DNA of 64,000 nucleotides, taken from Catalinimonas alkaloidigena (GTDB taxonomy: Bacteria; Bacteroidota; Bacteroidia; Cytophagales; Flexibacteraceae). The stretch covers positions 62,001-126,000 of the forward strand of contig NZ_FNFO01000006.1 of the NCBI RefSeq assembly GCF_900100765.1, written 5' to 3'. Made by a program: the position numbers and the translations under genes. Numbering within the stretch: the first letter of the stretch is position 1; each line of letters starts with the position of its first letter. A model generated the notes under the pieces. It did not search any database. It was not told where the DNA came from and saw nothing but the letters and a program-made list of their open reading frames with translations. This document shows, piece by piece, positions 1 through 64,000 of the stretch.

Positions 1-759
1 GTTGTTCCAGATGGTGCCCTCGGTGCCGCACACTTCGTCGCGCAGGTCCATGCCCCCGCGGAAGGCCCAGCTCACTTCAAATTGGGCGACGGCGCCGGTT
101 TCGTACCGCACCAGCCCGATGGCGTGGTCTTCGGCATCGATGGGTTTGACGAGCGTATCGGCCCAGCACATCACTTCGACCGGTTTGATGTCCTTGCCGA
201 TGTAGTGCCGTCCGATCTCGATGCAATGGCAGGCCAGGTCGAGAATGGCCCCGCCACCCGAAATGGATTTGGTCCAGAACCAGTCGCTGTGGGGACCGGG
301 GTGCGTTTCCCGCGAGCGCGCCCAGAGAATGCGGCCCAGCGCACCTTTTTGCACGGCTTCGACCGCTTTCAGGGTTTTGGGCGTATACACCAGGTCTTCC
401 AGGTAACCGTGGAAAATGCCCGCCTCTTCGACGGCCTCCAGCATTTGCCGTGCTTCGTCGGCGTTGCGGCCCAGCGGCTTGGTGCAAAGCACGGGTTTGC
501 CCGCTTTGGCGGCCAGAAGTGTAGCTTCCAGATGCAGGTGGTTCGGCAGAGCAATGACGACGGCCTCCACTTCGGGATCTTCGATGGCTTCCTGCATGCT
601 GGTGGTCCACTTGGGAACGTTCCAGCGCTGGCAAAACGATTTCAGGTTGTCTTCAGAACGGGACTGCACCACGTGCACGCGGTCGCGGTTGCGTTGGCCG
701 TGGAGTGCCCCTGTGTAAAAATCGGCGATGAAGCCGGAGCCGAGCATGGCAAGTTTCAT
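1..759 (-). CDS. Gfo/Idh/MocA family oxidoreductase, C-terminus cut by window edge
   Basis: The minus-strand frame starts at the ATG complementary to 757-759 and stays open for 253 codons to the window edge, so the C-terminus is missing. The protein begins [15 protein letters not shown], a Rossmann NAD(P)-binding start (GSGFIA). About 90 residues in it has the family's CTKPLGRN segment, equivalent to the EKP motif that holds the catalytic lysine. The family oxidises or reduces sugars and related polyols in the cytoplasm; the substrate cannot be read from the sequence. The gene lies 65 bases downstream of an MFS permease on the same strand, so the two are probably co-transcribed and may handle an imported compound. 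The family call is firm and the substrate is unknown. Confidence 0.88.
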
Positions 760-824
760 AACGAATAATGGGTAGATGGTATAGGATAATCGGTAATGCG
801 TAGAAAGTAGGAGTACTTCGCGGA

Positions 825-2033
825 TCAGGCGACCTGTGCCGCCACCGCTTTGCTCTCTTTCTCCTTGAACAGGAGCAGGAACACCAGGAAAACCACCGCC
901 GATGCGCCCGCCGGTACCAGCCAGATCGCCGTCCAGTCGCGCAGTTCGTCGGCCGTGAAGGCTTCGACCACCACGCCCGAGAACCAGGTGCCGATCAGCA
1001 TGCCCAGCCCGTAAGTCGCAAACGTGATCATGCCCTGGGCCGAACTGCGCAGGTGCGCGGGCGCGCGTTTGTCGACGTAAATCTGGCCGGTGACAAAGAA
1101 AAAGTCGTAACAAATGCCGTGCAGCAAAATACCCGCGTAGAGCATCCAGATGGCTTCGTCGGGTCCGCCGAAGGCAAACAGAAGGTAGCGGATGACCCAG
1201 GAAATCATGCCGAACAGCATCATCTTTTTCACGCCCAGTTGCACAAAAAACAGCGGCATCAGCAGCAGAAACAGCGCTTCCATGGCCTGTCCCAGCGACA
1301 ACGTGGCGGCGGCGTTGCTAATCCCCGTAGCCACCAGGAACTGGCTGGTCTGGGCATAATAAAAGGAGAGGGGAATGCAAATCAGCATCGACGAGATGAC
1401 CAGCACCGCGAACGAGACGTTTTTCATCAATTTAAGTGCGTCCAGCCCCAAAATCTCCCGGAACGAAGCCTGCGTGCCCTTGGCTTTCGGTGGGGTGTGC
1501 GGCAGGAAGAAACTGTAAATTCCCAGCGCTACCGAAACGGCGGCCCCTACGTGGAAAATGGAGGCCTGCGTATCAATTCCGAGCTGACTGACCAGTAGGT
1601 TGGAGGCGATCCAGCCGAACGTGCCCAACACCCGCACCGTCGGAAACTGCTTGCCCGGATCGGCCATTTGCTGAAACGATAAAGAATTGCTCAGGGCCAT
1701 GGTAGGCGTGTAGCAAAGGGTATACGCCAGCAGACAGGGGTAGAACGTCGCAAAACTATCGAGTTGTGCGGCCAGGTACAGAAGCACGCCTCCCACCAGA
1801 TGCAGCACGCCCATCACGCGCTCCGTTGCAAAGAAACGGTCGGCCACCATCCCGACGAAAAAGGGGGAGATCATGGCGGCGATGGAGAGGGCACCGTACG
1901 CGGTGCCGACTTCGATGGCGCTAAACCCCTGCGTTACATCCAGATAAGCGCCCATTGTAACGTACCACGAGCCCCAGATAAAATACTGGAGAAACATCAT
2001 GACGGAGAGTTGCAGGCGGATGGAGAGCGGCAT
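825..2033 (-). CDS. MFS transporter, nucleoside:H+ symporter (NupG-like) type
   Basis: This 402-residue protein is almost entirely hydrophobic, with about twelve predicted membrane segments, normal for the major facilitator superfamily. The N-terminus ([19 protein letters not shown]) resembles the nucleoside:proton symporter branch (NupG/XapB), which moves nucleosides inward with protons. The MFS loop motif after the second helix is present as [13 protein letters not shown]. The C-terminus is short and charged (LLFKEKESK). The transporter precedes a Gfo/Idh/MocA oxidoreductase by 65 bases on the same strand, which suggests an uptake-plus-metabolism operon. The nucleoside specificity is inferred from family resemblance; related Bacteroidetes transporters may carry sugars. 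Confidence 0.82.
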
Positions 2034-2043
2034 GGGGCGCAGA

Positions 2044-2098
2044 AAAGTTGGTGAAGCTGAATGTTACAAAAAATACGCGACAAACCTGCACCAACTTT
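2044..2098. repeat. 10-bp perfect inverted repeat between small gene and MFS permease gene
   Basis: AAAGTTGGTG at 2044-2053 is matched exactly by CACCAACTTT at 2089-2098, with a 35-base loop. It fills the gap between the stop of the small gene (2102) and the start of the permease (2033). On the minus strand the second arm is followed by TTTTC, so it could be a loose terminator, an operator or an mRNA structure just ahead of the permease start. Confidence 0.6.
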
Positions 2099-2101
2099 GC
2101 C

Positions 2102-2356
2102 TTAGGAGCGATCCTGCGGTGCTTTCAACCGGGCGTTGTTTTCCAGAATCAGGTCGCGGATTTCGTCGGCTTTGCCAATCACTTCCTCCAGGTAATTGGC
2201 CATAAAATTCAGACTTTCGGCCATCATCTCACGGTTATCGGCCAGGTCTACCTTGCTCTTCAGCTTGTTCGTTTCGATCTCCATATAAAGGATCAGGCGC
2301 TTGAACGCCTGCTTTTCCTGAATAAGGATTTCGCTTTTGGGAGTCATCATGTTCAT
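2102..2356 (-). CDS. small helical protein of unknown function
   Basis: I chose the start at MNMMTPKSEIL (ATG complementary to 2354-2356), giving 84 residues; the frame stays open further upstream, but that part is AT-rich and reads like non-coding DNA. The product is charged and probably all-helical, with EKQAFKRLILYMEIETNK and a C-terminal segment rich in Glu, Asn and Leu (MAESLNFMANYLEEVIGKADE). There is no signal peptide or membrane segment. I do not recognise a family. It lies 68 bases upstream of the MFS permease on the same strand. The even codon use and coherent amphipathic pattern argue that it is real. Confidence 0.55.
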   Translation of the reverse strand: MNMMTPKSEILIQEKQAFKRLILYMEIETNKLKSKVDLADNREMMAESLNFMANYLEEVIGKADEIRDLILENNARLKAPQDRS

Positions 2357-2482
2357 GTACCAGAAAAATTGAAGAAGCAAGATAGGGAATCGCGTGCAAC
2401 TTGCGTGAGCACGGAAACGGATATGTTGTCTGATGTATAAACATTTATAGTTATGTTTAATAATTGAGTTGATAAATCTCAC

Positions 2483-2879
2483 GAAAAGTTGTTTTTCCTG
2501 ACAAGCCCTCTTCCATAGAAATTCATACCCTCAGGAACTAAAAGGCGATATTTCCTTTGTTTTTAGAGGAGAGAAGCAAATTCCGGCTTTTCAGCGGTTT
2601 ACCTCACAAAAGATCAGCCCTGTTGGTGTCTACGACGATCAAGAAATTGATTGTCAGGCTTTTGTGAAGACGAAAGGAGGGAAGAAGCGCTGTAGTTCGT
2701 CGACATGAAGATTGCTACGGAAACCTTTTTAACATCACATAATCGGAAAATACTCGACGTGATATAGTTCAATTTTTTATTTGAAAGGTTGGGTTTGCTT
2801 TTGGCAATAGTTTTGGAATCCAGCGTTTTAGCTTTAACTTACTTTACCCATTTGTTCTGTCGCTCATTACACCGATTAC
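2483..2879. other. AT-rich intergenic region between divergent genes
   Basis: These 397 bases separate the small minus-strand gene from prc and must contain the prc promoter. A frame on the plus strand is open from 2502 to 2708 but has no in-frame ATG and matches nothing I know, so I do not call it a gene; it may be a decayed coding remnant. I saw no convincing hairpin, repeat or RNA gene here. Confidence 0.5.
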
Positions 2880-4973
2880 ATGAAGAAAAAAGCGTTATCA
2901 GCCGTTCTGTTTTTTGTCCTGCTGCTCACCTCGTACACCCCGTTCGGGGAAGAAAAAGACCAACGGAGTGGATTGCTTCTTCAACTCATCGTCGAAGGAC
3001 TTTCCAAATACCACTACCACCCGCGGGACGTTAACGACGAATTTTCTGCGGAGGTGTTTACGCAGTTTATCAACAAGCTCGACTACAACAAGCGATTTCT
3101 GCTGAAGAAAGACGTGACGGAATTGAGCAAATACCGCCTTCTGATCGACGACGAAATCAACAAGCCCAGCTTTGACTTTTACCACCGCTCGGTCGACCTG
3201 ATTACCCAGCGGATGGGCGAAGCGTCAGCCTATTACGAGACGATTCTGGCCAAGCCTTTCAGTTTCGACAAGAACGAAACGGTGGAGCTGGACGTCGACA
3301 AAGTGGATTTCGTCAACACCCCGGCCGAATTGCGCGAGCGGTGGCGTCAATCCCTTAAGTATCAGGTGCTGACCCGCTTGGCGCGTTCGCTCGAGCGGCA
3401 GGAACAGGCCAAAGCCGACGGCGATACGTCCGTGCAAATCCTGTCTTACAAGGAACTGGAAGCCAAGGCACGCGAAGAGGTGCGCAAGAGCCAGGCCGAT
3501 CTGTTCAGCCGCCTCAACAAAATTGAAGAAGCCGACTGGCAAGCCGCTTACCTGAACTCCATCATGGAGACGTACGACCCGCACACCGGCTATTTCCCTC
3601 CGGAAGACAAAGCCAACTTCGACATTGCCATCTCGGGTCAGTTGGAAGGCATCGGGGCCTCGTTGAGCGAAAAAGACGGCTACATTCGTGTGCAACGTGT
3701 GGTGCCGGGCAGTGCCGCGTGGAAACAGGGGGAACTGAAAGAGGGCGACATCATTCTGAAAGTAGCGCAGGCCGACGAAGAGCCGGTCGACGTGGTGGAC
3801 ATGCGGGTGGACCATGCTGTGAAGATGATCCGTGGCAAAAAGGGCACGGAAGTGCGCCTGACGGTGAAGAAGTTGGACGGCACTACGAGCATCATCCCGA
3901 TTATCCGCGACATTGTGGTGCTGGAAGAAACGTACGCTTCGTCGGCTGTACTGGAAAGCAACGGCCGGAAAGCCGGTTACATCAAACTGCCGAAGTTCTA
4001 CGCCGACTTCAACCGCCGGGGTGGCCGCAGCAGCGCCGAAGACGTGAAGAAAGAGTTGATCAAACTGCGTGAGCAGCAGGTGGACGGTGTTATTCTGGAC
4101 CTTCGCAACAACGGTGGCGGTTCGTTGCAGGACGTGGTTGACATGGCCGGTTTGTTCATCAAAGACGGCCCCATTGTGCAGGTGAAAGGTCGCGAAAGCG
4201 CACCTTATGTAATGACCGACCGTGATACGTCGGTCGTGTACGGCGGTCCGCTGGTGATCATGGTCAACGGATTCAGCGCCTCGGCTTCCGAGATTCTGGC
4301 CGCGGCCATGCAAGACTACCGCCGGGCGCTGATCGTGGGCAGCAGCTCTACATTCGGCAAAGGAACCGTGCAGCGCTTCTTCGAGCTCGACAACGTGGTG
4401 CCTTCCATGTACAACAGCTACAAACCGTTGGGCTCGATCAAACTGACCACACAGAAATTCTACCGCATCAACGGAGACGCTACGCAACTGAAGGGCGTAA
4501 CGCCGGACATCATCCTGCCGGACAACTACACCTACCTGGAGATCGGCGAGCGTGAGCAGGACTTTGCCATGGCCTGGGACGAAATCCCGCAGGCGAATTA
4601 CCACACGGCCGATGCCTACGGCAACCATTTTGACGCAATTGTGGGCCGCAGCCGTTCGCGCACCACGGCCGACGCCACGTTCGAAAAGATTGACGCCAAC
4701 GCCCGTCGGGTGAAGCGCGTAAGCGACATCACCGAGTATCCGCTGAACCTGCAGAAGTACCAGAAGTTCCAGGAAGAACTGGAAGAAGAGGCCAAAGAGT
4801 TTGAGGCCCTGAGCCAGAAGAACGATTTGAAAGTAGAAGCCCTGGACGAGATTCTGCGGACGATGCCTACCGACAGCCTGACCACCGAACGGAACAACCG
4901 CTGGTCGCAGGCCTTGCAAAAGGACATCTACCTGGGCGAATCGTTCCGCATCCTGAACGACATTAATTTGTAA
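2880..4973 (+). CDS. prc: carboxy-terminal (tail-specific) processing protease, S41 family
   Basis: This 697-residue periplasmic serine protease cleaves proteins from their C-termini. A signal-like hydrophobic N-terminus (residues 3-22) is followed by a helical N-terminal domain. A PDZ domain spans roughly 225-320 (GQLEGIGASLSEKDGYIRV), and the S41 catalytic core runs from about 330 to 530. The Ser-Lys dyad is visible as S468 in NGFSASASE and K494 in STFGKGTVQ. The C-terminal 130 residues are a charged helical domain typical of the Prc/Tsp subgroup. The length and order match the long Prc form rather than the short CtpA form. The gene stands alone between a long upstream spacer and a bidirectional terminator. 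Confidence 0.95.
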   Translation: MKKKALSAVLFFVLLLTSYTPFGEEKDQRSGLLLQLIVEGLSKYHYHPRDVNDEFSAEVFTQFINKLDYNKRFLLKKDVTELSKYRLLIDDEINKPSFDFYHRSVDLITQRMGEASAYYETILAKPFSFDKNETVELDVDKVDFVNTPAELRERWRQSLKYQVLTRLARSLERQEQAKADGDTSVQILSYKELEAKAREEVRKSQADLFSRLNKIEEADWQAAYLNSIMETYDPHTGYFPPEDKANFDIAISGQLEGIGASLSEKDGYIRVQRVVPGSAAWKQGELKEGDIILKVAQADEEPVDVVDMRVDHAVKMIRGKKGTEVRLTVKKLDGTTSIIPIIRDIVVLEETYASSAVLESNGRKAGYIKLPKFYADFNRRGGRSSAEDVKKELIKLREQQVDGVILDLRNNGGGSLQDVVDMAGLFIKDGPIVQVKGRESAPYVMTDRDTSVVYGGPLVIMVNGFSASASEILAAAMQDYRRALIVGSSSTFGKGTVQRFFELDNVVPSMYNSYKPLGSIKLTTQKFYRINGDATQLKGVTPDIILPDNYTYLEIGEREQDFAMAWDEIPQANYHTADAYGNHFDAIVGRSRSRTTADATFEKIDANARRVKRVSDITEYPLNLQKYQKFQEELEEEAKEFEALSQKNDLKVEALDEILRTMPTDSLTTERNNRWSQALQKDIYLGESFRILNDINL

Positions 4974-5055
4974 ACCCTACGGCCGTGAGGCCGCAAACGA
5001 TACGACGACTCGAACGCGTCATCAGCTTAGGCCGGTGGCGCGTTCTTTTTGGCAG

Positions 5056-5094
5056 TAAAAAAGCCGCCCTTTCGAAAAAGAGCGGCTTTTTTTA
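5056..5094. terminator. bidirectional terminator between prc and pyc
   Basis: The stem AAAGCCGC / GCGGCTTT is flanked by A-runs on the left and T-runs on the right, so it can end transcription of prc (plus) and of pyc (minus). Confidence 0.88.
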
Positions 5095-5110
5095 TAGGAA
5101 CTCCGGTACC

Positions 5111-8100
5111 TTAATCGAGCGTCAGGACCAGGTCGTCGGTATCGACCAGCGTCCCTTCCGACAACTCGATGTGCCCCACCGTGCCTTCGCGCGGCGCCGT
5201 AATGGTCGTTTCCATCTTCATGGCTTCCACGATGAACAGCGGCGTATTTTTCTGCACTTCGGTGCCGGGTTTCACCAGAATCCGCGACAGCATGCCTTGC
5301 AGCGGCGTGCCGATTTCGTTTTCTTTCTTCACCTTGACGTGCTCTGCCTTATCGACTTTCACCGACCGGTCTTTGGTATCGATGGAGCGTGACTGTCCGT
5401 TCAGAATGAAGTTGACAGTGCGCATGCCCCGTTCGTCCGGCTCGCTGATGTACTGCAATTGCACGATGATGCTCTTGCCCGAATCGATTTCGATGATGGC
5501 TTCTTCGTTCAGGTTCATGCCGTAGAGGAAGAGGAGTGTCGGCACGTTGCTGATGTCCCCGAACTTCTTGTGGTGGGCGAAGTACTCTTCGAATACGGTC
5601 GGATACAACTTCCACGACAAGAAATCGAGAAGCGTGAGGGAGGAATCGAACTGCTTGCGGAACTCCTCGAATTCCTGTTCAAATTCGATGGGTTGCAGGT
5701 GCGCGTTCGGCCGGTCGGTAAAGGCCGGCTCACCCTTCAGCACAATTTGCTGGAGCTTTTCGGGGAAACCGCCGACGGGCTGCCCCAATTCGCCTCGGAA
5801 GAAACTCTGCACCGAATCGGGAAACGAAAGCTGTTCGCCTCGTTCGTAGACGTCTTCGGGCGTGAGGTTGTTCGACACCATGTACAGCGCCATATCGCCT
5901 ACCACTTTGGACGAAGGCGTTACCTTCACAATGTCGCCGAACATCTGGTTGACGGCCGCGTACATCCGCCGGATTTCCGGCATTTTGTTCGCCAGACCCA
6001 GCGCCGTTGCCTGCGAGCGGAGGTTGGAATACTGCCCGCCGGGAATCTCGTGCTGGTACACGTCGGCCGCGCCGGCCTTCAGGCCCGACTCAAACGGGTA
6101 GTAGTACTCACGGATCACCTCCCAATAGTCCGAAAAGTCGTTGAGTGAATCGATGTCGAACTGAGGGGCGCGGGGTGAGGTTTTGAGCGTCTCGACCAGC
6201 GTGTTGAAGTTGGGTTGCGACGTAAGCCCCGACATGCTGCCGATGGCTATGTCGACCACGTCGACCCCGGCTTCGATGGCTTTCATGTACGTAGCCAGTT
6301 GCGCCGACGACGAGTCGTGGGTGTGCAGATGAATCGGCACGTCGACCGCCTTTTTCAGTTCGGTGATCAGTTGCGTGGCGGCATAAGGCTTGAGGAGCCC
6401 CGCCATGTCTTTGATGGCGATCAGATGCGCGCCTTCGTCTTCCACCTGGCGGGCCAGGTCGAGGTAGTACTGCAACGTGTACTTGGTGCGCGAAGGATCA
6501 GAAATGTCGCCGGTGTAGCACAGGCACACTTCGGCCAGCGACTCGGTTCGCTCTCGCACGGTCCGGATGCTGACTTTCATGTTCTCCAGCCAGTTGAGCG
6601 AATCGAAAATCCGGAAAATGTCGATGCCCTGTTCCGCGCTTTTCTCGATAAACTTCTCCACGAGGTTGTCCGGATAGGCAGTATAGCCCACGGCATTGGA
6701 GCCCCGCAGGAGCATCTGCAACAAGAGGTTGGGCATGGCTTCGCGGAACAGTTGGAGGCGCTGCCACGGATCTTCGCGCAGAAAACGCATGGCTACGTCG
6801 AACGTAGCTCCGCCCCACACTTCGGCCGAAAACACCTGCGGATGATTTTTGGCGAAACTTTCGGCCACGGCCAGCAGATCGCGCGTCCGCATGCGGGTCG
6901 CCAACAGCGACTGGTGGGCATCGCGGAACGTAGTGTCCGTAAACTTGACTTCTTTTTCCTGGCGCAGCCACTGCGTAAAGCCTTCGCGTCCCAGTTCCTG
7001 GAGGCGTTGCTTGGTGCCGGCCGGGTACTCGGCGAAGCGGTCGAACGCCGGAATGCGCGGAGTACGGAACTTGCGGCTCGGGTCCACGTTCTTGACGATC
7101 GGGTTGCCGTTCACCGTGGTATCCGCCAGGAAGCGGAGGATGCGCGTGCCACGGTCCTGCTTGCGCGAAAAATCGAACAGTTCGGGGTGCGTGTCGATGA
7201 AGCTGACGCGCGCTTTGCCTTCCTGAAATTCCGGGTGCATGATCACATTCTCCAGGAACGGGATGTTGGTTTTTACCCCCCGGATGCGGAACTCGGTCAG
7301 CGTCCGGTGCAGGCGCTGGCAGGCGCCTTTCAGCGTCCGGCCCGAAGCCGTCACTTTCGCCAGCATCGAGTCGAAGAAGGGCGAAATGCGCACACCGGTG
7401 TACGAACTGCCCTCGTCGATCCGAATGCCGAACCCACCCGCGTTGCGGTAGAAGAGAATGGTGCCGTAGTCGGGCTTGAATTTGTTTTCGGGGTCTTCGG
7501 TCGTGATGCGGCACTGGATGGCGAAGCCGTCGCACGTGATGTCTTCCTGACTTTTGAAATACAGGCCCGACGAGCTCATGGGCCGCCCGGCGGCAATGAT
7601 GATCTGGCTGCGGACAATGTCGATGCCGGTGACTTCTTCGGTCACCGTATGTTCCACCTGCACCCGTGGGTTGACCTCAATGAAGTAGATGTCCTCGTTT
7701 TCGTCGACCAGAAATTCGACCGTACCGGCGTTGTTGTAGTTCACATGCCGGGCAATGGCCAGGGCGTAGTCGTAGAGCTTCTGCTTGGTTTCGGGTTGCA
7801 GGCCGGGAGCGGGGGCCACCTCGACCACCTTTTGGAAACGTCGTTGCACGGAACAGTCGCGTTCGTAGAGGTGATAGATATTGCCGTGGCGGTCGCCCAA
7901 AATCTGCACCTCGATGTGCTTCGGGTTGACGATGTATTTCTCCAGGAAGATGGTGTCATCACCGAACGCATTTTTGGCTTCGCGCCGCGCTTCCGTAAAG
8001 GCGCGTTCGAGCTGGTCTTCCGTATGGAGCACCCGCATGCCCCGGCCGCCGCCGCCCGCCGCCGCTTTCAGGATGACGGGATATCCAATGCGCCGGGCTT

Positions 8101-8545
8101 CGCTGTGGGCGGTGGGCACGTCCACCAGCGGCACCTGATTGCTTTCGATGATGGGCACCTGCACCGCTTGCGCCACGGCTTTGGCGCGGACCTTGTCGCC
8201 CAGCTGCTCCATCACTTCCGGGTCGGGCCCTACGAAGATGATGCCCTCTTCGCGGCAACGCCGGGCAAACGTGACGTTCTCGGACAGAAAGCCGTAGCCC
8301 GGGTGAATGGCGTCGACCTTGTGAATTTTCGCCTGTAAAATGATTTCTTCGATGTCCAGATAGGGCCGTAGGGGATCGTCGTCGGCGCCGATCTGGTACG
8401 CTTCGTCGGCTTTATAGCGGTGGAGGGAGTAACGGTCTTCGTACGTATAAAGTGCTACCGTGCGGATGCGCAATTCAGAGGCGGCGCGCAGGACACGGAT
8501 GGCGATTTCGCCCCGGTTGGCCACCAGGAGCTTACGAATCTTCAT
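5111..8545 (-). CDS. pyc: pyruvate carboxylase, single-chain form
   Basis: This 1144-residue biotin enzyme carboxylates pyruvate to oxaloacetate with ATP and bicarbonate, refilling the TCA cycle. All domains are on one chain. The biotin carboxylase occupies residues 1-450 (glycine-rich ATP loop AAAGGGGRGMRV; EVNPRVQVEHTVTEE). The carboxyltransferase runs from about 535 to 830 (FTDTTFRDAHQSLLATRMRT, and zinc-ligand-type HLHTHD). A C-terminal tetramerisation region follows, then the biotin carrier domain ending with EAMKMETT, where K1110 carries biotin. The length is normal for the family. No partner gene is adjacent, so it is probably transcribed alone. The SulP-carbonic anhydrase fusion at 30.8-33.1 kb could help supply its bicarbonate, but that link is inference. 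Confidence 0.97.
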   Translation of the reverse strand: MKIRKLLVANRGEIAIRVLRAASELRIRTVALYTYEDRYSLHRYKADEAYQIGADDDPLRPYLDIEEIILQAKIHKVDAIHPGYGFLSENVTFARRCREEGIIFVGPDPEVMEQLGDKVRAKAVAQAVQVPIIESNQVPLVDVPTAHSEARRIGYPVILKAAAGGGGRGMRVLHTEDQLERAFTEARREAKNAFGDDTIFLEKYIVNPKHIEVQILGDRHGNIYHLYERDCSVQRRFQKVVEVAPAPGLQPETKQKLYDYALAIARHVNYNNAGTVEFLVDENEDIYFIEVNPRVQVEHTVTEEVTGIDIVRSQIIIAAGRPMSSSGLYFKSQEDITCDGFAIQCRITTEDPENKFKPDYGTILFYRNAGGFGIRIDEGSSYTGVRISPFFDSMLAKVTASGRTLKGACQRLHRTLTEFRIRGVKTNIPFLENVIMHPEFQEGKARVSFIDTHPELFDFSRKQDRGTRILRFLADTTVNGNPIVKNVDPSRKFRTPRIPAFDRFAEYPAGTKQRLQELGREGFTQWLRQEKEVKFTDTTFRDAHQSLLATRMRTRDLLAVAESFAKNHPQVFSAEVWGGATFDVAMRFLREDPWQRLQLFREAMPNLLLQMLLRGSNAVGYTAYPDNLVEKFIEKSAEQGIDIFRIFDSLNWLENMKVSIRTVRERTESLAEVCLCYTGDISDPSRTKYTLQYYLDLARQVEDEGAHLIAIKDMAGLLKPYAATQLITELKKAVDVPIHLHTHDSSSAQLATYMKAIEAGVDVVDIAIGSMSGLTSQPNFNTLVETLKTSPRAPQFDIDSLNDFSDYWEVIREYYYPFESGLKAGAADVYQHEIPGGQYSNLRSQATALGLANKMPEIRRMYAAVNQMFGDIVKVTPSSKVVGDMALYMVSNNLTPEDVYERGEQLSFPDSVQSFFRGELGQPVGGFPEKLQQIVLKGEPAFTDRPNAHLQPIEFEQEFEEFRKQFDSSLTLLDFLSWKLYPTVFEEYFAHHKKFGDISNVPTLLFLYGMNLNEEAIIEIDSGKSIIVQLQYISEPDERGMRTVNFILNGQSRSIDTKDRSVKVDKAEHVKVKKENEIGTPLQGMLSRILVKPGTEVQKNTPLFIVEAMKMETTITAPREGTVGHIELSEGTLVDTDDLVLTLD

Positions 8546-8630
8546 AATAGAGGAATTATTTTATAAAAAAGAATGATACGTCATGTAAGAAATACTGCAC
8601 GAAGATATTGATAAATCAGGTTTCAGCCAT

Positions 8631-8656
8631 AAAAAAAGGCGCTGTACCAGCGCCTC
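8631..8656 (-). terminator. terminator of the 8681-9115 gene
   Basis: A perfect 8-bp stem, AGGCGCTG-TAC-CAGCGCCT, is followed on the minus strand by seven T residues, just after the stop of the small gene and upstream of pyc. Confidence 0.88.
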
Positions 8657-8680
8657 AGCCAAATAAAGTGTTCGACCCGA

Positions 8681-9115
8681 TCAGCGTTCCAACGCTTCCA
8701 GAAACGAGTCGCAGAAGTGCAGTTGCATTTCGTGAAACAGGTTGGGCGGGTATTCTTCCCGGATCTTCCGCAGAAACGCCCGGAATTCGGAACGGAACAA
8801 GGTGTCTTCGGGCAGAAGGTAACAGTATTGCACCAACGCATGGTGTTGCATGCGGGGTTGCCAGTGGCAAAACAGCCATTCGAACGAACGGGCGTGGAAA
8901 TGGCGCAGATGACGCTGGTCGAAAATCAGCTTGCGAACGGGCTGTTGCCGCAGGAACGTTTCCAGCTGGGCCAGCATTTCCCGGAACTCGTCTTCCGGGA
9001 TAAAAGGACGCGTGGCGGTCATGATGATGACATTCTCCGCTTCGCTGTATTCAATGATGACGTGTTGGCTACGGATAATCGTCCTGGCGGCGGTAGGTGA
9101 GGTGGTGGGTGCCAT
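8681..9115 (-). CDS. conserved-looking small soluble protein, possibly STAS/SpoIIAA-like
   Basis: The product has 144 residues and no signal peptide or membrane segment. It alternates hydrophobic strands and helices: HVIIEYSEAENVIIMTATRPF, then EFREMLAQLETFLRQQPVRKLIFDQRHL, then a C-terminal helical part. The pattern of an activity-measuring first half and a 'KLIFDQRHL' strand at mid-length resembles small STAS/SpoIIAA-like proteins common in Bacteroidetes, but I see no diagnostic motif. It is a monocistronic unit with its own terminator. The function is unknown; the STAS suggestion is only a fold-level guess. Confidence 0.65.
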   Translation of the reverse strand: MAPTTSPTAARTIIRSQHVIIEYSEAENVIIMTATRPFIPEDEFREMLAQLETFLRQQPVRKLIFDQRHLRHFHARSFEWLFCHWQPRMQHHALVQYCYLLPEDTLFRSEFRAFLRKIREEYPPNLFHEMQLHFCDSFLEALER

Positions 9116-9208
9116 GATAAACGTATAGGTTGTAGTGTAAAAAATGTAGTTAGTGTGTTGAGCACCAGCTATATACGTGTATACGGGACAGGAGGTTATA
9201 AGGATAGG

Positions 9209-9239
9209 AAAAAAAAGGCCTGTCGGAACGACAGGCCTT
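9209..9239 (-). terminator. terminator of the 9261-10526 gene
   Basis: An 11-bp perfect stem, AAGGCCTGTCG-GAA-CGACAGGCCTT, is followed on the minus strand by a run of eight T residues, 21 bases past the stop codon. Confidence 0.92.
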
Positions 9240-9260
9240 GAAATGAATGTAAGGAATCGA

Positions 9261-10526
9261 TCAGGTTTTCTGTTTTTTCTTCCGGGCTGCCGGAAACAGA
9301 ATGTTGTTGAGAATGAGGCGGTAGCCCGGCGAGTTGGGGTGCAGGTTCAGGTCGGTCGGCGGATCGCCCACGTGGTGCTGGTAATCTTCCGGATCGTGTC
9401 CGCCGTAAAACGTCCAGAATCCTTTGCCGATGGTGCCGTGGATGTAGCGCGCCTCGTGGGCGGCTTTGGTTTCGCCCATCACTAGCACATCCGATTTGAT
9501 CAGACGCTTTTTGAACGCCGTGGTCTGACCCATAAAGCCTTTGACGACCCGTTCGTGGTTCTGTGTCAGCATGGTGGGAATGGGGTCCCATTTGGCCGAA
9601 AACTGAAAGAGCGTGAAGAAGTCGTTGCGTTCGTTCATCGCTCCCCGGTCCATCATCTGATTGTCGATCGTGGAGTACTCATACTCGCGCCAGTCCATGC
9701 TGATCTGGAAGTTTTCAAAGGCAAACGTGTTGGTGAAGTCCAGCTTGCTTTGCGCGGCCGGATCGGCCGGATCGCCGTCGTACATCGATTCGCAGATGTC
9801 GACTCCGTCGGCCGCCAGGGCGATGTCGTACGTATCGGTCGCCGAACACATCGCGAACATAAACCCGCCGCCCATGCAGAACTCGCGGATCTTTTTTACC
9901 ACCGCCAGTTTCATTTGCGATACCTTATTATACCCGTGCTTGGCGGCCATGGCCTCGGCATCGCGCTGCTGCGCAATGTACCAGGGTTGGTTGTGGAACG
10001 ACTGGTAGAATTTACCGTACTGGCCCGTAAAGTCCTCGTGGTGGAGGTGCAGCCAGTCGTATTTGGGAAGCTCGCCGTACAACACTTCGTCGTCGTAAAC
10101 TACGTCGTACGGAATTTCGGCGTAGGTCAGCACCAGCGTCACGGCGTCGTCCCAGGGTTGGTTGCCTTTGGGAGAATAGACCGCTACTTTCGGCGCTTTG
10201 TCCAGTTTCATCAGGTCCATGTTGACGTCCGGGCTGCTGATTTCGTCCGCAATCTGCTGGTGCTGCGCGTCGGAAATCACCTGGTAACTTACTCCCCTGA
10301 CAATCAGCTCGTTTTCGATCGGCGTCATGTGCGGAAACATAAAGCTGCCGCCCCGGTAATTGAGCAGCCATTCGGCCGAGACATCCTGCGAAAGCACCCA
10401 GTAGGTAATGCCGTACGCCTTCAGGTGGTTGGTTTGCGACTCGTCCATCGGGACCAGCAGGTAATTGGCCTTCAGACCAGGGAGGCTACTGCCCATCAAC
10501 AGCAGCAAAAACAAAAATCTATGCAT
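9261..10526 (-). CDS. secreted protein with a class I glutamine amidotransferase-like (GATase1/DJ-1-type) domain
   Basis: The product has 421 residues. Residues 1-20 are a clear signal peptide (MHRFLFLLLLMGSSLPGLKA), so the protein is exported. From about residue 110 there is an alpha/beta unit (APKVAVYSPKGNQPWDD, then DWLHLHHEDF). A tight turn follows around GGGFMFAMCSATDTYD, which looks like the nucleophile elbow of the GATase1 fold with Cys as the candidate nucleophile. The C-terminal part is rich in His and aromatic residues (FYGGHDPEDYQHHVGD). As I recall, Bacteroidetes homologues carry the label 'asparagine synthetase B', but I see no ATP-pyrophosphatase domain, so that name is unlikely to describe the activity. 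It has its own terminator. The biochemical role is unknown. Confidence 0.75.
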   Translation of the reverse strand: MHRFLFLLLLMGSSLPGLKANYLLVPMDESQTNHLKAYGITYWVLSQDVSAEWLLNYRGGSFMFPHMTPIENELIVRGVSYQVISDAQHQQIADEISSPDVNMDLMKLDKAPKVAVYSPKGNQPWDDAVTLVLTYAEIPYDVVYDDEVLYGELPKYDWLHLHHEDFTGQYGKFYQSFHNQPWYIAQQRDAEAMAAKHGYNKVSQMKLAVVKKIREFCMGGGFMFAMCSATDTYDIALAADGVDICESMYDGDPADPAAQSKLDFTNTFAFENFQISMDWREYEYSTIDNQMMDRGAMNERNDFFTLFQFSAKWDPIPTMLTQNHERVVKGFMGQTTAFKKRLIKSDVLVMGETKAAHEARYIHGTIGKGFWTFYGGHDPEDYQHHVGDPPTDLNLHPNSPGYRLILNNILFPAARKKKQKT

Positions 10527-10745
10527 CGTGTCAGAGTGATTCAGGTAGCTTTAAGTTACACAAACTCAACCAATAATAAAGCCACCGCGTGGAGGTCTTC
10601 CTGTAAGTAAGCAACGCGGGCCGGAAAGGTTTCATTGTAGCGTGCGTACGCTGAACCTGAATATTGACCGGTGATGTAACTTTTGATCATCTTTCCGGCA
10701 TTTGGGGTACCTTTCTGCAAAAGAACCCGCTAGTTTTCGGCTCAG

Positions 10746-11984
10746 ATGAATATCAAAGAAAACATTCAGGAAGGTTTTCGTTCGGTGCGCTCCAACCTGT
10801 TGCGCAGCATCCTGACCGCCCTGATCATCGCCATCGGCATCACGGCACTGGTCGGCATTTTGACCTCGATCGACGGCATTCGCGATTCGGTCAATTCCAA
10901 CTTGTCGCAGTTAGGGGCCAACTCGTTCGAAATCGAAGAGAAAGACTCGCAGAACCGCCGGCAGGGGGGCGTGCAGGAGAAGGTGTACCCGCCGATCAAA
11001 TACGCGGAGGCCAAGCGTTTCCGCACGTTGTTCGCCGACGAGGGCACGGTCAACCTGGTGACGAACGTGACCTTTAACGCCGAACTGAAGCGGGGCTCGA
11101 AAAAAACCAACCCCAACAGTCGCATTACGGGCAGCGACGAAAATTACCTGGATGCCGCTGGTCTTACCCTGGCTTCCGGACGCAACTTCACGCCGCAGGA
11201 GCTGCGCTACGGGGCCAAAGTGGCCATTTTAGGGCAGGAATTGCTCAAGACTCTGTTCGACGAAAACGAAGAGCCGGTGGGAAAGGAACTGCTGATGCTC
11301 GGGACCAAATTCCGGATCATCGGTGTGTTGGAAGAAACCGGAGGCGTTTTTGGTGGCAGCAGTCGCGACCGCATGGCGTTGATTCCGATCGACAACGCTT
11401 CGCAGTTGGCCACCGACCGGGAACTGACCTACGAGCTTACGGTGATGGTGCCCGACCAGCAGCAGCTCGACTACGCACTGAGCGAAGCGACCGGCATGAT
11501 GCGGCAAATCCGCGGCGACCGTCCCGGCGAACCGGAATCGTTCAGCATCGAAAAACGCGAATCGCTTTCCCAATCGCTCGACTCCATTACCGGCATGCTG
11601 CGGCTGGCCGGGTTTGGCATCGGGTTCATTACGCTGCTGGGTGCTTCCATTGGCCTGATGAACATCATGCTGGTATCGGTCACCGAACGGACCCGCGAAA
11701 TTGGCGTGCGCAAAGCGCTGGGGGCTACGCCCCAACGCATCCGGCAACAGTTTCTGATCGAAGCCATTCTGATTTGTGTGCTGGGCGGAAGTCTCGGCAT
11801 TGTGCTGGGCATCGGCATCGGTAACCTGGTGGCGAGCCTGGTCGGAATGCAGTCGTTTCTGGTACCGTGGGGCTGGATTCTCCTGTCCTTCGTGATTTGC
11901 GTGGGCGTGGGCCTGTTGTCCGGGTATTACCCCGCCTGGAAAGCCTCGCGGTTAGATCCGATCGAATCGCTCCGCTACGAATAA
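10746..11984 (+). CDS. ABC transporter permease, MacB/FtsX type
   Basis: This 412-residue inner-membrane protein has the MacB architecture. One N-terminal membrane segment (residues 20-40, [19 protein letters not shown]) is followed by a periplasmic MacB-type domain to about residue 280. A C-terminal FtsX domain has three membrane segments and the family signature [20 protein letters not shown]. Such permeases work with an ATPase to export peptides or lipoproteins or to drive envelope machinery. No ATPase or membrane-fusion partner gene is next to it, so the partners must be encoded elsewhere. A weak TACCTTTC box lies about 28 bases ahead of the start. Confidence 0.9.
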
Positions 11985-12048
11985 GCTACCATTCACCGTG
12001 CGATTTCTCGATTTCACATAAAAAAAAGAAAAAAAAATATAGAATCGT

Positions 12049-12056
12049 TACATTTG
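12049..12056 (+). promoter_or_regulatory. Bacteroidetes -7 box upstream of the 12097 gene
   Basis: TACATTTG matches TAnnTTTG exactly, 40 bases before the ATG, and follows an A-rich tract (12020-12038) that could act as an upstream element. No clear -33 box is seen. Confidence 0.5.
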
Positions 12057-12096
12057 TTCTAAATCAAGATTAAATTATCTTTTTTAAGAACAAGCG

Positions 12097-12876
12097 ATGA
12101 AGCCACTCTACTATATTTTCCTGATGCTGGGTCTGGCCCAGGTTGCTCAAGCCGGCGAATTAGTCATTTCAGGCGCTTATACAGGCAAAAACCTGTACGT
12201 ACGGAATCCTTACAACCTGGAAGAAAAGTCGTTCTGCACCCGCGAAGTGTATGTGAACGACCAACTGTGGCTGACAGATGTGCGCGCAAGCGCTTACGAA
12301 ATCGACTTGTCGGCGCACGGATTGACCTCGACCGTACACGTGCGGATCGTACACGGTGGCGACTGTCGTCCTACGGTGGTCAACCCTCAGGTGCTGATGC
12401 AGGAAACCGGTTATCAATTGTCGACTGTGACGCTGGCGCCCGCAGCCATCCGCTGGAACGTTCGGGGCGATCAGCCGGAGGCACTCTACTTCGTTGAAAA
12501 ACAGGTGCAGGAGAAATGGGTGGTGATTTCGCCGGCCATCGCCAGTGCCGGGCAGGCCAGCGCCATGCACTATTCCACGGAAGTAGCCCATGCTGCCGGC
12601 GAAAATACCTACCGCATCAAGGCGTTGCTGAAAAGCGGAGCGGTCCATTACTCGCCCGTCGCGACGTTCACGAACGAAGCCGCACCCGTGCACTTTTCGA
12701 CCCGCCGGGTGAAAAACGCCATCGAACTTTCGCGGGCCAGTGCCTTCGAAGTACTCGATGCCTATGGCGCGTCGATGTTGAAAGGAGAGGGGACACAGGT
12801 GGACATCAGTACCCTGACGCCCGGCCAGTACTTTTTAAGCGTCGACGATCAGGTCGAGGCCTTCAACGTTCGTTGA
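12097..12876 (+). CDS. secreted protein with a type IX secretion-like C-terminal domain
   Basis: The product has 259 residues. Residues 1-18 are a signal peptide (MKPLYYIFLMLGLAQVAQ) cut near AQAG. The middle region is beta-rich and resembles two immunoglobulin-like or fibronectin-like units. The last 50 residues have the pattern FEVLDAYGASMLKG ... VDISTLTPGQYFLSV, which closely follows the Bacteroidetes type IX sorting domain (strand, D-x-x-G turn, IDxSxLxxGxYFV strand), although the final basic residues are reduced. The protein is probably surface-exposed or secreted. No enzymatic motif is visible. Its stop codon directly abuts that of convergent mtaB with no gap. Confidence 0.7.
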   Translation: MKPLYYIFLMLGLAQVAQAGELVISGAYTGKNLYVRNPYNLEEKSFCTREVYVNDQLWLTDVRASAYEIDLSAHGLTSTVHVRIVHGGDCRPTVVNPQVLMQETGYQLSTVTLAPAAIRWNVRGDQPEALYFVEKQVQEKWVVISPAIASAGQASAMHYSTEVAHAAGENTYRIKALLKSGAVHYSPVATFTNEAAPVHFSTRRVKNAIELSRASAFEVLDAYGASMLKGEGTQVDISTLTPGQYFLSVDDQVEAFNVR

Positions 12877-14202
12877 TTACGAGTGCACAAGGGGTTGGAA
12901 TTCAGGCTCGGTTACTTCCATAAACCCTTCGGCGTTGATGCCGGTCAGGTGTACCGTTTTAATTTCATTGATCAGCAGAGGATCGTACTTGGCCTGAACG
13001 CGCACGTAGTTTTCGGTAAAACCGTGCATGGAACCGTCTTCCACGTCGGCCTCGAAAAGCACCTGCCGCACGGAACCTACCTGCGACTCGTAAAAATGAC
13101 GTCGCTTTTTATCCGATAAAATGTGGAGCATGCGGGAGCGCTCGGCCCGAACGGCGGCCGGGACCGGTTGCTCAAACTGAACAGCCAGCGTGTTGGGCCG
13201 TTCCGAATAGGTAAAGACGTGCAGGTACGAAATGTCCAGTTCGTTCAGAAACTGGTACGTTTCGCGGAAATCTTCATCGGTTTCGCCCGGAAAGCCGACG
13301 ATCACGTCCACACCGATGCAGGCGTGTGGCATGCGTTCTTTGATGTGCGCCACCCGCGCGGCGTATAACTCCCGACGGTAGCGACGCCGCATCAGGCCCA
13401 GAATCCGGTTGCTGCCCGACTGAAGCGGAATGTGGAAGTGAGGCACAAAGCGTTGTGATTCCGCCACAAAGTCGATGATGTCGTGGTGCAGCAGGTTGGG
13501 CTCGATCGACGAGATCCGGATGCGTTCCAGCCCTTCGACCTCATCCAGCGCACGGGCCAGTTCAATAAATCGCCCCTGCCGTTTGCCGTCGATGATTCCC
13601 CAGTCGCCGGTGTTGACGCCCGTCAACACAATCTCTTTTACTCCGGAAGCAACGATGTCTTGCGCCGACGCCACCAGGTGGTCGAGCGTATCGCTGCGGC
13701 TTTTGCCCCGCGCCAGCGGAATTGTACAGAAGCTGCATCCGTAGTCGCACCCGTCCTGCACTTTCAGGAACGTGCGGGTGCGATCGTTCAGCGAATACGA
13801 GGCGTGAAACTGACGTGCTTCGCTCACTTCGCTGGCCAGTACCTGTGGGGTTTGGGCGCGGGTGAGGTCTTCGAGGTGGTCGAGCAGACGGAACTTCTCG
13901 GCGGCTCCCAGCACAGCATTCACTCCAGGAATTTCTGCAATTTCGCGCGGTTTCAGCTGGGCATAACACCCTACAATCACCACCAGTGCATCGGGGGCAT
14001 GGCGGCGCGCTTCGCGAACCACTTTCCGGCATTTTTTGTCGGCGTTGTCGGTCACCGAGCACGTATTGATGACGTACACATCGGGGTGTTCCTGAAAGCC
14101 AACGCGCTGAAAACCACGTTCTTCCATCTGCCGCGCAATGGTCGACGTTTCCGAGTAGTTGAGTTTACAGCCCAGCGTATAAAAAGCCACTTTCCGGTTC
14201 AT
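12877..14202 (-). CDS. mtaB: tRNA (t6A37) methylthiotransferase
   Basis: The start is placed at MNRKVAFYTLGCKLNY (ATG at 14202), which aligns with the family N-terminus; this gives 441 residues. The enzyme is a radical-SAM methylthiotransferase that turns t6A37 into ms2t6A37 in tRNAs reading ANN codons. The N-terminal domain carries three cluster cysteines (TLGCKLN, NTCSVTD, VGCYAQ). The radical SAM motif CxxxCxxC is seen as GCDYGCSFCTIPLARGKSRS, and a TRAM domain ends the protein. MiaB is the alternative paralogue, but the LGCKLNYSE start favours MtaB. An exact TACCTTTG box ends only 4 bases before this ATG, which supports the start and implies an almost leaderless mRNA. Confidence 0.93.
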   Translation of the reverse strand: MNRKVAFYTLGCKLNYSETSTIARQMEERGFQRVGFQEHPDVYVINTCSVTDNADKKCRKVVREARRHAPDALVVIVGCYAQLKPREIAEIPGVNAVLGAAEKFRLLDHLEDLTRAQTPQVLASEVSEARQFHASYSLNDRTRTFLKVQDGCDYGCSFCTIPLARGKSRSDTLDHLVASAQDIVASGVKEIVLTGVNTGDWGIIDGKRQGRFIELARALDEVEGLERIRISSIEPNLLHHDIIDFVAESQRFVPHFHIPLQSGSNRILGLMRRRYRRELYAARVAHIKERMPHACIGVDVIVGFPGETDEDFRETYQFLNELDISYLHVFTYSERPNTLAVQFEQPVPAAVRAERSRMLHILSDKKRRHFYESQVGSVRQVLFEADVEDGSMHGFTENYVRVQAKYDPLLINEIKTVHLTGINAEGFMEVTEPEFQPLVHS

Positions 14203-14206
14203 AGTA

Positions 14207-14214
14207 CAAAGGTA
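14207..14214 (-). promoter_or_regulatory. -7 box abutting the mtaB start
   Basis: TACCTTTG on the minus strand matches TAnnTTTG exactly and ends 4 bases before the mtaB ATG, so transcription would start at or within a few bases of the start codon. Confidence 0.55.
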
Positions 14215-14218
14215 ACGC

Positions 14219-14252
14219 AAAAAGGGCATCTCTTCACAAGGAAGAGACGCCC
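14219..14252 (-). terminator. terminator of the outer-membrane barrel gene
   Basis: On the minus strand GGGCGTCTCTTC pairs with GAAGAGATGCCC (one G-U pair) around a 5-base loop and is followed by five T residues. It lies 26 bases past the stop of the barrel gene and just upstream of the mtaB promoter. Confidence 0.88.
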
Positions 14253-14278
14253 CATCAAAATGGCCTACCAATGGAGAA

Positions 14279-15355
14279 TTAGAAGCCGTAGACGACGCCT
14301 ACCAGAACCTGGGAGGCACTTTTGCTATCGAAGCCCGCTTCGCTGTTCATGATATCAGCCGAGCTATAGAAAACATTTTGATCGGAACCGTCGAAACGGA
14401 ATTCCGGAATGATGGTCAGCGGACCCGCCTTGACGTTCGCTGAAAGGGTAATGGAGTTGTACGACGGATTTTCAAGTGTTGTACCGCCCTCTTCCAGATC
14501 TTTCCACTTGAAGTGTTCGAAGCGAAGCCCCAGCCCGAAACTTTCGGTGAGTGCTACCTGTGGGTAAAGCGCCACGCCATAAAACCCTTTGGTCGTGTTG
14601 TCGCTTGCGGCCGCGTCGCTCAACGTCAGGCTGGCGGCGTTCAGGCCCAGGTAGAAGGCATCCGTAATCTGATATCCGGTGGTCAGGTCGATCTCGGTTC
14701 CGTAGCCGTAGGCCGTTCCACCCGTGATCAGGTTCAGGTACGCATCCCATCCGTCGACGGGCGAGAGGTACAGCTGCGCGCCGAAGTCGGAAAGACCATC
14801 CAGATCCTGGTACACGTTCCAGTCGTTGAAGAGGCCGACCATCAGCCCCACCCGGTCCGAAATTGCCAGGTCCACTTTCACCCCGGCGTTCTGGAACGGA
14901 CCGTTGGTAAACATGCGGCTGGTCGAATAGTTGTAGTTCCCGGTCGGGGAGATCACCTCGTAACCCACGAAGGTGCCCATATAGCCCGCCGTGATCGAAA
15001 CCATGTCGGTTACCGCATAAGAAGCGTACAGATTCTGGATATGAAACGAATTGTTATCGACGCCTGAGTTCGGAATGGACTGGTACTGCCCGCGCGGGCC
15101 AAACGCTACTTCACCGACGAAGGTGGCTTTACCCACCGTTTTCGATAAAGCAATATCAATCATCCCAATAGAGATGGAATTGTTTTCATCGGCGAAACTC
15201 GTTTCAATGTTAGGAACGCCTGCAAAATCAGCCTTGTAATACAGGTCGACCGAGCCCGAGATCTCCAGAGGAGACGTGGAGGTAGAGTCCTGTGCCTGGG
15301 CAAGGCCGGTCGTAAGGGCCGTGAGGCAGAGTAAACCGATAGATTTTTTAATCAT
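14279..15355 (-). CDS. outer-membrane beta-barrel protein (porin-like), next to the ammonium channel gene
   Basis: The start at MIKKSIGLL (ATG at 15355) gives 358 residues with a signal peptide at 1-21 cut after AQA. The rest is amphipathic beta structure with alternating polar and aromatic residues (SGSVDLYYKADF, ASYAVTDMVSITAGYMG) and ends in an aromatic residue (VLVGVVYGF), as expected for BamA-assembled barrels. It resembles the Bacteroidetes porin family often found near amt genes. It follows glnK and amtB on the same strand, but a hairpin at 15457-15486 lies in between, so it may be read through only partly or have its own promoter. A role in admitting nitrogen compounds across the outer membrane is inferred from position only. 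Confidence 0.82.
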   Translation of the reverse strand: MIKKSIGLLCLTALTTGLAQAQDSTSTSPLEISGSVDLYYKADFAGVPNIETSFADENNSISIGMIDIALSKTVGKATFVGEVAFGPRGQYQSIPNSGVDNNSFHIQNLYASYAVTDMVSITAGYMGTFVGYEVISPTGNYNYSTSRMFTNGPFQNAGVKVDLAISDRVGLMVGLFNDWNVYQDLDGLSDFGAQLYLSPVDGWDAYLNLITGGTAYGYGTEIDLTTGYQITDAFYLGLNAASLTLSDAAASDNTTKGFYGVALYPQVALTESFGLGLRFEHFKWKDLEEGGTTLENPSYNSITLSANVKAGPLTIIPEFRFDGSDQNVFYSSADIMNSEAGFDSKSASQVLVGVVYGF

Positions 15356-15456
15356 GTGTGAAGTGATTAGGTAGTAGTTAGGGTAAGAGTGTAGTGTACA
15401 GCGCATGCAAAGGCGCATGGCTTGGCGTAATGGACACGAAATGCAACAAGGGGGTT

Positions 15457-15486
15457 AAAAGGTCCCGACGCGTTTGCGTCGAGACC
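15457..15486 (-). terminator. hairpin between amtB and the barrel gene
   Basis: On the minus strand GGTCTCGACGC-AAAC-GCGTCGGGACC forms an 11-bp stem with one G-U pair and is followed by TTTTAA. It ends amtB and may attenuate read-through into the barrel gene. Confidence 0.8.
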
Positions 15487-15514
15487 ATCACAGTGACGTG
15501 TGAAGAGAGGGGGC

Positions 15515-16876
15515 TTATTGGTACACCTGTACTTCGCTGGCCATCGGCGTTGTGTAAGCCGACATGCCGTGTTCGAAGACGTCGAGACCTTCGGTTTCTT
15601 CTTGTTTGGAAACCCGGATGCCCATGGTTTTGCTCAGCACGAAGAAGATAACGTACGCAGATACGAACGAGAAGGCTCCCGCCGCAGCTACGCCGATCAA
15701 CTGGCTGATGAACTGGTTCCAGCCGGCCATGGCACCGAAAATGCCGACCGCCAGGGTACCGAAGATACCGCACACCAGGTGTACAGACAGCGCACCGACC
15801 GGATCGTCGATTTTAGCACGGTCGAAGAAAATAACTGCCACAACCACCAGGCCACCCGAGATCACGCCGATCAGAACGGCGTCGAGCACACCCATTTGGT
15901 CCGCGCCGGCCGTAATGCCAACCAGACCACCCAGGATGCCGTTCAGCGTCATGCTGAGGTCGTGTTTCTTGAAGATGATGAACGAAACCAGCATCGCACC
16001 GATGGCACCGGCGGCGGCGGCCAGCGACGTAGTCACCAGTACCAGCGACACCAGCTCAGGATCGGCAGAAAGGACCGAACCTCCGTTAAAGCCAAACCAG
16101 CCCAGCCACAGCAGGAAGACGCCGATCACTGCCAGCGGCATGTTGTGTCCCGGAATCGGGTTGATTTTGCCGTCGACGTATTTGCCGACCCGCGCACCGA
16201 GGATGAGCACCCCGGCCAACGCGCCCCAGCCACCGACCGAGTGTACCAGCGTAGAACCGGCGAAGTCGTAGAAACCGAGGGAATCCAGCCAGCCCGTTCC
16301 CCATTTCCAGCTACCGACGATGGGATACACCAGGCTGACGTAGATCAGTGTGAAGACAATGTACGCTTCCAGCTTGATGCGCTCGGCTACTGCACCCGAT
16401 ACGATGGTAGCGGCTGTGGCAGCAAACATACCCTGGAACAGGAAATCGGTCCAGTACGTGTAGCCCGGGTTGTAGGCAGCCGTGCCACCGCCTTCAGGGA
16501 AAGGAAGGCCGAACCCGGCGAACCCGAAAATGCCGGCGTCGCCTTCGGCGAAACCAGGATACATGAGGTTGAACCCAACCAGCGCATAGGTCAGCAGACC
16601 GATGGCCGGCGTAATGGTGTTTTTAAAGAGAATGTTGACCGTGTTTTTAGAACGAGTCAGTCCGGTTTCGACTCCGGCGAAACCAAGGTGCATGATGAAT
16701 ACCAGGCCGGTAGCCACCATCATCCAGACGTTGTTGACCGTGAACATGGCATCGGCACCTACGTCTTGCGCCGTGGCAGCGGTTGCGGCGGCCGTCGCTA
16801 CCTCCGTTGTAGCTTCAGCGGCCATCACTGCCAGATTGATAGCGCTTGATAATACTTCAAGTACTGCTTTCTCCAT
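15515..16876 (-). CDS. amtB: ammonium channel/transporter
   Basis: This 453-residue inner-membrane protein of the Amt/Rh family conducts ammonium. Eleven helices are expected after an unusual Ala/Thr-rich N-terminus (residues 18-40, about half Ala), which probably contains the cleaved signal. The two pore histidines are recognisable in DFAGSTLVHSVGGWGAL and DPVGALSVHLVCGIFG. The gate region WWxxGF is replaced by GWFGFNGGS-type helices, normal for the family. It lies 224 bases downstream of glnK on the same strand. Its upstream region carries TTGACTTGTTT, also found ahead of glnA. PII normally plugs this channel when nitrogen is sufficient. Confidence 0.95.
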   Translation of the reverse strand: MEKAVLEVLSSAINLAVMAAEATTEVATAAATAATAQDVGADAMFTVNNVWMMVATGLVFIMHLGFAGVETGLTRSKNTVNILFKNTITPAIGLLTYALVGFNLMYPGFAEGDAGIFGFAGFGLPFPEGGGTAAYNPGYTYWTDFLFQGMFAATAATIVSGAVAERIKLEAYIVFTLIYVSLVYPIVGSWKWGTGWLDSLGFYDFAGSTLVHSVGGWGALAGVLILGARVGKYVDGKINPIPGHNMPLAVIGVFLLWLGWFGFNGGSVLSADPELVSLVLVTTSLAAAAGAIGAMLVSFIIFKKHDLSMTLNGILGGLVGITAGADQMGVLDAVLIGVISGGLVVVAVIFFDRAKIDDPVGALSVHLVCGIFGTLAVGIFGAMAGWNQFISQLIGVAAAGAFSFVSAYVIFFVLSKTMGIRVSKQEETEGLDVFEHGMSAYTTPMASEVQVYQ

Positions 16877-16894
16877 TGTAGTAGTAGACTATTG

Positions 16895-16920
16895 TTAAAG
16901 TGAATGAATAAACAAGTCAA
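16895..16920 (-). promoter_or_regulatory. candidate amtB promoter with nitrogen-gene element TTGACTTGTTT
   Basis: The minus strand reads TTGACTTGTTT (16910-16920), 8 bases, then ACTTTAA (16895-16901), about 20 bases before the amtB ATG. The same two blocks with a 10-base spacer occur before glnA (17603-17630). Confidence 0.45.
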
Positions 16921-16998
16921 CAGGGTGAAACCATGCGTTGGGGCACACAGCTTCAGGGGTTTGGTGTAGCGGTACTTGTAGGCTATTCAGATGGGGGA

Positions 16999-17042
16999 TG
17001 CACTTGCGTGCAGTAGGGGTGTTGCCACACGAGCGAGGCAAC
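16999..17042. other. two small hairpins in the glnK-amtB spacer
   Basis: TGCAC-TTGC-GTGCA (16999-17012) and GTTGCC-N10-GGCAAC (17021-17042) lie in the 224-base gap between glnK and amtB. Neither has a T-run, so they look like mRNA structure, perhaps processing or differential stability, rather than terminators. Confidence 0.35.
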
Positions 17043-17100
17043 CGTCAGAACCTGGAGTGGTGGTGGTTCCGCAATCAGAAGGGGGTAAGAAAACGAAAGG

Positions 17101-17439
17101 CTACAGGGCGGCTTCTCCGACTTCGCCGGTCCGGATGCGGATGGCGCTCAGCACGTCGTAGATAAAAACTTTGCCGTCGCCGATGTCGCCCGTCTTGGCA
17201 GAGCTTAAAATTGATTCAACCGCTTTGTCCACCAGATCGTCGGGAACTACAAGCTCCAGCATGATGCGGGGAATGGAGCCGAGGTCGTAATACGCGCCCC
17301 GGTAAAAGCCTTCGGGCGTCTTTTCTTTGCCAACCCCTTTTACTTCGAAGAAGGTGAAATAATCAATGTCGATGCGATGGAGCGCCTCTTTGACGTCATC
17401 AAACTTGGAGGAACGAATGGTTGCCTCAATTTTTTTCAT
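17101..17439 (-). CDS. glnK: PII nitrogen regulatory protein
   Basis: The 112 residues match the PII family. The start is MKKIEATIRSSKFDDVKEAL. The T-loop is GVGKEKTPEGFYRGAYYD with the tyrosine equivalent to Tyr51 (second Y of YRGAYY) retained, and the C-terminal nucleotide-binding part has GDIGDGKVFIYDV. PII trimers sense ATP/ADP and 2-oxoglutarate and control AmtB and glutamine synthetase. Being first in a glnK-amtB unit supports the name glnK over glnB. The adjacent divergent glnA strengthens the nitrogen context. Uridylylation at the loop tyrosine is possible, but the modifying enzyme is not in this window. Confidence 0.95.
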   Translation of the reverse strand: MKKIEATIRSSKFDDVKEALHRIDIDYFTFFEVKGVGKEKTPEGFYRGAYYDLGSIPRIMLELVVPDDLVDKAVESILSSAKTGDIGDGKVFIYDVLSAIRIRTGEVGEAAL

Positions 17440-17482
17440 GCATGTAAGATGTAAGGTGGAAATGTTTCACTATTTCAAGCTA

Positions 17483-17513
17483 CGAACATAGGAGGCGTGA
17501 ATGTAAAAGTCAA
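17483..17513 (-). promoter_or_regulatory. candidate glnK promoter
   Basis: On the minus strand TTGAC (17509-17513), an 18-base spacer and TATGTTCG (17483-17490, one mismatch to TAnnTTTG) lie 44 bases before the glnK ATG. The -33 part extends to TTGACTT, as at amtB and glnA. Confidence 0.5.
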
Positions 17514-17573
17514 CAAATGACTCCAAATTTTTTTCTGGTTTCTCGAATAAACACCTAATTTCCGGAAAATGCC

Positions 17574-17599
17574 TTCCGAAATGAAGATATTTTTCGGAA
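17574..17599. repeat. inverted repeat, possible operator upstream of glnA
   Basis: TTCCGAA (17574-17580) and its reverse complement TTCGGAA (17593-17599) sit 3 bases ahead of the TTGAC of the glnA promoter. With TTTCCGGAAA at 17559-17568 they form a cluster of TTCCG half-sites that a regulator could bind. Confidence 0.45.
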
Positions 17600-17602
17600 T
17601 TA

Positions 17603-17634
17603 TTGACTTGTTTTGGCGAAATGACTTTAATTTG
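17603..17634 (+). promoter_or_regulatory. candidate glnA promoter
   Basis: TTGAC (17603-17607), a 20-base spacer and TAATTTG (17628-17634). TTGACTTGTTT at 17603-17613 is identical to the block upstream of amtB. The leader to the ATG would be about 190 bases. Confidence 0.45.
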
Positions 17635-17830
17635 CGGAGTTATTCGGCGGGAGCATGGTCGTTTTTAGACTTTGACTATCTCAAGAAGAAGAAGCCCCCG
17701 CCTTGCACCGTTTATGTACTATTAGAAGAGCGTGCTTTTTACTATTTGCCCCCACATTGCGTGAGGATCGCTTACCTTACACCCCGAACCAACCATCTCG
17801 ATTACTTAATCTAACCTTCAATTTAACTCC

Positions 17831-18838
17831 ATGTCAAAAGTAAAACTTGAGTACATCTGGCTTGATGGCTATACTCCAACACAAAGCTTGCGGAGCAAAA
17901 CCAAAATCGTTAAGGAAGACTTTAGCGGTAAGTTGGAAGATTGCCCGATGTGGTCATTTGACGGAAGCTCAACAGAACAAGCTGAAGGTGGTTCTTCTGA
18001 CTGTTTGTTAAAACCAGTAGCCATTTTCCCCGATCCGGGACGTAAAAATGCTTACCTGGTCATGACCGAAGTGATGAACCCCGACGGCACTCCACACCCT
18101 TCGAACGGCCGGGCGACCATCGACGATCCGGACGACGATTTCTGGTTCGGATTCGAGCAGGAGTATTTCCTGTGGGATCCGGAAACCAGCAAGCCACTGG
18201 GCTTCCCCGCGCAGGGATATCCGTCACCCCAAGGGCCTTATTACTGCTCTGTTGGTGCGACCAAAGCGTTTGGACGCGAAATCGTAGAAGAGCACCTGGA
18301 CCTTTGCCTGGACGCTGGATTGAACGTAGAAGGGATCAACGCCGAAGTAGCGGCGGGGCAGTGGGAGTTCCAAATCTTCGCCAAAGGAGCACAGAGCGCC
18401 GGCGATCAGATCTGGGTAGCCCGCTACCTGTTGGAAAGAACGGCCGAGAAATACGGCGTATCGGTCAACTGGCACTGTAAGCCGCTGGGCGCTACCGACT
18501 GGAACGGTTCCGGTATGCACGCCAACTTCTCGAACGCAACGCTGCGCGAAGCCGGTTCGAAAGCCGTTTACGACGAAATCTGCCAGAAATTTGCGCCTGT
18601 CCTGAAAGAACACATCGCTGTATACGGTGCAGACAACCACATGCGTCTGACCGGTAAGCACGAAACTCAGTCGATCGATACGTTCAGCTATGGCGTTTCC
18701 GACCGCGGTGCTTCCATCCGTATTCCGATCGCAACGGTCGAAAATAACTGGAAGGGCTGGTTGGAAGACCGTCGTCCTGCGTCGAACGCCGATCCATACA
18801 AAGTGGCCGGCCGCATCATCAAAACGGTGAAAGGCTAA
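17831..18838 (+). CDS. glnA: glutamine synthetase, type II (eukaryote-like GSII)
   Basis: The 335-residue length and the motifs are those of GSII, not the 450-residue bacterial GSI. Examples are EYIWLDGY at the N-terminus, MWSFDGSSTEQAEG, WFGFEQEYFLWD (metal-binding glutamates), AGQWEFQIF, NWHCKPLGATDWNGSGMH (ATP/glutamate site) and SDRGASIRIP near the end. The enzyme makes glutamine from glutamate, ammonium and ATP in the cytoplasm. It is transcribed divergently from glnK-amtB and is followed by a strong terminator, then by a type III synthetase. Control through the shared TTGACTTGTTT element is inferred. Confidence 0.96.
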   Translation: MSKVKLEYIWLDGYTPTQSLRSKTKIVKEDFSGKLEDCPMWSFDGSSTEQAEGGSSDCLLKPVAIFPDPGRKNAYLVMTEVMNPDGTPHPSNGRATIDDPDDDFWFGFEQEYFLWDPETSKPLGFPAQGYPSPQGPYYCSVGATKAFGREIVEEHLDLCLDAGLNVEGINAEVAAGQWEFQIFAKGAQSAGDQIWVARYLLERTAEKYGVSVNWHCKPLGATDWNGSGMHANFSNATLREAGSKAVYDEICQKFAPVLKEHIAVYGADNHMRLTGKHETQSIDTFSYGVSDRGASIRIPIATVENNWKGWLEDRRPASNADPYKVAGRIIKTVKG

Positions 18839-18876
18839 GCCGCAAGACTGTTCGACCATCCTATTGCCTTTGTGCA

Positions 18877-18907
18877 GGGCTGCTTCCTTGGGGAGGCAGC
18901 CCTTTTT
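18877..18907 (+). terminator. terminator of glnA (type II)
   Basis: GGGCTGCTTCC-TTGG-GGAGGCAGCCC (one T-G pair) is followed by five T residues, 38 bases past the stop, separating the two glutamine synthetase genes into different transcripts. Confidence 0.9.
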
Positions 18908-19007
18908 CGTATCCGCGCCGCCGTGCCTTCCCAAGATTTTCGTAAACTCGCTTTTGAAAACGCAGCGCTTTGCAGTGCTCTCTGCACCGACACCATAACC
19001 TAACTAT

Positions 19008-21194
19008 ATGCCAAGTATTCGTTTCAGTGCCCTGAACCAACTCGGTCAGCGCCAGCCTGTTGAAATCAAATTACCTTCAGGACCCATTTCGGCCTATTTC
19101 GCCACCAACGTTTTTGGGGCCGATGCCATGCAGACCAGCCTTTCGGCCGATACCTACAAACGGCTGACCCAGGCGATGGCTTCCGGCGAAAAGATCGATT
19201 ACGATACGGCCGATGCAGTGGCGACGGCCATGAAACGCTGGGCGATGGACAAAGGCGCTACGCACTTCACGCACTGGTTTCAGCCGCTGACGGGCGCGAC
19301 GGCCGAAAAGCACGATGCCTTTTTCGAGATTTCGGAGGGGCGGGCCATCGAACGCTTTCAGGCTTCGGCGCTGGTGCAACAGGAGCCCGATGCCTCTTCG
19401 TTTCCCAGCGGCGGCATCCGCACCACCTTCGAAGCGCGCGGCTATACCGCCTGGGACCCTACGTCGCCCGCTTTTCTGTACGAGAACGGCGGGGCTAAAA
19501 CGCTTTGCATTCCTACGGTTTTCGTGTCGTATACGGGCGAAGCACTCGACCACAAGGCTCCGTTGCTGCGCTCGATGGAACTGATCGACAAAGCGGCGAC
19601 GGCAGTCTGCCAGATGTTTGATAAAGATATTAGTTATGTAAAGCCAACCTTGGGTCCAGAACAGGAATACTTTGTGATTGACCGGGCCTTGTTCTTTGCC
19701 CGACCCGACCTGATGTTGACCGGGCGCACGGTATTCGGGCACTCGCCCGCGAAAGGGCAGCAGCTGGACGACCACTATTTTGGCTCAATTCCGCAGCGCA
19801 TTCACCATTTTATGATGGAATTCGAGGTGGAGGCGCATAAACTTGGCATTCCGATCCGCACCCGCCACAACGAAGTGGCGCCGAGTCAGTACGAATGCGC
19901 TCCGACGTTTGAGGAGGTGAACGTCGCCGTCGATCACAACCAACTCCTGATGGACCTGATGGAAAAGGTAGCGGAGCGCCATCAACTGAAAGTGCTGTTT
20001 CATGAGAAACCTTTTGCGGGGGTAAACGGCAGCGGCAAGCACTGCAACTGGTCGCTGGTGACCAACACCGGACGCAACCTGCTGGCGCCGGGCCGCCGTC
20101 CGAAAGAAAACCTCGTGTTCCTGACCTTCTTCGTCTGCACGCTGAAAGCCGTTCATGACTACGCTGATCTGCTGCGCGCGTCGGTGGCCTCGGCCGGCAA
20201 CGACTACCGACTGGGTGCCAACGAAGCGCCCCCCGCCATTATTTCGGCGTTCATCGGCTCGCAGCTTTCCAACATGCTCGATTCGTTGGAAGAGACGGCC
20301 GAGATGCAGTTCGACAAGGGCGATAACGTGTACCTGAAGCTGGGCATCAACAAGATTCCCGAAATCATGCTGGACAACACGGACCGCAACCGTACCTCGC
20401 CGTTTGCCTTCACCGGCAACAAATTCGAGTTTCGGGCGGTCGGTGCTTCGGCGACTATCTCCGATCCGGTAGTCGTGCTGAATACCATTGTGGCGAACCA
20501 ACTCCTTGATTTTAAGGAAGAAGTAGAGCGTCAGTTCAATGATAACACCAAGCGAGAGGTGACCATCATCAACGTGCTGCGCGAGTACATTGAAGCCTCG
20601 AAGAAAATCCGTTTCGAAGGCAACAACTACGCAGAAGAGTGGATGAAGGAAGCCAAACGGCGCAAACTCTCGAACGTAACCGATACGCCCCGCGCGCTCG
20701 ATTTCATGATCACCAAGCAGGCCCGAGACTTGTTTTCACGGCTGGGGGTATTTACCGAACGCGAGCTGGAAGCGCGGCACGAAATCCGGCTGGAGGCGTA
20801 CCAGAAAAAGATTCAGATCGAGGCACGCGTTATGGGTGACCTAGCCATCAACCACATCATCCCGACGGCCGTGGCGTACCAGAACAAGCTGATCGACAAC
20901 GTCCGGGGGCTGAAGGAACTCGGGCTGGACCAACCCCATGCCGAAGTGGCAATCGCCGGCATCAAAGACATCGCCGGGCACATCACGAGTATCCGTACGC
21001 TGGTGGAAGAGATGGTCGAGGCGCGGAAACGGGCCAACAAAGTGGAAGACGCCCGGGAGCGGGCCATTCTGTATTGCGATGAGGTGGCGAGTTACTTCAA
21101 CCGCATTCGTTACCACGTGGACAAACTGGAACAGATGGTCGACGACGAAGACTGGCCGCTGATGAAGTACCGTGAACTTCTGTTCATGCGATGA
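19008..21194 (+). CDS. glnN: glutamine synthetase, type III
   Basis: The product has 728 residues, the normal size for GSIII, which forms double hexamers. Family motifs are visible: GPEQEYFVID (metal site), RTRHNEVAPSQYECAP, GVNGSGKHCNWS (ATP/glutamate site), NRTSPFAFTGNKFEFR and the long helical C-terminal region from about residue 560 found only in this type. The reaction is ATP-dependent amidation of glutamate. Having types II and III side by side gives two unrelated enzymes for the same step, probably used under different nitrogen supply. The stop codon is 1 base from that of the convergent flavoprotein gene, leaving no room for a separate terminator. Confidence 0.96.
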   Translation: MPSIRFSALNQLGQRQPVEIKLPSGPISAYFATNVFGADAMQTSLSADTYKRLTQAMASGEKIDYDTADAVATAMKRWAMDKGATHFTHWFQPLTGATAEKHDAFFEISEGRAIERFQASALVQQEPDASSFPSGGIRTTFEARGYTAWDPTSPAFLYENGGAKTLCIPTVFVSYTGEALDHKAPLLRSMELIDKAATAVCQMFDKDISYVKPTLGPEQEYFVIDRALFFARPDLMLTGRTVFGHSPAKGQQLDDHYFGSIPQRIHHFMMEFEVEAHKLGIPIRTRHNEVAPSQYECAPTFEEVNVAVDHNQLLMDLMEKVAERHQLKVLFHEKPFAGVNGSGKHCNWSLVTNTGRNLLAPGRRPKENLVFLTFFVCTLKAVHDYADLLRASVASAGNDYRLGANEAPPAIISAFIGSQLSNMLDSLEETAEMQFDKGDNVYLKLGINKIPEIMLDNTDRNRTSPFAFTGNKFEFRAVGASATISDPVVVLNTIVANQLLDFKEEVERQFNDNTKREVTIINVLREYIEASKKIRFEGNNYAEEWMKEAKRRKLSNVTDTPRALDFMITKQARDLFSRLGVFTERELEARHEIRLEAYQKKIQIEARVMGDLAINHIIPTAVAYQNKLIDNVRGLKELGLDQPHAEVAIAGIKDIAGHITSIRTLVEEMVEARKRANKVEDARERAILYCDEVASYFNRIRYHVDKLEQMVDDEDWPLMKYRELLFMR

Positions 21195-21195
21195 A

Positions 21196-22437
21196 TTAAC
21201 CGACGTGGGCCATATGGACGCCGGCTAAGTAGCCGGTGGTCCAGGCCGCCTGGAAATTGAATCCGCCTGTTACGCCATCGATGTTAAGCACTTCGCCTGC
21301 AAAGTGTAGCCCCGGGTGACGGCGGCTTTCGCCGGTCGACAGATCGACTTCGGCCAGGTCGATGCCCCCGGCGGTAACAAACTCTTCTTTAAACGTCGTT
21401 TTGCCGCGGGCCTCATAAGTATTATACAGCAGCATTTGCGTCAGGGCATGGCTGGCTTTGGCCGGTAGCTCGGACCAGCGCACCTGTTCGGGAATTTCGG
21501 CCTGATGCACCAGCGCCTGCCACAGGCGATTGGGCAGTTGGAAAAGTGCGTGCGTCGTGACTTGTTTGCGGGCATGCAGCTGCCGCATCTCGTGGAAGTG
21601 TGCCCGCAGTTTTTCTTCGTGCCACTCCGGAATCCAGTTGATGCGGAACTTAAAGTGATAGTTTAGCTCGTGTAGCTGAAGTGCCTCCCAGGCTGATAGT
21701 TTAATGACTGCCGGTCCGCTGAATCCCCAGTGCGTAACCAGCAGCGGGCCCAGCTGAACGGCCTTTTTGGGTTGTGCACTGTCGAGGAGTTGCAGTTGGG
21801 CGGTCGGCACGGATACTCCCGAAAGCGATTTGAGGGGATGCACCGGCACGTTGAACGTAAAGAGCGATGGTACGGGATCTACGACCTGCAGATCGAGCTG
21901 GCGGAGCCAATCGTATGCCCGGGCCTGCGGGTGACCACCGGCGGCAATCAACACGCGGTCAAAGTCCTGCGTACGCAGGTCGCTGAACGAGAGGCGAAAG
22001 CCCGGTTGCAGAGGCATAAGTTGCGTTACGCCACACTTCGTATGCAGGCGAATGCCGCGGTCGTGTGCCTCTTGCATGAGGCAGTGCACAATGGTTTCCG
22101 ACTGGTCGGTAACAGGAAACACCCGACCGTCGGCCTCACTTTTTAGCGAAACGCCGCGTTGAGTGAACCAGTCCATCGTTTCGCGGGAGCCGAACTGTTG
22201 AAACGCCTTGCGGAGGGCTTGTCCGCCGCGCGGATAGTGTTCGGACAGGCGTCGGGGGTTGGTCTGGGCATTGGTAACGTTGCAGCGGCCCCCACCCGAA
22301 ATCCGGACTTTGCTCAGCAGCTTTGGTGTACGCTCAAAAATGTGGACCTCAGCTTCGGGATTGGTCTGGGCACACGCCAGAGCGCCGAAAAAACCGGCCG
22401 CGCCGCCACCGATCACGGCAATACGAAGAGTACTCAT
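21196..22437 (-). CDS. HI0933/YhiN-family FAD-dependent oxidoreductase
   Basis: The 413 residues start with the dinucleotide-binding fold RIAVIGGGAAGFFGAL. The family signature SKVRISGGGRCNVTNAQ follows at about residue 44, and a C-terminal FAD-contact region reads GGIDLAEVDLSTGESRRHPGLHF plus GVTGGFNFQAAWTTG. This is the HI0933-like (BaiN-type) flavoprotein family, whose physiological substrates are mostly unknown. There is no operon partner; it ends convergently with glnN and starts back to back with the nuclease gene (71 bases between the starts). The family call is firm and the function is open. Confidence 0.92.
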   Translation of the reverse strand: MSTLRIAVIGGGAAGFFGALACAQTNPEAEVHIFERTPKLLSKVRISGGGRCNVTNAQTNPRRLSEHYPRGGQALRKAFQQFGSRETMDWFTQRGVSLKSEADGRVFPVTDQSETIVHCLMQEAHDRGIRLHTKCGVTQLMPLQPGFRLSFSDLRTQDFDRVLIAAGGHPQARAYDWLRQLDLQVVDPVPSLFTFNVPVHPLKSLSGVSVPTAQLQLLDSAQPKKAVQLGPLLVTHWGFSGPAVIKLSAWEALQLHELNYHFKFRINWIPEWHEEKLRAHFHEMRQLHARKQVTTHALFQLPNRLWQALVHQAEIPEQVRWSELPAKASHALTQMLLYNTYEARGKTTFKEEFVTAGGIDLAEVDLSTGESRRHPGLHFAGEVLNIDGVTGGFNFQAAWTTGYLAGVHMAHVG

Positions 22438-22492
22438 CTGTCAGCCAAGCGAAAAGCCCGGCGGGATAGTTCCCGATTGTGGGTGAAAAGCT

Positions 22493-22500
22493 TAGTTTTG
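22493..22500 (+). promoter_or_regulatory. -7 box just ahead of the nuclease gene
   Basis: TAGTTTTG matches TAnnTTTG and ends 8 bases before the ATG at 22509, implying a very short leader and supporting that start over the in-frame ATG at 22479. Confidence 0.5.
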
Positions 22501-22508
22501 TTTGCACT

Positions 22509-23501
22509 ATGGCTTCACAAAATAAGCGTAATGGCTTTGGCACCTGGCTGGTTGTGTTTCTCATCGTGCTGGTGGTGGTGCTTGGGCTCTGGTACTGGTA
22601 CCGCCACACGCGGGACGTGCGTCGTCACGAACGGCAGGAACGGGCCCGTGCGGAACAACCACAACCCGCAACCGCTCCCGAAGTGCCCTCGGTCGATACG
22701 TCTGCCTTCGGACAGGTGCAGGAGCGCATGCGCGATCCGGCTTCTACCACTTCGCCCAACCCCGAAATTACCGTTAATCCCACCGGAGGCCCCATCCGTT
22801 ATACGGGCTACGATTTCACCAAAGCGCCGGGATTCGAGTACCCTCGTCCGGTGCCCGGGCAGCAGATTGTGCGCTATACCGGCTATACGCTGAGCTACAG
22901 TGAAGCCGACGAACAGGCCGCCTGGGTGGCTTATCAACTGACCAAAAGTGAAGTGCGCGGAAAGGTAGAACGCACCGACAATTTCCGGGAAGACGACCAA
23001 ATCAAAACGGGCTCTGCTGCAGCATCCGATTACCGCAATTCGGGCTATGACCGGGGACACATGGCGCCCGCCGGAGATATGAAATGGTCGAAGAAAGCGA
23101 TGTCCGAAACGTTCTATTACTCCAACATGAGCCCGCAGGCCCCTGCCTTCAACCGCGGCATTTGGAACGAACTGGAACAGAAGGTCCGCAACTGGGCCGA
23201 GAAAGAGGGCGATCTGTACATCGTAACCGGACCGGTGCTGGAGCCAGGACTCAAAAAAATAGGCACAAACGGTGTGTCTGTGCCTCGTTTCTATTACAAA
23301 GTGGTTTTGGATGCGCGCGGTCCCGAGCTAAAAGCCATCGCTTTTTTGCTGCCGAACCGGGGTTCTCAGAAAGAACTTTCTTCGTTTGTCGTGTCGATCG
23401 ATTCTGTAGAACAACGCACCGGACTCGACTTTTTTCCACAACTGCCGGATGACCTAGAGGTCGCCCTCGAAAGCTCGACCAGCCTACAAGGCTGGTTTTA
23501 A
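22509..23501 (+). CDS. membrane-anchored DNA/RNA non-specific endonuclease (NucA type)
   Basis: The start is at MASQNKRNGFG (22509); 330 residues. A single membrane segment at residues 12-30 anchors the protein with the enzyme facing the periplasm. A Pro/Ala-rich linker precedes the betabetaalpha-metal nuclease domain. The catalytic motif is SGYDRGHMAPAGD with H184 as general base, and N206 in YYSNMSPQ is the expected magnesium ligand. It degrades single- and double-stranded nucleic acid without sequence preference, likely for nutrient scavenging. The segment RYTGY occurs twice (about residues 97 and 122) in the linker. The stop codon overlaps that of the convergent BrkB-family gene, and a terminator hairpin is embedded in its last codons. 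Confidence 0.93.
   Translation: MASQNKRNGFGTWLVVFLIVLVVVLGLWYWYRHTRDVRRHERQERARAEQPQPATAPEVPSVDTSAFGQVQERMRDPASTTSPNPEITVNPTGGPIRYTGYDFTKAPGFEYPRPVPGQQIVRYTGYTLSYSEADEQAAWVAYQLTKSEVRGKVERTDNFREDDQIKTGSAAASDYRNSGYDRGHMAPAGDMKWSKKAMSETFYYSNMSPQAPAFNRGIWNELEQKVRNWAEKEGDLYIVTGPVLEPGLKKIGTNGVSVPRFYYKVVLDARGPELKAIAFLLPNRGSQKELSSFVVSIDSVEQRTGLDFFPQLPDDLEVALESSTSLQGWF
23478..23499 (+). terminator. terminator hairpin embedded in the 3' end of the nuclease gene
   Basis: ACCAGCC-TACAA-GGCTGGT followed by TTT lies inside the last codons (TSLQGWF) of the nuclease gene. Because the convergent gene's stop overlaps, the terminator has to be in coding sequence. Confidence 0.65.
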
Positions 23502-24586
23502 GAGAGCCGGGAATGCGGATTTTTGTGCAGCGGTACTCCGGACGAAGGTGCCTGTCCCGTTACTACCGGCTGCGGTGATGAAGCCGCGGTTCCATTCGTT
23601 TTTTCCGGGCGTTCCTGTTGCCGGTTTTGGGGGGCAGAACGCTGAGCGGCGTTGTTGGTGCGACGATCCTGACGCGACGCATAAAAATCGGGCATCGGAA
23701 TGGCGTGGCTCGACGGCGTAATCCGGTGACCGTAACGTCGGGCGTACACCTGCGTAAATTCGGCCCCGAAAAACAAGATCAGGCACGAATACGAAACCCA
23801 CAGTAAAATCAGAATGACCGAGCCTGCCGCGCCGTAGGCCGAGGCGGGGTCAGCTTTCCCGAAGTAGATGCCCAGCGCGAATTTGCCGACCACGAACAAA
23901 AACGCGGTCATCAGCGCGCCCACCCACACCGTACGCCATTCGATTTCGACGTCGGGTAGCACTTTGAAGATAATAGCAAACAGCAACGTCACCACCCCGA
24001 ACGAAAGGGCAAACTCAGCGACAAAGAACACGGCCATCAGGAAGTCAGGCACATATTGTTCGATCCAGTCGCTGAAAGCCGAAAGGGCAGAGGTAAGCAC
24101 GAGCGAGATCAGCAGTAGAAAACCGATGGCGATGATCAGCCCTAACGACGTAGCGCGGTCCACAACCAGTTTTTTGATGCCCGATTTCGGATCGATCCGT
24201 ACCTCCCAGATGTAGTTGAGTGTCTGTTGCAATTGGTAAAAGACCCCTGTTGCACCAAACAACAACGTTGCTACCCCGATGATGATGGCAATGGTCGTGC
24301 TGCCTTCGGTCGCTGAGTTGGCGATCATGTCTTGCACGCCTTCTGCTGCCTGCGGCCCAATGGCCTGGCTGATCTGTCCGGAGATTTTGCCTTGTACTGC
24401 TTCTTCTCCATAAAAGTAACCCGCAAGTTTAACGATGATGATCATCAGCGCGGGAAGTGAAAAAATGGCGTAGTAGGCTACTACTGCGCTCTGGCGGAAG
24501 GGTTCGTCATCGTTCCACTCCTTGTACGTCTCCTTCAACAAGCTCCACAAGTGCGAGAGTTTGAAGTTTTTTATGTGTAGTTTCAT
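23498..24586 (-). CDS. YihY/BrkB-family inner-membrane protein
   Basis: This 362-residue protein has about six membrane segments (for example AVVAYYAIFSLPALMIIIVKLAGYF and ATSLGLIIAIGFLLLISLVL) and the family's SASAYGAAGSVILILLWVSYSCLILFFGAEF region. The C-terminal 65 residues form a low-complexity, Gln/Asn/Pro-rich cytoplasmic tail. The family was once called ribonuclease BN, wrongly; the transported substrate or role is still unclear. It is transcribed alone and its TAA stop overlaps that of the nuclease gene through a TTAA palindrome. Confidence 0.92.
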   Translation of the reverse strand: MKLHIKNFKLSHLWSLLKETYKEWNDDEPFRQSAVVAYYAIFSLPALMIIIVKLAGYFYGEEAVQGKISGQISQAIGPQAAEGVQDMIANSATEGSTTIAIIIGVATLLFGATGVFYQLQQTLNYIWEVRIDPKSGIKKLVVDRATSLGLIIAIGFLLLISLVLTSALSAFSDWIEQYVPDFLMAVFFVAEFALSFGVVTLLFAIIFKVLPDVEIEWRTVWVGALMTAFLFVVGKFALGIYFGKADPASAYGAAGSVILILLWVSYSCLILFFGAEFTQVYARRYGHRITPSSHAIPMPDFYASRQDRRTNNAAQRSAPQNRQQERPEKTNGTAASSPQPVVTGQAPSSGVPLHKNPHSRLS

Positions 24587-24689
24587 AATAGAATCTTCTC
24601 TTATAGAGTGCTATACGAAGATCCTGACAGGAAGTTTGACGTTTTATAAATGATTAAAGTTATGATAAATAAAGTAGTTATACTATCCA

Positions 24690-25919
24690 TTAAGCTGACC
24701 TAACGACCACGAGAGTGATATCGTCTTCGTTCGGCAACCCTTGTGACCAACTACGCCCAAGGGCTACGATATGCTCAATAATCTGAGCAGCGGAGTGGTG
24801 AACCGATTGCTGAAAACGCTCAATGATCCGTTCAAGGCTGAGTTGTTCCCGATCGGCGTTGAACAGTTCGATCATGCCATCGGTCAAGGCCAGCAGAACG
24901 TCGCCTTTTTCCCAGGAAAAGCGCTGCGAAGGAATGTCGTGCGACAACCCTGAGCCCAAAAAAAGTCCGCGTTGCTCGATGATGTGGACCCGCTGCGCCG
25001 CGGCTTGATAGTAGAGGAGGGGGGGCATTCCGGAGGCGGTGCTGACAAAGCGTGTGGGACCGATCTGCACCAAACGAAGACCCATGTACATGCCGCGGGT
25101 TTGTAAGTTCTTGATCCCTTGCGAGATAGCCTTCATCAGCTCGACGGAAGGGATCCGCCCGGCCAGCGAATGGAAGTAGCTCTTCACGGTCGCTACGACC
25201 ACCCCGGCCCGAAAACCGTGGCCGGTAGCATCGCCCACCGCCAGGTACAGTTGCCCGTCAGCATCGATCTTGAAGTCGTAGTAATCGCCGCCCACTTCGT
25301 CGCAGGTGTTCATGTGCATGGCGATGTCCAGAAAATCGAGCCGGGGCGATTGCTGGGGCAACATCGAAAGTTGCAACTGGCGGGCCGCCTGCAATTCCTG
25401 TGTTTTGCGCAGGTTGTCCTGTTCCAGAAGCGTCAGGAGCCGTTCCATCTCTTTCTGCTGCTGACGAAGCTTTTTGTTGCTTTTCTGCAGGCGGTTGCGT
25501 TGCCGTTCAAGTTCCTGCTGGAGCTGATACCGCTGCAGGGCACTCTCCACCGTTTTGATAAGCTGCTCTTCCGAAATCCAGGCCTTGTTGAGGTAATCGA
25601 GCGCGCCGTGCTTCATCACCGAGGCGGCGACCGACTCGTTTCCCGAACTGGTCAGCATCACAAAGCACGCATTGTGTTTTTTACGCTGCATCAGGATCTT
25701 CAGCAGCTCTTCGCCCGTCATGTCGGGCAAACGGTAATCCAGAAAGGTACAATCCGGGTTGTGTTCGTCGTGGAGGTCCATGCCTTCGGCACCCGTAGCG
25801 GCACGCACCAAACGCACGGTACGTCCCAAAATGGTAGCATAGGTCAAATAACGACGAAAAATCAGAACGTCTTCTTCGTTGTCGTCGATGATAAGGATCG
25901 TGAGCGTCTCTTCTGTCAA
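24690..25919 (-). CDS. receiver-PP2C (RsbU/SpoIIE-type) serine phosphatase response regulator
   Basis: The product has 409 residues. A receiver domain covers 1-125 with acidic pocket IDDNEED and phospho-acceptor D61 in CTFLDYRLPD. A coiled coil of about 55 residues (QQELERQRNRLQKSNKKLRQ) follows, then a PP2C/SpoIIE phosphatase domain from about 185 with metal-binding aspartates in GGDYYDF (D212, D216), DATGHG (D230), LTDGMIEL and DDITLVV. Such proteins dephosphorylate anti-sigma antagonists in partner-switching cascades. It is third in an operon after the bacteriophytochrome and a single-domain receiver (gap 11 bases), so its phosphatase is probably controlled by light. The target anti-sigma antagonist is not in the window. 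Confidence 0.93.
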   Translation of the reverse strand: MTEETLTILIIDDNEEDVLIFRRYLTYATILGRTVRLVRAATGAEGMDLHDEHNPDCTFLDYRLPDMTGEELLKILMQRKKHNACFVMLTSSGNESVAASVMKHGALDYLNKAWISEEQLIKTVESALQRYQLQQELERQRNRLQKSNKKLRQQQKEMERLLTLLEQDNLRKTQELQAARQLQLSMLPQQSPRLDFLDIAMHMNTCDEVGGDYYDFKIDADGQLYLAVGDATGHGFRAGVVVATVKSYFHSLAGRIPSVELMKAISQGIKNLQTRGMYMGLRLVQIGPTRFVSTASGMPPLLYYQAAAQRVHIIEQRGLFLGSGLSHDIPSQRFSWEKGDVLLALTDGMIELFNADREQLSLERIIERFQQSVHHSAAQIIEHIVALGRSWSQGLPNEDDITLVVVRSA

Positions 25920-25930
25920 GGGATCGGTAG

Positions 25931-26362
25931 TTAATTTGCAAAGTACGGCTGAGGCAGCTTTGCAAAGTCAAGCCAGTAGCGTTTCAACGTTTGGATTTGT
26001 TCACGGAACGTAGCCAGATCGAGCGATTTGGCCATGTACACATTGGCACCGAGCTGGTAACAGTCCTGAATGTCTTTGGGGTTGATCGACGAACTGAGCA
26101 CGATCACCGGCGTAATTTTCCAGCGGGCGTTGGTTTTGAGTTCCTGAAGGAGCTGACGCCCGTCGGTGCCCGGCAGGTTCAGGTCCAGCAGAATAAGCGC
26201 GGGCGAATCGGTCGCCTGGGTGGTTTCCAGAAAATAGTGCAGGGCTTCGTCGCCGTTCGAGAAGCGCTGGATCGGGTGCGTGATCTCAGCCTTCTGAAAC
26301 GTACGCTGAAGCGTGTAGAAGTCCTCTTCGCTGTCTTCGATAACGATGATGGGGTGCTTCAT
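25931..26362 (-). CDS. single-domain response regulator, Rcp1-like
   Basis: The start at MKHPIIVIEDSEEDF (ATG at 26362) gives 143 residues. It is a stand-alone receiver with phospho-acceptor D60 (LILLDLNLPGTDG), the conserved Ser in VIVLSSS and Lys in YMAKSLD. The SEED pocket and the extended C-terminal helix (TLKRYWLDF) resemble Rcp1, the partner of cyanobacterial phytochrome Cph1. The gene begins 7 bases after the bacteriophytochrome stop, the standard arrangement for a cognate pair. It has no output domain, so it may pass phosphate on, compete with the downstream receiver, or act by dimerisation. Confidence 0.92.
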   Translation of the reverse strand: MKHPIIVIEDSEEDFYTLQRTFQKAEITHPIQRFSNGDEALHYFLETTQATDSPALILLDLNLPGTDGRQLLQELKTNARWKITPVIVLSSSINPKDIQDCYQLGANVYMAKSLDLATFREQIQTLKRYWLDFAKLPQPYFAN

Positions 26363-26369
26363 GGAGTGC

Positions 26370-28661
26370 TTACGCGGGTTGAAGTTGAAAGAAAAAAGTT
26401 GAGCCTTGGCCTGGCGACGAACGGAGCCAGATTTTGCCACCATGTCGGTCAATAATTTTTTTGACGATCGTCAGACCAGCGCCCGTACCCCCTCCGTATT
26501 GATCTCGGGCGTGTAGCCGCTTAAAAATACGAAAGATGCTTTCAAAGTGTCGTTCCGACACGCCAATTCCGTTGTCTTTTACGTAAAACGTCGGGATGCC
26601 CTCCGGCGATTCTGCCGCCAAATATCCGATTTCTACGGAAGGTTGATCGGTCTCGTTGTACTTGATGGCGTTGGTGATGAGGTTGGTAAAGACCTCACTG
26701 ACCCGGATCGGATCGCAGGTGACGGTAGGAAGTGGCTGGCTGACAGTGACTTGAGCGCCATGTTCTTTGATGAATACCTGAAGAAAATCGATGCTGTCGT
26801 GCACCAGTTGATTTAAGTCGATGCTGCGAATGGAAAGCTCCAGACGCCCCACCCGCGAGAATTCCAGCAGCGAATTGATGAGCTCCTCCATCCGTTGCGA
26901 CAACCGCACCAGGGTTTGTAGCTTCGAGTGGCCGTCTTCTTCGAAGCGGGTTCCGTAGTCTTCCAGTAGAAAGTTCGCGTAGTTGCGGATGCCCCGCAGC
27001 GGTTCCTTCAGGTCATGCGACGCGATGTACGCAAACGAATCGAGTTCGTCGTTGCTTTGGGCCAGCTCCCGGTTCAGACGGCTCAGGATGTCCGCTTTTA
27101 GCTTCAGTTCGCCGGAGGTCCGCAGGATGATGCCAATCACGATGTTGCGAAAGGCGGTCGCCGATTCGATTTCGTACGGCAGCCAGGGTTGGGCCTGGTG
27201 CTCGACCGATTGTTTCCAGGCCTGAAACGAGAGCCGGGGCGAGAGTCTGACCTCGCCGTTTTCCGCGACTTCGCCTTTGGTCGGTTGCCCTGCCCAGGTG
27301 ACGGTTTCGAGGACTTCCGGCCGGAACCACACCAGGTAATCGCCCTGGATTTTGGAAATGGAAATAGCAAGGATGCCGCTGGCCTTCTCTTTCATAGCCA
27401 GGCCCTCGGGCCAGTCGTGCGACAAGGCATGGGTGGCGTAGACATCGGGCAGGTTCCGCCGTTGCAACCACTCGACCAGGTGCCGGATGTGGTGCTCGGC
27501 AGGCGTTTGCCCCAACGAAATGATCTGGTCTTCGAAACAGATGGCTGCGCCTTCGGCCCGGACCAGGTCCAGCAAAGTGGTTTCATCGCGGTACAATCCG
27601 TCCGTAAACACCGGCGCCTGGGTCATTTGCTGGAGCAGCTGCTTTTGTACCATCCGCGCCTTTATATGGTAGCCTCGTTCTTCTTCGGTCTGCCGTTCGG
27701 CCAGCCGGGCGGCAAAGGTGTGGCTAAACAGCTCGCATGCCTGGCGTACGTGCTGCGGGACACGGTGTGGCTTGCTATGATGGCACGCAAAAAGCCCCCA
27801 CAACTTGCCGTCTTTGATGATTGACACCGACATGGAAGCCCCAACCCCCATGTTGCGCAGGTACTCGATGTGGATGGGCGACACACTGCGCAGTACCGAA
27901 AAGGTCAGGTTGAGCGGATGACCGGTCCGCGGATTTTCTGCAGGCAGAATCGCCTGAGGCGTGTAATGGATGTCGGGAATAAAACGCAGGCGGTTGCGGA
28001 GGTAAAGCGCACGGGCCTGCACCGGAATGTCGGACGCGGGGTAATGCAGGTCCAGAAAAGGCTCCAGCGCGTGGTCTTTCGCCTCGGCAATCACCCAGCC
28101 GTGGTCGTCTTCCAGAAATTTGTAGACCATTACTCGGTCGAATCCCGTCAAGTCCCGCAGGGTATCGGCCCCCCGCTGGCACAGCACCTCGACCGAAGAG
28201 GCTTCTTCCAGGTAGGTGAAAATGTTGTTGATGCGAGAAAATGGAAGCGGCTGATCCTGCGACGCTACTTCTTCCAACTCCACCACTACCAAACCTTCGC
28301 TCAGATGAACTACGGCTTCGTAAGGCGCCTCTTTGCCGATCAGGTGCAGGGTAACCAGCGTACTGCCCCGTGCTTCCTGATGTGCCTGTTCTACGAAGCG
28401 TTGCAGCGTCGCGCAGGCGCTGGATGTAAACACTTGGGCCATAGGGGCCTGTAACAGATTCTGGGCCATTCCAGGGCCATATGTATCCCAGTTCTGACTG
28501 ACTTGTTGGATGGTCTGAAGCGTTGGGTCGTAGGTCAGCAGCAACCCGTGAGGCTGAATTTGACCGGGAATGTGAATGGGTTCCCGGTCACAGTTGGTCA
28601 GGTCGACCGGTGCAGAAAGGTAGTCGCTTTCTTGTAACAGATTGCGAGGGGCAGCAGGCAT
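26370..28661 (-). CDS. bacteriophytochrome histidine kinase
   Basis: The start at MPAAPRNLLQ (ATG at 28661) gives 763 residues. The photosensory module is complete. There is a PAS domain with the biliverdin-attachment cysteine C24 in LTNCDREPIHIPGQIQPHG. The GAF domain has PASDIP and the pocket histidines in SPIHIEYLRN and LFACHHSKP, and the PHY domain has a tongue that keeps SPRLSF. The output is a histidine kinase with H549 in IASHDLKEPL and ATP-binding boxes NLITNAIKYN and VKDNGIGVS. The cofactor would be biliverdin IXalpha; no heme oxygenase gene is adjacent. It heads an operon with two response regulators. An in-frame ATG 45 bases upstream is possible but would move C24 from its usual position. 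Confidence 0.95.
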   Translation of the reverse strand: MPAAPRNLLQESDYLSAPVDLTNCDREPIHIPGQIQPHGLLLTYDPTLQTIQQVSQNWDTYGPGMAQNLLQAPMAQVFTSSACATLQRFVEQAHQEARGSTLVTLHLIGKEAPYEAVVHLSEGLVVVELEEVASQDQPLPFSRINNIFTYLEEASSVEVLCQRGADTLRDLTGFDRVMVYKFLEDDHGWVIAEAKDHALEPFLDLHYPASDIPVQARALYLRNRLRFIPDIHYTPQAILPAENPRTGHPLNLTFSVLRSVSPIHIEYLRNMGVGASMSVSIIKDGKLWGLFACHHSKPHRVPQHVRQACELFSHTFAARLAERQTEEERGYHIKARMVQKQLLQQMTQAPVFTDGLYRDETTLLDLVRAEGAAICFEDQIISLGQTPAEHHIRHLVEWLQRRNLPDVYATHALSHDWPEGLAMKEKASGILAISISKIQGDYLVWFRPEVLETVTWAGQPTKGEVAENGEVRLSPRLSFQAWKQSVEHQAQPWLPYEIESATAFRNIVIGIILRTSGELKLKADILSRLNRELAQSNDELDSFAYIASHDLKEPLRGIRNYANFLLEDYGTRFEEDGHSKLQTLVRLSQRMEELINSLLEFSRVGRLELSIRSIDLNQLVHDSIDFLQVFIKEHGAQVTVSQPLPTVTCDPIRVSEVFTNLITNAIKYNETDQPSVEIGYLAAESPEGIPTFYVKDNGIGVSERHFESIFRIFKRLHARDQYGGGTGAGLTIVKKIIDRHGGKIWLRSSPGQGSTFFFQLQPA

Positions 28662-28754
28662 AGCGGATACAGCGGATTTGGAATGAAAATACAACCAGCT
28701 ACGCAAGGTACATAAAAGACCTTTTGTGGTTGAATCCGCTGTATCCTGTGCGCC

Positions 28755-29792
28755 TTATGCCGAAATCGGCAGGGCATTGAGGGCCGGCGGTTCGCCCTGC
28801 AACACCGGCGCTACCCACCGATCTAGCCGTTCCTGCACAAACCCGTTCCGCAGGTGCGGGGGCAGCGCGTCGACCCACGTCTGGTAAGTTTTCAGCCCGA
28901 CGGCCTTGGCCACGTAGGCTTCGTGCAGAAAGTTCAGGTAGCTGACGACACCGGCCAGCGACGTGTGGAACAACTTGAAGTCGATGTCGGCTTCCACAAA
29001 CCGCTTGATTTCCCGGTGGTTGGCCGAAATGCGCAGCCGTCCCATCAGGTCGAATACGGTCGTGTAGCCGATGCGCCACGTAAGCTGTTGCCAGTGCTGG
29101 TAGCTGAAGCGCTTCAACACGTCCCCTTGTTTGTTGCGCAACGCCAGCACCGGATCGCTCTGGATGCGCTGACGCACGCTCTGTGCCCGTAGTCGACGCG
29201 TGGTGCGGACAAACTGTCCAATCTGGGCCTGTGCTTCAACGGCTTTGCTGGCGAGTTGCAGCCCTGGCTTGTAGTGCGACAAAGGCAGGTTGAAAATCCG
29301 GCTGTCGCTGGCGTGGCCCGCCCCATAAAAAGAGATGGCTTCGGGATAAGCTCCCTTGACCAGCAACCGACTGCTTTCGCGACGGATGAGTTCGGGATGG
29401 GTACCACTGATGCCCTGCACGCGCAAAAACGCTTGCAAACCGGCCATCACGCTGTAGTAGGCCTGCGGGAAAGTCCAATGCAGGGCGTGTTTGAGGTACT
29501 GTTCGTCGCCGAGTTCACCGGTCGAGCGCAGAGCATACTCGGTGCTCCAGCAGTAAAGCAGGTGCTTGCGGATCGCGTCTTGGTCTTCCTCCGTCAACGT
29601 TGGGCGATGGTTCAGGAAATGAACCACGTTGTACAACGCCATGGCATCGGCAGAGGACTGAATATGGTAGTTCAGGCTGAAGAAATAATTCAGAAACACC
29701 TGAGCGGGAATCGATTCCGGGGTGATCTCCTCGCGCGTTTCTTCCGCGGAAGACACCGTCATGAGTTTTCTTTCGTTCGCTTGTGCAATCAT
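28755..29792 (-). CDS. protein of unknown function, mostly helical
   Basis: The frame is open from 29828; candidate starts are at 29828, 29792 and 29762 (MTVSSAEETREE), and I list the middle one. The C-terminal 330 residues look soluble and helical with several aromatic-rich stretches (VFLNYFFSLNYHIQSSADAM, HWTFPQAYYSVMAGLQAF, SYLNFLHEAYVAKAVG). There is no signal peptide, membrane segment or known catalytic motif. I do not recognise a family. It precedes the bacteriophytochrome by 93 bases on the same strand, so co-transcription is possible, but no other evidence links them. Confidence 0.7.
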   Translation of the reverse strand: MIAQANERKLMTVSSAEETREEITPESIPAQVFLNYFFSLNYHIQSSADAMALYNVVHFLNHRPTLTEEDQDAIRKHLLYCWSTEYALRSTGELGDEQYLKHALHWTFPQAYYSVMAGLQAFLRVQGISGTHPELIRRESSRLLVKGAYPEAISFYGAGHASDSRIFNLPLSHYKPGLQLASKAVEAQAQIGQFVRTTRRLRAQSVRQRIQSDPVLALRNKQGDVLKRFSYQHWQQLTWRIGYTTVFDLMGRLRISANHREIKRFVEADIDFKLFHTSLAGVVSYLNFLHEAYVAKAVGLKTYQTWVDALPPHLRNGFVQERLDRWVAPVLQGEPPALNALPISA

Positions 29793-30026
29793 ATAAAATA
29801 AACATTTCGTTGTGCGCATAAGTTTCATTTTTCCTATAAGTGCACTTGCCGTACAGGCACTTTTTAAATCCTGATTATTTGCTCTATTAGGATAATTAAT
29901 GAGGATTTTAGGTTTTAACGTTGCTGCCTTATATAATTGTACTTATCTAATTTATATGTCCTTCTGAGAGCTTTCAAGACAAGAGGAGTTTCACCCTTTG
30001 CAATGGCTTTCCGTATACCTGTCCGT

Positions 30027-30752
30027 ATGATTGTAAATCCTATTGCAACCGGCTGGGAAATTATTTTTCAGCGGGCGCACGGACTGCTCGCTGTGCAGCT
30101 GGCGCATCGCTGGCGCAAGGACCAACGCCCCGAGCGCTGGATCGAAACGCTGGCCGCCATTACCGAACACGACGACGGCCAGGAGGGATGGCACGCCCGC
30201 GCGCATCTGAACCAGGCGGGATCGCCGCTCAACTTCGCCGAGCAAGATTTTCCTGAAGAACAGGCCCGACGCATCGCGTTGGTTTCGCGCTACAAATCAC
30301 GCTGGACCGCGCTGCTTATCTCGCACCACCTGTCGTTTCTCTACGAGCGTTTCCGGGGGCAACACGCCACGATCGATGCCTTTCTGGATGAACAGCAGCA
30401 GCACCAGATCCAGTGGCGTAAAGAACTGGGGTACACCAAGAAAGAGGTCGAGGCGGCGTACCGTCTGCTGCGTTGGTGCGACCAGTGTTCGCTGATTTTA
30501 GGACAGCAGCAGCTTCCGCCCGGCGAACGGGCGTTAGAGGTAGAGGAGGGACCCGACCGCACGCACCATTTTATCCGGCAGCGGGCCGACCAGTCTGTGG
30601 TGGTGGAACCGTGGCCTTTCGAAGAAGATGACTTTTGGGTGGAGATTGAAACGCGCGCGTTGCACCAACTGACGTTCGCCGATGATCAGGCGTTGATGCA
30701 GGCGCTGCACGAAGCTCCGGTCACGCTGCGGCGGTGGCAGTTCAAAAAATAG
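30027..30752 (+). CDS. DUF3891 family protein
   Basis: The start is placed at MIVNPIATGWEIIFQRAHG (30027), which is how DUF3891 proteins begin; ATGs at 29937 and 30003 are in frame but upstream of the domain. The 241 residues include QRAHGLLAVQLAHRW, EHDDGQEGWH and LISHHLSFLYERF, whose paired histidines and acidic residues hint at a metal site in a helical HD-like fold. The family has no established function. It stands alone, convergent with the SulP-carbonic anhydrase gene, and its last codons overlap the hairpin that ends that gene. Confidence 0.85.
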   Translation: MIVNPIATGWEIIFQRAHGLLAVQLAHRWRKDQRPERWIETLAAITEHDDGQEGWHARAHLNQAGSPLNFAEQDFPEEQARRIALVSRYKSRWTALLISHHLSFLYERFRGQHATIDAFLDEQQQHQIQWRKELGYTKKEVEAAYRLLRWCDQCSLILGQQQLPPGERALEVEEGPDRTHHFIRQRADQSVVVEPWPFEEDDFWVEIETRALHQLTFADDQALMQALHEAPVTLRRWQFKK

Positions 30753-30783
30753 CCCGCTCTCGCAGGGGTAAGCAAGAGCGGGC
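30744..30783 (-). terminator. terminator of the SulP-carbonic anhydrase gene
   Basis: A 9-bp stem, GCCCGCTCT / AGAGCGGGC, with a 14-base loop is followed on the minus strand by TATTTTTTG. The T-run is formed by the AAAAAA codons at the end of the convergent DUF3891 gene. Confidence 0.78.
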
Positions 30784-30802
30784 GAAGCAGAACGGGAGTT
30801 AC

Positions 30803-33109
30803 TCAGGAGTTGCTGCCTTGCAACAGAGGATTAGGGGTGCTACTGAGGGTTCGGGGAGCCGTGGCACCATTGCCAAACCGGTAGACTTCGTCGTATTCTT
30901 CAAACAACTGGTGAATGTCTATTTCCAGGTCTTTGATGCGTCCGTCGCGCAAGTCGTACACCCAGCCGTGAATGTGCAGATCGGCGTTTTCGGCCCAGGC
31001 CCGTTGCACGAACGAGGTTTTGTGCAGATTATAGACCTGTTCGATCACGTTTAGTTCGACCAGGCGCTTGAACCGATCGTTCTGGTTGAGGTGCGTCAAT
31101 TCGGTGCGGTGCAGTCGGTGCACGTCCTTGATGTTCATCAGCCATTTGTTGATCATCCCGAGGTCTTTGTCTTCCATCGCGGCTTGCACGCCCCCGCAGC
31201 CGTAGTGGCCGCAGACGATGATGTGCTTGACCTTGAGTACTTCTACGGCATATTGCAAGACCGACATCAGGTTCAGATCGGTGTGTACCACCAGGTTGGC
31301 GACGTTCCGGTGCACGAACATATCGCCCGGCGAAGTCCCTGTGATTTCGGTAGCGGGCACCCGGCTGTCCGAACAGCCAATCCACAGGAACTTAGGCTGT
31401 TGTCCTAACGCCAGCTTTTCGAAATACTGCGGATCGAGGCTGAGCTTTTCGGTCACCCACTGGCGGTTGTTCTCGAACAACTTGCGGTACGCTTCAAAGT
31501 CGGCCCCTGAGGTAGGCGTCGGAAGCGGTAGGGGTTCGTCGAGTTCCTGACTGATCAGTTTTTCTTTGCCGACGAACTGGAGCTGAATGTTCTTGGAGCG
31601 TGCCGTTTCCTTAAAATCCTCGATCGTTTCCAGAATGTCGTGATCCATGTACATGGTATGGCTGGCGTCGATTTCCACGAAGCTGTTTTCGGGCAGATCG
31701 TCCAGAATGTGGACCAGACTGGCTTTGTTGAGGAACGAAACGTGTTCGCTCAGGTTGATTTTGATCTTTTCGCCGCTCGATTGTTTCTCTTTGTGGAAGA
31801 AGTACGTGGTGCGGTAGTTGGCCCGCAACACAAAGAACAAGCCGACCGCCAGGCCGATGCAGATGCCGATCAGCAGATCAGTAAACAGAATGGCCAGAAT
31901 CGTCACCACAAACGGAATGAACTGGCTAAGGCCGGTCTGATACATTTGCCGGAAGATGCTGATTTTGGCGAGTTTGTAGCCAATGAAGAGCAGGATAGCG
32001 GCCAGGGCTGCGAGCGGGATGCGGTTGAGCCAACCCGGAATGGTAATGACGCAGACCAACAGCAGAATGCCGTGGATCACGGCCGACATGCGGCTACGCG
32101 CGCCGGAGTTTACGTTGGCCGAACTGCGGACGATCACCGACGTAACGGGCAGCCCGCCAATGAGGCCGGACACAAAATTGCCGACCCCTTGGGCTTTTAG
32201 CTCGCGGTTGGGCGGCGAGTTGCGCTTGAGGGGATCGAGCCGGTCGGTGGCCTCCAGGTTCAGTAGCGTTTCCAGACTGGCGACGATGGCGATGGTGAGG
32301 GCCGAGATGTAGACTTGTACGTTGCCGATTTGCGAGAAATCAGGCATGGTAAAAAGACTCAATACTTCCTGTGCATTATTGGCCTTGGGCAGGCTCACCA
32401 GGTGGTTGCCCGACAAGACCCAACCCGGACTGACCATTTCGTACAGCAGGTTGATGAGTACGCCCGCAATAACGGCCACCAGCGAACCCGGCAACAGACT
32501 ACCCAGGGCGCTTTTTTTGATGAGCGGCCGTTCCCACAAAACCAGGATGGCCATGGCAAGGGCAGCGATGAGGAGCGCCCCCAGGCTGGGATTGAGAAAC
32601 GCGTTGATAATCTCTGTAAACGTATTTTCACCATCCATCTGACTGAACACAAAGTCGCCTTCGGCGTCGGCATCGTAGCCCAGGGCATGCGGAATTTGTT
32701 TCAAGATGAGCGTAATCCCGATGGCGGCCAACAGCCCTTTGATGACGGAATTCGGGAAGAAGTGGCCGATGACACCGGCTTTTAGGTAGCCCAAACCGAC
32801 CTGCATGAGGCCAGCCAGCATGGTGGCGAGCAGAAAGGATTCGAACGTGCCCAGTTTCTCGATGGCGCTGAACACAATGACGGTCAGGCCGGCTGCGGGG
32901 CCACTCACGCTGAGTTGCGAGCCGCTCAGAGAGCCAATGACGATACCACCGACGATGCCAGCGATAATGCCCGAAAAGAGCGGTGCGCCCGAAGCCAGCG
33001 CAATGCCCAGGCAGAGCGGAATGGCGACCAGAAAGACAACCAATCCCGATTTAAAATCATATTTAAGGTTCTCGCGCCACGACGAAGAACTGCGTGCGGT
33101 GGGTTTCAT
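30803..33109 (-). CDS. SulP-family anion transporter fused to beta-carbonic anhydrase
   Basis: The start at MKPTARSSSSWREN (ATG at 33109) gives 768 residues. Residues 15-430 are a SulP/SLC26 membrane domain of 10-14 segments, with the SulP core LSGSQLSVSGPAAGLTVIVF and ATDRLDPLKRNSPPNRELKA. Residues 448-525 form a STAS-like domain (VEIDASHTMYMDHDILETIED). Residues 535-745 are a beta-carbonic anhydrase with zinc ligands C579, H635 and C638 (GCSDSRVP, CGHYGCGG) and the D581-R583 dyad intact. SulP members of the BicA type import bicarbonate; the enzyme interconverts CO2 and bicarbonate, so one chain could couple transport and hydration. Sulfate is the alternative substrate. No downstream partner; a small membrane protein gene lies upstream. 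Confidence 0.95.
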   Translation of the reverse strand: MKPTARSSSSWRENLKYDFKSGLVVFLVAIPLCLGIALASGAPLFSGIIAGIVGGIVIGSLSGSQLSVSGPAAGLTVIVFSAIEKLGTFESFLLATMLAGLMQVGLGYLKAGVIGHFFPNSVIKGLLAAIGITLILKQIPHALGYDADAEGDFVFSQMDGENTFTEIINAFLNPSLGALLIAALAMAILVLWERPLIKKSALGSLLPGSLVAVIAGVLINLLYEMVSPGWVLSGNHLVSLPKANNAQEVLSLFTMPDFSQIGNVQVYISALTIAIVASLETLLNLEATDRLDPLKRNSPPNRELKAQGVGNFVSGLIGGLPVTSVIVRSSANVNSGARSRMSAVIHGILLLVCVITIPGWLNRIPLAALAAILLFIGYKLAKISIFRQMYQTGLSQFIPFVVTILAILFTDLLIGICIGLAVGLFFVLRANYRTTYFFHKEKQSSGEKIKINLSEHVSFLNKASLVHILDDLPENSFVEIDASHTMYMDHDILETIEDFKETARSKNIQLQFVGKEKLISQELDEPLPLPTPTSGADFEAYRKLFENNRQWVTEKLSLDPQYFEKLALGQQPKFLWIGCSDSRVPATEITGTSPGDMFVHRNVANLVVHTDLNLMSVLQYAVEVLKVKHIIVCGHYGCGGVQAAMEDKDLGMINKWLMNIKDVHRLHRTELTHLNQNDRFKRLVELNVIEQVYNLHKTSFVQRAWAENADLHIHGWVYDLRDGRIKDLEIDIHQLFEEYDEVYRFGNGATAPRTLSSTPNPLLQGSNS

Positions 33110-33218
33110 ATAGAGACAATGAGGTGAAGAAGAAAGTAGAAGATAGGTGCCGTTGTGACGCTGCCAGAGCGTACAATGCGCCACAATACCAGTAAACTAT
33201 GGGTAACTCGTGCTGAGA

Positions 33219-33593
33219 TCAGCCGCGCTCAGGGGGTGGCGTGGCGTGCGGTGTTTCCGCTTGCAGAAGCGTGGAAGGACGGGAGTCGCCGTAGCAGATC
33301 GGCAACAAACTATGAGGAATGCACTGGAATGTAAAAAGCTGTGTCAGAAGCCGGTCGTTGAGTTCTTTCTGCGGCTGTTCTTCCACGTCTTTTTCGGTAC
33401 TGTCGGTGGAAGCATCTTCGGTACCGTCGTAATCTTCGGTGGCCAGCGTGATGCACTTGGCCTGCCGGAGCAAATGCTGCCAGTGTTGCGGAACTATGCC
33501 CAGCATCAGCGCAACCAACACTACACAGAGTAGGGTCCGCTGCAACGTGGTGAGCGGCAGGTGTGGTGCAACCGATGATGGTTTGGTGGCCAA
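33219..33593 (-). CDS. small single-pass membrane protein, unknown function
   Basis: The product has 124 residues with one hydrophobic segment (TLLCVVLVALMLGIV, about residues 21-35). An acidic, Thr/Ser-rich middle (EDYDGTEDASTDSTEKDVEE) follows, then two cysteines and a Pro/Thr-rich tail. I know no family with this pattern. The gene ends 109 bases before the SulP-carbonic anhydrase start on the same strand and could be co-transcribed, perhaps as an accessory. The prediction rests on the coherent membrane segment and on gene-like base use. Confidence 0.5.
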   Translation of the reverse strand: MATKPSSVAPHLPLTTLQRTLLCVVLVALMLGIVPQHWQHLLRQAKCITLATEDYDGTEDASTDSTEKDVEEQPQKELNDRLLTQLFTFQCIPHSLLPICYGDSRPSTLLQAETPHATPPPERG

Positions 33594-33761
33594 GGTCGTA
33601 AAAAATGGTAAGGTGTGCTCAATATAAAAACTTTTTGCATTTGTGCTACGCCTAGATTTTACTTAGCCTAGGGCCTTGATTTGATTTACCTCTTTTGTTT
33701 TATAATTTATATTATGATAAATAAAGTTAACTAGAATCCCCTTTCTTGTGCTCTATCATGA

Positions 33762-33795
33762 AAAAAGCGACTTCCTATGACAGGAAGTCGCTTTT
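33762..33795. terminator. bidirectional terminator after the TPR gene
   Basis: AAAAGCGACTTCCT-ATGAC-AGGAAGTCGCTTTT is a near-perfect 14-bp stem with A/T flanks, 38 bases beyond the stop of the TPR gene; it ends the gyrA-TPR unit. Confidence 0.92.
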
Positions 33796-33832
33796 GATAA
33801 GTCGCGATGGCAAACACGTTGGTGTGTGTCGC

Positions 33833-35011
33833 TTACTGCGAAAGTTTTTGGAATTCAGCGTCCATCTTGTCGGCTTTCTCTTTCATGCCGAGCTGTGCAT
33901 AGACGGTACGCATCGAGCCGAGCAAGCTAGGATCGTCAGATTTCAGTGCGTATGCTTTCTCGAACGGCTCAACGGCCATCTTGAAATATTCTTTCGCCTG
34001 ATCTTCGTATTTCTTGCCTTCCTTGCGGTACGTGGCCAGATCCATTTCGTTGGTTTTCTTCAGGATCTCCGCCGCGCTGTTGTAATACACCGCACCCAAG
34101 TTAAAGGCGGCATCGTAGTTCGACGGATCAGATTCCAGTGCGCTCTTGTAGCTAGAGATGGCCTTCTCACGCAGTTCTTTCTTCTTGTCGTCCGAAGTAC
34201 CTTCAGCGCTGGCTTCCTGATCATACAGTGCTGCCAGGTTAAAGTGCAGTGCCGAATTGCTGGGGTCGGCTTTGATGGCATCTTCCAGTTTGGTACGTGC
34301 TTCTGCAGTTCTGCCTGTTTTGAAGTACAGGTTCAGCTCTTCGAGCATAAAGTTCTTATCGTCAGGATACTGCGCACGGGCTTGCTGAACGTACTCCAGC
34401 GCCTTGTCGTTATCGTCGCGCTGCTGTGCGTAATACAGCAACCGCTGGTAAACGTCAGGCTTGTTGTAGTCCATTTCCAGCAGCTTGTTGTAGTAGCTTT
34501 CAGCCAGATCGAAGTCTTCTTTGGTTTCAGCAAACGCCGCTGCGTAAATCACCGCCGTGGTGTCTTCCGGCTTGATTTCCATGGCCTTCTGGCTCATGTT
34601 CAGGGCCGTTGCGTAATCTTTGTTGTTGTAGAATTCGAACGCCTGGTTCAGCAGATTTCCCCAGAGGTTCTGCAATCCTTCCTCGGCCTGTTGGGCGTAG
34701 CTGCCACCTTCTTTGTCCAGTTCAATGGCTTTGCGATACGAATCATACGCCACCAGGCCCGCGCTGTCGCCGCCCAGCTGCTTGTAGTTTTCAAGCGGGT
34801 TCACCATCAGGTCTGCATAGATGTTGCCGCGCGTTACCCACGTTTTGGCTTTTTCCATCGACTTGGGGTGCGCTGCCGCCTGATCGATCTTCTCTTTCGC
34901 TTTATCCAGCAGGCCATCGTTTTGATAAAAGATGGCGTTGGTCACTGCCGAATTCTGTGCTATAGCCATGTTTCCCGCCAGGAAGAAACATAGAATCATC
35001 ACTTTTTTCAT
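33833..35011 (-). CDS. periplasmic TPR-repeat protein
   Basis: The 392 residues begin with a signal peptide (MKKVMILCFFLAGNMAIAQ). Helical tetratricopeptide repeats follow, best seen as ALNMSQKAMEIKPEDTTAVIYAA, DLAESYYNKLLEMDYNKPDVY, ALEYVQQARAQYPDDK and AISSYKSALESDPSNYDAAF. TPR domains bind partner proteins; no enzymatic domain is present. The gene lies 27 bases after gyrA on the same strand and shares its transcript, although no functional link to gyrase is evident. The terminator at 33762-33795 follows. The partner is unknown. Confidence 0.88.
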   Translation of the reverse strand: MKKVMILCFFLAGNMAIAQNSAVTNAIFYQNDGLLDKAKEKIDQAAAHPKSMEKAKTWVTRGNIYADLMVNPLENYKQLGGDSAGLVAYDSYRKAIELDKEGGSYAQQAEEGLQNLWGNLLNQAFEFYNNKDYATALNMSQKAMEIKPEDTTAVIYAAAFAETKEDFDLAESYYNKLLEMDYNKPDVYQRLLYYAQQRDDNDKALEYVQQARAQYPDDKNFMLEELNLYFKTGRTAEARTKLEDAIKADPSNSALHFNLAALYDQEASAEGTSDDKKKELREKAISSYKSALESDPSNYDAAFNLGAVYYNSAAEILKKTNEMDLATYRKEGKKYEDQAKEYFKMAVEPFEKAYALKSDDPSLLGSMRTVYAQLGMKEKADKMDAEFQKLSQ

Positions 35012-35038
35012 AGGTCAAATTGGATTGGATTGTTCTAA

Positions 35039-37561
35039 TTAATTATCGTTGGGGGCCTCTGATCCGTTGGTGTCGGGTTCTACCTCGGCATCGGGTCCGA
35101 TATCGGTTTCGTCAGAAGGCTCCTTTTCTATCTTTTCTACGGACGAAATCTGATCGTTATCCGCGAGGCGAATCAACCGGACACCTTGCGTAGCACGACC
35201 GATCACCCGTACATCGGAAACCGCCATGCGGATCAGAATGCCCGACCGGTTGATGATCATCAACTCGTCTTCTTCGTTCACGTTTTTGATCGCGACCAGC
35301 GCCCCCGTTTTCTCGGTGGTATTCAGGGTTTTGACGCCTTTGGTCCCCCGGTTGGTGATGCGGTACTCGTCGATTGGCGAACGCTTGCCGTAGCCCTTTT
35401 CAGACACCACCAGCAATTGTCCTTTGCTCTGGTCGGCAAAGCAGACCATCCCGATCACCACATCGTCTTCGCCTTCCAGGTTGATGCCGCGCACGCCCGC
35501 TGCCGTACGGCCCATCGGACGGACCTGTTCTTCGTGGAAACGGACGGCGCGCCCCGAGCGTTTCGCAATGACGATCTCGCTGTTGCCGTCGGTGAGCTGC
35601 ACATTGAGCAGACGGTCGCCCGGATTGATCGTGATGGCGATGATGCCCGCCTGGCGGGGCCGTGAGTAAGCTTCGAGCGAAGTCTTCTTGATTGTGCCCT
35701 GTTCGGTGCACATAATCAAGTAGTTGTTGTTGATGTAGTCGTCGTCGTTCAGGTTCTTGACGTTGATCACCGCCCGGATGTTGTCTTCGCGTTCGATGTT
35801 GATCAGGTTCTGAATGGCGCGTCCCTGAGCGGTTTTACTTCCCTCCGGAATCTCGTACACTTTCAGCCAGAACACTTTCCCCAGTTCGGTGAAGATCAGC
35901 AGGTAGTTGTGGTTGGACGCCACAAACAGGTGTTCGGTAAAGTCGTCGGTCTTGGTACCCGTAGCGCGCGAGCCGACCCCTCCCCGCCCCTGTGTGCGGT
36001 ATTCGGTCAGCGGCGTCCGCTTCATGTACCCGTTGTGCGAAATCGTAATCACCATGTCCTCGTCGGGAATCATGTCTTCCATGGTGATTTCGTCGGAAGC
36101 ATGGACGATCTGCGTGCGGCGGGCATCGCCGTAGCGCTCTTTCAGTTCGCTCAGCTCTTCCTTGATGATGTTCATCCGCAACCCTTCGTCGTTCAGGATG
36201 CTGTTGAGGTAATCGATCTGCGCTTTAACTTCCTGGTACTCGTTCTGGATTTTGTCGCGTTCCAGGCCGGTCAGGCGTTGCAGTCGCATGTCGAGAATGG
36301 CGCGTGCCTGGATTTCGGTCAGGCCGAAGCGATCGATCAGGCCATTACGCGCCGTTTCCGGATCGCGTGATTCGCGAATCAAAGCGATAACTTCGTCCAG
36401 GTGATCCAGGGCGATGAGCAGCCCTTCCAGGATGTGCGCCCGTTTCTCGGCTTCGCGCAGTTCGTAACGCGTGCGCCGTACCACCACCTCGTGCCGGTGA
36501 TCCACAAAATAGCGGATCTGGTCTTTGAGGTTCAGCGTCACGGGACGCCCCTTCACCAACGCTACGTTGTTGACCCCGAACGACGATTGCAGGGCCGAGT
36601 ATTTGTACAGGTTGTTAAGAACCACATTCGGAATGGCATCGCGCCGCAGGTCGAACACCACCCGGAGTCCGTCGCGGTCCGATTCGTCGCGCAAGCCGGT
36701 GATGCCCTCGATGCGCTTCTCGTTGATCATCTGCGCGATCTTCTCGATCATGGTAGCTTTGTTCACCATGTACGGGATGTCGGTGAAGACAATCCGCTCG
36801 CGGCCGTCTTTTGTGGTTTCGAACGTGGCATTGGCCCGAATCACCACGCGTCCCCGTCCGGTTTCGAACGCCGAACGTACGCCCTGGGTACCGTAGATGG
36901 TCCCTCCGGTCGGGAAGTCAGGCGCCGTGATGTGCTGCATCAACTCCGCAATGGTAATTTCCCGGTTGTCGATGTAAGCCACAATGCCGTCCACCACTTC
37001 CGTAAGGTTGTGGGGCGGCATGTTGGTCGCCATTCCGACGGCAATCCCCGACGACCCGTTCACCAACAGGTTGGGCAAGCGGCCCGGCAACACGACCGGC
37101 TCTTGCAGGGAGTCGTCGAAGTTGGGTTGAAAATCAACCGTTTCTTTATGAATATCGGCCAGCAGCTCGTCGGCAATGCGCTTCAGACGGGCTTCCGTAT
37201 AACGCATAGCGGCGGCAGAGTCGCCGTCGAGCGAACCGAAGTTGCCCTGTCCGTCGACCAGCGGGTACCGCAACGACCACTCCTGGGCCATGCGGACCAT
37301 GGTGTCGTACACCGAGGAATCGCCGTGCGGGTGGTATTTCCCCAGCACTTCCCCGACGATACGGGCCGATTTTTTGTAAGGTTTGTTGTATGCGACACCC
37401 AGTTCGTACATACCGTACAGCACGCGCCGATGCACGGGCTTGAGACCGTCTCGTACGTCGGGCAACGCACGCGACACAATCACCGACATGGAATAGTCGA
37501 TGTATGCACCGCGCATTTCATCCTCAATGTTAATGGGGATGATGTTCTGATCTTCAGTCAT
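35039..37561 (-). CDS. gyrA: DNA gyrase subunit A
   Basis: This 840-residue subunit cuts and rejoins DNA during negative supercoiling with GyrB. The catalytic tyrosine is Y121 ([11 protein letters not shown]). The quinolone-resistance region reads [12 protein letters not shown], where S82 and D86 correspond to E. coli S83 and D87, so these positions look wild type. The winged-helix and coiled-coil parts are followed by six beta-pinwheel repeats with the GyrA-box [11 protein letters not shown]. The C-terminus ends in an acidic tail ([17 protein letters not shown]). GyrA rather than ParC is indicated by the GyrA box. An exact TATATTTG box lies 24 bases before the ATG. A TPR gene follows in the same operon; gyrB is 24 kb away. 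Confidence 0.97.
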
Positions 37562-37584
37562 GATATATAATCTTGCTCAGAGCG

Positions 37585-37592
37585 CAAATATA
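37585..37592 (-). promoter_or_regulatory. -7 box of gyrA
   Basis: TATATTTG on the minus strand matches TAnnTTTG exactly, 23 bases before the gyrA ATG. No obvious -33 box. Confidence 0.55.
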
Positions 37593-37602
37593 GGAGGTTC
37601 CG

Positions 37603-37845
37603 TTATCGGTCGCGTGGTCCACGATCGTGTTTAATCTTTGAGTGCCCTTGCCCCACTTTTGGATTTTGGTTAGGATGCCACCAGGGCATTCCGCGAAAAG
37701 GCTCGCCATTGTGCGTATGAATCATGCGTGTTTCACAAGAAGCAATTTTGCATCGGGGGGGCGAAAAAGTGACCCAACACCCCGATAAGGAAGCTAGCAC
37801 AACGAGTAATCCTCCACGCCAAATCAGACGATGTAATAACCTCAA
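37603..37845 (-). CDS. possible small lipoprotein (TTG start)
   Basis: The reading frame starts at TTG (37845) or further upstream at ATG 37890 and encodes about 80 residues. The N-terminus has the layout of a lipoprotein signal: basic LRLLHRLIWRGG, hydrophobic LLVVLASL, then a lipobox LSGC. The mature part has three more cysteines and a Pro/Trp/His-rich end (GEPFRGMPWWHPNQNPKVG). No known domain. It sits in the 419-base gap between gyrA and the DUF349 gene and is missed if only ATG-started larger genes are called. The case rests on the lipobox; the rare start codon leaves doubt. Confidence 0.4.
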   Translation of the reverse strand: MRLLHRLIWRGGLLVVLASLSGCWVTFSPPRCKIASCETRMIHTHNGEPFRGMPWWHPNQNPKVGQGHSKIKHDRGPRDR

Positions 37846-37923
37846 TAATTTGTACTTTAAACGTAAAGATAGGTAACCGAAGCAAAACATAAAAACCTCA
37901 CCAAAGGGTTCACTCCAGTTTGC

Positions 37924-37957
37924 AAAAAAAGCCTTATCAGACAAACGATAAGGCTTT
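37924..37957. terminator. terminator of the DUF349 gene
   Basis: AAAGCCTTATC-N8-GATAAGGCTTT, an 11-bp stem with A-run on one side and T-run on the other, lies 23 bases past the stop of the DUF349 gene (minus) and works in both directions. Confidence 0.88.
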
Positions 37958-37980
37958 CATTATCAAAGTATTGCTACGGT

Positions 37981-39927
37981 TCAGAGGCTGTTAATTATTT
38001 TGAGCTGCTCTTTCAGCGCACGAAGCTTTTCTTGTGCGCCCTCGATGCGCGACCCAAAATCGTCACGTAATTTATCAGCGGTTTTCGAATTGGCAAAGAA
38101 CTCCAGGTTGTTCTTCCAAAGGCTGATATCGTTCTCCAGAGCCGTTATTTTGCGACGAATTTCCGACTCCTGACGGCTGAGGCGTTGCTGAGCTCCGGGG
38201 CTGTTGCGGATGCCGGCGACCTGAATTTCGAGCAGGACGCGGGACTTCTCATCCTCATCAATCAAGTTGGATTTTTCTACGCTGTGCTGCACCGCTTCCG
38301 TATACTTCTGCTGGACGCGCGAGATGTCTTTGCGGGGCACGTAGCCGATGTCGGAAAACTGCGCTTGCAATTCCAGAAGCTGCTCTACCGTCGCGTCGCC
38401 CTGCTGAGCATGGGCTTCGAGTTGAGCGATAATGGCTTCCTTCTGTTGTAAGTTGGTGACAAACTCCTGATCGACTTCGTTGTAGTGCGCGCGCCGCCGC
38501 TGGAAGAAGTGATCGACCGCGTGCTTGAAGCGCTTGTAGACGTCTTTCCGGTATTTGTGCGGCACGTGCCCAATGGTGCGCCACTGAGACTGCATCTCCT
38601 TCATTTCTTCGGCGGCAGCCTTCCAATCGTCGCTTTCCTGGAGCGCTTCCGCCCGCTCGATCAGCGCCATTTTTTGTTGAAGATTTTCTTCACGTTCGCC
38701 TTCTAACCGCTTGAAGAACAGGTTTTTGTGGTGAAAGAATTGCTTGAAGGCCTGCCAGAACTCGTGCGAAACTTCGCGGGCCTGGCTGCGGGGCATACCG
38801 CCGATCTGTTTCCACTCTTCCTGTAGCTTGAGCAACTCTTGCGATTTCTCATTCCAGTCGTCGATGCGGTCCGAATCGAATTCGGTATAAGGCTTGACCT
38901 TCTCTACCAATTGAAGTTTGGCTTCCAGATTTTCCTGAAACTGTTGCTTCAGGCCATCGACGTACGCCCGGCGGCGGTCGTGAATCTGATCGGAAACGGC
39001 TTTGAAACGGTTCCAGAGCTCTTCCTGTTCTTCGCGCGGTACCGGGCCAATGGCCTTGAACTCTTCGTGCAGTTCGTTCAGCTCGCGGATGGCGTCGTTC
39101 ACCGAACTTACGTCCAACAGTTGCTGCGCGCGCTCGACCAGCTCGTTTTTCGCTTCCAGGTTTTTGCGCCGGTCCAGCTCCTTCAGCTCGAAGTAAATAC
39201 TTCTGTTGTTATAGAAGCGATCCAGCAACGCATGGTAACGGGCATACAGGTCGGCTGCGGCAATGCCGGGCACGGGCCCCACTTCGCGCCATTCGTCCTG
39301 AATGGCCTTCAGACTCGAGAGCGAGGTGTTGTTTTCTTCGCTGTCGACAAATTCGCGCAGGCGCTCCAACAGGGCGCTTTTACGCTCCAGGTTCGATTCT
39401 TTCTTCTGTTCCTGTTCGCGTGCCTGTCGCCGCCGCTGCTCGCGGAACTGATGATACAGTGTGTTGAAGCGTTGGGTGTGGTCGTCTTCGCGAAAATCGA
39501 AGTCGCCCTCGTCGCCCCCGTCCGCCGTAAACTGCTCCAGAGCTTCGCGGCGCTCTTCGGCGTATACATCCTGAAACGCATGGTGAATGTCGCGCGCCAT
39601 GGCGTTGGCATGGGGCTGCTCCGGTTCTTTAACAAGCGCTTCCAGGGCTGCGACCAGTTCGGCTTTCGAGTAGTGGCTGTAATCGTGGTGGTGGTGCTCG
39701 TCGTGATGTTCTTCCTCGTGTTCCGACTCATCCGCCGAGTCGTGTCCCGAGGCGGTAGTCGCTTCAGGTGTAGAGGTGGTTTGGGCCGCAGGCGTTGCAG
39801 GAGCCGCGGGTTGTTCTGGGTTCGGTGGCGTGTTGGCGGAGTGCGCGTCTGCGGTAGGTTCTTCCATCTCTTCTACGGTCTGGTGCTCGTTAATACCATT
39901 CGCAGCCATCTTGTCTTCCTCTTTCAT
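37981..39927 (-). CDS. DUF349 repeat protein
   Basis: The start at MKEEDKMAANGIN (39927) gives 648 residues. The N-terminal 110 residues are low complexity: Pro/Ala/Thr-rich, then a His/Glu/Asp cluster (SEHEEEHHDEHHHHDYSHYS) that could bind metal. The rest is a long helical array with at least four DUF349-type repeats, visible as IQDEWREVGPVPGI, HEEFKAIGPVPREE, LQEEWKQIGGMPRS and MQSQWRTIGHVPHKY, each followed by FK/Y and positively charged helices. The function of DUF349 proteins is unsettled. The gene follows the AlgH-like gene by 56 bases on the same strand and ends in a strong terminator. Confidence 0.9.
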   Translation of the reverse strand: MKEEDKMAANGINEHQTVEEMEEPTADAHSANTPPNPEQPAAPATPAAQTTSTPEATTASGHDSADESEHEEEHHDEHHHHDYSHYSKAELVAALEALVKEPEQPHANAMARDIHHAFQDVYAEERREALEQFTADGGDEGDFDFREDDHTQRFNTLYHQFREQRRRQAREQEQKKESNLERKSALLERLREFVDSEENNTSLSSLKAIQDEWREVGPVPGIAAADLYARYHALLDRFYNNRSIYFELKELDRRKNLEAKNELVERAQQLLDVSSVNDAIRELNELHEEFKAIGPVPREEQEELWNRFKAVSDQIHDRRRAYVDGLKQQFQENLEAKLQLVEKVKPYTEFDSDRIDDWNEKSQELLKLQEEWKQIGGMPRSQAREVSHEFWQAFKQFFHHKNLFFKRLEGEREENLQQKMALIERAEALQESDDWKAAAEEMKEMQSQWRTIGHVPHKYRKDVYKRFKHAVDHFFQRRRAHYNEVDQEFVTNLQQKEAIIAQLEAHAQQGDATVEQLLELQAQFSDIGYVPRKDISRVQQKYTEAVQHSVEKSNLIDEDEKSRVLLEIQVAGIRNSPGAQQRLSRQESEIRRKITALENDISLWKNNLEFFANSKTADKLRDDFGSRIEGAQEKLRALKEQLKIINSL

Positions 39928-39983
39928 GGTGTAGTGGTCTGGTGGTCGTGGTGGTGAAAAGTAAAAATACAACTTTAAGGGAA

Positions 39984-40559
39984 TCAGTTCAAACGTGGGT
40001 CACGCGGGTAATTGGAAAGGGCCCTGAACTTTCCGCCCATGTTGCGCAGAATTTGTTGCCACAGCTTTTCCGGTGGGTCCAGAAAGGCGTCGGAAGCCTG
40101 GGCGGGTGTGGTGATCCACGACTCTTCCGCCAGTTCGCGCTCCAGTTGCCCGCTGCCCCAACCCGAATACCCCACAAAGAAACGTATGTTGTGGGAATCC
40201 AGCCGTTGTAGCACCAGCAGTTCTTTGATCTGTTCGAAATCGCCACCCCAAAACAGGCCTGGCACTACTTCGATGCTGCCTTCAATTTCGTTGCCGTACG
40301 CGTGCAGAAAGTGGAGCGTGTTAGGCTCCACCGGGCCACCCACAAACAACGGATGCTCGTTGGTACCGAGCAACGGTGCGTCTTCTTCTAAAGCATCGTA
40401 TAGGTTTACCTCCGTAGGTCGGTTGAGGATCAATCCGAACGCCCCCATCGAACTGTGTTCGCAGATCAGCACTACGCTGCGTTCAAAGTTGGGATCCGGC
40501 AGGAAAGGTTCTGAGATCAGGAAATGTCCCTGAAGGCTCTCGGATTTATCGTTTTCCAT
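39984..40559 (-). CDS. YqgE/AlgH (UPF0301) family protein
   Basis: The 191 residues start MENDKSESLQGHFLISEP and contain the family hallmarks: FLPDPNFERSVVLICEHSSMGAFGLILNRPTEV, LFVGGPVEPNTLHFLH and GYSGWGSGQLERELAEESW. The family is conserved and cytoplasmic with a flavin-reductase-like fold; AlgH affects alginate regulation in Pseudomonas, but the biochemical activity is unknown. The gene heads a likely two-gene unit with the DUF349 gene and is divergent from pdxH across 97 bases. Confidence 0.94.
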   Translation of the reverse strand: MENDKSESLQGHFLISEPFLPDPNFERSVVLICEHSSMGAFGLILNRPTEVNLYDALEEDAPLLGTNEHPLFVGGPVEPNTLHFLHAYGNEIEGSIEVVPGLFWGGDFEQIKELLVLQRLDSHNIRFFVGYSGWGSGQLERELAEESWITTPAQASDAFLDPPEKLWQQILRNMGGKFRALSNYPRDPRLN

Positions 40560-40656
40560 GGGCGAGAAGAGAAAATGCGGGCGAAACCATCGCCTCTACG
40601 TAAATGTATATAAATTCGGGCAACTGCAAGAAGCCCCTAATTTTATCGATTAATGC

Positions 40657-41313
40657 GTGAATATGAACCGAGACGGAATTGCATCACTGCGAAATAGTTA
40701 CGAAAAAAGCACTCTGGAACGCGCTGATTTACAGGCGGATCCAGTTAAAATGTTCGAGCAATGGCTGAGCCAGGCGGTCGCCGCCCAGGTGCTGGAACCC
40801 AATGCGATGACGCTGGCTACCGTGACGCCGGAAGGCACACCCGATGCGCGGATCGTTCTGCTGAAGGGCATCGATCCGCACGAGGGTTTCGTCTTCTACA
40901 CCAATTACGAAAGCCGCAAAGGACAGGAACTGACCCACTTACCCAAAGCCTGTCTGGTCTTTTTCTGGCCTCAGTTGGAGCGGCAGGTACGGGTGGAAGG
41001 CACGGTAGCGAAGGTGCCGGACGCCATGTCGGATGCCTATTTCGCCAGTCGCCCGCTCGAAAGCCGCATCGGTGCGTGGGCCTCTCCCCAAAGCCGGGCG
41101 ATTCCCGATCGCGATGTGCTGGAGCAACGGCGGCAGGAAGCCGAAGCGCGTGTGAGCAACGGTACGCTGCCGCGGCCGGCGCACTGGGGAGGCTACGGCC
41201 TGCAGCCCCACCGGATTGAATTCTGGCAGGGACGCGTCGGACGACTGCACGATCGTTTTGTCTATACGCGGCAGGCGACCGACGACTGGATGATAGAGCG
41301 GCTGGCGCCCTAA
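40657..41313 (+). CDS. pdxH: pyridoxamine 5'-phosphate oxidase
   Basis: The 218 residues (or 216 from the second ATG at 40663) match PdxH, an FMN enzyme that oxidises pyridoxamine- and pyridoxine-5'-phosphate to pyridoxal phosphate. FMN-binding and substrate segments are seen as DARIVLLKGIDPHEGFVFYTNYESRKG and ERQVRVEG. The C-terminal PdxH signature is WGGYGLQPHRIEFWQG, ending in RLAP. There is no downstream partner; the convergent bshB1 gene ends 5 bases later. The PLP produced would serve the aminotransferase-type enzyme and other PLP enzymes in the cell. Confidence 0.95.
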   Translation: MNMNRDGIASLRNSYEKSTLERADLQADPVKMFEQWLSQAVAAQVLEPNAMTLATVTPEGTPDARIVLLKGIDPHEGFVFYTNYESRKGQELTHLPKACLVFFWPQLERQVRVEGTVAKVPDAMSDAYFASRPLESRIGAWASPQSRAIPDRDVLEQRRQEAEARVSNGTLPRPAHWGGYGLQPHRIEFWQGRVGRLHDRFVYTRQATDDWMIERLAP

Positions 41314-41317
41314 GGAC

Positions 41318-42034
41318 TTAAATCAGGTGGAATAAGTTGCTGACGCCCAGGTACCGCTCTTTGGTGAAGCCTTCGCCGTACGTAACCCCAATGGCGTGGC
41401 CGAACTCGCGTGCACGCGCCTCAATAAACGGAAAGAAATCTGCGGTCGAAATGTGTGTGATCGGTTCGTTGCTGCTCGGATCATGGAACTGGCTGGCATA
41501 CGCGCGCAAACACTCCATTTTCCGGTCCCAGAACGGGGTGACGTCCATCACGAAATCGGGCACGATGTGCCGATCCTGAATGAAGTGGTAGACGGCAGTG
41601 GGCCGCCAGGGTGCTTGCTTGCGGCCGCGACTCTCGGTCTCGACACGGCGAAGGCCTGAAACAAAGCACGCATCGCTCACCAGTTCGGCCCCGCGGCCGT
41701 GGTCCGGGTGCCGGTCGTGTACGGCGTTGGTCAGCACGATGTCGGGCTGGTATTCGCGAATGGCCCGCGCCAGGGCGCGCTGGTGGGCTTCATCGTTCCG
41801 GAAAAAGCCGTCGGCAAAGCAGAGATTTTCCCGCACCTGAATGCCCATCAGGCGGGCCGCTTCGGCGGCTTCCCGCTCCCGCAGGTCGGGTGTGCCCCGT
41901 GTGCCCAGTTCGCCCCGGGTCAGATCGATGATTCCGACTTTGTAGCCCTGTTGCACATGGGCCAGAATGGTACCTCCGCAACACAGCTCAGCATCGTCTG
42001 GGTGGGCGGCTATCACAAGAATGTCTAATTTCAT
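41318..42034 (-). CDS. bshB1: bacillithiol biosynthesis deacetylase BshB1
   Basis: The product has 238 residues of the PIG-L/LmbE zinc deacetylase family. The metal site AAHPDDAELCCGG is at the N-terminus, followed by GEXGTRGTP-type LTRGELGTRGTPDLRERE and the DRHPDHGRGAELV block. BshB1 removes acetyl from GlcNAc-malate in making bacillithiol, the low-molecular-weight thiol used by many Bacteroidetes. It is third in the trxB-M23-bshB1 cluster (gap of 12 bases from the peptidase gene), tying bacillithiol to thioredoxin function. Related LmbE proteins have other substrates, but the length and LTRGELGTRG motif fit BshB1. Confidence 0.93.
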   Translation of the reverse strand: MKLDILVIAAHPDDAELCCGGTILAHVQQGYKVGIIDLTRGELGTRGTPDLREREAAEAARLMGIQVRENLCFADGFFRNDEAHQRALARAIREYQPDIVLTNAVHDRHPDHGRGAELVSDACFVSGLRRVETESRGRKQAPWRPTAVYHFIQDRHIVPDFVMDVTPFWDRKMECLRAYASQFHDPSSNEPITHISTADFFPFIEARAREFGHAIGVTYGEGFTKERYLGVSNLFHLI

Positions 42035-42046
42035 GGTATGTAGTCT

Positions 42047-43057
42047 TTACCGCACCCGTATGCGCTGGCCAATCCGTAAGATGGTCCGCGGCGTGATGCG
42101 GTTCAGTCGGCAGAGCGTGCGTACGGACGTGCCGTACTTGTGTGCAATGCCCGACAGGGTGTCGCCGGAGCGCACCCGATGGTACGCCAGTTTACGCACC
42201 TCTTTCAGGTACGAGAACTGGTTGTTCGTGATTTGAAATTGATTGTATAGCAGCTGCCGGTTCGAAAAGTCGTACAACTGCTCCGGATTGATGGCGTTTC
42301 CCTGATAGCGCACTTCGTAATGCAGGTGCGGACCGGAACTACGCCCCGTGCTGCCGCCCAGACCGAGCGTTTCCCCGGCTTTGACCAAATCCCCTACTTT
42401 CACGAGGATTTTACTCATGTGACCGTAGAGGGTTTCCAGCCCGTTGTAGTGCCGCACCAGTACGTAATAGCCATACCCGCGCGGGTCGTAGCTACGGATG
42501 CGCACAATGCCGTCGAACGCCGCGACGACCGTGTCGCCCGTCGAGAGCTTCAGGTCCGAGCCGTAATGCCAGCGGTACCCGCGCATGCCGAAGCCCGACG
42601 TTACGTAGGTGGTATCCCGAATCATGGGCATGGCCCACAGCCGACTGGTCGTGGTGTCGATCAACTCAATATCGACCGTATCCCGGAACTTGGTCGCATC
42701 AATGTCGTACGGATTGATCCGGCGTGAGTCCCACACGGAGTAATACTCCGTCAAGGTTACCCACACGCTGTCGATTTGCAATTCTTCTGAGATCTCGACC
42801 ATGCCCGTATAACCCTCGTCGATGGTGGAGGTATCCTCACTGACGATCGAGAGTTCACGTTGCAGTTCCTCAGAAGCTTCACCAGCATCATCCAACTCCT
42901 CTTCCACCACCTCAGTGGTATCTCCGATTTCTGCAATGGAATCGGGAAGTGTGTAGGTCTTGATGGGGGGCGCTTTTACATCACGAAAATCGCGAGGTCG
43001 GTTTTGCGCCCAACTGCCGGTGGTAACCAATAGGAGAATAATTACCAACCAACGCAT
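42047..43057 (-). CDS. M23 peptidase with C-terminal LysM domain
   Basis: The 336 residues begin with a signal peptide (MRWLVIILLLVTTGSWA). An acidic linker follows, then an M23/LytM zinc peptidase domain at about 165-275 with HYGSDLKLS (H-x3-D) and PHLHYEVRY (H-x-H), so the catalytic site is complete. The C-terminus (residues 290-336) is a LysM peptidoglycan-binding domain, YHRVRSGDTLSGIAHKYG. The enzyme would cut peptide crosslinks in the periplasm. The gene lies between trxB (3-base gap) and bshB1 (12-base gap) in one operon, an unusual mix of cell-wall and thiol functions. Confidence 0.94.
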   Translation of the reverse strand: MRWLVIILLLVTTGSWAQNRPRDFRDVKAPPIKTYTLPDSIAEIGDTTEVVEEELDDAGEASEELQRELSIVSEDTSTIDEGYTGMVEISEELQIDSVWVTLTEYYSVWDSRRINPYDIDATKFRDTVDIELIDTTTSRLWAMPMIRDTTYVTSGFGMRGYRWHYGSDLKLSTGDTVVAAFDGIVRIRSYDPRGYGYYVLVRHYNGLETLYGHMSKILVKVGDLVKAGETLGLGGSTGRSSGPHLHYEVRYQGNAINPEQLYDFSNRQLLYNQFQITNNQFSYLKEVRKLAYHRVRSGDTLSGIAHKYGTSVRTLCRLNRITPRTILRIGQRIRVR

Positions 43058-43060
43058 CCG

Positions 43061-43999
43061 CTATACCAGCTCTTTAGCTACGAGGAAACGTTCTGCGTCG
43101 AGGGCAGCCATGCACCCGGTGCCTGCGGCCGTTACGGCCTGCCGGTACACGTGGTCTTGCACATCGCCACAAGCAAAAACGCCTTCCACGTTGGTAAGCG
43201 TCGTTCCTTTTACGGTTTTCAGGTACCCGTTTTCGTCCATATCGAGCTTGCCCACGAAAAGTTCCGTGTTGGGCTTATGGCCGATGGCCACAAAGAAGCC
43301 GGTGATGTCCAACGTGCTTTCGTGTCCCGTCTGGTTGTTGATGATCCGGGCGCCGGTCACCTCATGGTCGCCCAGTACTTCGAGCGTTTCGGTGTTGTAG
43401 AAAATTTCGATGTTGGGCATACGCTTCACACGCTCCTGCATGATGCGGGAGGCACGCATTTCGTCGCGTCGGACCAGCATGTACACTTTGCGGCAGAGTT
43501 TCGCCAGGTACGAGGCCTCTTCGCAGGCGGTGTCGCCCGCACCGACAATGGCTACGTCCTGTCCCCGGAAGAAAAAGCCGTCGCAGACCGCACAGGCAGA
43601 AACACCCCGGCCGTTCAGCCGCTCTTCGGACGAAAGTCCCAGCCACTTGGCAGAAGCACCGGTCGAAACGATGACTGTATCGGCTGTCAGCGTATACTGA
43701 TCGTCGATGGTCACCCGATGCACCGGACCCGAAAAATCAACGGCTGTCGCCATGCCGGTGCGTACATCCGTACCGAAGCGTTCGGCCTGCTTCTGGAAGT
43801 CCATCATCATCTGCGGACCTTGTATGCCTTCCGGGTAACCCGGATAGTTTTCTACGTCGTTGGTAATGGTCAATTGTCCTCCGGGTTGAGCGCCCTGGTA
43901 AAGGACGGGTTTCAGACCGGCGCGGGCTGCATAGATCGCGGCCGTATAGCCTGCTGGTCCGGACCCTAATATTAAACACTGAAGGTGTTCTTGTGTCAT
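43061..43999 (-). CDS. trxB: thioredoxin reductase
   Basis: The 312 residues show the FAD fold GSGPAGYTAAIYAARAG, the NADPH fold VGAGDTACEEASYLA and the redox pair in CAVCDGFFFRG (CAVC rather than CATC, a common variant). The end of the protein is GVFACGDVQD plus a Val/Thr-Ala-Gly helix. It reduces thioredoxin with NADPH in the cytoplasm. It heads the trxB-M23-bshB1 operon. An exact TATTTTTG box is 21 bases before the ATG. In some Bacteroidetes similar proteins reduce other disulfides, for example bacillithiol disulfide (Bdr), a possibility given bshB1 in the same operon, though the CAVC pair favours thioredoxin reductase. Confidence 0.95.
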   Translation of the reverse strand: MTQEHLQCLILGSGPAGYTAAIYAARAGLKPVLYQGAQPGGQLTITNDVENYPGYPEGIQGPQMMMDFQKQAERFGTDVRTGMATAVDFSGPVHRVTIDDQYTLTADTVIVSTGASAKWLGLSSEERLNGRGVSACAVCDGFFFRGQDVAIVGAGDTACEEASYLAKLCRKVYMLVRRDEMRASRIMQERVKRMPNIEIFYNTETLEVLGDHEVTGARIINNQTGHESTLDITGFFVAIGHKPNTELFVGKLDMDENGYLKTVKGTTLTNVEGVFACGDVQDHVYRQAVTAAGTGCMAALDAERFLVAKELV

Positions 44000-44019
44000 A
44001 AAATCGCGTAATTAAGAGG

Positions 44020-44027
44020 CAAAAATA
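44020..44027 (-). promoter_or_regulatory. -7 box of trxB operon
   Basis: TATTTTTG on the minus strand, exact TAnnTTTG match, 20 bases before the trxB ATG. Confidence 0.5.
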
Positions 44028-44112
44028 CAAACAACATTGGTTTCTAAAACAGTTCATACCGAATGCCGGTTCGTTTACGGCCTGCGCTGGCTAGAAACGC
44101 CTTTCAAAAGCG

Positions 44113-44146
44113 AAAGGCCCTGAAGCACATGTGCTCCAAGGCCTTT
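44113..44146 (-). terminator. terminator of rpoD
   Basis: AAAGGCC and GGCCTTT enclose an inner palindrome GAGCACATGTGCTC-like core; read on the minus strand this lies 24 bases past the rpoD stop and is followed by TTTCGCTTTT. The T-run is imperfect. Confidence 0.6.
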
Positions 44147-44170
44147 ATAACGGAAAATCACCGAAATATT

Positions 44171-45034
44171 TTATCCCAGGTACGGCTTCAGGGCTTTGCT
44201 ACGCGACGTGTGCCGCAAGCGCCGGATGGCCTTTTCCTTAATTTGTCGAACCCGTTCGCGGGTTAGGTTGAATTTCTCCCCGATTTCCTCTAACGTCATG
44301 GCATGGCCGCCGTTAAGACCGAAATAGAGCGCAATCACGTCCGATTCGCGGGTGGTGAGGGTCGCCAGTGCGCGTTGCACTTCGCGACGCAGAGAATCGT
44401 TGATCAGCTCGTAGTCAGGTGTGGCTTCGCTGTCGTTTTCCAGAACATCAAGCAGGCTGTTTTCCTCCCCTTGTACAAAGGGGGCGTCCATCGAAACATG
44501 ACGGCCCGAGATCTTCAGCGTGTCGACAATTTCAGAAGTGGTGACTTCCAAAACTTCGGCCAGTTCTTCGGGTGAAGGTTCACGTTCGAATTTTTGTTCC
44601 AATTCCGAAAAGGTTTTGGAGATCTTGTTGAGCGAGCCAACGCGGTTAAGAGGGAGACGAACGATCCGTGATTGTTCGGCCAGAGCTTGCAGGATGGACT
44701 GCCGTATCCACCAGACGGCGTAGGAGATAAACTTGAAGCCTCGGGTTTCGTCAAAACGCTGTGCTGCTTTGATCAGCCCCAGGTTGCCTTCGTTAATCAA
44801 GTCTCCTAACGACAAACCTTGGTTTTGGTACTGTTTGGCCACGGAAACCACAAAGCGCAAGTTCGCTTTGGTTAGTTTTTCCAGGGCCCGCTGGTCACCT
44901 TCCCGAATACGTTTGGCTAGCTCCACTTCTTCATCAGGCGTAAGCAGGTCTACTTTTCCAATCTCCTGCAGATACTTGTCGAGCGATTGACTCTCTCGGT
45001 TAGTTATCTGCTTACTGATTTTGAGCTGTCTCAT
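44171..45034 (-). CDS. rpoD: primary sigma factor RpoD (sigma-70)
   Basis: The product has 287 residues, the short form normal in Bacteroidetes. It lacks region 1.1 and starts at region 1.2 ([32 protein letters not shown]). Region 2.3-2.4, for -10 recognition, is [34 protein letters not shown]. Region 3 follows, and region 4, for -33 recognition, is [25 protein letters not shown]. It should read the TTTG/TAnnTTTG promoters seen ahead of many genes in this window. It is monocistronic, flanked by its own terminator and that of pnp. Confidence 0.96.
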
Positions 45035-45142
45035 GCTGAGTTAAGGGGATGTAAAGTGGGGCAATACAAAGAGAGGTTATCTTATGGTTGTAACAGGTTG
45101 AACCTGAACGAGTATGACCAAAGTTCCCTAAACTGCGGAGAT

Positions 45143-45189
45143 AAAACAAATCCGCACCAAAACACAAGTAGGGGTTTCGGTGCGGATTC
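45143..45189 (-). terminator. terminator of pnp
   Basis: AATCCGCACC(G/A)AAAC pairs with GTTT(T)GGTGCGGATT (one G-U pair on the minus strand) and is followed by TTTGTTTTAT. It lies 50 bases past the pnp stop codon. Confidence 0.88.
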
Positions 45190-45238
45190 AGAAAAGAGCT
45201 TGTAAGTCAAGCTCCTAATTTGCAGAATTTTCTACGGA

Positions 45239-47407
45239 TTACTCACGTGGCTTGTGGCCCTGCGGCTTTCCGTTGCTTTTGGGCTGACCCTCAGGCCTTT
45301 CCAGCAGCGCTTTGCGTGAGAGGCGGAACTTGCCGGTCTTTTTGTCGATTTCGATCAATTTAACCTTTACTTCCTCGCCTACCTTGAAGACGTTGTCCAT
45401 GCTTTCCAGACGTTTCCAGTCAATTTCTGAGATGTGCAACAACCCGTCCCGATTTGGCATAAATTCTACGAATGCGCCAAACGGCATAATCGATTTAACG
45501 ATACCGTCATACACTTCGCCGACCACCGGTGTGGCAGCAATACGGCGTACCCAATTGACCGCTTTGTCCATCGCTTCCTGGTCTACCGCAAAGATGTTGA
45601 CCAACCCGGCGTTGTCCACCTCTTCGATCACGATGGTGGTTCCGGTTTCGCGCTGGATCTCCTGAACAACTTTTCCGCCCGGGCCAATCACGGCGCCGAT
45701 CAGTTCTTTGTCGATGCGGAGTGTGAACGAACGCGGTGCGTGCGGCTTCACTTCGCTGCGAGGCTCGCTCAGGGTTTTCTTCATTTCGGCCAGGATGTGC
45801 GCCCGACCACGCCGAGCCTGTTCCAAGGCTTCGCTCAATACTTCGTACGGCAAGCCGTCTACTTTCAGGTCCATCTGGCAGGCCGTCAGTCCTTTTTCGG
45901 TGCCGGTGACTTTGAAGTCCATATCACCGAGGTGATCTTCGTCGCCCAAAATGTCGGAAAGCACCGCGTATTTGCCCTCTTTGTTCATAATGAGGCCCAT
46001 AGCAATGCCCGAAACGCCGCTCTTGATCGGCAGTCCGGCATCCATCAGCGCCAGCGAGCCCGCACAAACAGTCGCCATCGACGACGAACCATTGGACTCC
46101 AGAATGTCGGAAACCACACGCACGGTGTATGGATTTTCGTCGTCGGTCGGCATCACTTTCTTCAGAGCCCGGTACGCCAGGTTGCCGTGACCCACTTCGC
46201 GCCGGCCTGGACCGCGGTTAGGGCGCACTTCGCCGGTCGAGAAGGCCGGGAAGTTGTAATGCAGATAGAACTTGTTGTAGCCCTGGTGCAGCGGGCTGTC
46301 GATCATCAGTTCATCGAGCTTGGTGCCGAGGGTGACGCTGGTCAGCGACTGGGTTTCGCCCCGGGTAAAGATCGACGAGCCGTGGGCTGACGGCAGGTAA
46401 TCGACGGCGGTCCAGATGGGCCGTACTTCGTCGAGCTGACGTCCGTCCAGACGATGACGCTCCGTCAACACCATGTTGCGCACGGCTTCTTTCTGGATGT
46501 CGTGGAAATATTTTTTTACCAGCGACAGGTCTTCCTCGTGGTCTTCGGGCAGGGCGTCGATGTATTCGGCCTGAATGGCTTTGAATGCTTCTGAGCGCTC
46601 TGACTTGTTAGCGATGCCCCGCTTGGCAACTTCGTACATGCGTTCGTAGTACGTCTGGTGCAGCCGCTCCTTCAGTGCCAGGTCGTGGGTTTCGTGCGAG
46701 TACTCACGCTTCTGGGTGGTGCCGGCTTCTTCCGCAAGCTCTACGAGGGCAGCGCACTGCTGCTGAATGGCTTTGTGAGCAAACTTGATGGCCTCGACCA
46801 TTTCGGCTTCGCTGACTTCGCTCATCTCCCCTTCTACCATCATGATGTCTTTCGCATTCCCGGCGACAATCAGGTCGAGCGTAGCTTCTTTGGCAGACTT
46901 GGTGGAGGGATTGATGACCAGTTCACCGTCGATTTTGGCGACGCGCACTTCCGAAACCGGACCGTTGAACGGAATATCCGATACAGCCAGCGCCGCAGAG
47001 GCCGCCAGACACGCCAGGGCATCGGGCATAGCGTCGGCATCGGCCGAAATCATGAAGATGTTGACTTGTGTGTCGGCGTGGTAATCGTCCGGGAAAAGCG
47101 GTCGCAGTGCCCGGTCAACCAGACGAGAGATCAGAATTTCGTGCTCAGACAGGCGTCCTTCCCGTTTGAAGAAGCTTCCGGGGATGCGGCCGGCCGAAGC
47201 AAATTTCTCCTGATAGTCGACGGATAAGGGCAGAAAATCGGCACCCTCGCGGGCTTCCTGCGTGGCGACCACGGTGGCCAGTAACATGGTGTTGCCCATG
47301 CGCACCACAACGGAGCCGTCGGCTTGGCGGGCCAGGCGTCCGGTTTCGATGGTGATGGTCCGGCCGTCCTGTAGGGTGATGGTTTTATTTATAATAGGTT
47401 TAGACAT
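45239..47407 (-). CDS. pnp: polyribonucleotide nucleotidyltransferase (PNPase)
   Basis: The 722 residues contain two RNase PH-like domains (N-terminal [16 protein letters not shown]; second with [19 protein letters not shown] and catalytic [19 protein letters not shown]), a KH domain ([17 protein letters not shown]) and a C-terminal S1 domain ([21 protein letters not shown]). It degrades mRNA from the 3' end with phosphate and acts in the degradosome. The usual order rpsO-pnp is kept, but the terminator at 47490-47520 lies between them, so pnp is probably read by read-through or processing. No frameshift or truncation is seen. Confidence 0.97.
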
Positions 47408-47489
47408 GTAATCGGAGGTAATGAATAAAGTAAGAAAAGATTAGGTAGGGTGAATCCGATGGCGTAGCAACGGTCGTGGAAGGAGACGA

Positions 47490-47520
47490 AAAAAGGGAAT
47501 CCTCCTGTAGAATTCCCTTT
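47490..47520 (-). terminator. terminator between rpsO and pnp
   Basis: AAAGGGAAT/ATTCCCTTT forms a 9-bp stem followed on the minus strand by TTTTTTCG, 16 bases past the rpsO stop. It would limit read-through from rpsO to pnp. Confidence 0.88.
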
Positions 47521-47535
47521 CTAAAAACTTCAGGC

Positions 47536-47811
47536 TTACTTACGAATACCCAAATCAGCAATGACGGCACGGTAGCGCTCAATGTCTTTGCGTTGCAGGT
47601 AATCCAGCAGGCGACGGCGTTTCCCTACCAATTGCAGCAACCCTCTACGGGATGAGTTATCTTTCTTGTGCTCTTTCAGATGGTCGGTCAAGAAATTGAT
47701 CCGGTGAGTGAAAAGGGCGATTTGCGATTCCGCAGAACCGGTATCGGTAGCCGATTTCTGAATGCCGTGTGCAGCGAACAGCTCTTGTTTTTTTTCTTTT
47801 GTCAGATACAT
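47536..47811 (-). CDS. rpsO: 30S ribosomal protein S15
   Basis: The 91 residues are of normal length and show the S15 pattern [44 protein letters not shown] and [21 protein letters not shown]15 binds 16S rRNA early in small-subunit assembly and in many bacteria regulates its own mRNA; the 50-base leader here (from the -7 box at 47857) is short. It is followed by a terminator and then pnp, the widespread neighbour pair. Confidence 0.98.
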
Positions 47812-47856
47812 CGTAATGCGTTCTCAGTAATTTCCGCGTGTCTTCAAAATAAGACG

Positions 47857-47864
47857 CAAAAGTA
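47857..47864 (-). promoter_or_regulatory. -7 box of rpsO
   Basis: TACTTTTG on the minus strand, exact TAnnTTTG match, 45 bases before the rpsO ATG; TTTGG lies 11 bases further upstream, closer than the usual -33 spacing. Confidence 0.5.
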
Positions 47865-48016
47865 GTGAATGGTTCCAAATATTTCCTAATCAATGCGATA
47901 AAAGGTTGCACCTCCCCTTTTTCCTAATGACAGACGTTGACGCCGACTGCTGCTTTTTTGTGTTTTTGTTAATTAAACATAACTATAAAAATTTATAAAA
48001 CATTACTTGTATTAAG

Positions 48017-48048
48017 AAAAGCGACTGAGTTATGATCCAGTCGCTTTT
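48017..48048. terminator. terminator of the sodium:solute symporter gene
   Basis: AAAAGCGACTG-N10-CAGTCGCTTTT, an 11-bp perfect stem with A/T flanks, starts 6 bases past the symporter stop (minus strand) and can also work on the plus strand. Confidence 0.9.
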
Positions 48049-48054
48049 CTTAAT

Positions 48055-49863
48055 TTATGCGGATTCCTGGTCCATTTCCAAACGCGTCCACAAGCGCATC
48101 AGCAAGTAGACAGACGCCCCGCAAGCCACGGTTAAGCTTAATGCCAACGTAAAATTGCCGTAGATCCAGTTACCGGTTGCGAACAGGGCGCTGTAGATCG
48201 CAAACGCGCCTACCATCATGCACAGAAGTGCTCGCGGCACATCCCAGGGCCGTTGACTATTCAGTTCCAGCGACTTGCCTTCGCGCGCCGCGGCATCGAG
48301 CACCGGCTGCCACCCCGGGCCACCCGGATGCACTTTCTGGTAGAACTTGAACAAGGTTTCCTGGTCCGTGGGCCGGGTCAGGTACGTAACAATGATCCAT
48401 CCCACGGTCGTAATGCCCACCCCGAGCAACAGCTTAGCGGTAAAAGTAAGCGGCGGGAATCCCAGGTAATCGGCATGCAATACTTCCAGGTAAACCGCCA
48501 CTACGAACGAAATGAGCATCCCGGCCAGCTCTGTGTATGCATTGATGCGCCACCAGAACCACCGCAGAATAAAAATCAGGCCGGTTCCCGCCCCTACCTG
48601 CAACAGAATGTTAAAGCCTTGCAGCGCATTGCTCAGCAACAGGGCGAACAAACTGGTCACTACAACTAACAGGACCGTAGACCAACGCCCTACGGCCACC
48701 AGTTGCTTGTCGGTCGCCTGCGGATTGACAAACCGCTGGTAGAAGTCGTTCACGATGTAAGAAGAACCCCAGTTGACCTGTGTGGAAATGGTCGACATGA
48801 AGGCGGCAATCAGCGAGGCCACCACCAGGCCCAGAAATCCACTCGGCAGAAAGCTCAACATGGCCGGGTAGGCAAAGTCGTTCTGCACCAGATTGGGGTT
48901 GACGTTCGGGAAGGCTTCCCGCATGGATTCGACCGTTGGGAATACCACGATCGAGGCAAGCGCCACCAGAATCCAGGGCCAGGGACGCAGGGCATAGTGC
49001 GTGGCGTTAAAGAGCAGCGTGGCCCCTACGGCACCTTTTTCGTTCTTGGCCGACAACATGCGCTGGGCAATATAGCCTCCCCCACCCGGCTCAGCCCCCG
49101 GATACCACACGCTCCACCACTGCACCGCCAACGGCAAAATCAGAAGCGAAAGTAATGCGTCCGTATCGGCAAAATCCGGCAGCATGTTTAGTTTCGGCAT
49201 TACCTGAGGATGCGACAGCATTTCGGACACACTGCCGACTTCCGGAAGCTGCGTCAGGATGAAGGCCGCACCGATCGAGCCGATCATGGCCATAAAAAAC
49301 TGGAAGAAGTCGGTGAGCAAGACACCTTTCAGGCCCCCGATGCTGCTGTAAATCGCGGTGATGGTCATGACCACCGCCAGCGTCAGCCAGGCAGGCCACT
49401 GGAGCATCACCGCACCGATTTTGATCACGGCCAGACACACCGTCGCCATCACAATCACGTTGAAGAAAACGCCCAGGTAAATGGCCCGGAAGCCGCGCAG
49501 AAAGGCCGCCATTTCGCCGCTGTAGCGCAGTTCGTAAAACTCCAGGTCGGTCATGACGTCGGAGCGCCGCCACAGTTTCGCAAACAAAAAGACGGTGAGC
49601 ATCCCGGTGAGCAGAAAGGCCCACCACGCCCAGTTGCCTGCCACCCCGCTTTGCCGCACAATGTCGGTCACCAGGTTGGGGGTATCGCACGAAAACGTTG
49701 TGGCCACCATCGAAACGCCCAGCAGCCACCAGGGCATGTTCCGTCCGGAAAGGAAAAATTCGGCCGCACTGCTGCCGGCCGTTCGGGCGGCGTACAACCC
49801 AATTCCTAAAGAGATGACAAAAAAGGCAAAGATGATGATCCAGTCGAAGGTACTAAGTAGCAC
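48055..49863 (-). CDS. sodium:solute symporter (SSS family)
   Basis: I place the start at the GTG complementary to 49861-49863 (reading LLSTFDWIIIFAFFV), because longer versions would run into the divergent gene; length 602 residues. About 13-14 membrane segments are visible, with the SSS features SSAAEFFLSGRNMPWWLLG near the N-terminus and GSSYIVNDFYQRFVNPQA in the middle. The C-terminus has a long Trp-rich extension (HPGGPGWQPVLDAA). The transporter uses the sodium gradient; the solute is not evident, and SglT-like sugar carriers are the nearest type I recognise. It ends in its own terminator and is divergent from the PLP-enzyme gene. Confidence 0.85.
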   Translation of the reverse strand: MLLSTFDWIIIFAFFVISLGIGLYAARTAGSSAAEFFLSGRNMPWWLLGVSMVATTFSCDTPNLVTDIVRQSGVAGNWAWWAFLLTGMLTVFLFAKLWRRSDVMTDLEFYELRYSGEMAAFLRGFRAIYLGVFFNVIVMATVCLAVIKIGAVMLQWPAWLTLAVVMTITAIYSSIGGLKGVLLTDFFQFFMAMIGSIGAAFILTQLPEVGSVSEMLSHPQVMPKLNMLPDFADTDALLSLLILPLAVQWWSVWYPGAEPGGGGYIAQRMLSAKNEKGAVGATLLFNATHYALRPWPWILVALASIVVFPTVESMREAFPNVNPNLVQNDFAYPAMLSFLPSGFLGLVVASLIAAFMSTISTQVNWGSSYIVNDFYQRFVNPQATDKQLVAVGRWSTVLLVVVTSLFALLLSNALQGFNILLQVGAGTGLIFILRWFWWRINAYTELAGMLISFVVAVYLEVLHADYLGFPPLTFTAKLLLGVGITTVGWIIVTYLTRPTDQETLFKFYQKVHPGGPGWQPVLDAAAREGKSLELNSQRPWDVPRALLCMMVGAFAIYSALFATGNWIYGNFTLALSLTVACGASVYLLMRLWTRLEMDQESA

Positions 49864-49946
49864 AGTAGATAAGGTTAGTAAGGATAGAAAGAACCAAATA
49901 TTGACTTTAAATTCGCGAAAAATAGTAAGAAATCTCGTAACGGAAA

Positions 49947-51020
49947 TTGTCCACCTCAAAAACCCCACTTACGGCACAAATCCCTGTTTCAAACGAAGTA
50001 GAGGCAGATTTCGGTCGGAGCCTCCTAATCGGCGGTAAAGAATGGATTTACTTTGGTGGGACCGCCTATCTGGGCATTTCGCATCACCCCGCTTTTCTGG
50101 AATCGCTTCGGGAAGGAATGTTGCGCTGGGGCGCTTCTCACGGACGTTCGCGACGCTCTACGCCGATTTCCCCACTTTTTGAACAGGCCGAAGCACGTTT
50201 AGCCCACTGGATGCATCAGGAAGACGCCTGCCTGGTCTCGTCCGGGACCCTGGCCGGACAATTAGCCCTACGCTTGTTTGAAGAAATGCCTCTGGGGCAC
50301 ACACCGGGCACCCACCCGGCGCTGTACCGCTTGGAGACGCGCTCTTCGGCTGGGCTGTTCGACGAATGGCTCAGTCAGTTGCACAAGGCGCTGGCCCAAC
50401 AACCGCAGTCGCACTGGGTACTGCTCTGCAATTCGGTCGATCCGCTTTTTGCCCGTGAGGTGCGCTTCGATTGGCTGGCTGATCTGCCGACTGACCGCAC
50501 GTTTACGTTGCTGGTGGACGATTCGCACGGCATCGGACTCCTCGGACCGGACGGCGGGGGCATTGGTTCGGTGCTGTCGATGCCGCCTCACATCGAACTG
50601 GTGGTGGTCGCTTCACTCAACAAAGCCTTGGGCCTTCCCGGTGGCGTCATTGCAGGCCCGCGTCATCACCTGGAGCAATTGCGGCAACACCCGGTTTACA
50701 ACGGCGCCTCGCCCCTCGGTCCGGCCTGGCTGCACGCCTTTCTGCAAAGCAAAGCTCTGTATCAGCACCAACGCCTTCGGCTGCAAGACAACGTCCGCCG
50801 GTTTATGGAATCCGCTCCGACATCGTTTGTCTATCGCCATACTGAGCCGCTTCCCGTTTTCGCGTTCAACCAGCATGAGTTGGTGGCAGCCTTGGCCGCG
50901 CGCCAGATTCTCGTTCCCAGTTTCCACTATCCTACCACCGCCGATCCGCTCATCACGCGCCTCGTACTGACGAGTGCTCACACAGACCATGACCTTGATC
51001 AGTTGGTATCAGGTTTGTGA
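49947..51020 (+). CDS. PLP-dependent alpha-oxoamine synthase-like enzyme (AONS/KBL type)
   Basis: The 357 residues match the fold-type I AONS branch that joins amino acids to acyl-CoA. The substrate loop is GGTAYLGISHHPAF, the helix region GASHGRSRRSTPISPLFEQAE, and the PLP contacts are DDSHGIGLLGPDG. The Schiff-base lysine is in ASLNKALGLPGG. It is shorter than the usual 390-400 residues, losing part of the C-terminal domain. Candidates are 8-amino-7-oxononanoate synthase, 2-amino-3-ketobutyrate ligase or a sphingoid/sulfonolipid-type condensing enzyme; the sequence alone cannot decide. It stands alone, convergent with comB. Confidence 0.85.
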   Translation: MSTSKTPLTAQIPVSNEVEADFGRSLLIGGKEWIYFGGTAYLGISHHPAFLESLREGMLRWGASHGRSRRSTPISPLFEQAEARLAHWMHQEDACLVSSGTLAGQLALRLFEEMPLGHTPGTHPALYRLETRSSAGLFDEWLSQLHKALAQQPQSHWVLLCNSVDPLFAREVRFDWLADLPTDRTFTLLVDDSHGIGLLGPDGGGIGSVLSMPPHIELVVVASLNKALGLPGGVIAGPRHHLEQLRQHPVYNGASPLGPAWLHAFLQSKALYQHQRLRLQDNVRRFMESAPTSFVYRHTEPLPVFAFNQHELVAALAARQILVPSFHYPTTADPLITRLVLTSAHTDHDLDQLVSGL

Positions 51021-51106
51021 TCGAGTGATGTGTTAATTAACATAATTTACACAGTTATACAACTCGCTTCTTAAGCGCTTTTATTCTTTAACTCCAAATC
51101 GTAAGG

Positions 51107-51820
51107 CTAATCGGAAAGTGGCACCAAAGCCGCGCCTTGCAAAACCGGAATCAACGAAAACAAGCTAGGCGTGAGGCAGAAATCGATGTCGTCTTTGATA
51201 CCCAGGTTGTGCAGCCGACGAACGTGCGCAGAGCGATACACCGTCCCCGACAGATCGGCCGCTGCCTGCCGGTACATAAGTTGCACCACGAGCGGTGCAT
51301 CGGTTTCGTGTTGAAACTCTCCTTCCACGCGGTCGACCAACGCCCCGGCAAACAGGCTGTCTTCCAGATTCACCATGCCTTTCCAACCAGCACAGACGAT
51401 CAGCACGTCGCGCGATTGCGCCTTAACGTACTCGGTAACGGCCTTCAGGTTGACAAAGGCTCCGACAATTACCTGATCGGCCGCGCGGGAGCGGTCCAGC
51501 GCCAGGGTTCCGTTGGTGGTCGACATCACCACCGTTTTGCCAGCGTAGTCGCCGGAAGTATACGCCAAAGGCGAATTGCCCAGGTCCATCCACGCCAGTT
51601 GAATGCCGTTGCGCTCACCCGCGGTCACAAAGCCGTCGCGCTGGCAGTAAGGTTGACATTCTTCCAGCGTCGCGACCGGCAGAATCTGCGCGACGTCGTG
51701 CGCCAGCGCCGTTACCATACACGTAGTGGCGCGCAGAATGTCGACGACCACCACCAATTTGCCCGAGAGGTCGAAACTACCGACCAGTTCAGGAGAAAGA
51801 CAAACGTCAATTTTACGCAT
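51107..51820 (-). CDS. comB: 2-phosphosulfolactate phosphatase (ComB family)
   Basis: The 237 residues show the ComB pattern KIDVCLSPELV, VVVVDILRATTCMVTAL, TAGERNGIQ, LGNSPLAYT and MSTTNGTLAL. In coenzyme M synthesis ComB dephosphorylates 2-phosphosulfolactate to sulfolactate. Bacteroidetes carry it without a methanogenic pathway, so its product probably feeds sulfolactate or cysteate metabolism, or the enzyme has another substrate. Its ATG overlaps the gcvT stop as TGATG, so translation is likely coupled to gcvT. ComA and ComC homologues are not in the window. Confidence 0.92.
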   Translation of the reverse strand: MRKIDVCLSPELVGSFDLSGKLVVVVDILRATTCMVTALAHDVAQILPVATLEECQPYCQRDGFVTAGERNGIQLAWMDLGNSPLAYTSGDYAGKTVVMSTTNGTLALDRSRAADQVIVGAFVNLKAVTEYVKAQSRDVLIVCAGWKGMVNLEDSLFAGALVDRVEGEFQHETDAPLVVQLMYRQAAADLSGTVYRSAHVRRLHNLGIKDDIDFCLTPSLFSLIPVLQGAALVPLSD

Positions 51821-52911
51821 CAGGCAGGCTGGTAAAACGGGAACTTCGTGACCTGCGCTTTCAGGTTGCGGTCGCGAATCTGAACAAAAATTTCGGTGCC
51901 GGGTGTGGCGTAGGCTTTCTGCACGTAGCCCATGCCGATGCCCACGTTCAGACTCGGCGACTGCGTGCCGGACGTCACTTCTCCGATCACCTCCCCGGCT
52001 GCATTGACCAGCGGGTAGTGGCTTCGCGGAATGCCCCGGTCGAGCATCGTGAAGCCCACCAGTTTCCGCACTGTGCCAGCGGTTTTGAACGTCCGCAGGT
52101 GCTCCCCGGCAATGCAGTCGCCTTCTTTGTTCGGTTTGGTGATCCAGCCCAGCCCGGCTTCGTACGGATTGGTTTCGTCTGAAATGTCGTTGCCGTACAG
52201 GCAGTACCCCATTTCCATGCGCAGGGTATCGCGTGCCCCCAGCCCGATGGGTTGAATGGCGAACGCCAGCCCCACTTCCATAATTTTATCCCACACCGCC
52301 TTGGCGTCTTTGTTGCGCACGTAAATCTCGAAACCACCTGCGCCCGTGTAGCCCGTCGCCGAGATGATCACGTCAGCCACGCCCGCAAAAGGTGCCACTT
52401 TAAACGAGTAATACGCGATGGAATCCAGGTCCACGTCCGTCAACGGTTGCAACGTCGCGGTGGCTTTGGGCCCCTGCACCGCAAAGAGAGAGTAGTCGTC
52501 GGAAGCATTGTGAAGTTTAACGCCCTGCGTATTGTGCTGCGTAATCCACGCCCAGTCTTTTTCGATGTTGGAGGCATTGACCACCAACAGGTAATGATCG
52601 GGATCGAACCGGTAGATCAGCAAGTCGTCGACGATGCCGCCGCGCTCGTTCAGCAGCGCCGAGTACTGCACCTTCCCGTTGTGCAACGTAGAGGCGTCGT
52701 TGGCGGTCAGCCGCTGAATCAGTTCCAGTGATCCGGGACCTTCCACAAAAAATTCGCCCATGTGCGACACGTCAAAAATGCCGACGCTTTCGCGTACTGC
52801 GAGGTGCTCGGTGACGCCCGAACTGTAACGGACGGGCATTTCATAACCGGCAAACGGGACCATTTTCGCGCCCAGGGCCAGGTGTGTATCGTGTAGTGTA
52901 ACGCGTTTCAA
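51820..52911 (-). CDS. gcvT: aminomethyltransferase, glycine cleavage T protein
   Basis: The 363 residues fit GcvT, which transfers the aminomethyl carbon from lipoylated H protein to tetrahydrofolate and releases ammonia. N-terminal KRVTLHDTHLALGAKMVPFAGYEMPV, VSHMGEFFVEG and the folate-site YTGAGGFEIYV are all present, with GARDTLRMEMGYCLYGND at the centre. The release of ammonia gives a loose link to the nitrogen genes elsewhere, but no physical link. rnhB lies 37 bases upstream and comB overlaps its stop codon. An exact -7 box between rnhB and gcvT suggests its own promoter. Confidence 0.96.
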   Translation of the reverse strand: MKRVTLHDTHLALGAKMVPFAGYEMPVRYSSGVTEHLAVRESVGIFDVSHMGEFFVEGPGSLELIQRLTANDASTLHNGKVQYSALLNERGGIVDDLLIYRFDPDHYLLVVNASNIEKDWAWITQHNTQGVKLHNASDDYSLFAVQGPKATATLQPLTDVDLDSIAYYSFKVAPFAGVADVIISATGYTGAGGFEIYVRNKDAKAVWDKIMEVGLAFAIQPIGLGARDTLRMEMGYCLYGNDISDETNPYEAGLGWITKPNKEGDCIAGEHLRTFKTAGTVRKLVGFTMLDRGIPRSHYPLVNAAGEVIGEVTSGTQSPSLNVGIGMGYVQKAYATPGTEIFVQIRDRNLKAQVTKFPFYQPA

Positions 52912-52934
52912 AAGGGATCGGGTTTATGAGGCGG

Positions 52935-52942
52935 CAAAAGTA
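52935..52942 (-). promoter_or_regulatory. -7 box of gcvT-comB
   Basis: TACTTTTG on the minus strand, exact TAnnTTTG match, in the 37-base gap between rnhB and gcvT, 23 bases before the gcvT ATG. Confidence 0.5.
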
Positions 52943-52948
52943 CAAAAG

Positions 52949-53524
52949 CTATTTGACCCGGAAGGAACGGCGGTGCAACGGCGTTTGCCCGTGTTCGCGA
53001 ATCGCCTTCAGGTGAGTGGGCGTCGGATACGCCACATTCGTTTCCCACCCGTATTGCGGATACTGCCGCGCGTGCTGCCGCATCAGGGCATCGCGAAAGT
53101 CTTTCGCCAGCACCGAAGCCGCTGCAATGTTCGCGTACGTCCGGTCGCCCTTCACGAGACACTGGTGCGCGATGAACGGATACGGACGGAAGCGGTTTCC
53201 GTCGACGAGCAGCAGTTCCGGCCGCAACGCAAGCTGATCGACCGCGCGATGCATCGCCAGGTAAGAAGCCTGTTGGATGTTGATCTCGTCGATTTCGGCG
53301 GGACTGGCCTCGGCAATGGCCCACGCCAGCGCATGCTGTTTGATCTGGGGCACGAGCAGATCGCGCTGTGCTTCGCGGAGGAGCTTGGAGTCGTTCAGTC
53401 CTTCCAACGCAAAATCTTTCGGCAAAATAACGGCGGCCGCCACCACCGGACCGGCCAGACACCCCCGCCCTACTTCGTCGAGGCCGGCTTCGATCAGGTC
53501 CGGGCTAAAGCTGGATTTCAACAT
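52949..53524 (-). CDS. rnhB: ribonuclease HII
   Basis: The 191 residues carry the RNase HII signature at the N-terminus, LIEAGLDEVGRGCLAGPVVAAAVIL, with the catalytic D-E pair. The later acidic residues are in LLLVDGNRF and the VKGDRTYANIAAASVLAKDFRD block. It removes RNA from RNA-DNA hybrids and single ribonucleotides from DNA. Length is normal. It lies upstream of gcvT on the same strand, and 210 bases separate it from the divergent Nudix gene. Confidence 0.96.
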   Translation of the reverse strand: MLKSSFSPDLIEAGLDEVGRGCLAGPVVAAAVILPKDFALEGLNDSKLLREAQRDLLVPQIKQHALAWAIAEASPAEIDEINIQQASYLAMHRAVDQLALRPELLLVDGNRFRPYPFIAHQCLVKGDRTYANIAAASVLAKDFRDALMRQHARQYPQYGWETNVAYPTPTHLKAIREHGQTPLHRRSFRVK

Positions 53525-53718
53525 GCGGCAAGTTAGCGGTTGAGGGGTTAGTGAGTCAGGAGTTCAATGGTGAAAGCTTAAGGTGTACTAACTCAAAACT
53601 ACGCTCTACGCCGCAAGCAGATCCTGGACAGGATGACCTCTCCCCTCTACTTCACGCTCTGCGCTCTGCCCCAAGCGCCACTACACCCATTGCTCACGGC
53701 CAACTGACCGCTCCTGAT

Positions 53719-53726
53719 TACCTTTG
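53719..53726 (+). promoter_or_regulatory. -7 box abutting the Nudix gene start
   Basis: TACCTTTG, an exact TAnnTTTG match, ends 8 bases before the ATG at 53735, implying a very short leader. Confidence 0.55.
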
Positions 53727-53734
53727 CAGTACGT

Positions 53735-54283
53735 ATGGAAGAAAAGAAAAACAACTGGCAGACGCTTTCGTCGCGGCCGATCTACGACAATCCCTGGGTC
53801 AATGTGCGGGAATACCAGGTCATTAACCCGCGCGGCGGCGAGGGCATTTACGGCGTGGTCAGTTTCAAAAACAAGGCGCTGGCCATCGTACCGATCGATG
53901 AAGAGCAACATACCTGGCTGGTGGGGCAATGGCGCTATCCACTCAACGAATACTCGTGGGAAATTCCGATGGGCGGCGGGCCGCTGAGCGAAGACATTCT
54001 GACGGCGGCCAAGCGGGAATTGCAGGAAGAAACCGGCCTTACTGCGAAAAAATGGACGGAACTGCTGCGCATCCACACGTCCAACTCGGTTACCGATGAA
54101 GAGGGGTTTGTCTTCATTGCGGAAGACCTGACGCCCGGCGAAACGCTTTTTGACGAAACGGAAGATCTGGAAATCCGCCGACTCCCCCTGCGCGAAGCCG
54201 TAGCCATGGCGATGGACGGTCGCATTACCGACTCGATCAGCCTCGCCGCCCTCCTGAAAATCGGGATGATGTATAAGTTGTAA
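53735..54283 (+). CDS. Nudix hydrolase, ADP-ribose pyrophosphatase-like
   Basis: The 182 residues contain a full Nudix box, GGGPLSEDILTAAKRELQEE followed by TGL, which fits G-x5-E-x7-REUxEExGU exactly. The N-terminal strand region (WVNVREYQVINPRGGEGIYGVVSF) and the downstream SNSVTDEEGFVFIAEDL fit the ADP-ribose/NDP-sugar pyrophosphatase type, which lacks the long C-terminal helix of other Nudix enzymes. The exact substrate is unknown. The gene is single, ends convergently with the DUF2341 gene, and its short leader is defined by the box at 53719-53726. Confidence 0.92.
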   Translation: MEEKKNNWQTLSSRPIYDNPWVNVREYQVINPRGGEGIYGVVSFKNKALAIVPIDEEQHTWLVGQWRYPLNEYSWEIPMGGGPLSEDILTAAKRELQEETGLTAKKWTELLRIHTSNSVTDEEGFVFIAEDLTPGETLFDETEDLEIRRLPLREAVAMAMDGRITDSISLAALLKIGMMYKL

Positions 54284-54338
54284 GGAACAAGCGGCTTACG
54301 TCCGGCACTTCTTTTGTAAGATCCTACGACGCGCTGCT

Positions 54339-55397
54339 TCAAAACAACCGGCTCATGACCGGCAAAGGATCGGACGAATCGGGCAAGGTCATCCAGGGCG
54401 CGTCGGGAGCCTGCCGCTCTTCCGAGTAACGTTCCGCGCCGACCGTAATCCGCGGCTCCACCGACGTCAATTTCCGAACGCGCACCCAATCGACCGACAG
54501 CGTTCCCTGTGTTTCCCGCTGACACGCCGCCACGCCCAGGCCGACCCGCAGCGGACGTTCCTGCCAGAGCGCATTCGGTTCCAGCGCTTCACCGTCGGGC
54601 CATTGCGCAAATACGGTGTTGGTGGTAATCCACGAAAGCGACCACAAGCCCGCAGGCGCGACAGACGCCGCATGGCGCGTGTTGGAAAATACCGCGTAAC
54701 CGCCGCATGGCGTGGGCTCCCCTTCGGTCAGCGTCAGTTCCATCCGCTCCCGGGCTCCGTCGCGGGCCAGCACGTAGCCGTTGGAAAACCGATCATCCTG
54801 AAGAAGAGCGAGCGTCGTGAAACGTCCCGCAGCATCGGTCACCTGCATTTCTACTATCAAGGGTTTTTCGAACGCTTGCCGCGACAGCAAAATGGCGTCC
54901 TCACGCTGCGCATCGACCCGCAATTGTCCGTCTTGCAAAGTATACTGGCCGCGGCCCCGTTTTTCCCACTGCAGCGGGTTGAGTTCCGTTCCTTCGAAAT
55001 CATCAAAAAAGGCAAAAGTACAATTATACTGTCGCGAAGCCACGGCCAGCGGATTGCCGTGATACAGGAAAATGACCGCACGGCTGTAAGGCGCGACGTA
55101 AGGGATACGGACCCAATAGCGGGTTGCTTCCTGGTTCAAGGCCCCCTCTCGCCAGAAGCACAGCGGCGTCTGCCCGTCGGCATCGGTGAAACGCACGTCG
55201 TTTCCCTCGGGTCCCAGTTTGCCTTGCTCAATCAGCCGGGCGGTGTTGAGTTCGAACACAACCGGATACGCTTGCAATGCCTCCGGATTTCGGGAATTGT
55301 CAATTTCCAGTTCGGTACGGTACCGCCATCCCGACAGCGGGGTTTGTGCCAGTGCGGCAACGCTGATCAGCCAACTTAACCAGACGACGTGCTTCAT
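54339..55397 (-). CDS. DUF2341 domain secreted protein
   Basis: The 352 residues begin with a signal peptide (MKHVVWLSWLISVAALAQ). The DUF2341 domain starts at WRYRTELEIDNSRN and covers about residues 20-120 (GPEGNDVRFTDADGQTPLCFW and ATRYWVRIPYV, including the WxR.P pattern). A second beta-rich region from about 125 (FDDFEGTELNPLQWEKRGRG) resembles a LamG/concanavalin-like domain. DUF2341 proteins are exported in Bacteroidetes and may bind polysaccharide or link to gliding and secretion systems; no catalytic residue is evident. It is a single gene ending convergently with the Nudix gene. Confidence 0.87.
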   Translation of the reverse strand: MKHVVWLSWLISVAALAQTPLSGWRYRTELEIDNSRNPEALQAYPVVFELNTARLIEQGKLGPEGNDVRFTDADGQTPLCFWREGALNQEATRYWVRIPYVAPYSRAVIFLYHGNPLAVASRQYNCTFAFFDDFEGTELNPLQWEKRGRGQYTLQDGQLRVDAQREDAILLSRQAFEKPLIVEMQVTDAAGRFTTLALLQDDRFSNGYVLARDGARERMELTLTEGEPTPCGGYAVFSNTRHAASVAPAGLWSLSWITTNTVFAQWPDGEALEPNALWQERPLRVGLGVAACQRETQGTLSVDWVRVRKLTSVEPRITVGAERYSEERQAPDAPWMTLPDSSDPLPVMSRLF

Positions 55398-55413
55398 AGC
55401 AAGGCATTAAGTT

Positions 55414-55995
55414 TTAGTGCATGCGATCACCCCTAACTTCCAATGAATGAATAATTTCTGCCTCGATCTGAAGCATTTCATCAAGCCGGGATTTGACCAT
55501 CTCGTGCGGCAGGTATTCTTTCGCCAGATCGACGAACGTGACGTAGTGCCCCGCCTCCGAAATCATCAGTTCATGGTAAAATTCGCGGAGCCCTTCGTCG
55601 TCGATTTCTTTGGACAAGATGCGGAACCGTTCGCAACTGCGGGCTTCGATCAGCGCACACATCAGGAGTTTGTCGAGAAACTGTTCGTCGGGATGGCCGC
55701 CCTTGCGCACGTGCTGACTCAGGGCCACCACGTACTCGTCTTTCCGCTGACGCCCCAGTTTCATGCCGCGTTCGCGCAGTTGCGCCAGCACCCGCTCGAA
55801 GTGGTTCCACTCTTCGGTTACTACGTCGGTCAGCACGGCCACCAGCTTTTCCCGATCCGGGTATTGTACAATCAGTGAGATACCCGACGAGGCCGCCTTT
55901 TGTTCGCAGTACGCATGATCGACCAGAATCTCCTCCAGGTTTTTGCTGGCCACATCGACCCAACGCGGGTCGGTCGGTAGTTTAAGTCCTAACAT
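55414..55995 (-). CDS. miaE: tRNA-(ms2io6A)-hydroxylase (MiaE-like)
   Basis: The 193 residues are a ferritin-like diiron protein. Conserved blocks include WVDVASKNLEEILVDHAYCEQKAAS (first E and E-x2-H region), TDVVTEEWNHFERVL (E-x2-H) and MISEAGHYVTFVDLAKEY (E-x2-H), together supplying the expected iron ligands. MiaE hydroxylates the isopentenyl group at A37 of tRNAs, a late step after MiaA and MiaB. It sits after the porin gene (131-base gap) and may be a separate unit. With mtaB this window holds two enzymes that act at tRNA position 37 on different tRNA sets. Confidence 0.92.
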   Translation of the reverse strand: MLGLKLPTDPRWVDVASKNLEEILVDHAYCEQKAASSGISLIVQYPDREKLVAVLTDVVTEEWNHFERVLAQLRERGMKLGRQRKDEYVVALSQHVRKGGHPDEQFLDKLLMCALIEARSCERFRILSKEIDDEGLREFYHELMISEAGHYVTFVDLAKEYLPHEMVKSRLDEMLQIEAEIIHSLEVRGDRMH

Positions 55996-56126
55996 GGGGT
56001 AAATGAATCAGTTACAGAATGCCATACAGCACGTGGAAAAAGCCTTTCAGCAGAATTCCGGCTGTGATGTTAAAGGTAGTGCAACGGCGTATCAATTAGA
56101 ACACTGCCGATGGGGCAAATCAACCG

Positions 56127-58004
56127 CTAATCAAAAAACTGCCAGTGAACGCCGAACACAAAGCTCCGCTGCATGCCCGGATAATAGGGCGTCATGAAGT
56201 AGCCGTTGGCCGGATACCCCTGGTTGATCTGGCTGAGTTTCAGAAACAAATTCACGCGCTTGATCCGGGCGTTCATGAACAAATCGACGATCGGGTACGA
56301 TTCCACCAGAAAATCGTTTTGCAGGTAAAACTGCTGCGTGACGGGCATGTACGCGTTGGCGTAGTAACTGCCCTTCATCCGCACGTCGAACCCCACTTGC
56401 AGGCTGAGGGCGTTCTGAAACAGGTTGTTCTGGTAATAGAATCGGTTGTGGAAGTACCAGGGCGGCATCCGGAGCACATCGGGGCCGGTCACCTGCGTGA
56501 CGCGCGCGTGTAACTCTTCCGCAAAGCGCCCGAAACGCACCTCGGTCTGCACGCCCGCCGAAAACGTCAACAACCGATCCGGCGTCTGAGCCGGTTGCGC
56601 ATCGGTACCGTAGTAAATGTAATTGTTCAACGTATGGATGTCGGCGTAGGGTCGGAAAGCAAATCGCCGCAGGCGCAACTGGGCCTGCCCGCGTAACCGG
56701 TCGCCCCGCACGTAATCGAATTCGTTGTTCCAGATGAAGTGGTTCCCGACGTACGACTGCGCCAGCAAAGGCGGCGCGCTGCGTTGCCGCACGTACTCGA
56801 CGTTGAGCCAGTTGGTGTTGAACCGCCCGGCGAAGCGATACGCCCCCGCCAATTGGTACAATCCTTCGGTTTCAACGTAGTTGGAGTCATTCAGGAAGTA
56901 CTTGAGCGTAGCCCCGCCATACCCTTCATTTTTAGGCGTTAACAAGTCGGCATAAGGTTGGTCGTACCAGAGGTCACGCCGGAAATAGTAGAAGCTGTAC
57001 TGAAAACCCAGAAGGCGCCCCTTGGTCCCAAGCGTATTTTCCAGCGCGGCGAAATCGACCTTATGCTGAGTAGAAGTCGCACTCAGGTACACATGAGGAT
57101 AGAAATCGGTGGCGGTGCGGAACACTTCGCCGTTAATCAACGTCACTTCCCGGTTTACCTCATCGTCGATGTAGCGGTCCCAATGCCGTTTCTGGTCCAG
57201 GATGTGAAACAACTGCACGCCCTTTTGCGGGTCCAGGTTAAACTGCTGGTAGAGGTGCCACTGGTTGCGTTTGTCGCGGTTAGAGGCTGTAGCGCTCAGC
57301 CGGACACGTTCCTGCTCGTAGTCGAACAGGCTGTCCTGCGTATCGCCCGGATCGGGCAGAATCCCCCCCGATTCGCTGACCTGGTGATTCAGGTGCAGAA
57401 AGCTCACCAGCGCCCAGTAGCGGTTGTCCGGTGTATGGTAACTGGACTGGATCACCAGCCCGTGGTCGTCCGAACGTTTGTCGCGGTTGTTGGCGTCGAG
57501 CTGTTTGTCGGACGACATCCGTCGCCAGCGCAGACCCACGTTCCAGGTCGGGGTGATGTTGCGCGAGAGGGTCGTGATGAGCATTTGTTGGCCCGCCGTT
57601 CCCTGCACGTAATAGAGCGACGAGAAAGGCGAACGCGTGTCGAAATAGCGCACGTCCGAGGGCTGAAAGGCGTACCCATCGAAAGCATGCATGCCTAGGT
57701 CGACCCCGGGGGTTTCGGGGAGTTCGTAGTAGAGCGGCTCCATCGCCGTGCCCATTTCGCCAAGGTTGTGGTACAGCCGCCCGTTCTGATACTCGAAGAG
57801 GTAATCGTGATAAGCGTTGTAGGTCGTGTCGATGGTGTAGAGCGTGTCCGTACCGTTGAAAAGATCACGCTCCAACCGATAACGGGTAGAAAAAGGACCG
57901 TACACCTGTTTGGTAGAATCGTCCAGAATTTGAGCGGTTGCCTGGCTGGCCAGCAGAAGACAGGCACACAACAGCCATACGGTTTTTCGTAAAATCACGC
58001 GCAA
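56127..58004 (-). CDS. putative outer-membrane porin, Bacteroidetes type
   Basis: The 625 residues start with a signal peptide (KTVWLLCACLLLASQATAQ). The rest is a large beta-barrel with alternating hydrophobic and polar residues and many aromatic girdles (for example YWALVSFLHLNHQVSESGG, RFNTNWLNVEYVRQRSA). The C-terminus ends in a barrel-type aromatic strand, FVFGVHWQFFD. It matches the Bacteroidetes proteins annotated 'putative porin'; the substrate is unknown. The gene starts 9 bases after lpxK and closes the ppk-lpxK-porin operon, so it is expressed with outer-membrane lipid A synthesis. Confidence 0.88.
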   Translation of the reverse strand: MRVILRKTVWLLCACLLLASQATAQILDDSTKQVYGPFSTRYRLERDLFNGTDTLYTIDTTYNAYHDYLFEYQNGRLYHNLGEMGTAMEPLYYELPETPGVDLGMHAFDGYAFQPSDVRYFDTRSPFSSLYYVQGTAGQQMLITTLSRNITPTWNVGLRWRRMSSDKQLDANNRDKRSDDHGLVIQSSYHTPDNRYWALVSFLHLNHQVSESGGILPDPGDTQDSLFDYEQERVRLSATASNRDKRNQWHLYQQFNLDPQKGVQLFHILDQKRHWDRYIDDEVNREVTLINGEVFRTATDFYPHVYLSATSTQHKVDFAALENTLGTKGRLLGFQYSFYYFRRDLWYDQPYADLLTPKNEGYGGATLKYFLNDSNYVETEGLYQLAGAYRFAGRFNTNWLNVEYVRQRSAPPLLAQSYVGNHFIWNNEFDYVRGDRLRGQAQLRLRRFAFRPYADIHTLNNYIYYGTDAQPAQTPDRLLTFSAGVQTEVRFGRFAEELHARVTQVTGPDVLRMPPWYFHNRFYYQNNLFQNALSLQVGFDVRMKGSYYANAYMPVTQQFYLQNDFLVESYPIVDLFMNARIKRVNLFLKLSQINQGYPANGYFMTPYYPGMQRSFVFGVHWQFFD

Positions 58005-58013
58005 ACTTATAAA

Positions 58014-59054
58014 CTAATTGCCAAGTTTCTGATCGATGCGGCGACGCAGCCACGCGAGAAAATCGCCCTCGTTCGAAACAAAACGCGGTTCGATGGGCAG
58101 GCAGTATACCGGCACCTCAATCAGGAGCGACTTTAAAGCTTCGTCCTGCCATTTGACTGCGTCCTTTTCGGTGCTCAGCAGCGAAGCGCGCAAGGATCGC
58201 GCCAGGTCGGCCAGACGGCGCAAGTCACGTGGGGTATAGCGATGGTGATCCCGAAACGTTTCCTCGGCCACCACATCCCACTGTTCTTGGGCGTACGCAC
58301 GCAACGGTGCGGGCTGCGCCAGGCCGCTGCACAACACCACCCGACGCCCCAACGGCAGGCCGTTGGCGAGGAGCGGCACCGGCGTTCCGTACGACAACGT
58401 CGTGAAATGCACCGGGGCGTCGGGTGCCACAAAAGCACGCAGCTCGGATTCCAGTGCCGTTTGCTGCGACCGCGAAAGCGCGGGCGGACATTTCGTCATC
58501 AGGCAGGCATCGGCCCGTCGGGCTTCGGTCGGAAACTCGCGCAGACGCCCGGCCGGTAGCGGATAGTCCTGGTAAAAAGGTCGGTTGAAATCGGTCAGCA
58601 GCAGGCGTACGTCGGGACGGATGGCCCGATGTTGCAACGCATCGTCCAGCAGAATCACCTGCACCTCCGGATAATCGGCCAGCAGGTTCGGAATGGCCAC
58701 GGCCCGTTCTTCCGCCACCGCAACCGGCACTTCTCCGTTAAACTTCTGGTAGATCTGGAGGGGCTCATCGCCCACAGTAGCTGCATTATCGGCAGCCGTA
58801 GTCAGGCGAAACCCTTTGGTCCGACGGCCGTAGCCCCGGCTTACTACCGCCACGCGGTAGTGCGGCTGCAAGGCCCGAATCAGGTATTCTACGTGCGGCG
58901 TTTTGCCGGTACCGCCCACGGTCAGGTTCCCGACCGCAACCAACGCACGATCGAAGGACGTGGAGCGCATCCACCCCCGGTCGTAGAGCGCGTGTCGCCC
59001 CCGGGCGATCTGTCCCCAGAGCGCCCCCAGTGGCGACAGCCATCCGTGCCTCAT
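58014..59054 (-). CDS. lpxK: tetraacyldisaccharide 4'-kinase
   Basis: The 346 residues match LpxK, which phosphorylates the lipid A disaccharide with ATP at the inner membrane. The N-terminus has a membrane-proximal helix (MRHGWLSPLGALWGQIARGRHALY), followed by the Walker A AVGNLTVGGTGKTPHVEYL and YGRRTKGFRLT. Downstream blocks are ILLDDALQHR and DVRLLLTDF. Its ATG overlaps the ppk stop as ATGA (59051-59054), so translation is coupled. The porin gene follows 9 bases after its stop. A complete lipid A kinase indicates a Gram-negative outer membrane. Confidence 0.95.
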   Translation of the reverse strand: MRHGWLSPLGALWGQIARGRHALYDRGWMRSTSFDRALVAVGNLTVGGTGKTPHVEYLIRALQPHYRVAVVSRGYGRRTKGFRLTTAADNAATVGDEPLQIYQKFNGEVPVAVAEERAVAIPNLLADYPEVQVILLDDALQHRAIRPDVRLLLTDFNRPFYQDYPLPAGRLREFPTEARRADACLMTKCPPALSRSQQTALESELRAFVAPDAPVHFTTLSYGTPVPLLANGLPLGRRVVLCSGLAQPAPLRAYAQEQWDVVAEETFRDHHRYTPRDLRRLADLARSLRASLLSTEKDAVKWQDEALKSLLIEVPVYCLPIEPRFVSNEGDFLAWLRRRIDQKLGN

Positions 59055-61225
59055 GAATCGATGTTCACGGTCTTGTCCGCCGGCCGCTCCGACGGATCAT
59101 CGTTTTTCACCTCCAGGTCGTCGAACAGCGAAGCGGCCGCGACCGTTTCTTCGGTCACGTTGTAGAACTCCCGGTGAATGTTGAAAGGTTGCTCGCCTTT
59201 GCCCGGAAGTCGCTTCACGTACTGCCCGTCTTCTTCCATCAGGTAAGCATTCACGTTGTCTTTCAGGTTGAAATCCAGGATGTTGATGGCTTCCTGTTTC
59301 ACCTTGTCATCCACCATCAGGAAGAGGGATTCGATTCTCCGGGTAAAGCTGCGCGTCATCATGTCGGCGCTTCCGCCAAATACTTTCGGCTCGCCAGCGT
59401 TGTGGAAATAATACAGACGACCGTGCTCCAGAAACTCGCCGACGATGGAACGCACGGTGATGTTTTCGCTGAGTCCGGGGCGGCCGGGACGCAAACAGCA
59501 GATGCCGCGCACAATCAGCCGAATGGGCACCCCGGCCTGCGAAGCGGCATACAAGGCTTCGATCGACTCTTTGTCTTCCAGCGAGTTGACCTTGATCACA
59601 ATGCCGCTGGGCAAGCCTTCCTGCGCGTTTTTGGCTTCGTGCCGAATCAGGTTGATCAGTCCGTCGCGCATGTCGCGCGGGGCGGTCAGCAGGTAATGGT
59701 ACTCGTTCGGGCTGGAATGGCCCGTAATGACGTTGAAAAATTCCGAGACGTCGTGAGCATAAATTTCGTTGGTCGTCAACAGCCCGATGTCGGTGTACAG
59801 CCGCGCCGTATCTTCGTTGTAGTTTCCGCTCGACAAATGGACGTAGCGCGTCACTTTCTCGCCCTCTTTGCGGACGATCAGCATCAGTTTGGTGTGGGTT
59901 TTTACGCTGCCGACGCCGTAAATCACGAAGCAACCCGCCTTTTGCAGGCGCTGCGCCTCCCGAATGTTATTCTCTTCGTCGAAGCGAGCCTTCACCTCGA
60001 ACAGCACCGAGACGTGCTTGCCGTTTTCAGCGGCCTTCAGCAACGCGTTGGTCACCCGCGACTCTTTTGCCAGGCGGTAGATCGTGATTTTGATGCCCAG
60101 CACCTGCGGATCTTCGGCCGACTCTTCCAGCAACTGCACCAGCGGATCGATGCGGTTATACGGATGATGCAGCAGAATGTCGTGCGTTTTCAGGTATTCG
60201 AACAGCCCTTCATCGGGCGAAAGTTTGCCCGTCAGCGGCAGTACAGGCAGCGGTGGAGTCGGTACTTTGTCGCGGAAATCCACGTGACCGATGATCTGCC
60301 ACAGGCCCGTCAAATCTAGTAACTGATTGGTAATGAAGATATTATCATTATCCAGCTCCCAGCGACTCTTCAACACGCGCATCATGTACGAAGAGTAATT
60401 GTCTTCCACTTCGATGCGCACCACACGGCCCGTCCGGCGCGTCTTCAGCTTCCGTTTCACTTCGTCTACAAAATCCTCTTCCAGGTCGTCGCTCTCTTCC
60501 AGCGAGAAATCGCCGTTGCGGGTAATGCGGAACAGGTCGGTCGATTCGATGCGTACGTTGCGGTAGAGCTTTTCGATCTGCCAGCGGATGATCTCCTCGA
60601 TCGGCAGAAAGGCGATGGCATCGCCCCGGTCAATTTCGTAGAAACGCGGCAGGTTTTGCGGAATCTGCACGAACGAGATTTTCTTTTGTGCTTTCTGATC
60701 GTTCGGGCTACTGGTCACCACCCCAAAAATCAGAATCCGGTTCATCAGGATCGGGAAAGTGTGGTACTGGTCGAACACCATCGGCGTGAGCATCGGGAAG
60801 ATGGTGCGTACGAAATAGGCCAGCACTTTTTCGCGCTCCTTGTTGGTGAGGTCCTCGACCTTGATAAGACCAAAGCCATTCTCCGTAAACTGCGGCATCA
60901 GTTCTTCGGTGAAGCATTCGTACTGCTGCTGGAAGAAATCTTGGGCTTCGTGCAACATTGCCGCCCGGAAGGGTTTCTCGCGCAGGCCCGAGTAGTCGAC
61001 ACGCTCTTTGCCGTAGTCGAGGTAGTTATACAGACTGCCCACGCGTATCATGAAGAACTCATCGAAGTTTGAGGCCGTAATGGCCAGAAACTTAAGGCGT
61101 TCGAAGACGGTCTTTTCCGGATCGCGGGCCTGATCCAGTACGCGGTAGTTGAACTGAATCCAGCTCAGATCCCTGCTGACCAGGTTACTGCTCAGAATCT
61201 GTTCCTGTATTTTTTTATTGGGCAT
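59051..61225 (-). CDS. ppk1: polyphosphate kinase 1
   Basis: The start at MPNKKIQEQILSSNLV (ATG at 61225) gives 724 residues; the open frame extends upstream but runs through the gyrB terminator and the ppk promoter, so the longer form is not real. PPK1 makes polyphosphate from ATP. The N-terminal domain starts LVSRDLSWIQFNYRVLD. The active-site histidine region is GSVKTHTKLMLI, with RYVHLSSGNYNEDTARLYTD before it in the HKD-like fold; the C-terminal repeat region has LRPGRPGLSENITVRSIVGEFLEHGRLYYF. It heads the ppk-lpxK-porin operon, with an exact -7 box about 76 bases upstream. Confidence 0.96.
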   Translation of the reverse strand: MPNKKIQEQILSSNLVSRDLSWIQFNYRVLDQARDPEKTVFERLKFLAITASNFDEFFMIRVGSLYNYLDYGKERVDYSGLREKPFRAAMLHEAQDFFQQQYECFTEELMPQFTENGFGLIKVEDLTNKEREKVLAYFVRTIFPMLTPMVFDQYHTFPILMNRILIFGVVTSSPNDQKAQKKISFVQIPQNLPRFYEIDRGDAIAFLPIEEIIRWQIEKLYRNVRIESTDLFRITRNGDFSLEESDDLEEDFVDEVKRKLKTRRTGRVVRIEVEDNYSSYMMRVLKSRWELDNDNIFITNQLLDLTGLWQIIGHVDFRDKVPTPPLPVLPLTGKLSPDEGLFEYLKTHDILLHHPYNRIDPLVQLLEESAEDPQVLGIKITIYRLAKESRVTNALLKAAENGKHVSVLFEVKARFDEENNIREAQRLQKAGCFVIYGVGSVKTHTKLMLIVRKEGEKVTRYVHLSSGNYNEDTARLYTDIGLLTTNEIYAHDVSEFFNVITGHSSPNEYHYLLTAPRDMRDGLINLIRHEAKNAQEGLPSGIVIKVNSLEDKESIEALYAASQAGVPIRLIVRGICCLRPGRPGLSENITVRSIVGEFLEHGRLYYFHNAGEPKVFGGSADMMTRSFTRRIESLFLMVDDKVKQEAINILDFNLKDNVNAYLMEEDGQYVKRLPGKGEQPFNIHREFYNVTEETVAAASLFDDLEVKNDDPSERPADKTVNIDS

Positions 61226-61301
61226 GCCGATATCGGTTAAAGGTAGAAGGTTGTTGGTCGGCGGTTTCGGTCCGAGAGAAAGCCGCCTTGGCGTTCGCAA
61301 A

Positions 61302-61309
61302 CAAATATA
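61302..61309 (-). promoter_or_regulatory. -7 box of the ppk-lpxK-porin operon
   Basis: TATATTTG on the minus strand, exact TAnnTTTG match, lies just downstream of the gyrB terminator and 76 bases before the ppk ATG. Confidence 0.55.
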
Positions 61310-61314
61310 AAGAC

Positions 61315-61342
61315 AAAAAAGCCGTTGCACACGGGCAACGGC
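61315..61342 (-). terminator. terminator of gyrB
   Basis: GCCGTTGC-N6-GCAACGGC, an 8-bp perfect stem, is followed on the minus strand by six T residues. It lies 76 bases past the gyrB stop codon and just upstream of the ppk promoter box. Confidence 0.88.
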
Positions 61343-61418
61343 TTTAGAAAGAAAGGTTTGCAGCGCAGACAGGAACGTTTTGCGAACGAGACGCCGCTCT
61401 TGCCGGCGCGTGCGCCGC

Positions 61419-63374
<1,956 letters not shown>

Positions 63375-63397
63375 TTAAGATTTAGTTAAACAATGGG

Positions 63398-63405
63398 CAA
63401 AAATA
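63398..63405 (-). promoter_or_regulatory. -7 box of gyrB
   Basis: TATTTTTG on the minus strand, exact TAnnTTTG match, 26 bases before the gyrB ATG. Confidence 0.5.
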
Positions 63406-63546
63406 ACAATCTGGCGCAATTTTAGCGCACTTTTGCATCAATAACAGAACACATCCGAGTGAAAAATAGTGCCCGACACCTCTTTTCAGGGAATCGCTGA
63501 AAATCCCGTCCAATCTTTCTAACTTTCGGACCGTTTGTAAGATCGT

Positions 63547-64000
63547 ATGAAAGCTGTTCTCCCCATTTTTCTGGTTTTTCTCCTATCCTGGACCTGCGCC
63601 TGGGGGCAGTCGGCCGAGTCGCCTCTGATGGGGCACGTGCTGTCCCGCGATAGTTTGCAACCGGTGCCCGGCGCCCACGTGATGAACCTGTCGACGCACG
63701 AAGGTGTCTCGGCCACCGAGACGGGTTTTTTCCGCCTGCCGGTACATCTGAACGACACGGTAGTGGTTTCGGCCGTCGGATTTTATTCGGATACGCTCAC
63801 GGTATCGGCCCGTCCCGACGCGTTGGTCGACATTCTTCTGCTGCCACGCACTTACGAACTGGAGACCTTCGTGTTTGAACGCGGCGATCTGAAGGCGTTC
63901 AAGGAGAAGTTTCTGGCGCTGGACCTGCCCGAAGAACCCAAGGTGAACATGACCGGCGTAGACCGCTACGAAGGGCCGATCAAGCCCGTGAAACCGACCA
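63547..64000 (+). CDS. secreted protein with carboxypeptidase-regulatory-like domain, C-terminus cut by window edge
   Basis: The frame starts at ATG 63547 and stays open for 151 codons to the window edge. The protein has a signal peptide (MKAVLPIFLVFLLSWTCAWG) and then a carboxypeptidase-regulatory-like (peptidase-associated beta) domain: GHVLSRDSLQPVPGAHVMNLS followed by GVSATETGFFRLPVHLNDTVVVSAVGF. The family's D-S-L-x-P-x-x-G-A and E-T-G-x-F motifs are clear. Such domains start many Bacteroidetes outer-membrane or surface proteins, including TonB-dependent receptors, but the visible part ends before any barrel. It is divergent from gyrB, with a TAACTTTC box about 20 bases upstream. Confidence 0.82.
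   Translation, partial: MKAVLPIFLVFLLSWTCAWGQSAESPLMGHVLSRDSLQPVPGAHVMNLSTHEGVSATETGFFRLPVHLNDTVVVSAVGFYSDTLTVSARPDALVDILLLPRTYELETFVFERGDLKAFKEKFLALDLPEEPKVNMTGVDRYEGPIKPVKPT

Follow-up and report, generated by a model that had tools for sequence, protein, structure and literature searches.

A bacteriophytochrome operon of Catalinimonas alkaloidigena with a probable exchange of kinase output for a PP2C-type phosphatase

The operon and its products

The window, the whole stretch of 64,000 nucleotides analysed here, covers positions 62,001 to 126,000 of contig NZ_FNFO01000006.1 of Catalinimonas alkaloidigena, and all positions below refer to it. Three open reading frames on its minus strand encode a bacteriophytochrome kinase, an Rcp1-type receiver and a receiver–coiled coil–PP2C protein, spaced 7 and 11 bases apart. 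The original prediction was right about where these genes lie, on which strand and how far apart.

26370..28661, minus strand: bacteriophytochrome histidine kinase, PAS-GAF-PHY-HisKA-HATPase_c, 763 aa (Pfam, motifs, solved structures)
25931..26362, minus strand: single-domain Rcp1-like receiver, 143 aa, Asp60 (Pfam Response_reg, solved relatives, tree)
24690..25919, minus strand: receiver–coiled coil–PP2C (SpoIIE/RsbU type) phosphatase, 409 aa, TTG start (Pfam, AlphaFold, fold match)
25536..25910, minus strand: receiver domain of the phosphatase, residues 4-128, of the family found in receiver-kinase third genes (receiver scores and trees)
25425..25502, minus strand: junction zone, residues about 140-165, within the signalling helix 117-186 (segment searches, AlphaFold helix)
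24696..25334, minus strand: PP2C phosphatase domain, about residues 196-408, with Asp212, Asp230, Asp347 and Asp399/400 (Pfam, motifs, model, fold match)

The G+C content is even over the whole operon. The pattern TTG-N17-22-TAnnTTTG, which we take to be the promoter motif, has no match on the minus strand between 24401 and 29100, where promoter-like sites occur at chance frequency.

The first gene product has the PAS-GAF-PHY photosensory module and the kinase of a bacteriophytochrome, and its PAS_2, GAF, PHY, HisKA and HATPase_c domains all score above the curated Pfam cut-offs. It matches solved bacteriophytochromes with E down to 7e-163, and 8uph is aligned across residues 19-760; the NCBIfam BphP equivalog model matches it below the cut-off (356 of 1040 bits). 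Each residue named in the original prediction is in place, namely Cys24, PASDIP at 208, CHH from 293, SPRLSF at 474 and the kinase histidine His549, which is followed by Asp at H+1 and Glu at H+4. As in biliverdin-binding bacteriophytochromes, the cysteine is N-terminal (Cys24), and the GAF domain has Ile in SPIHIEYL, presumably at the position of the GAF Cys of Cph1. Biliverdin was expected to be supplied from elsewhere, no heme oxygenase gene being adjacent, and a search of the genome for bphO bears this out with a single heme oxygenase match on a different contig (C10:15991-16527).

The middle gene, predicted as a lone Rcp1-like receiver with Asp60, indeed retains this residue, and its best solved relatives are the phytochrome regulators RcpB (1k66, E 6e-36), RcpA (1.8e-23) and Rcp1 (2.9e-21). 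It clusters with six operon Rcp genes in a tree (support 99/97) and lies 7 bases from the phytochrome gene, a phytochrome neighbour being typical of the Rcp1 type.

The third protein has Response_reg and SpoIIE domains above the curated Pfam cut-offs (SpoIIE 100.3 bits against 25), and the phosphoacceptor of its receiver is Asp61. GGDYYD (210-215), GDATGHG (229-235), TDG (346-348) and EDD (398-400) are taken to be the PP2C metal motifs. In the AlphaFold model (mean pLDDT 94.6), a single unbroken helix, residues 117-186, bridges the receiver and the PP2C domain. The best fold match is RssB of Pseudomonas aeruginosa (3F7A, E 3e-24), and the PP2C fold also matches SiaA-PP2C, Rv1364c and SpoIIE. 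The SpoIIE domain, the metal-binding Asp motifs and the PPM fold thus place the protein among the SpoIIE/RsbU-type PP2C phosphatases, in line with its first description as a receiver, a coiled coil and a complete phosphatase. Pfam finds PP2C instead of the HisKA/HATPase_c output of RtBHK-like third genes, and no kinase domain.

The third gene in related operons

Phytochrome operons of relatives have the order bphP-rcp1-receiver/kinase, often with bphO in front. The third gene encodes a receiver and a histidine kinase in all 42 related operons that are readable downstream, whereas it encodes a receiver and a PP2C here. This census is based on 43 non-window phytochrome places of at least 44% identity in 42 genomes, with two candidates scored per genome; one place, which stops at a contig end (G096:C426, L058), was dropped, another (L129) was included though passed over by one filter, and the kinase boxes of G233 were read on L277, its first locus (L074) being truncated. 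Many of the 42 third genes are visible only for their first 340 residues or so because the locus ends there. The third gene likewise encodes a receiver and a kinase on plasmids of Hymenobacter volaticus and H. tibetensis, one of which was scanned with Pfam, and that of D. grandis encodes a receiver-PAS-kinase, similar proteins occurring on two further Deinococcus plasmids. The receiver-PP2C gene resembles the receiver-kinase genes of relatives in slot and spacing. Conservation of the three-gene order, named earlier as a check, holds for the order itself, but the third place in relatives is taken by a kinase, not a phosphatase.

No PP2C matching the receiver-PP2C at E ≤ 1e-4 is found in 52 more distant phytochrome loci (L107-L117 and L133-L173), covered mostly to about 5 kb downstream, and ten other genomes of the same family have no phytochrome match at E ≤ 1e-40. 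A phytochrome scan of genome contigs gave 11 loci with at most 38% identity. When plasmids were searched with the receiver-PP2C, 3 of the 196 matching records covered at least 80% of it, and the annotated neighbours on one of the three, an Aureimonas plasmid, include no phytochrome. The arrangement is thus present in one genome only, in a survey of the Bacteroidota loci counted above to which other phyla contributed the named plasmids, the 11 contig-scan loci and published papers, so its function draws no support from conservation.

Origin of the two halves

The slot after Rcp1 is occupied by a receiver of the third-gene family, as judged by comparison with the third genes of relatives. It scores 66-92 bits with 42 third-gene receivers, 56-59 bits with three Deinococcus receivers and at most 43 bits with all others compared. 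In this score set, the third-gene group has 43 rows, the additional one being an unrelated protein of 217 aa in L125, and the genome's own receivers are represented in the score tree by 53 of 111 matches. The receiver forms a clade with 17 third-gene receivers (support 97/82) in a tree of 65 rows sampled at regular intervals, to which three of the genome's own receivers, picked by score or architecture, were added. This grouping supports the view that the third gene belongs with the other two, a view that a missing link in related genomes was to refute. The idea of a single light-sensing unit is supported as well. The receiver, with 40-41% identity, is somewhat more diverged than other genes of the operon would suggest, and its partner specificity may therefore have changed.

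The PP2C half falls among PAS/CHASE3-type sensor PP2Cs, including a paralogue on contig C11 of the same genome (support 0.963), and the linker of the protein matches the linkers of such sensor PP2Cs. In segment searches, residues 120-163 match third-gene linkers best, though weakly (7-14 bits), and residues 140-195 match PP2C sensors. Since these short segments favour different families, the junction is placed at about 140-165. A junction directly after the receiver, at about 130, was suggested by residues 129-195, which have PP2C sensors among the matches listed, and was overturned by the shorter segments; in the alignment behind the structural reading, a gap near the receiver end is misplaced in third-gene rows. 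Judged by sequence, the receiver and early linker are of the receiver-kinase type usual for this operon, and the part beyond about 165 is of the PAS/CHASE3-type sensor PP2C kind. It is thus very probable that the effector of a conserved phytochrome operon was swapped naturally, a PP2C taking the place of the kinase output, which would mean that an old light pathway acquired a new output in evolution. An intact third gene relocated elsewhere in the genome was considered and rejected: besides the window gene, only PP2C-side matches were obtained at E ≤ 1e-20, with 9 of 97 candidates scored.

Two other accounts of the gene have to be weighed against an effector swap. An ordinary RsbY/RssB-like receiver-PP2C gene might have moved beside the phytochrome-Rcp1 pair, the receiver having a history of its own. 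Receiver-PP2Cs exist independently in other bacteria, in the phylum and in the order, where L105 is the sole other one found, and grouping the window receiver with just L105, although 21.7 log units worse in fit, is not rejected (p-AU 0.149). However, receivers of receiver-PP2Cs score at most 37.5 bits with the window receiver, the value for L105, against 66-92 bits and a supported clade for third-gene receivers, and a clade with the six other receiver-PP2C receivers of the phylum is rejected (p-AU 0.038). Joining all seven gives p-AU 0.0017, a constraint that is too harsh because the seven form no single clade. The PP2C half also lies apart from the six receiver-PP2C rows of its tree, and the slot is that of receiver-kinase genes, with similar spacing. 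The idea that a known receiver-PP2C lineage was simply recruited is therefore disfavoured, and such a move is quite improbable. An assembly or sequencing error is hardly credible as the source of the fusion. One genome alone shows it, a draft assembly of 38 contigs, but the frame is open through an unbroken helix in a confident model, the gene lies far inside its contig with even G+C over the operon, and both halves have diverged from every relative found.

Candidate partners and a possible pathway

Partner-switching genes occur elsewhere in the genome; no STAS or RsbW gene lies within or beside the phytochrome operon. The antagonist/anti-sigma pair sought by the original prediction exists on contig C8 as adjacent RsbV- and RsbW-like genes. 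Two further lone STAS genes lie on C5 and C2, and a second RsbW-like gene lies on C11 beside the PP2C paralogue. There are eight SpoIIE-type matches in the genome, and the STAS proteins may hence serve other phosphatases.

A general stress or sigma response, proposed earlier as the end point, finds no support. The two region-3 sigma factors of the genome (99.5% complete) score 113.6 and 123.4 bits against a SigBFG cut-off of 234.35; their top models are RpoD-type and are themselves below cut-off, and the general sigma-70 model alone passes. No SigB/F/G-family sigma is thus found among region-3 sigma factors, to which the survey was confined, and this end point was rejected for that reason. Nor is a sigma gene, such as the cognate sigma looked for, seen in the translated frames that surround the C8 pair.

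From sequence, we infer phosphotransfer among the operon proteins, their substrate and their light dependence as follows. The phytochrome would hold biliverdin on Cys24, and red and far-red light would toggle it between kinase-favouring and phosphatase-favouring states. Phosphate would pass straight to Asp61 of the receiver-PP2C, or the lone receiver would share or compete for it through its Asp60. By analogy with proposals for RsbU and RssB, the receiver state may alter the pairing of the long helices in a dimer and thereby set PP2C activity, up or down. The PP2C would then dephosphorylate a Ser/Thr-phosphorylated STAS antagonist, for which those on C8, C5 and C2 are candidates, and the dephosphorylated antagonist might capture one of the RsbW-like kinases, on C8 or C11, so that the client of this kinase is set free; a SigB-type sigma is an unlikely candidate for that client. 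The best explanation as a whole, with a probability of roughly two in three, is that the operon has a swapped output and that light acts via the receiver and the PP2C on a STAS antagonist. That the phytochrome controls the PP2C is probable in its own right, while the odds that its substrate is a phosphorylated STAS antagonist seem evenly balanced.

The phytochrome might instead work mainly via the lone Rcp1-like receiver, the receiver-PP2C being a phosphate sink or under another kinase. The 111 receiver matches and many kinases of the genome leave room for this, as does the drift of the receiver beyond its neighbours, but the operon position of this receiver class is conserved, and inactivation of the third gene of Ramlibacter tataouinensis is reported to resemble phytochrome mutants in phenotype (PMC6848086), which makes such a bypass unlikely. 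The target of the PP2C might also be something other than a STAS antagonist, such as an enzyme phosphorylated on Ser/Thr or the SiaC-like product of the module on C1. The operon lacks a neighbouring STAS gene, the genome has a SiaB/SiaC pair beside another PP2C, and in six loci of relatives the surroundings of donor-type sensor PP2Cs show no gene like RsbW, STAS or Sia. The SiaB/SiaC pair, however, already has its own adjoining PP2C, the C11 paralogue adjoins an RsbW-like gene, and STAS genes are present in four of six receiver-PP2C loci of Bacteroidota, adjacent in two, although the seventh, L105, has none; a target of this other kind is accordingly rather unlikely.

Comparison with known systems

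No phytochrome operon with a receiver-PP2C is described in the titles and abstract openings that searches of open-licence PubMed Central papers listed. The operon hmuO-RtBphP1-RtBRR-RtBHK of R. tataouinensis likewise has a phytochrome, a lone receiver and a third regulator gene, which is counted as a cognate regulator and whose inactivation reportedly resembles phytochrome inactivation in its effects, so that it acts in the light pathway (PMC6848086). There, the third gene encodes an atypical hybrid histidine kinase and a heme oxygenase gene lies inside the operon, whereas the third gene here encodes a phosphatase. The plasmid operons of H. volaticus and H. tibetensis share the phytochrome, the receiver and a receiver-bearing third gene (79-80 bits with the window receiver), but their third gene adds a histidine kinase and heme oxygenase is directly upstream; the H. 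volaticus phytochrome is annotated as two genes, unlike the one here.

RsfSR of Mycobacterium smegmatis and RsbKY of Bacillus cereus comprise receiver-PP2Cs that are phosphorylated by kinases and act on STAS antagonists, phosphorylation lowering the activity of RsfR and raising that of RsbY (PMC10950880). As in these systems, a histidine kinase and a receiver-PP2C are encoded together here, but the sensors described there are CHASE3/GAF kinases rather than phytochromes and their known end targets are SigF and SigB (PMC10950880). RssB of P. aeruginosa (PDB 3F7A/3EQ2) shares the receiver–long helix–PP2C arrangement, with about 21-23% identity, but in the NCBIfam Pseudomonas RssB model the window protein stays far under the cut-off (94.5 of 700 bits).

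If the proposed pathway is true, it would place partner switching under the influence of light in a host where no SigB-type client of the RsbV/RsbW-like proteins is evident, and would provide a red-light-controlled Ser/Thr phosphatase that would be a useful tool. Tentatively, the phytochrome might have been rewired from a His-Asp relay to a Ser/Thr phosphatase for light-gated partner switching with an end target other than a SigB-type sigma, the signalling helix being where a receiver can trade one output, kinase or phosphatase, for the other. In the recent coiled-coil 'exchangeable toolkit' model for RsbU and RsbP, N-terminal sensors are suggested to be interchangeable between PP2C, kinase and GGDEF outputs via helical linkers (PMC12143880). 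Here, 42 operons show the state before the exchange, the donor family can be named, and some 25 residues within a single helix enclose the junction; the linker-exchange proposal thereby becomes testable with natural parts: a single receiver family and a single phytochrome operon with either a kinase or a phosphatase output. The toolkit model is a general proposal concerning other sensor domains (PMC12143880), while the present case concerns one conserved operon slot in which both donor families can be identified.

Operon genes and their products

As judged by sequence comparison, the third gene of the phytochrome operon in the window encodes a phosphatase where its relatives encode a kinase, and the source families of both halves are identifiable. 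The original prediction of three minus-strand genes separated by 7 and 11 bases is borne out by the window sequence, with the following coordinates and domains (Pfam).

26370-28661, minus strand: first gene, bacteriophytochrome (PAS, GAF, PHY, HisKA, HATPase_c)
25931-26362, minus strand: second gene, lone receiver
24690-25919, minus strand: third gene, receiver followed by a SpoIIE/RsbU-type PP2C

Cys24, the GAF and PHY motifs, His549, Asp60 and Asp61 are all found in the translations at the positions assigned to them. In the phytochrome kinase, H+1 is Asp and H+4 is Glu; one report ties these positions to kinase and phosphatase activity, respectively (PMC8292422), so that both activities may, by analogy, be within its reach. 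Among solved structures, the middle protein is closest to RcpB, RcpA and Rcp1, all of them phytochrome regulators, in agreement with its proposed Rcp1-like class. In the AlphaFold model of the third protein (mean pLDDT 94.6), a single helix (residues 117-186) connects the receiver and PP2C. Its closest solved structure is Pseudomonas aeruginosa RssB (receiver-helix-phosphatase), whose crossing linker helices are set beside those of RsbU in PMC12143880. A 357 aa open frame with no Pfam match at E 0.001 lies on the same strand 93 bases upstream of the phytochrome gene (28755-29828), and a carbonic anhydrase fused to a SulP-type anion transporter (Sulfate_transp and Pro_CA, Pfam) is encoded at 30803-33184(-).

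The third slot in related phytochrome operons

Among 390 genomes of the order, 43 phytochrome places besides the window's were listed with 44% identity or more; they are spread over 42 genomes from two other families. Of these places, 42 have a readable downstream side, and in all 42 an Rcp1-like receiver comes after the phytochrome, with a gene for a fused receiver-histidine kinase next in line. The contig ends at the remaining place (L058). Conservation of the three-gene order across Cytophagales, raised in the original prediction, thus holds for the order but not for the phosphatase, the third slot being a kinase at every readable place. By simple patterns, the H, N and G boxes were found in 19, 18 and 17 of 19 third genes, and Pfam detected receiver and HATPase_c in all four examined, one from D. 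grandis, with HisKA above the cut-off in two. The usual order, with heme oxygenase in front, is also present on plasmids of Hymenobacter volaticus and H. tibetensis. Plasmids of D. grandis, D. actinosclerus and D. aquaticus show it too, heme oxygenase included, with a longer third protein, which in D. grandis also has a PAS domain (Pfam); the D. actinosclerus annotation has no gene of its own for a lone receiver between phytochrome and third gene. Elsewhere in the window's own genome, a row of kinase, lone receiver and receiver-kinase without a phytochrome (contig C9:69000-75500, about 2765-5202(+) of that locus) resembles the downstream part of the usual operon.

In one family, all 28 places with the upstream side fetched encode a heme oxygenase within the locus, but none of three does in the family whose phytochromes stand nearest the window's, so that the window operon has its lack in common with these three. 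The sole match in the genome sits on another contig, in line with the original prediction that biliverdin is supplied from elsewhere.

In Ramlibacter tataouinensis, an operon of heme oxygenase, phytochrome, receiver and atypical hybrid kinase is described, in which hybrid-kinase inactivation has a phenotype similar to that of phytochrome inactivation (PMC6848086). The hybrid kinase is equated here with the third slot from this operon description. Because the mutant phenotypes are alike, the slot altered in the window operon appears, by analogy, to belong to the light pathway in one studied bacterium. The window's genome also encodes a second phytochrome-like protein (516 aa, PAS-GAF-PHY, no kinase domain), directly followed by a 1385 aa CheB-CheR-PAS-HATPase protein (contig C13:57000-70000, 5860-11577(+) of that locus).

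Probable origins of the receiver and the PP2C

Against 169 other receivers, the window receiver scores best with 42 third-gene receivers (66-92 bits); the best other receiver reaches 43 bits, and three Deinococcus third-gene receivers lie between (56-59 bits). It forms one clade with 17 third-gene receivers (support 97/82, tree of 65 rows). Descent from an existing receiver-PP2C gene would instead place it with such receivers. Its grouping with six from elsewhere in the phylum is rejected (p-AU 0.038; an earlier, lower value used receivers that form no single clade), and grouping with that of L105, the one other receiver-PP2C gene seen in 194 genomes of the order (genome G093, 3979-5235(-), Pfam-confirmed), is not rejected (p-AU 0.149), with a fit 21.7 log units worse. 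No phytochrome is found at L105 or at any of the six loci examined among the receiver-PP2C genes from elsewhere in the phylum. No match spans both halves of the third protein among all candidates scored in eight genomes of the nearest-operon family. Three more matches in the order cover residue 34-40 to 407 within frames of about 700 aa, and no receiver was detected in the two fetched. In two other Bacteroidota loci (L271, 1168-6576(+), and L272), a lone receiver, a 1160 aa protein, a receiver-PP2C and a STAS-like protein are consecutive, forming a separate module without phytochrome.

The PP2C half is, by sequence, of different origin from the receiver. It matches large sensor phosphatases best, at 45-53% identity (one example has CHASE3 and PAS domains), and the tree groups it with sensor PP2Cs of its own genome and order (support 0.963). 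Within this group it pairs with a PAS-PP2C paralogue on contig C11 (support 0.785), despite three PP2Cs from other genomes scoring higher against it. When the protein is searched in segments, its kinship changes somewhere from residue ~140 to ~165, within the predicted continuous helix. The third gene very probably arose by a swap of output domain in this operon slot. Third-gene receivers share 40-41% identity with the window receiver, compared with 48% between the two other families; the shortfall is about 4 points at most for the other operon proteins. This extra divergence hints weakly at a changed constraint on the receiver.

Candidate phosphatase substrates and downstream client

An antagonist/RsbW-like pair, akin to the partners suggested for the phosphatase, is present in the genome. 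The candidate partners and the region-3 sigma factors are as follows.

C8: adjacent RsbV-RsbW-like pair
C5 and C2: one small STAS gene each
C11: RsbW-like gene beside the PP2C paralogue
C3: another RsbW-like gene
C1:682000-693000 (L096), 4398-8912(-): SiaABC-like module, with genes for a Cache/GAF/PAS-PP2C (1143 aa), a SiaB-family kinase and a SiaC-family phosphoprotein side by side
C6:106414-106632(-), window about 44414-44632: RpoD-like sigma factor
C11:225442-225663(+): RpoD-like sigma factor

STAS genes accompany receiver-PP2C clusters in four of six loci from other Bacteroidota, adjacent in two, which counts for a STAS link; the seventh, L105, has none. Six loci of donor-kind sensor-PP2C genes in relatives have no STAS-, RsbW- or Sia-like genes nearby, which counts against a simple link of this kind. 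The known precedents RsfSR and RsbKY both target STAS-type antagonists but differ in sign (PMC10950880), so that the sign of the light effect in the window operon is beyond guessing. Of the general stress or sigma response originally proposed, a SigB-type end point is unlikely from a sequence survey of region-3 sigma factors. It yielded two only (287 and 288 aa), both far below the SigB/F/G cut-off; their best-scoring models are RpoD-type, although the RpoD cut-offs are also missed and the general sigma-70 model alone is passed. The client may be of ECF type. Phosphotransfer, light control, substrate and client are what we infer beyond the sequence and predicted structure.

Comparison with known systems

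Every part of the operon is a member of a known family. Two-component systems of a kinase and a receiver-PP2C are already known, as are, in outline, phytochrome operons that end in a receiver-kinase. No phytochrome operon with a phosphatase in the third gene, where relatives have a kinase, was found in the open literature searched. The window operon fits the proposal that sensor and output domains can be exchanged through helical linkers (PMC12143880).
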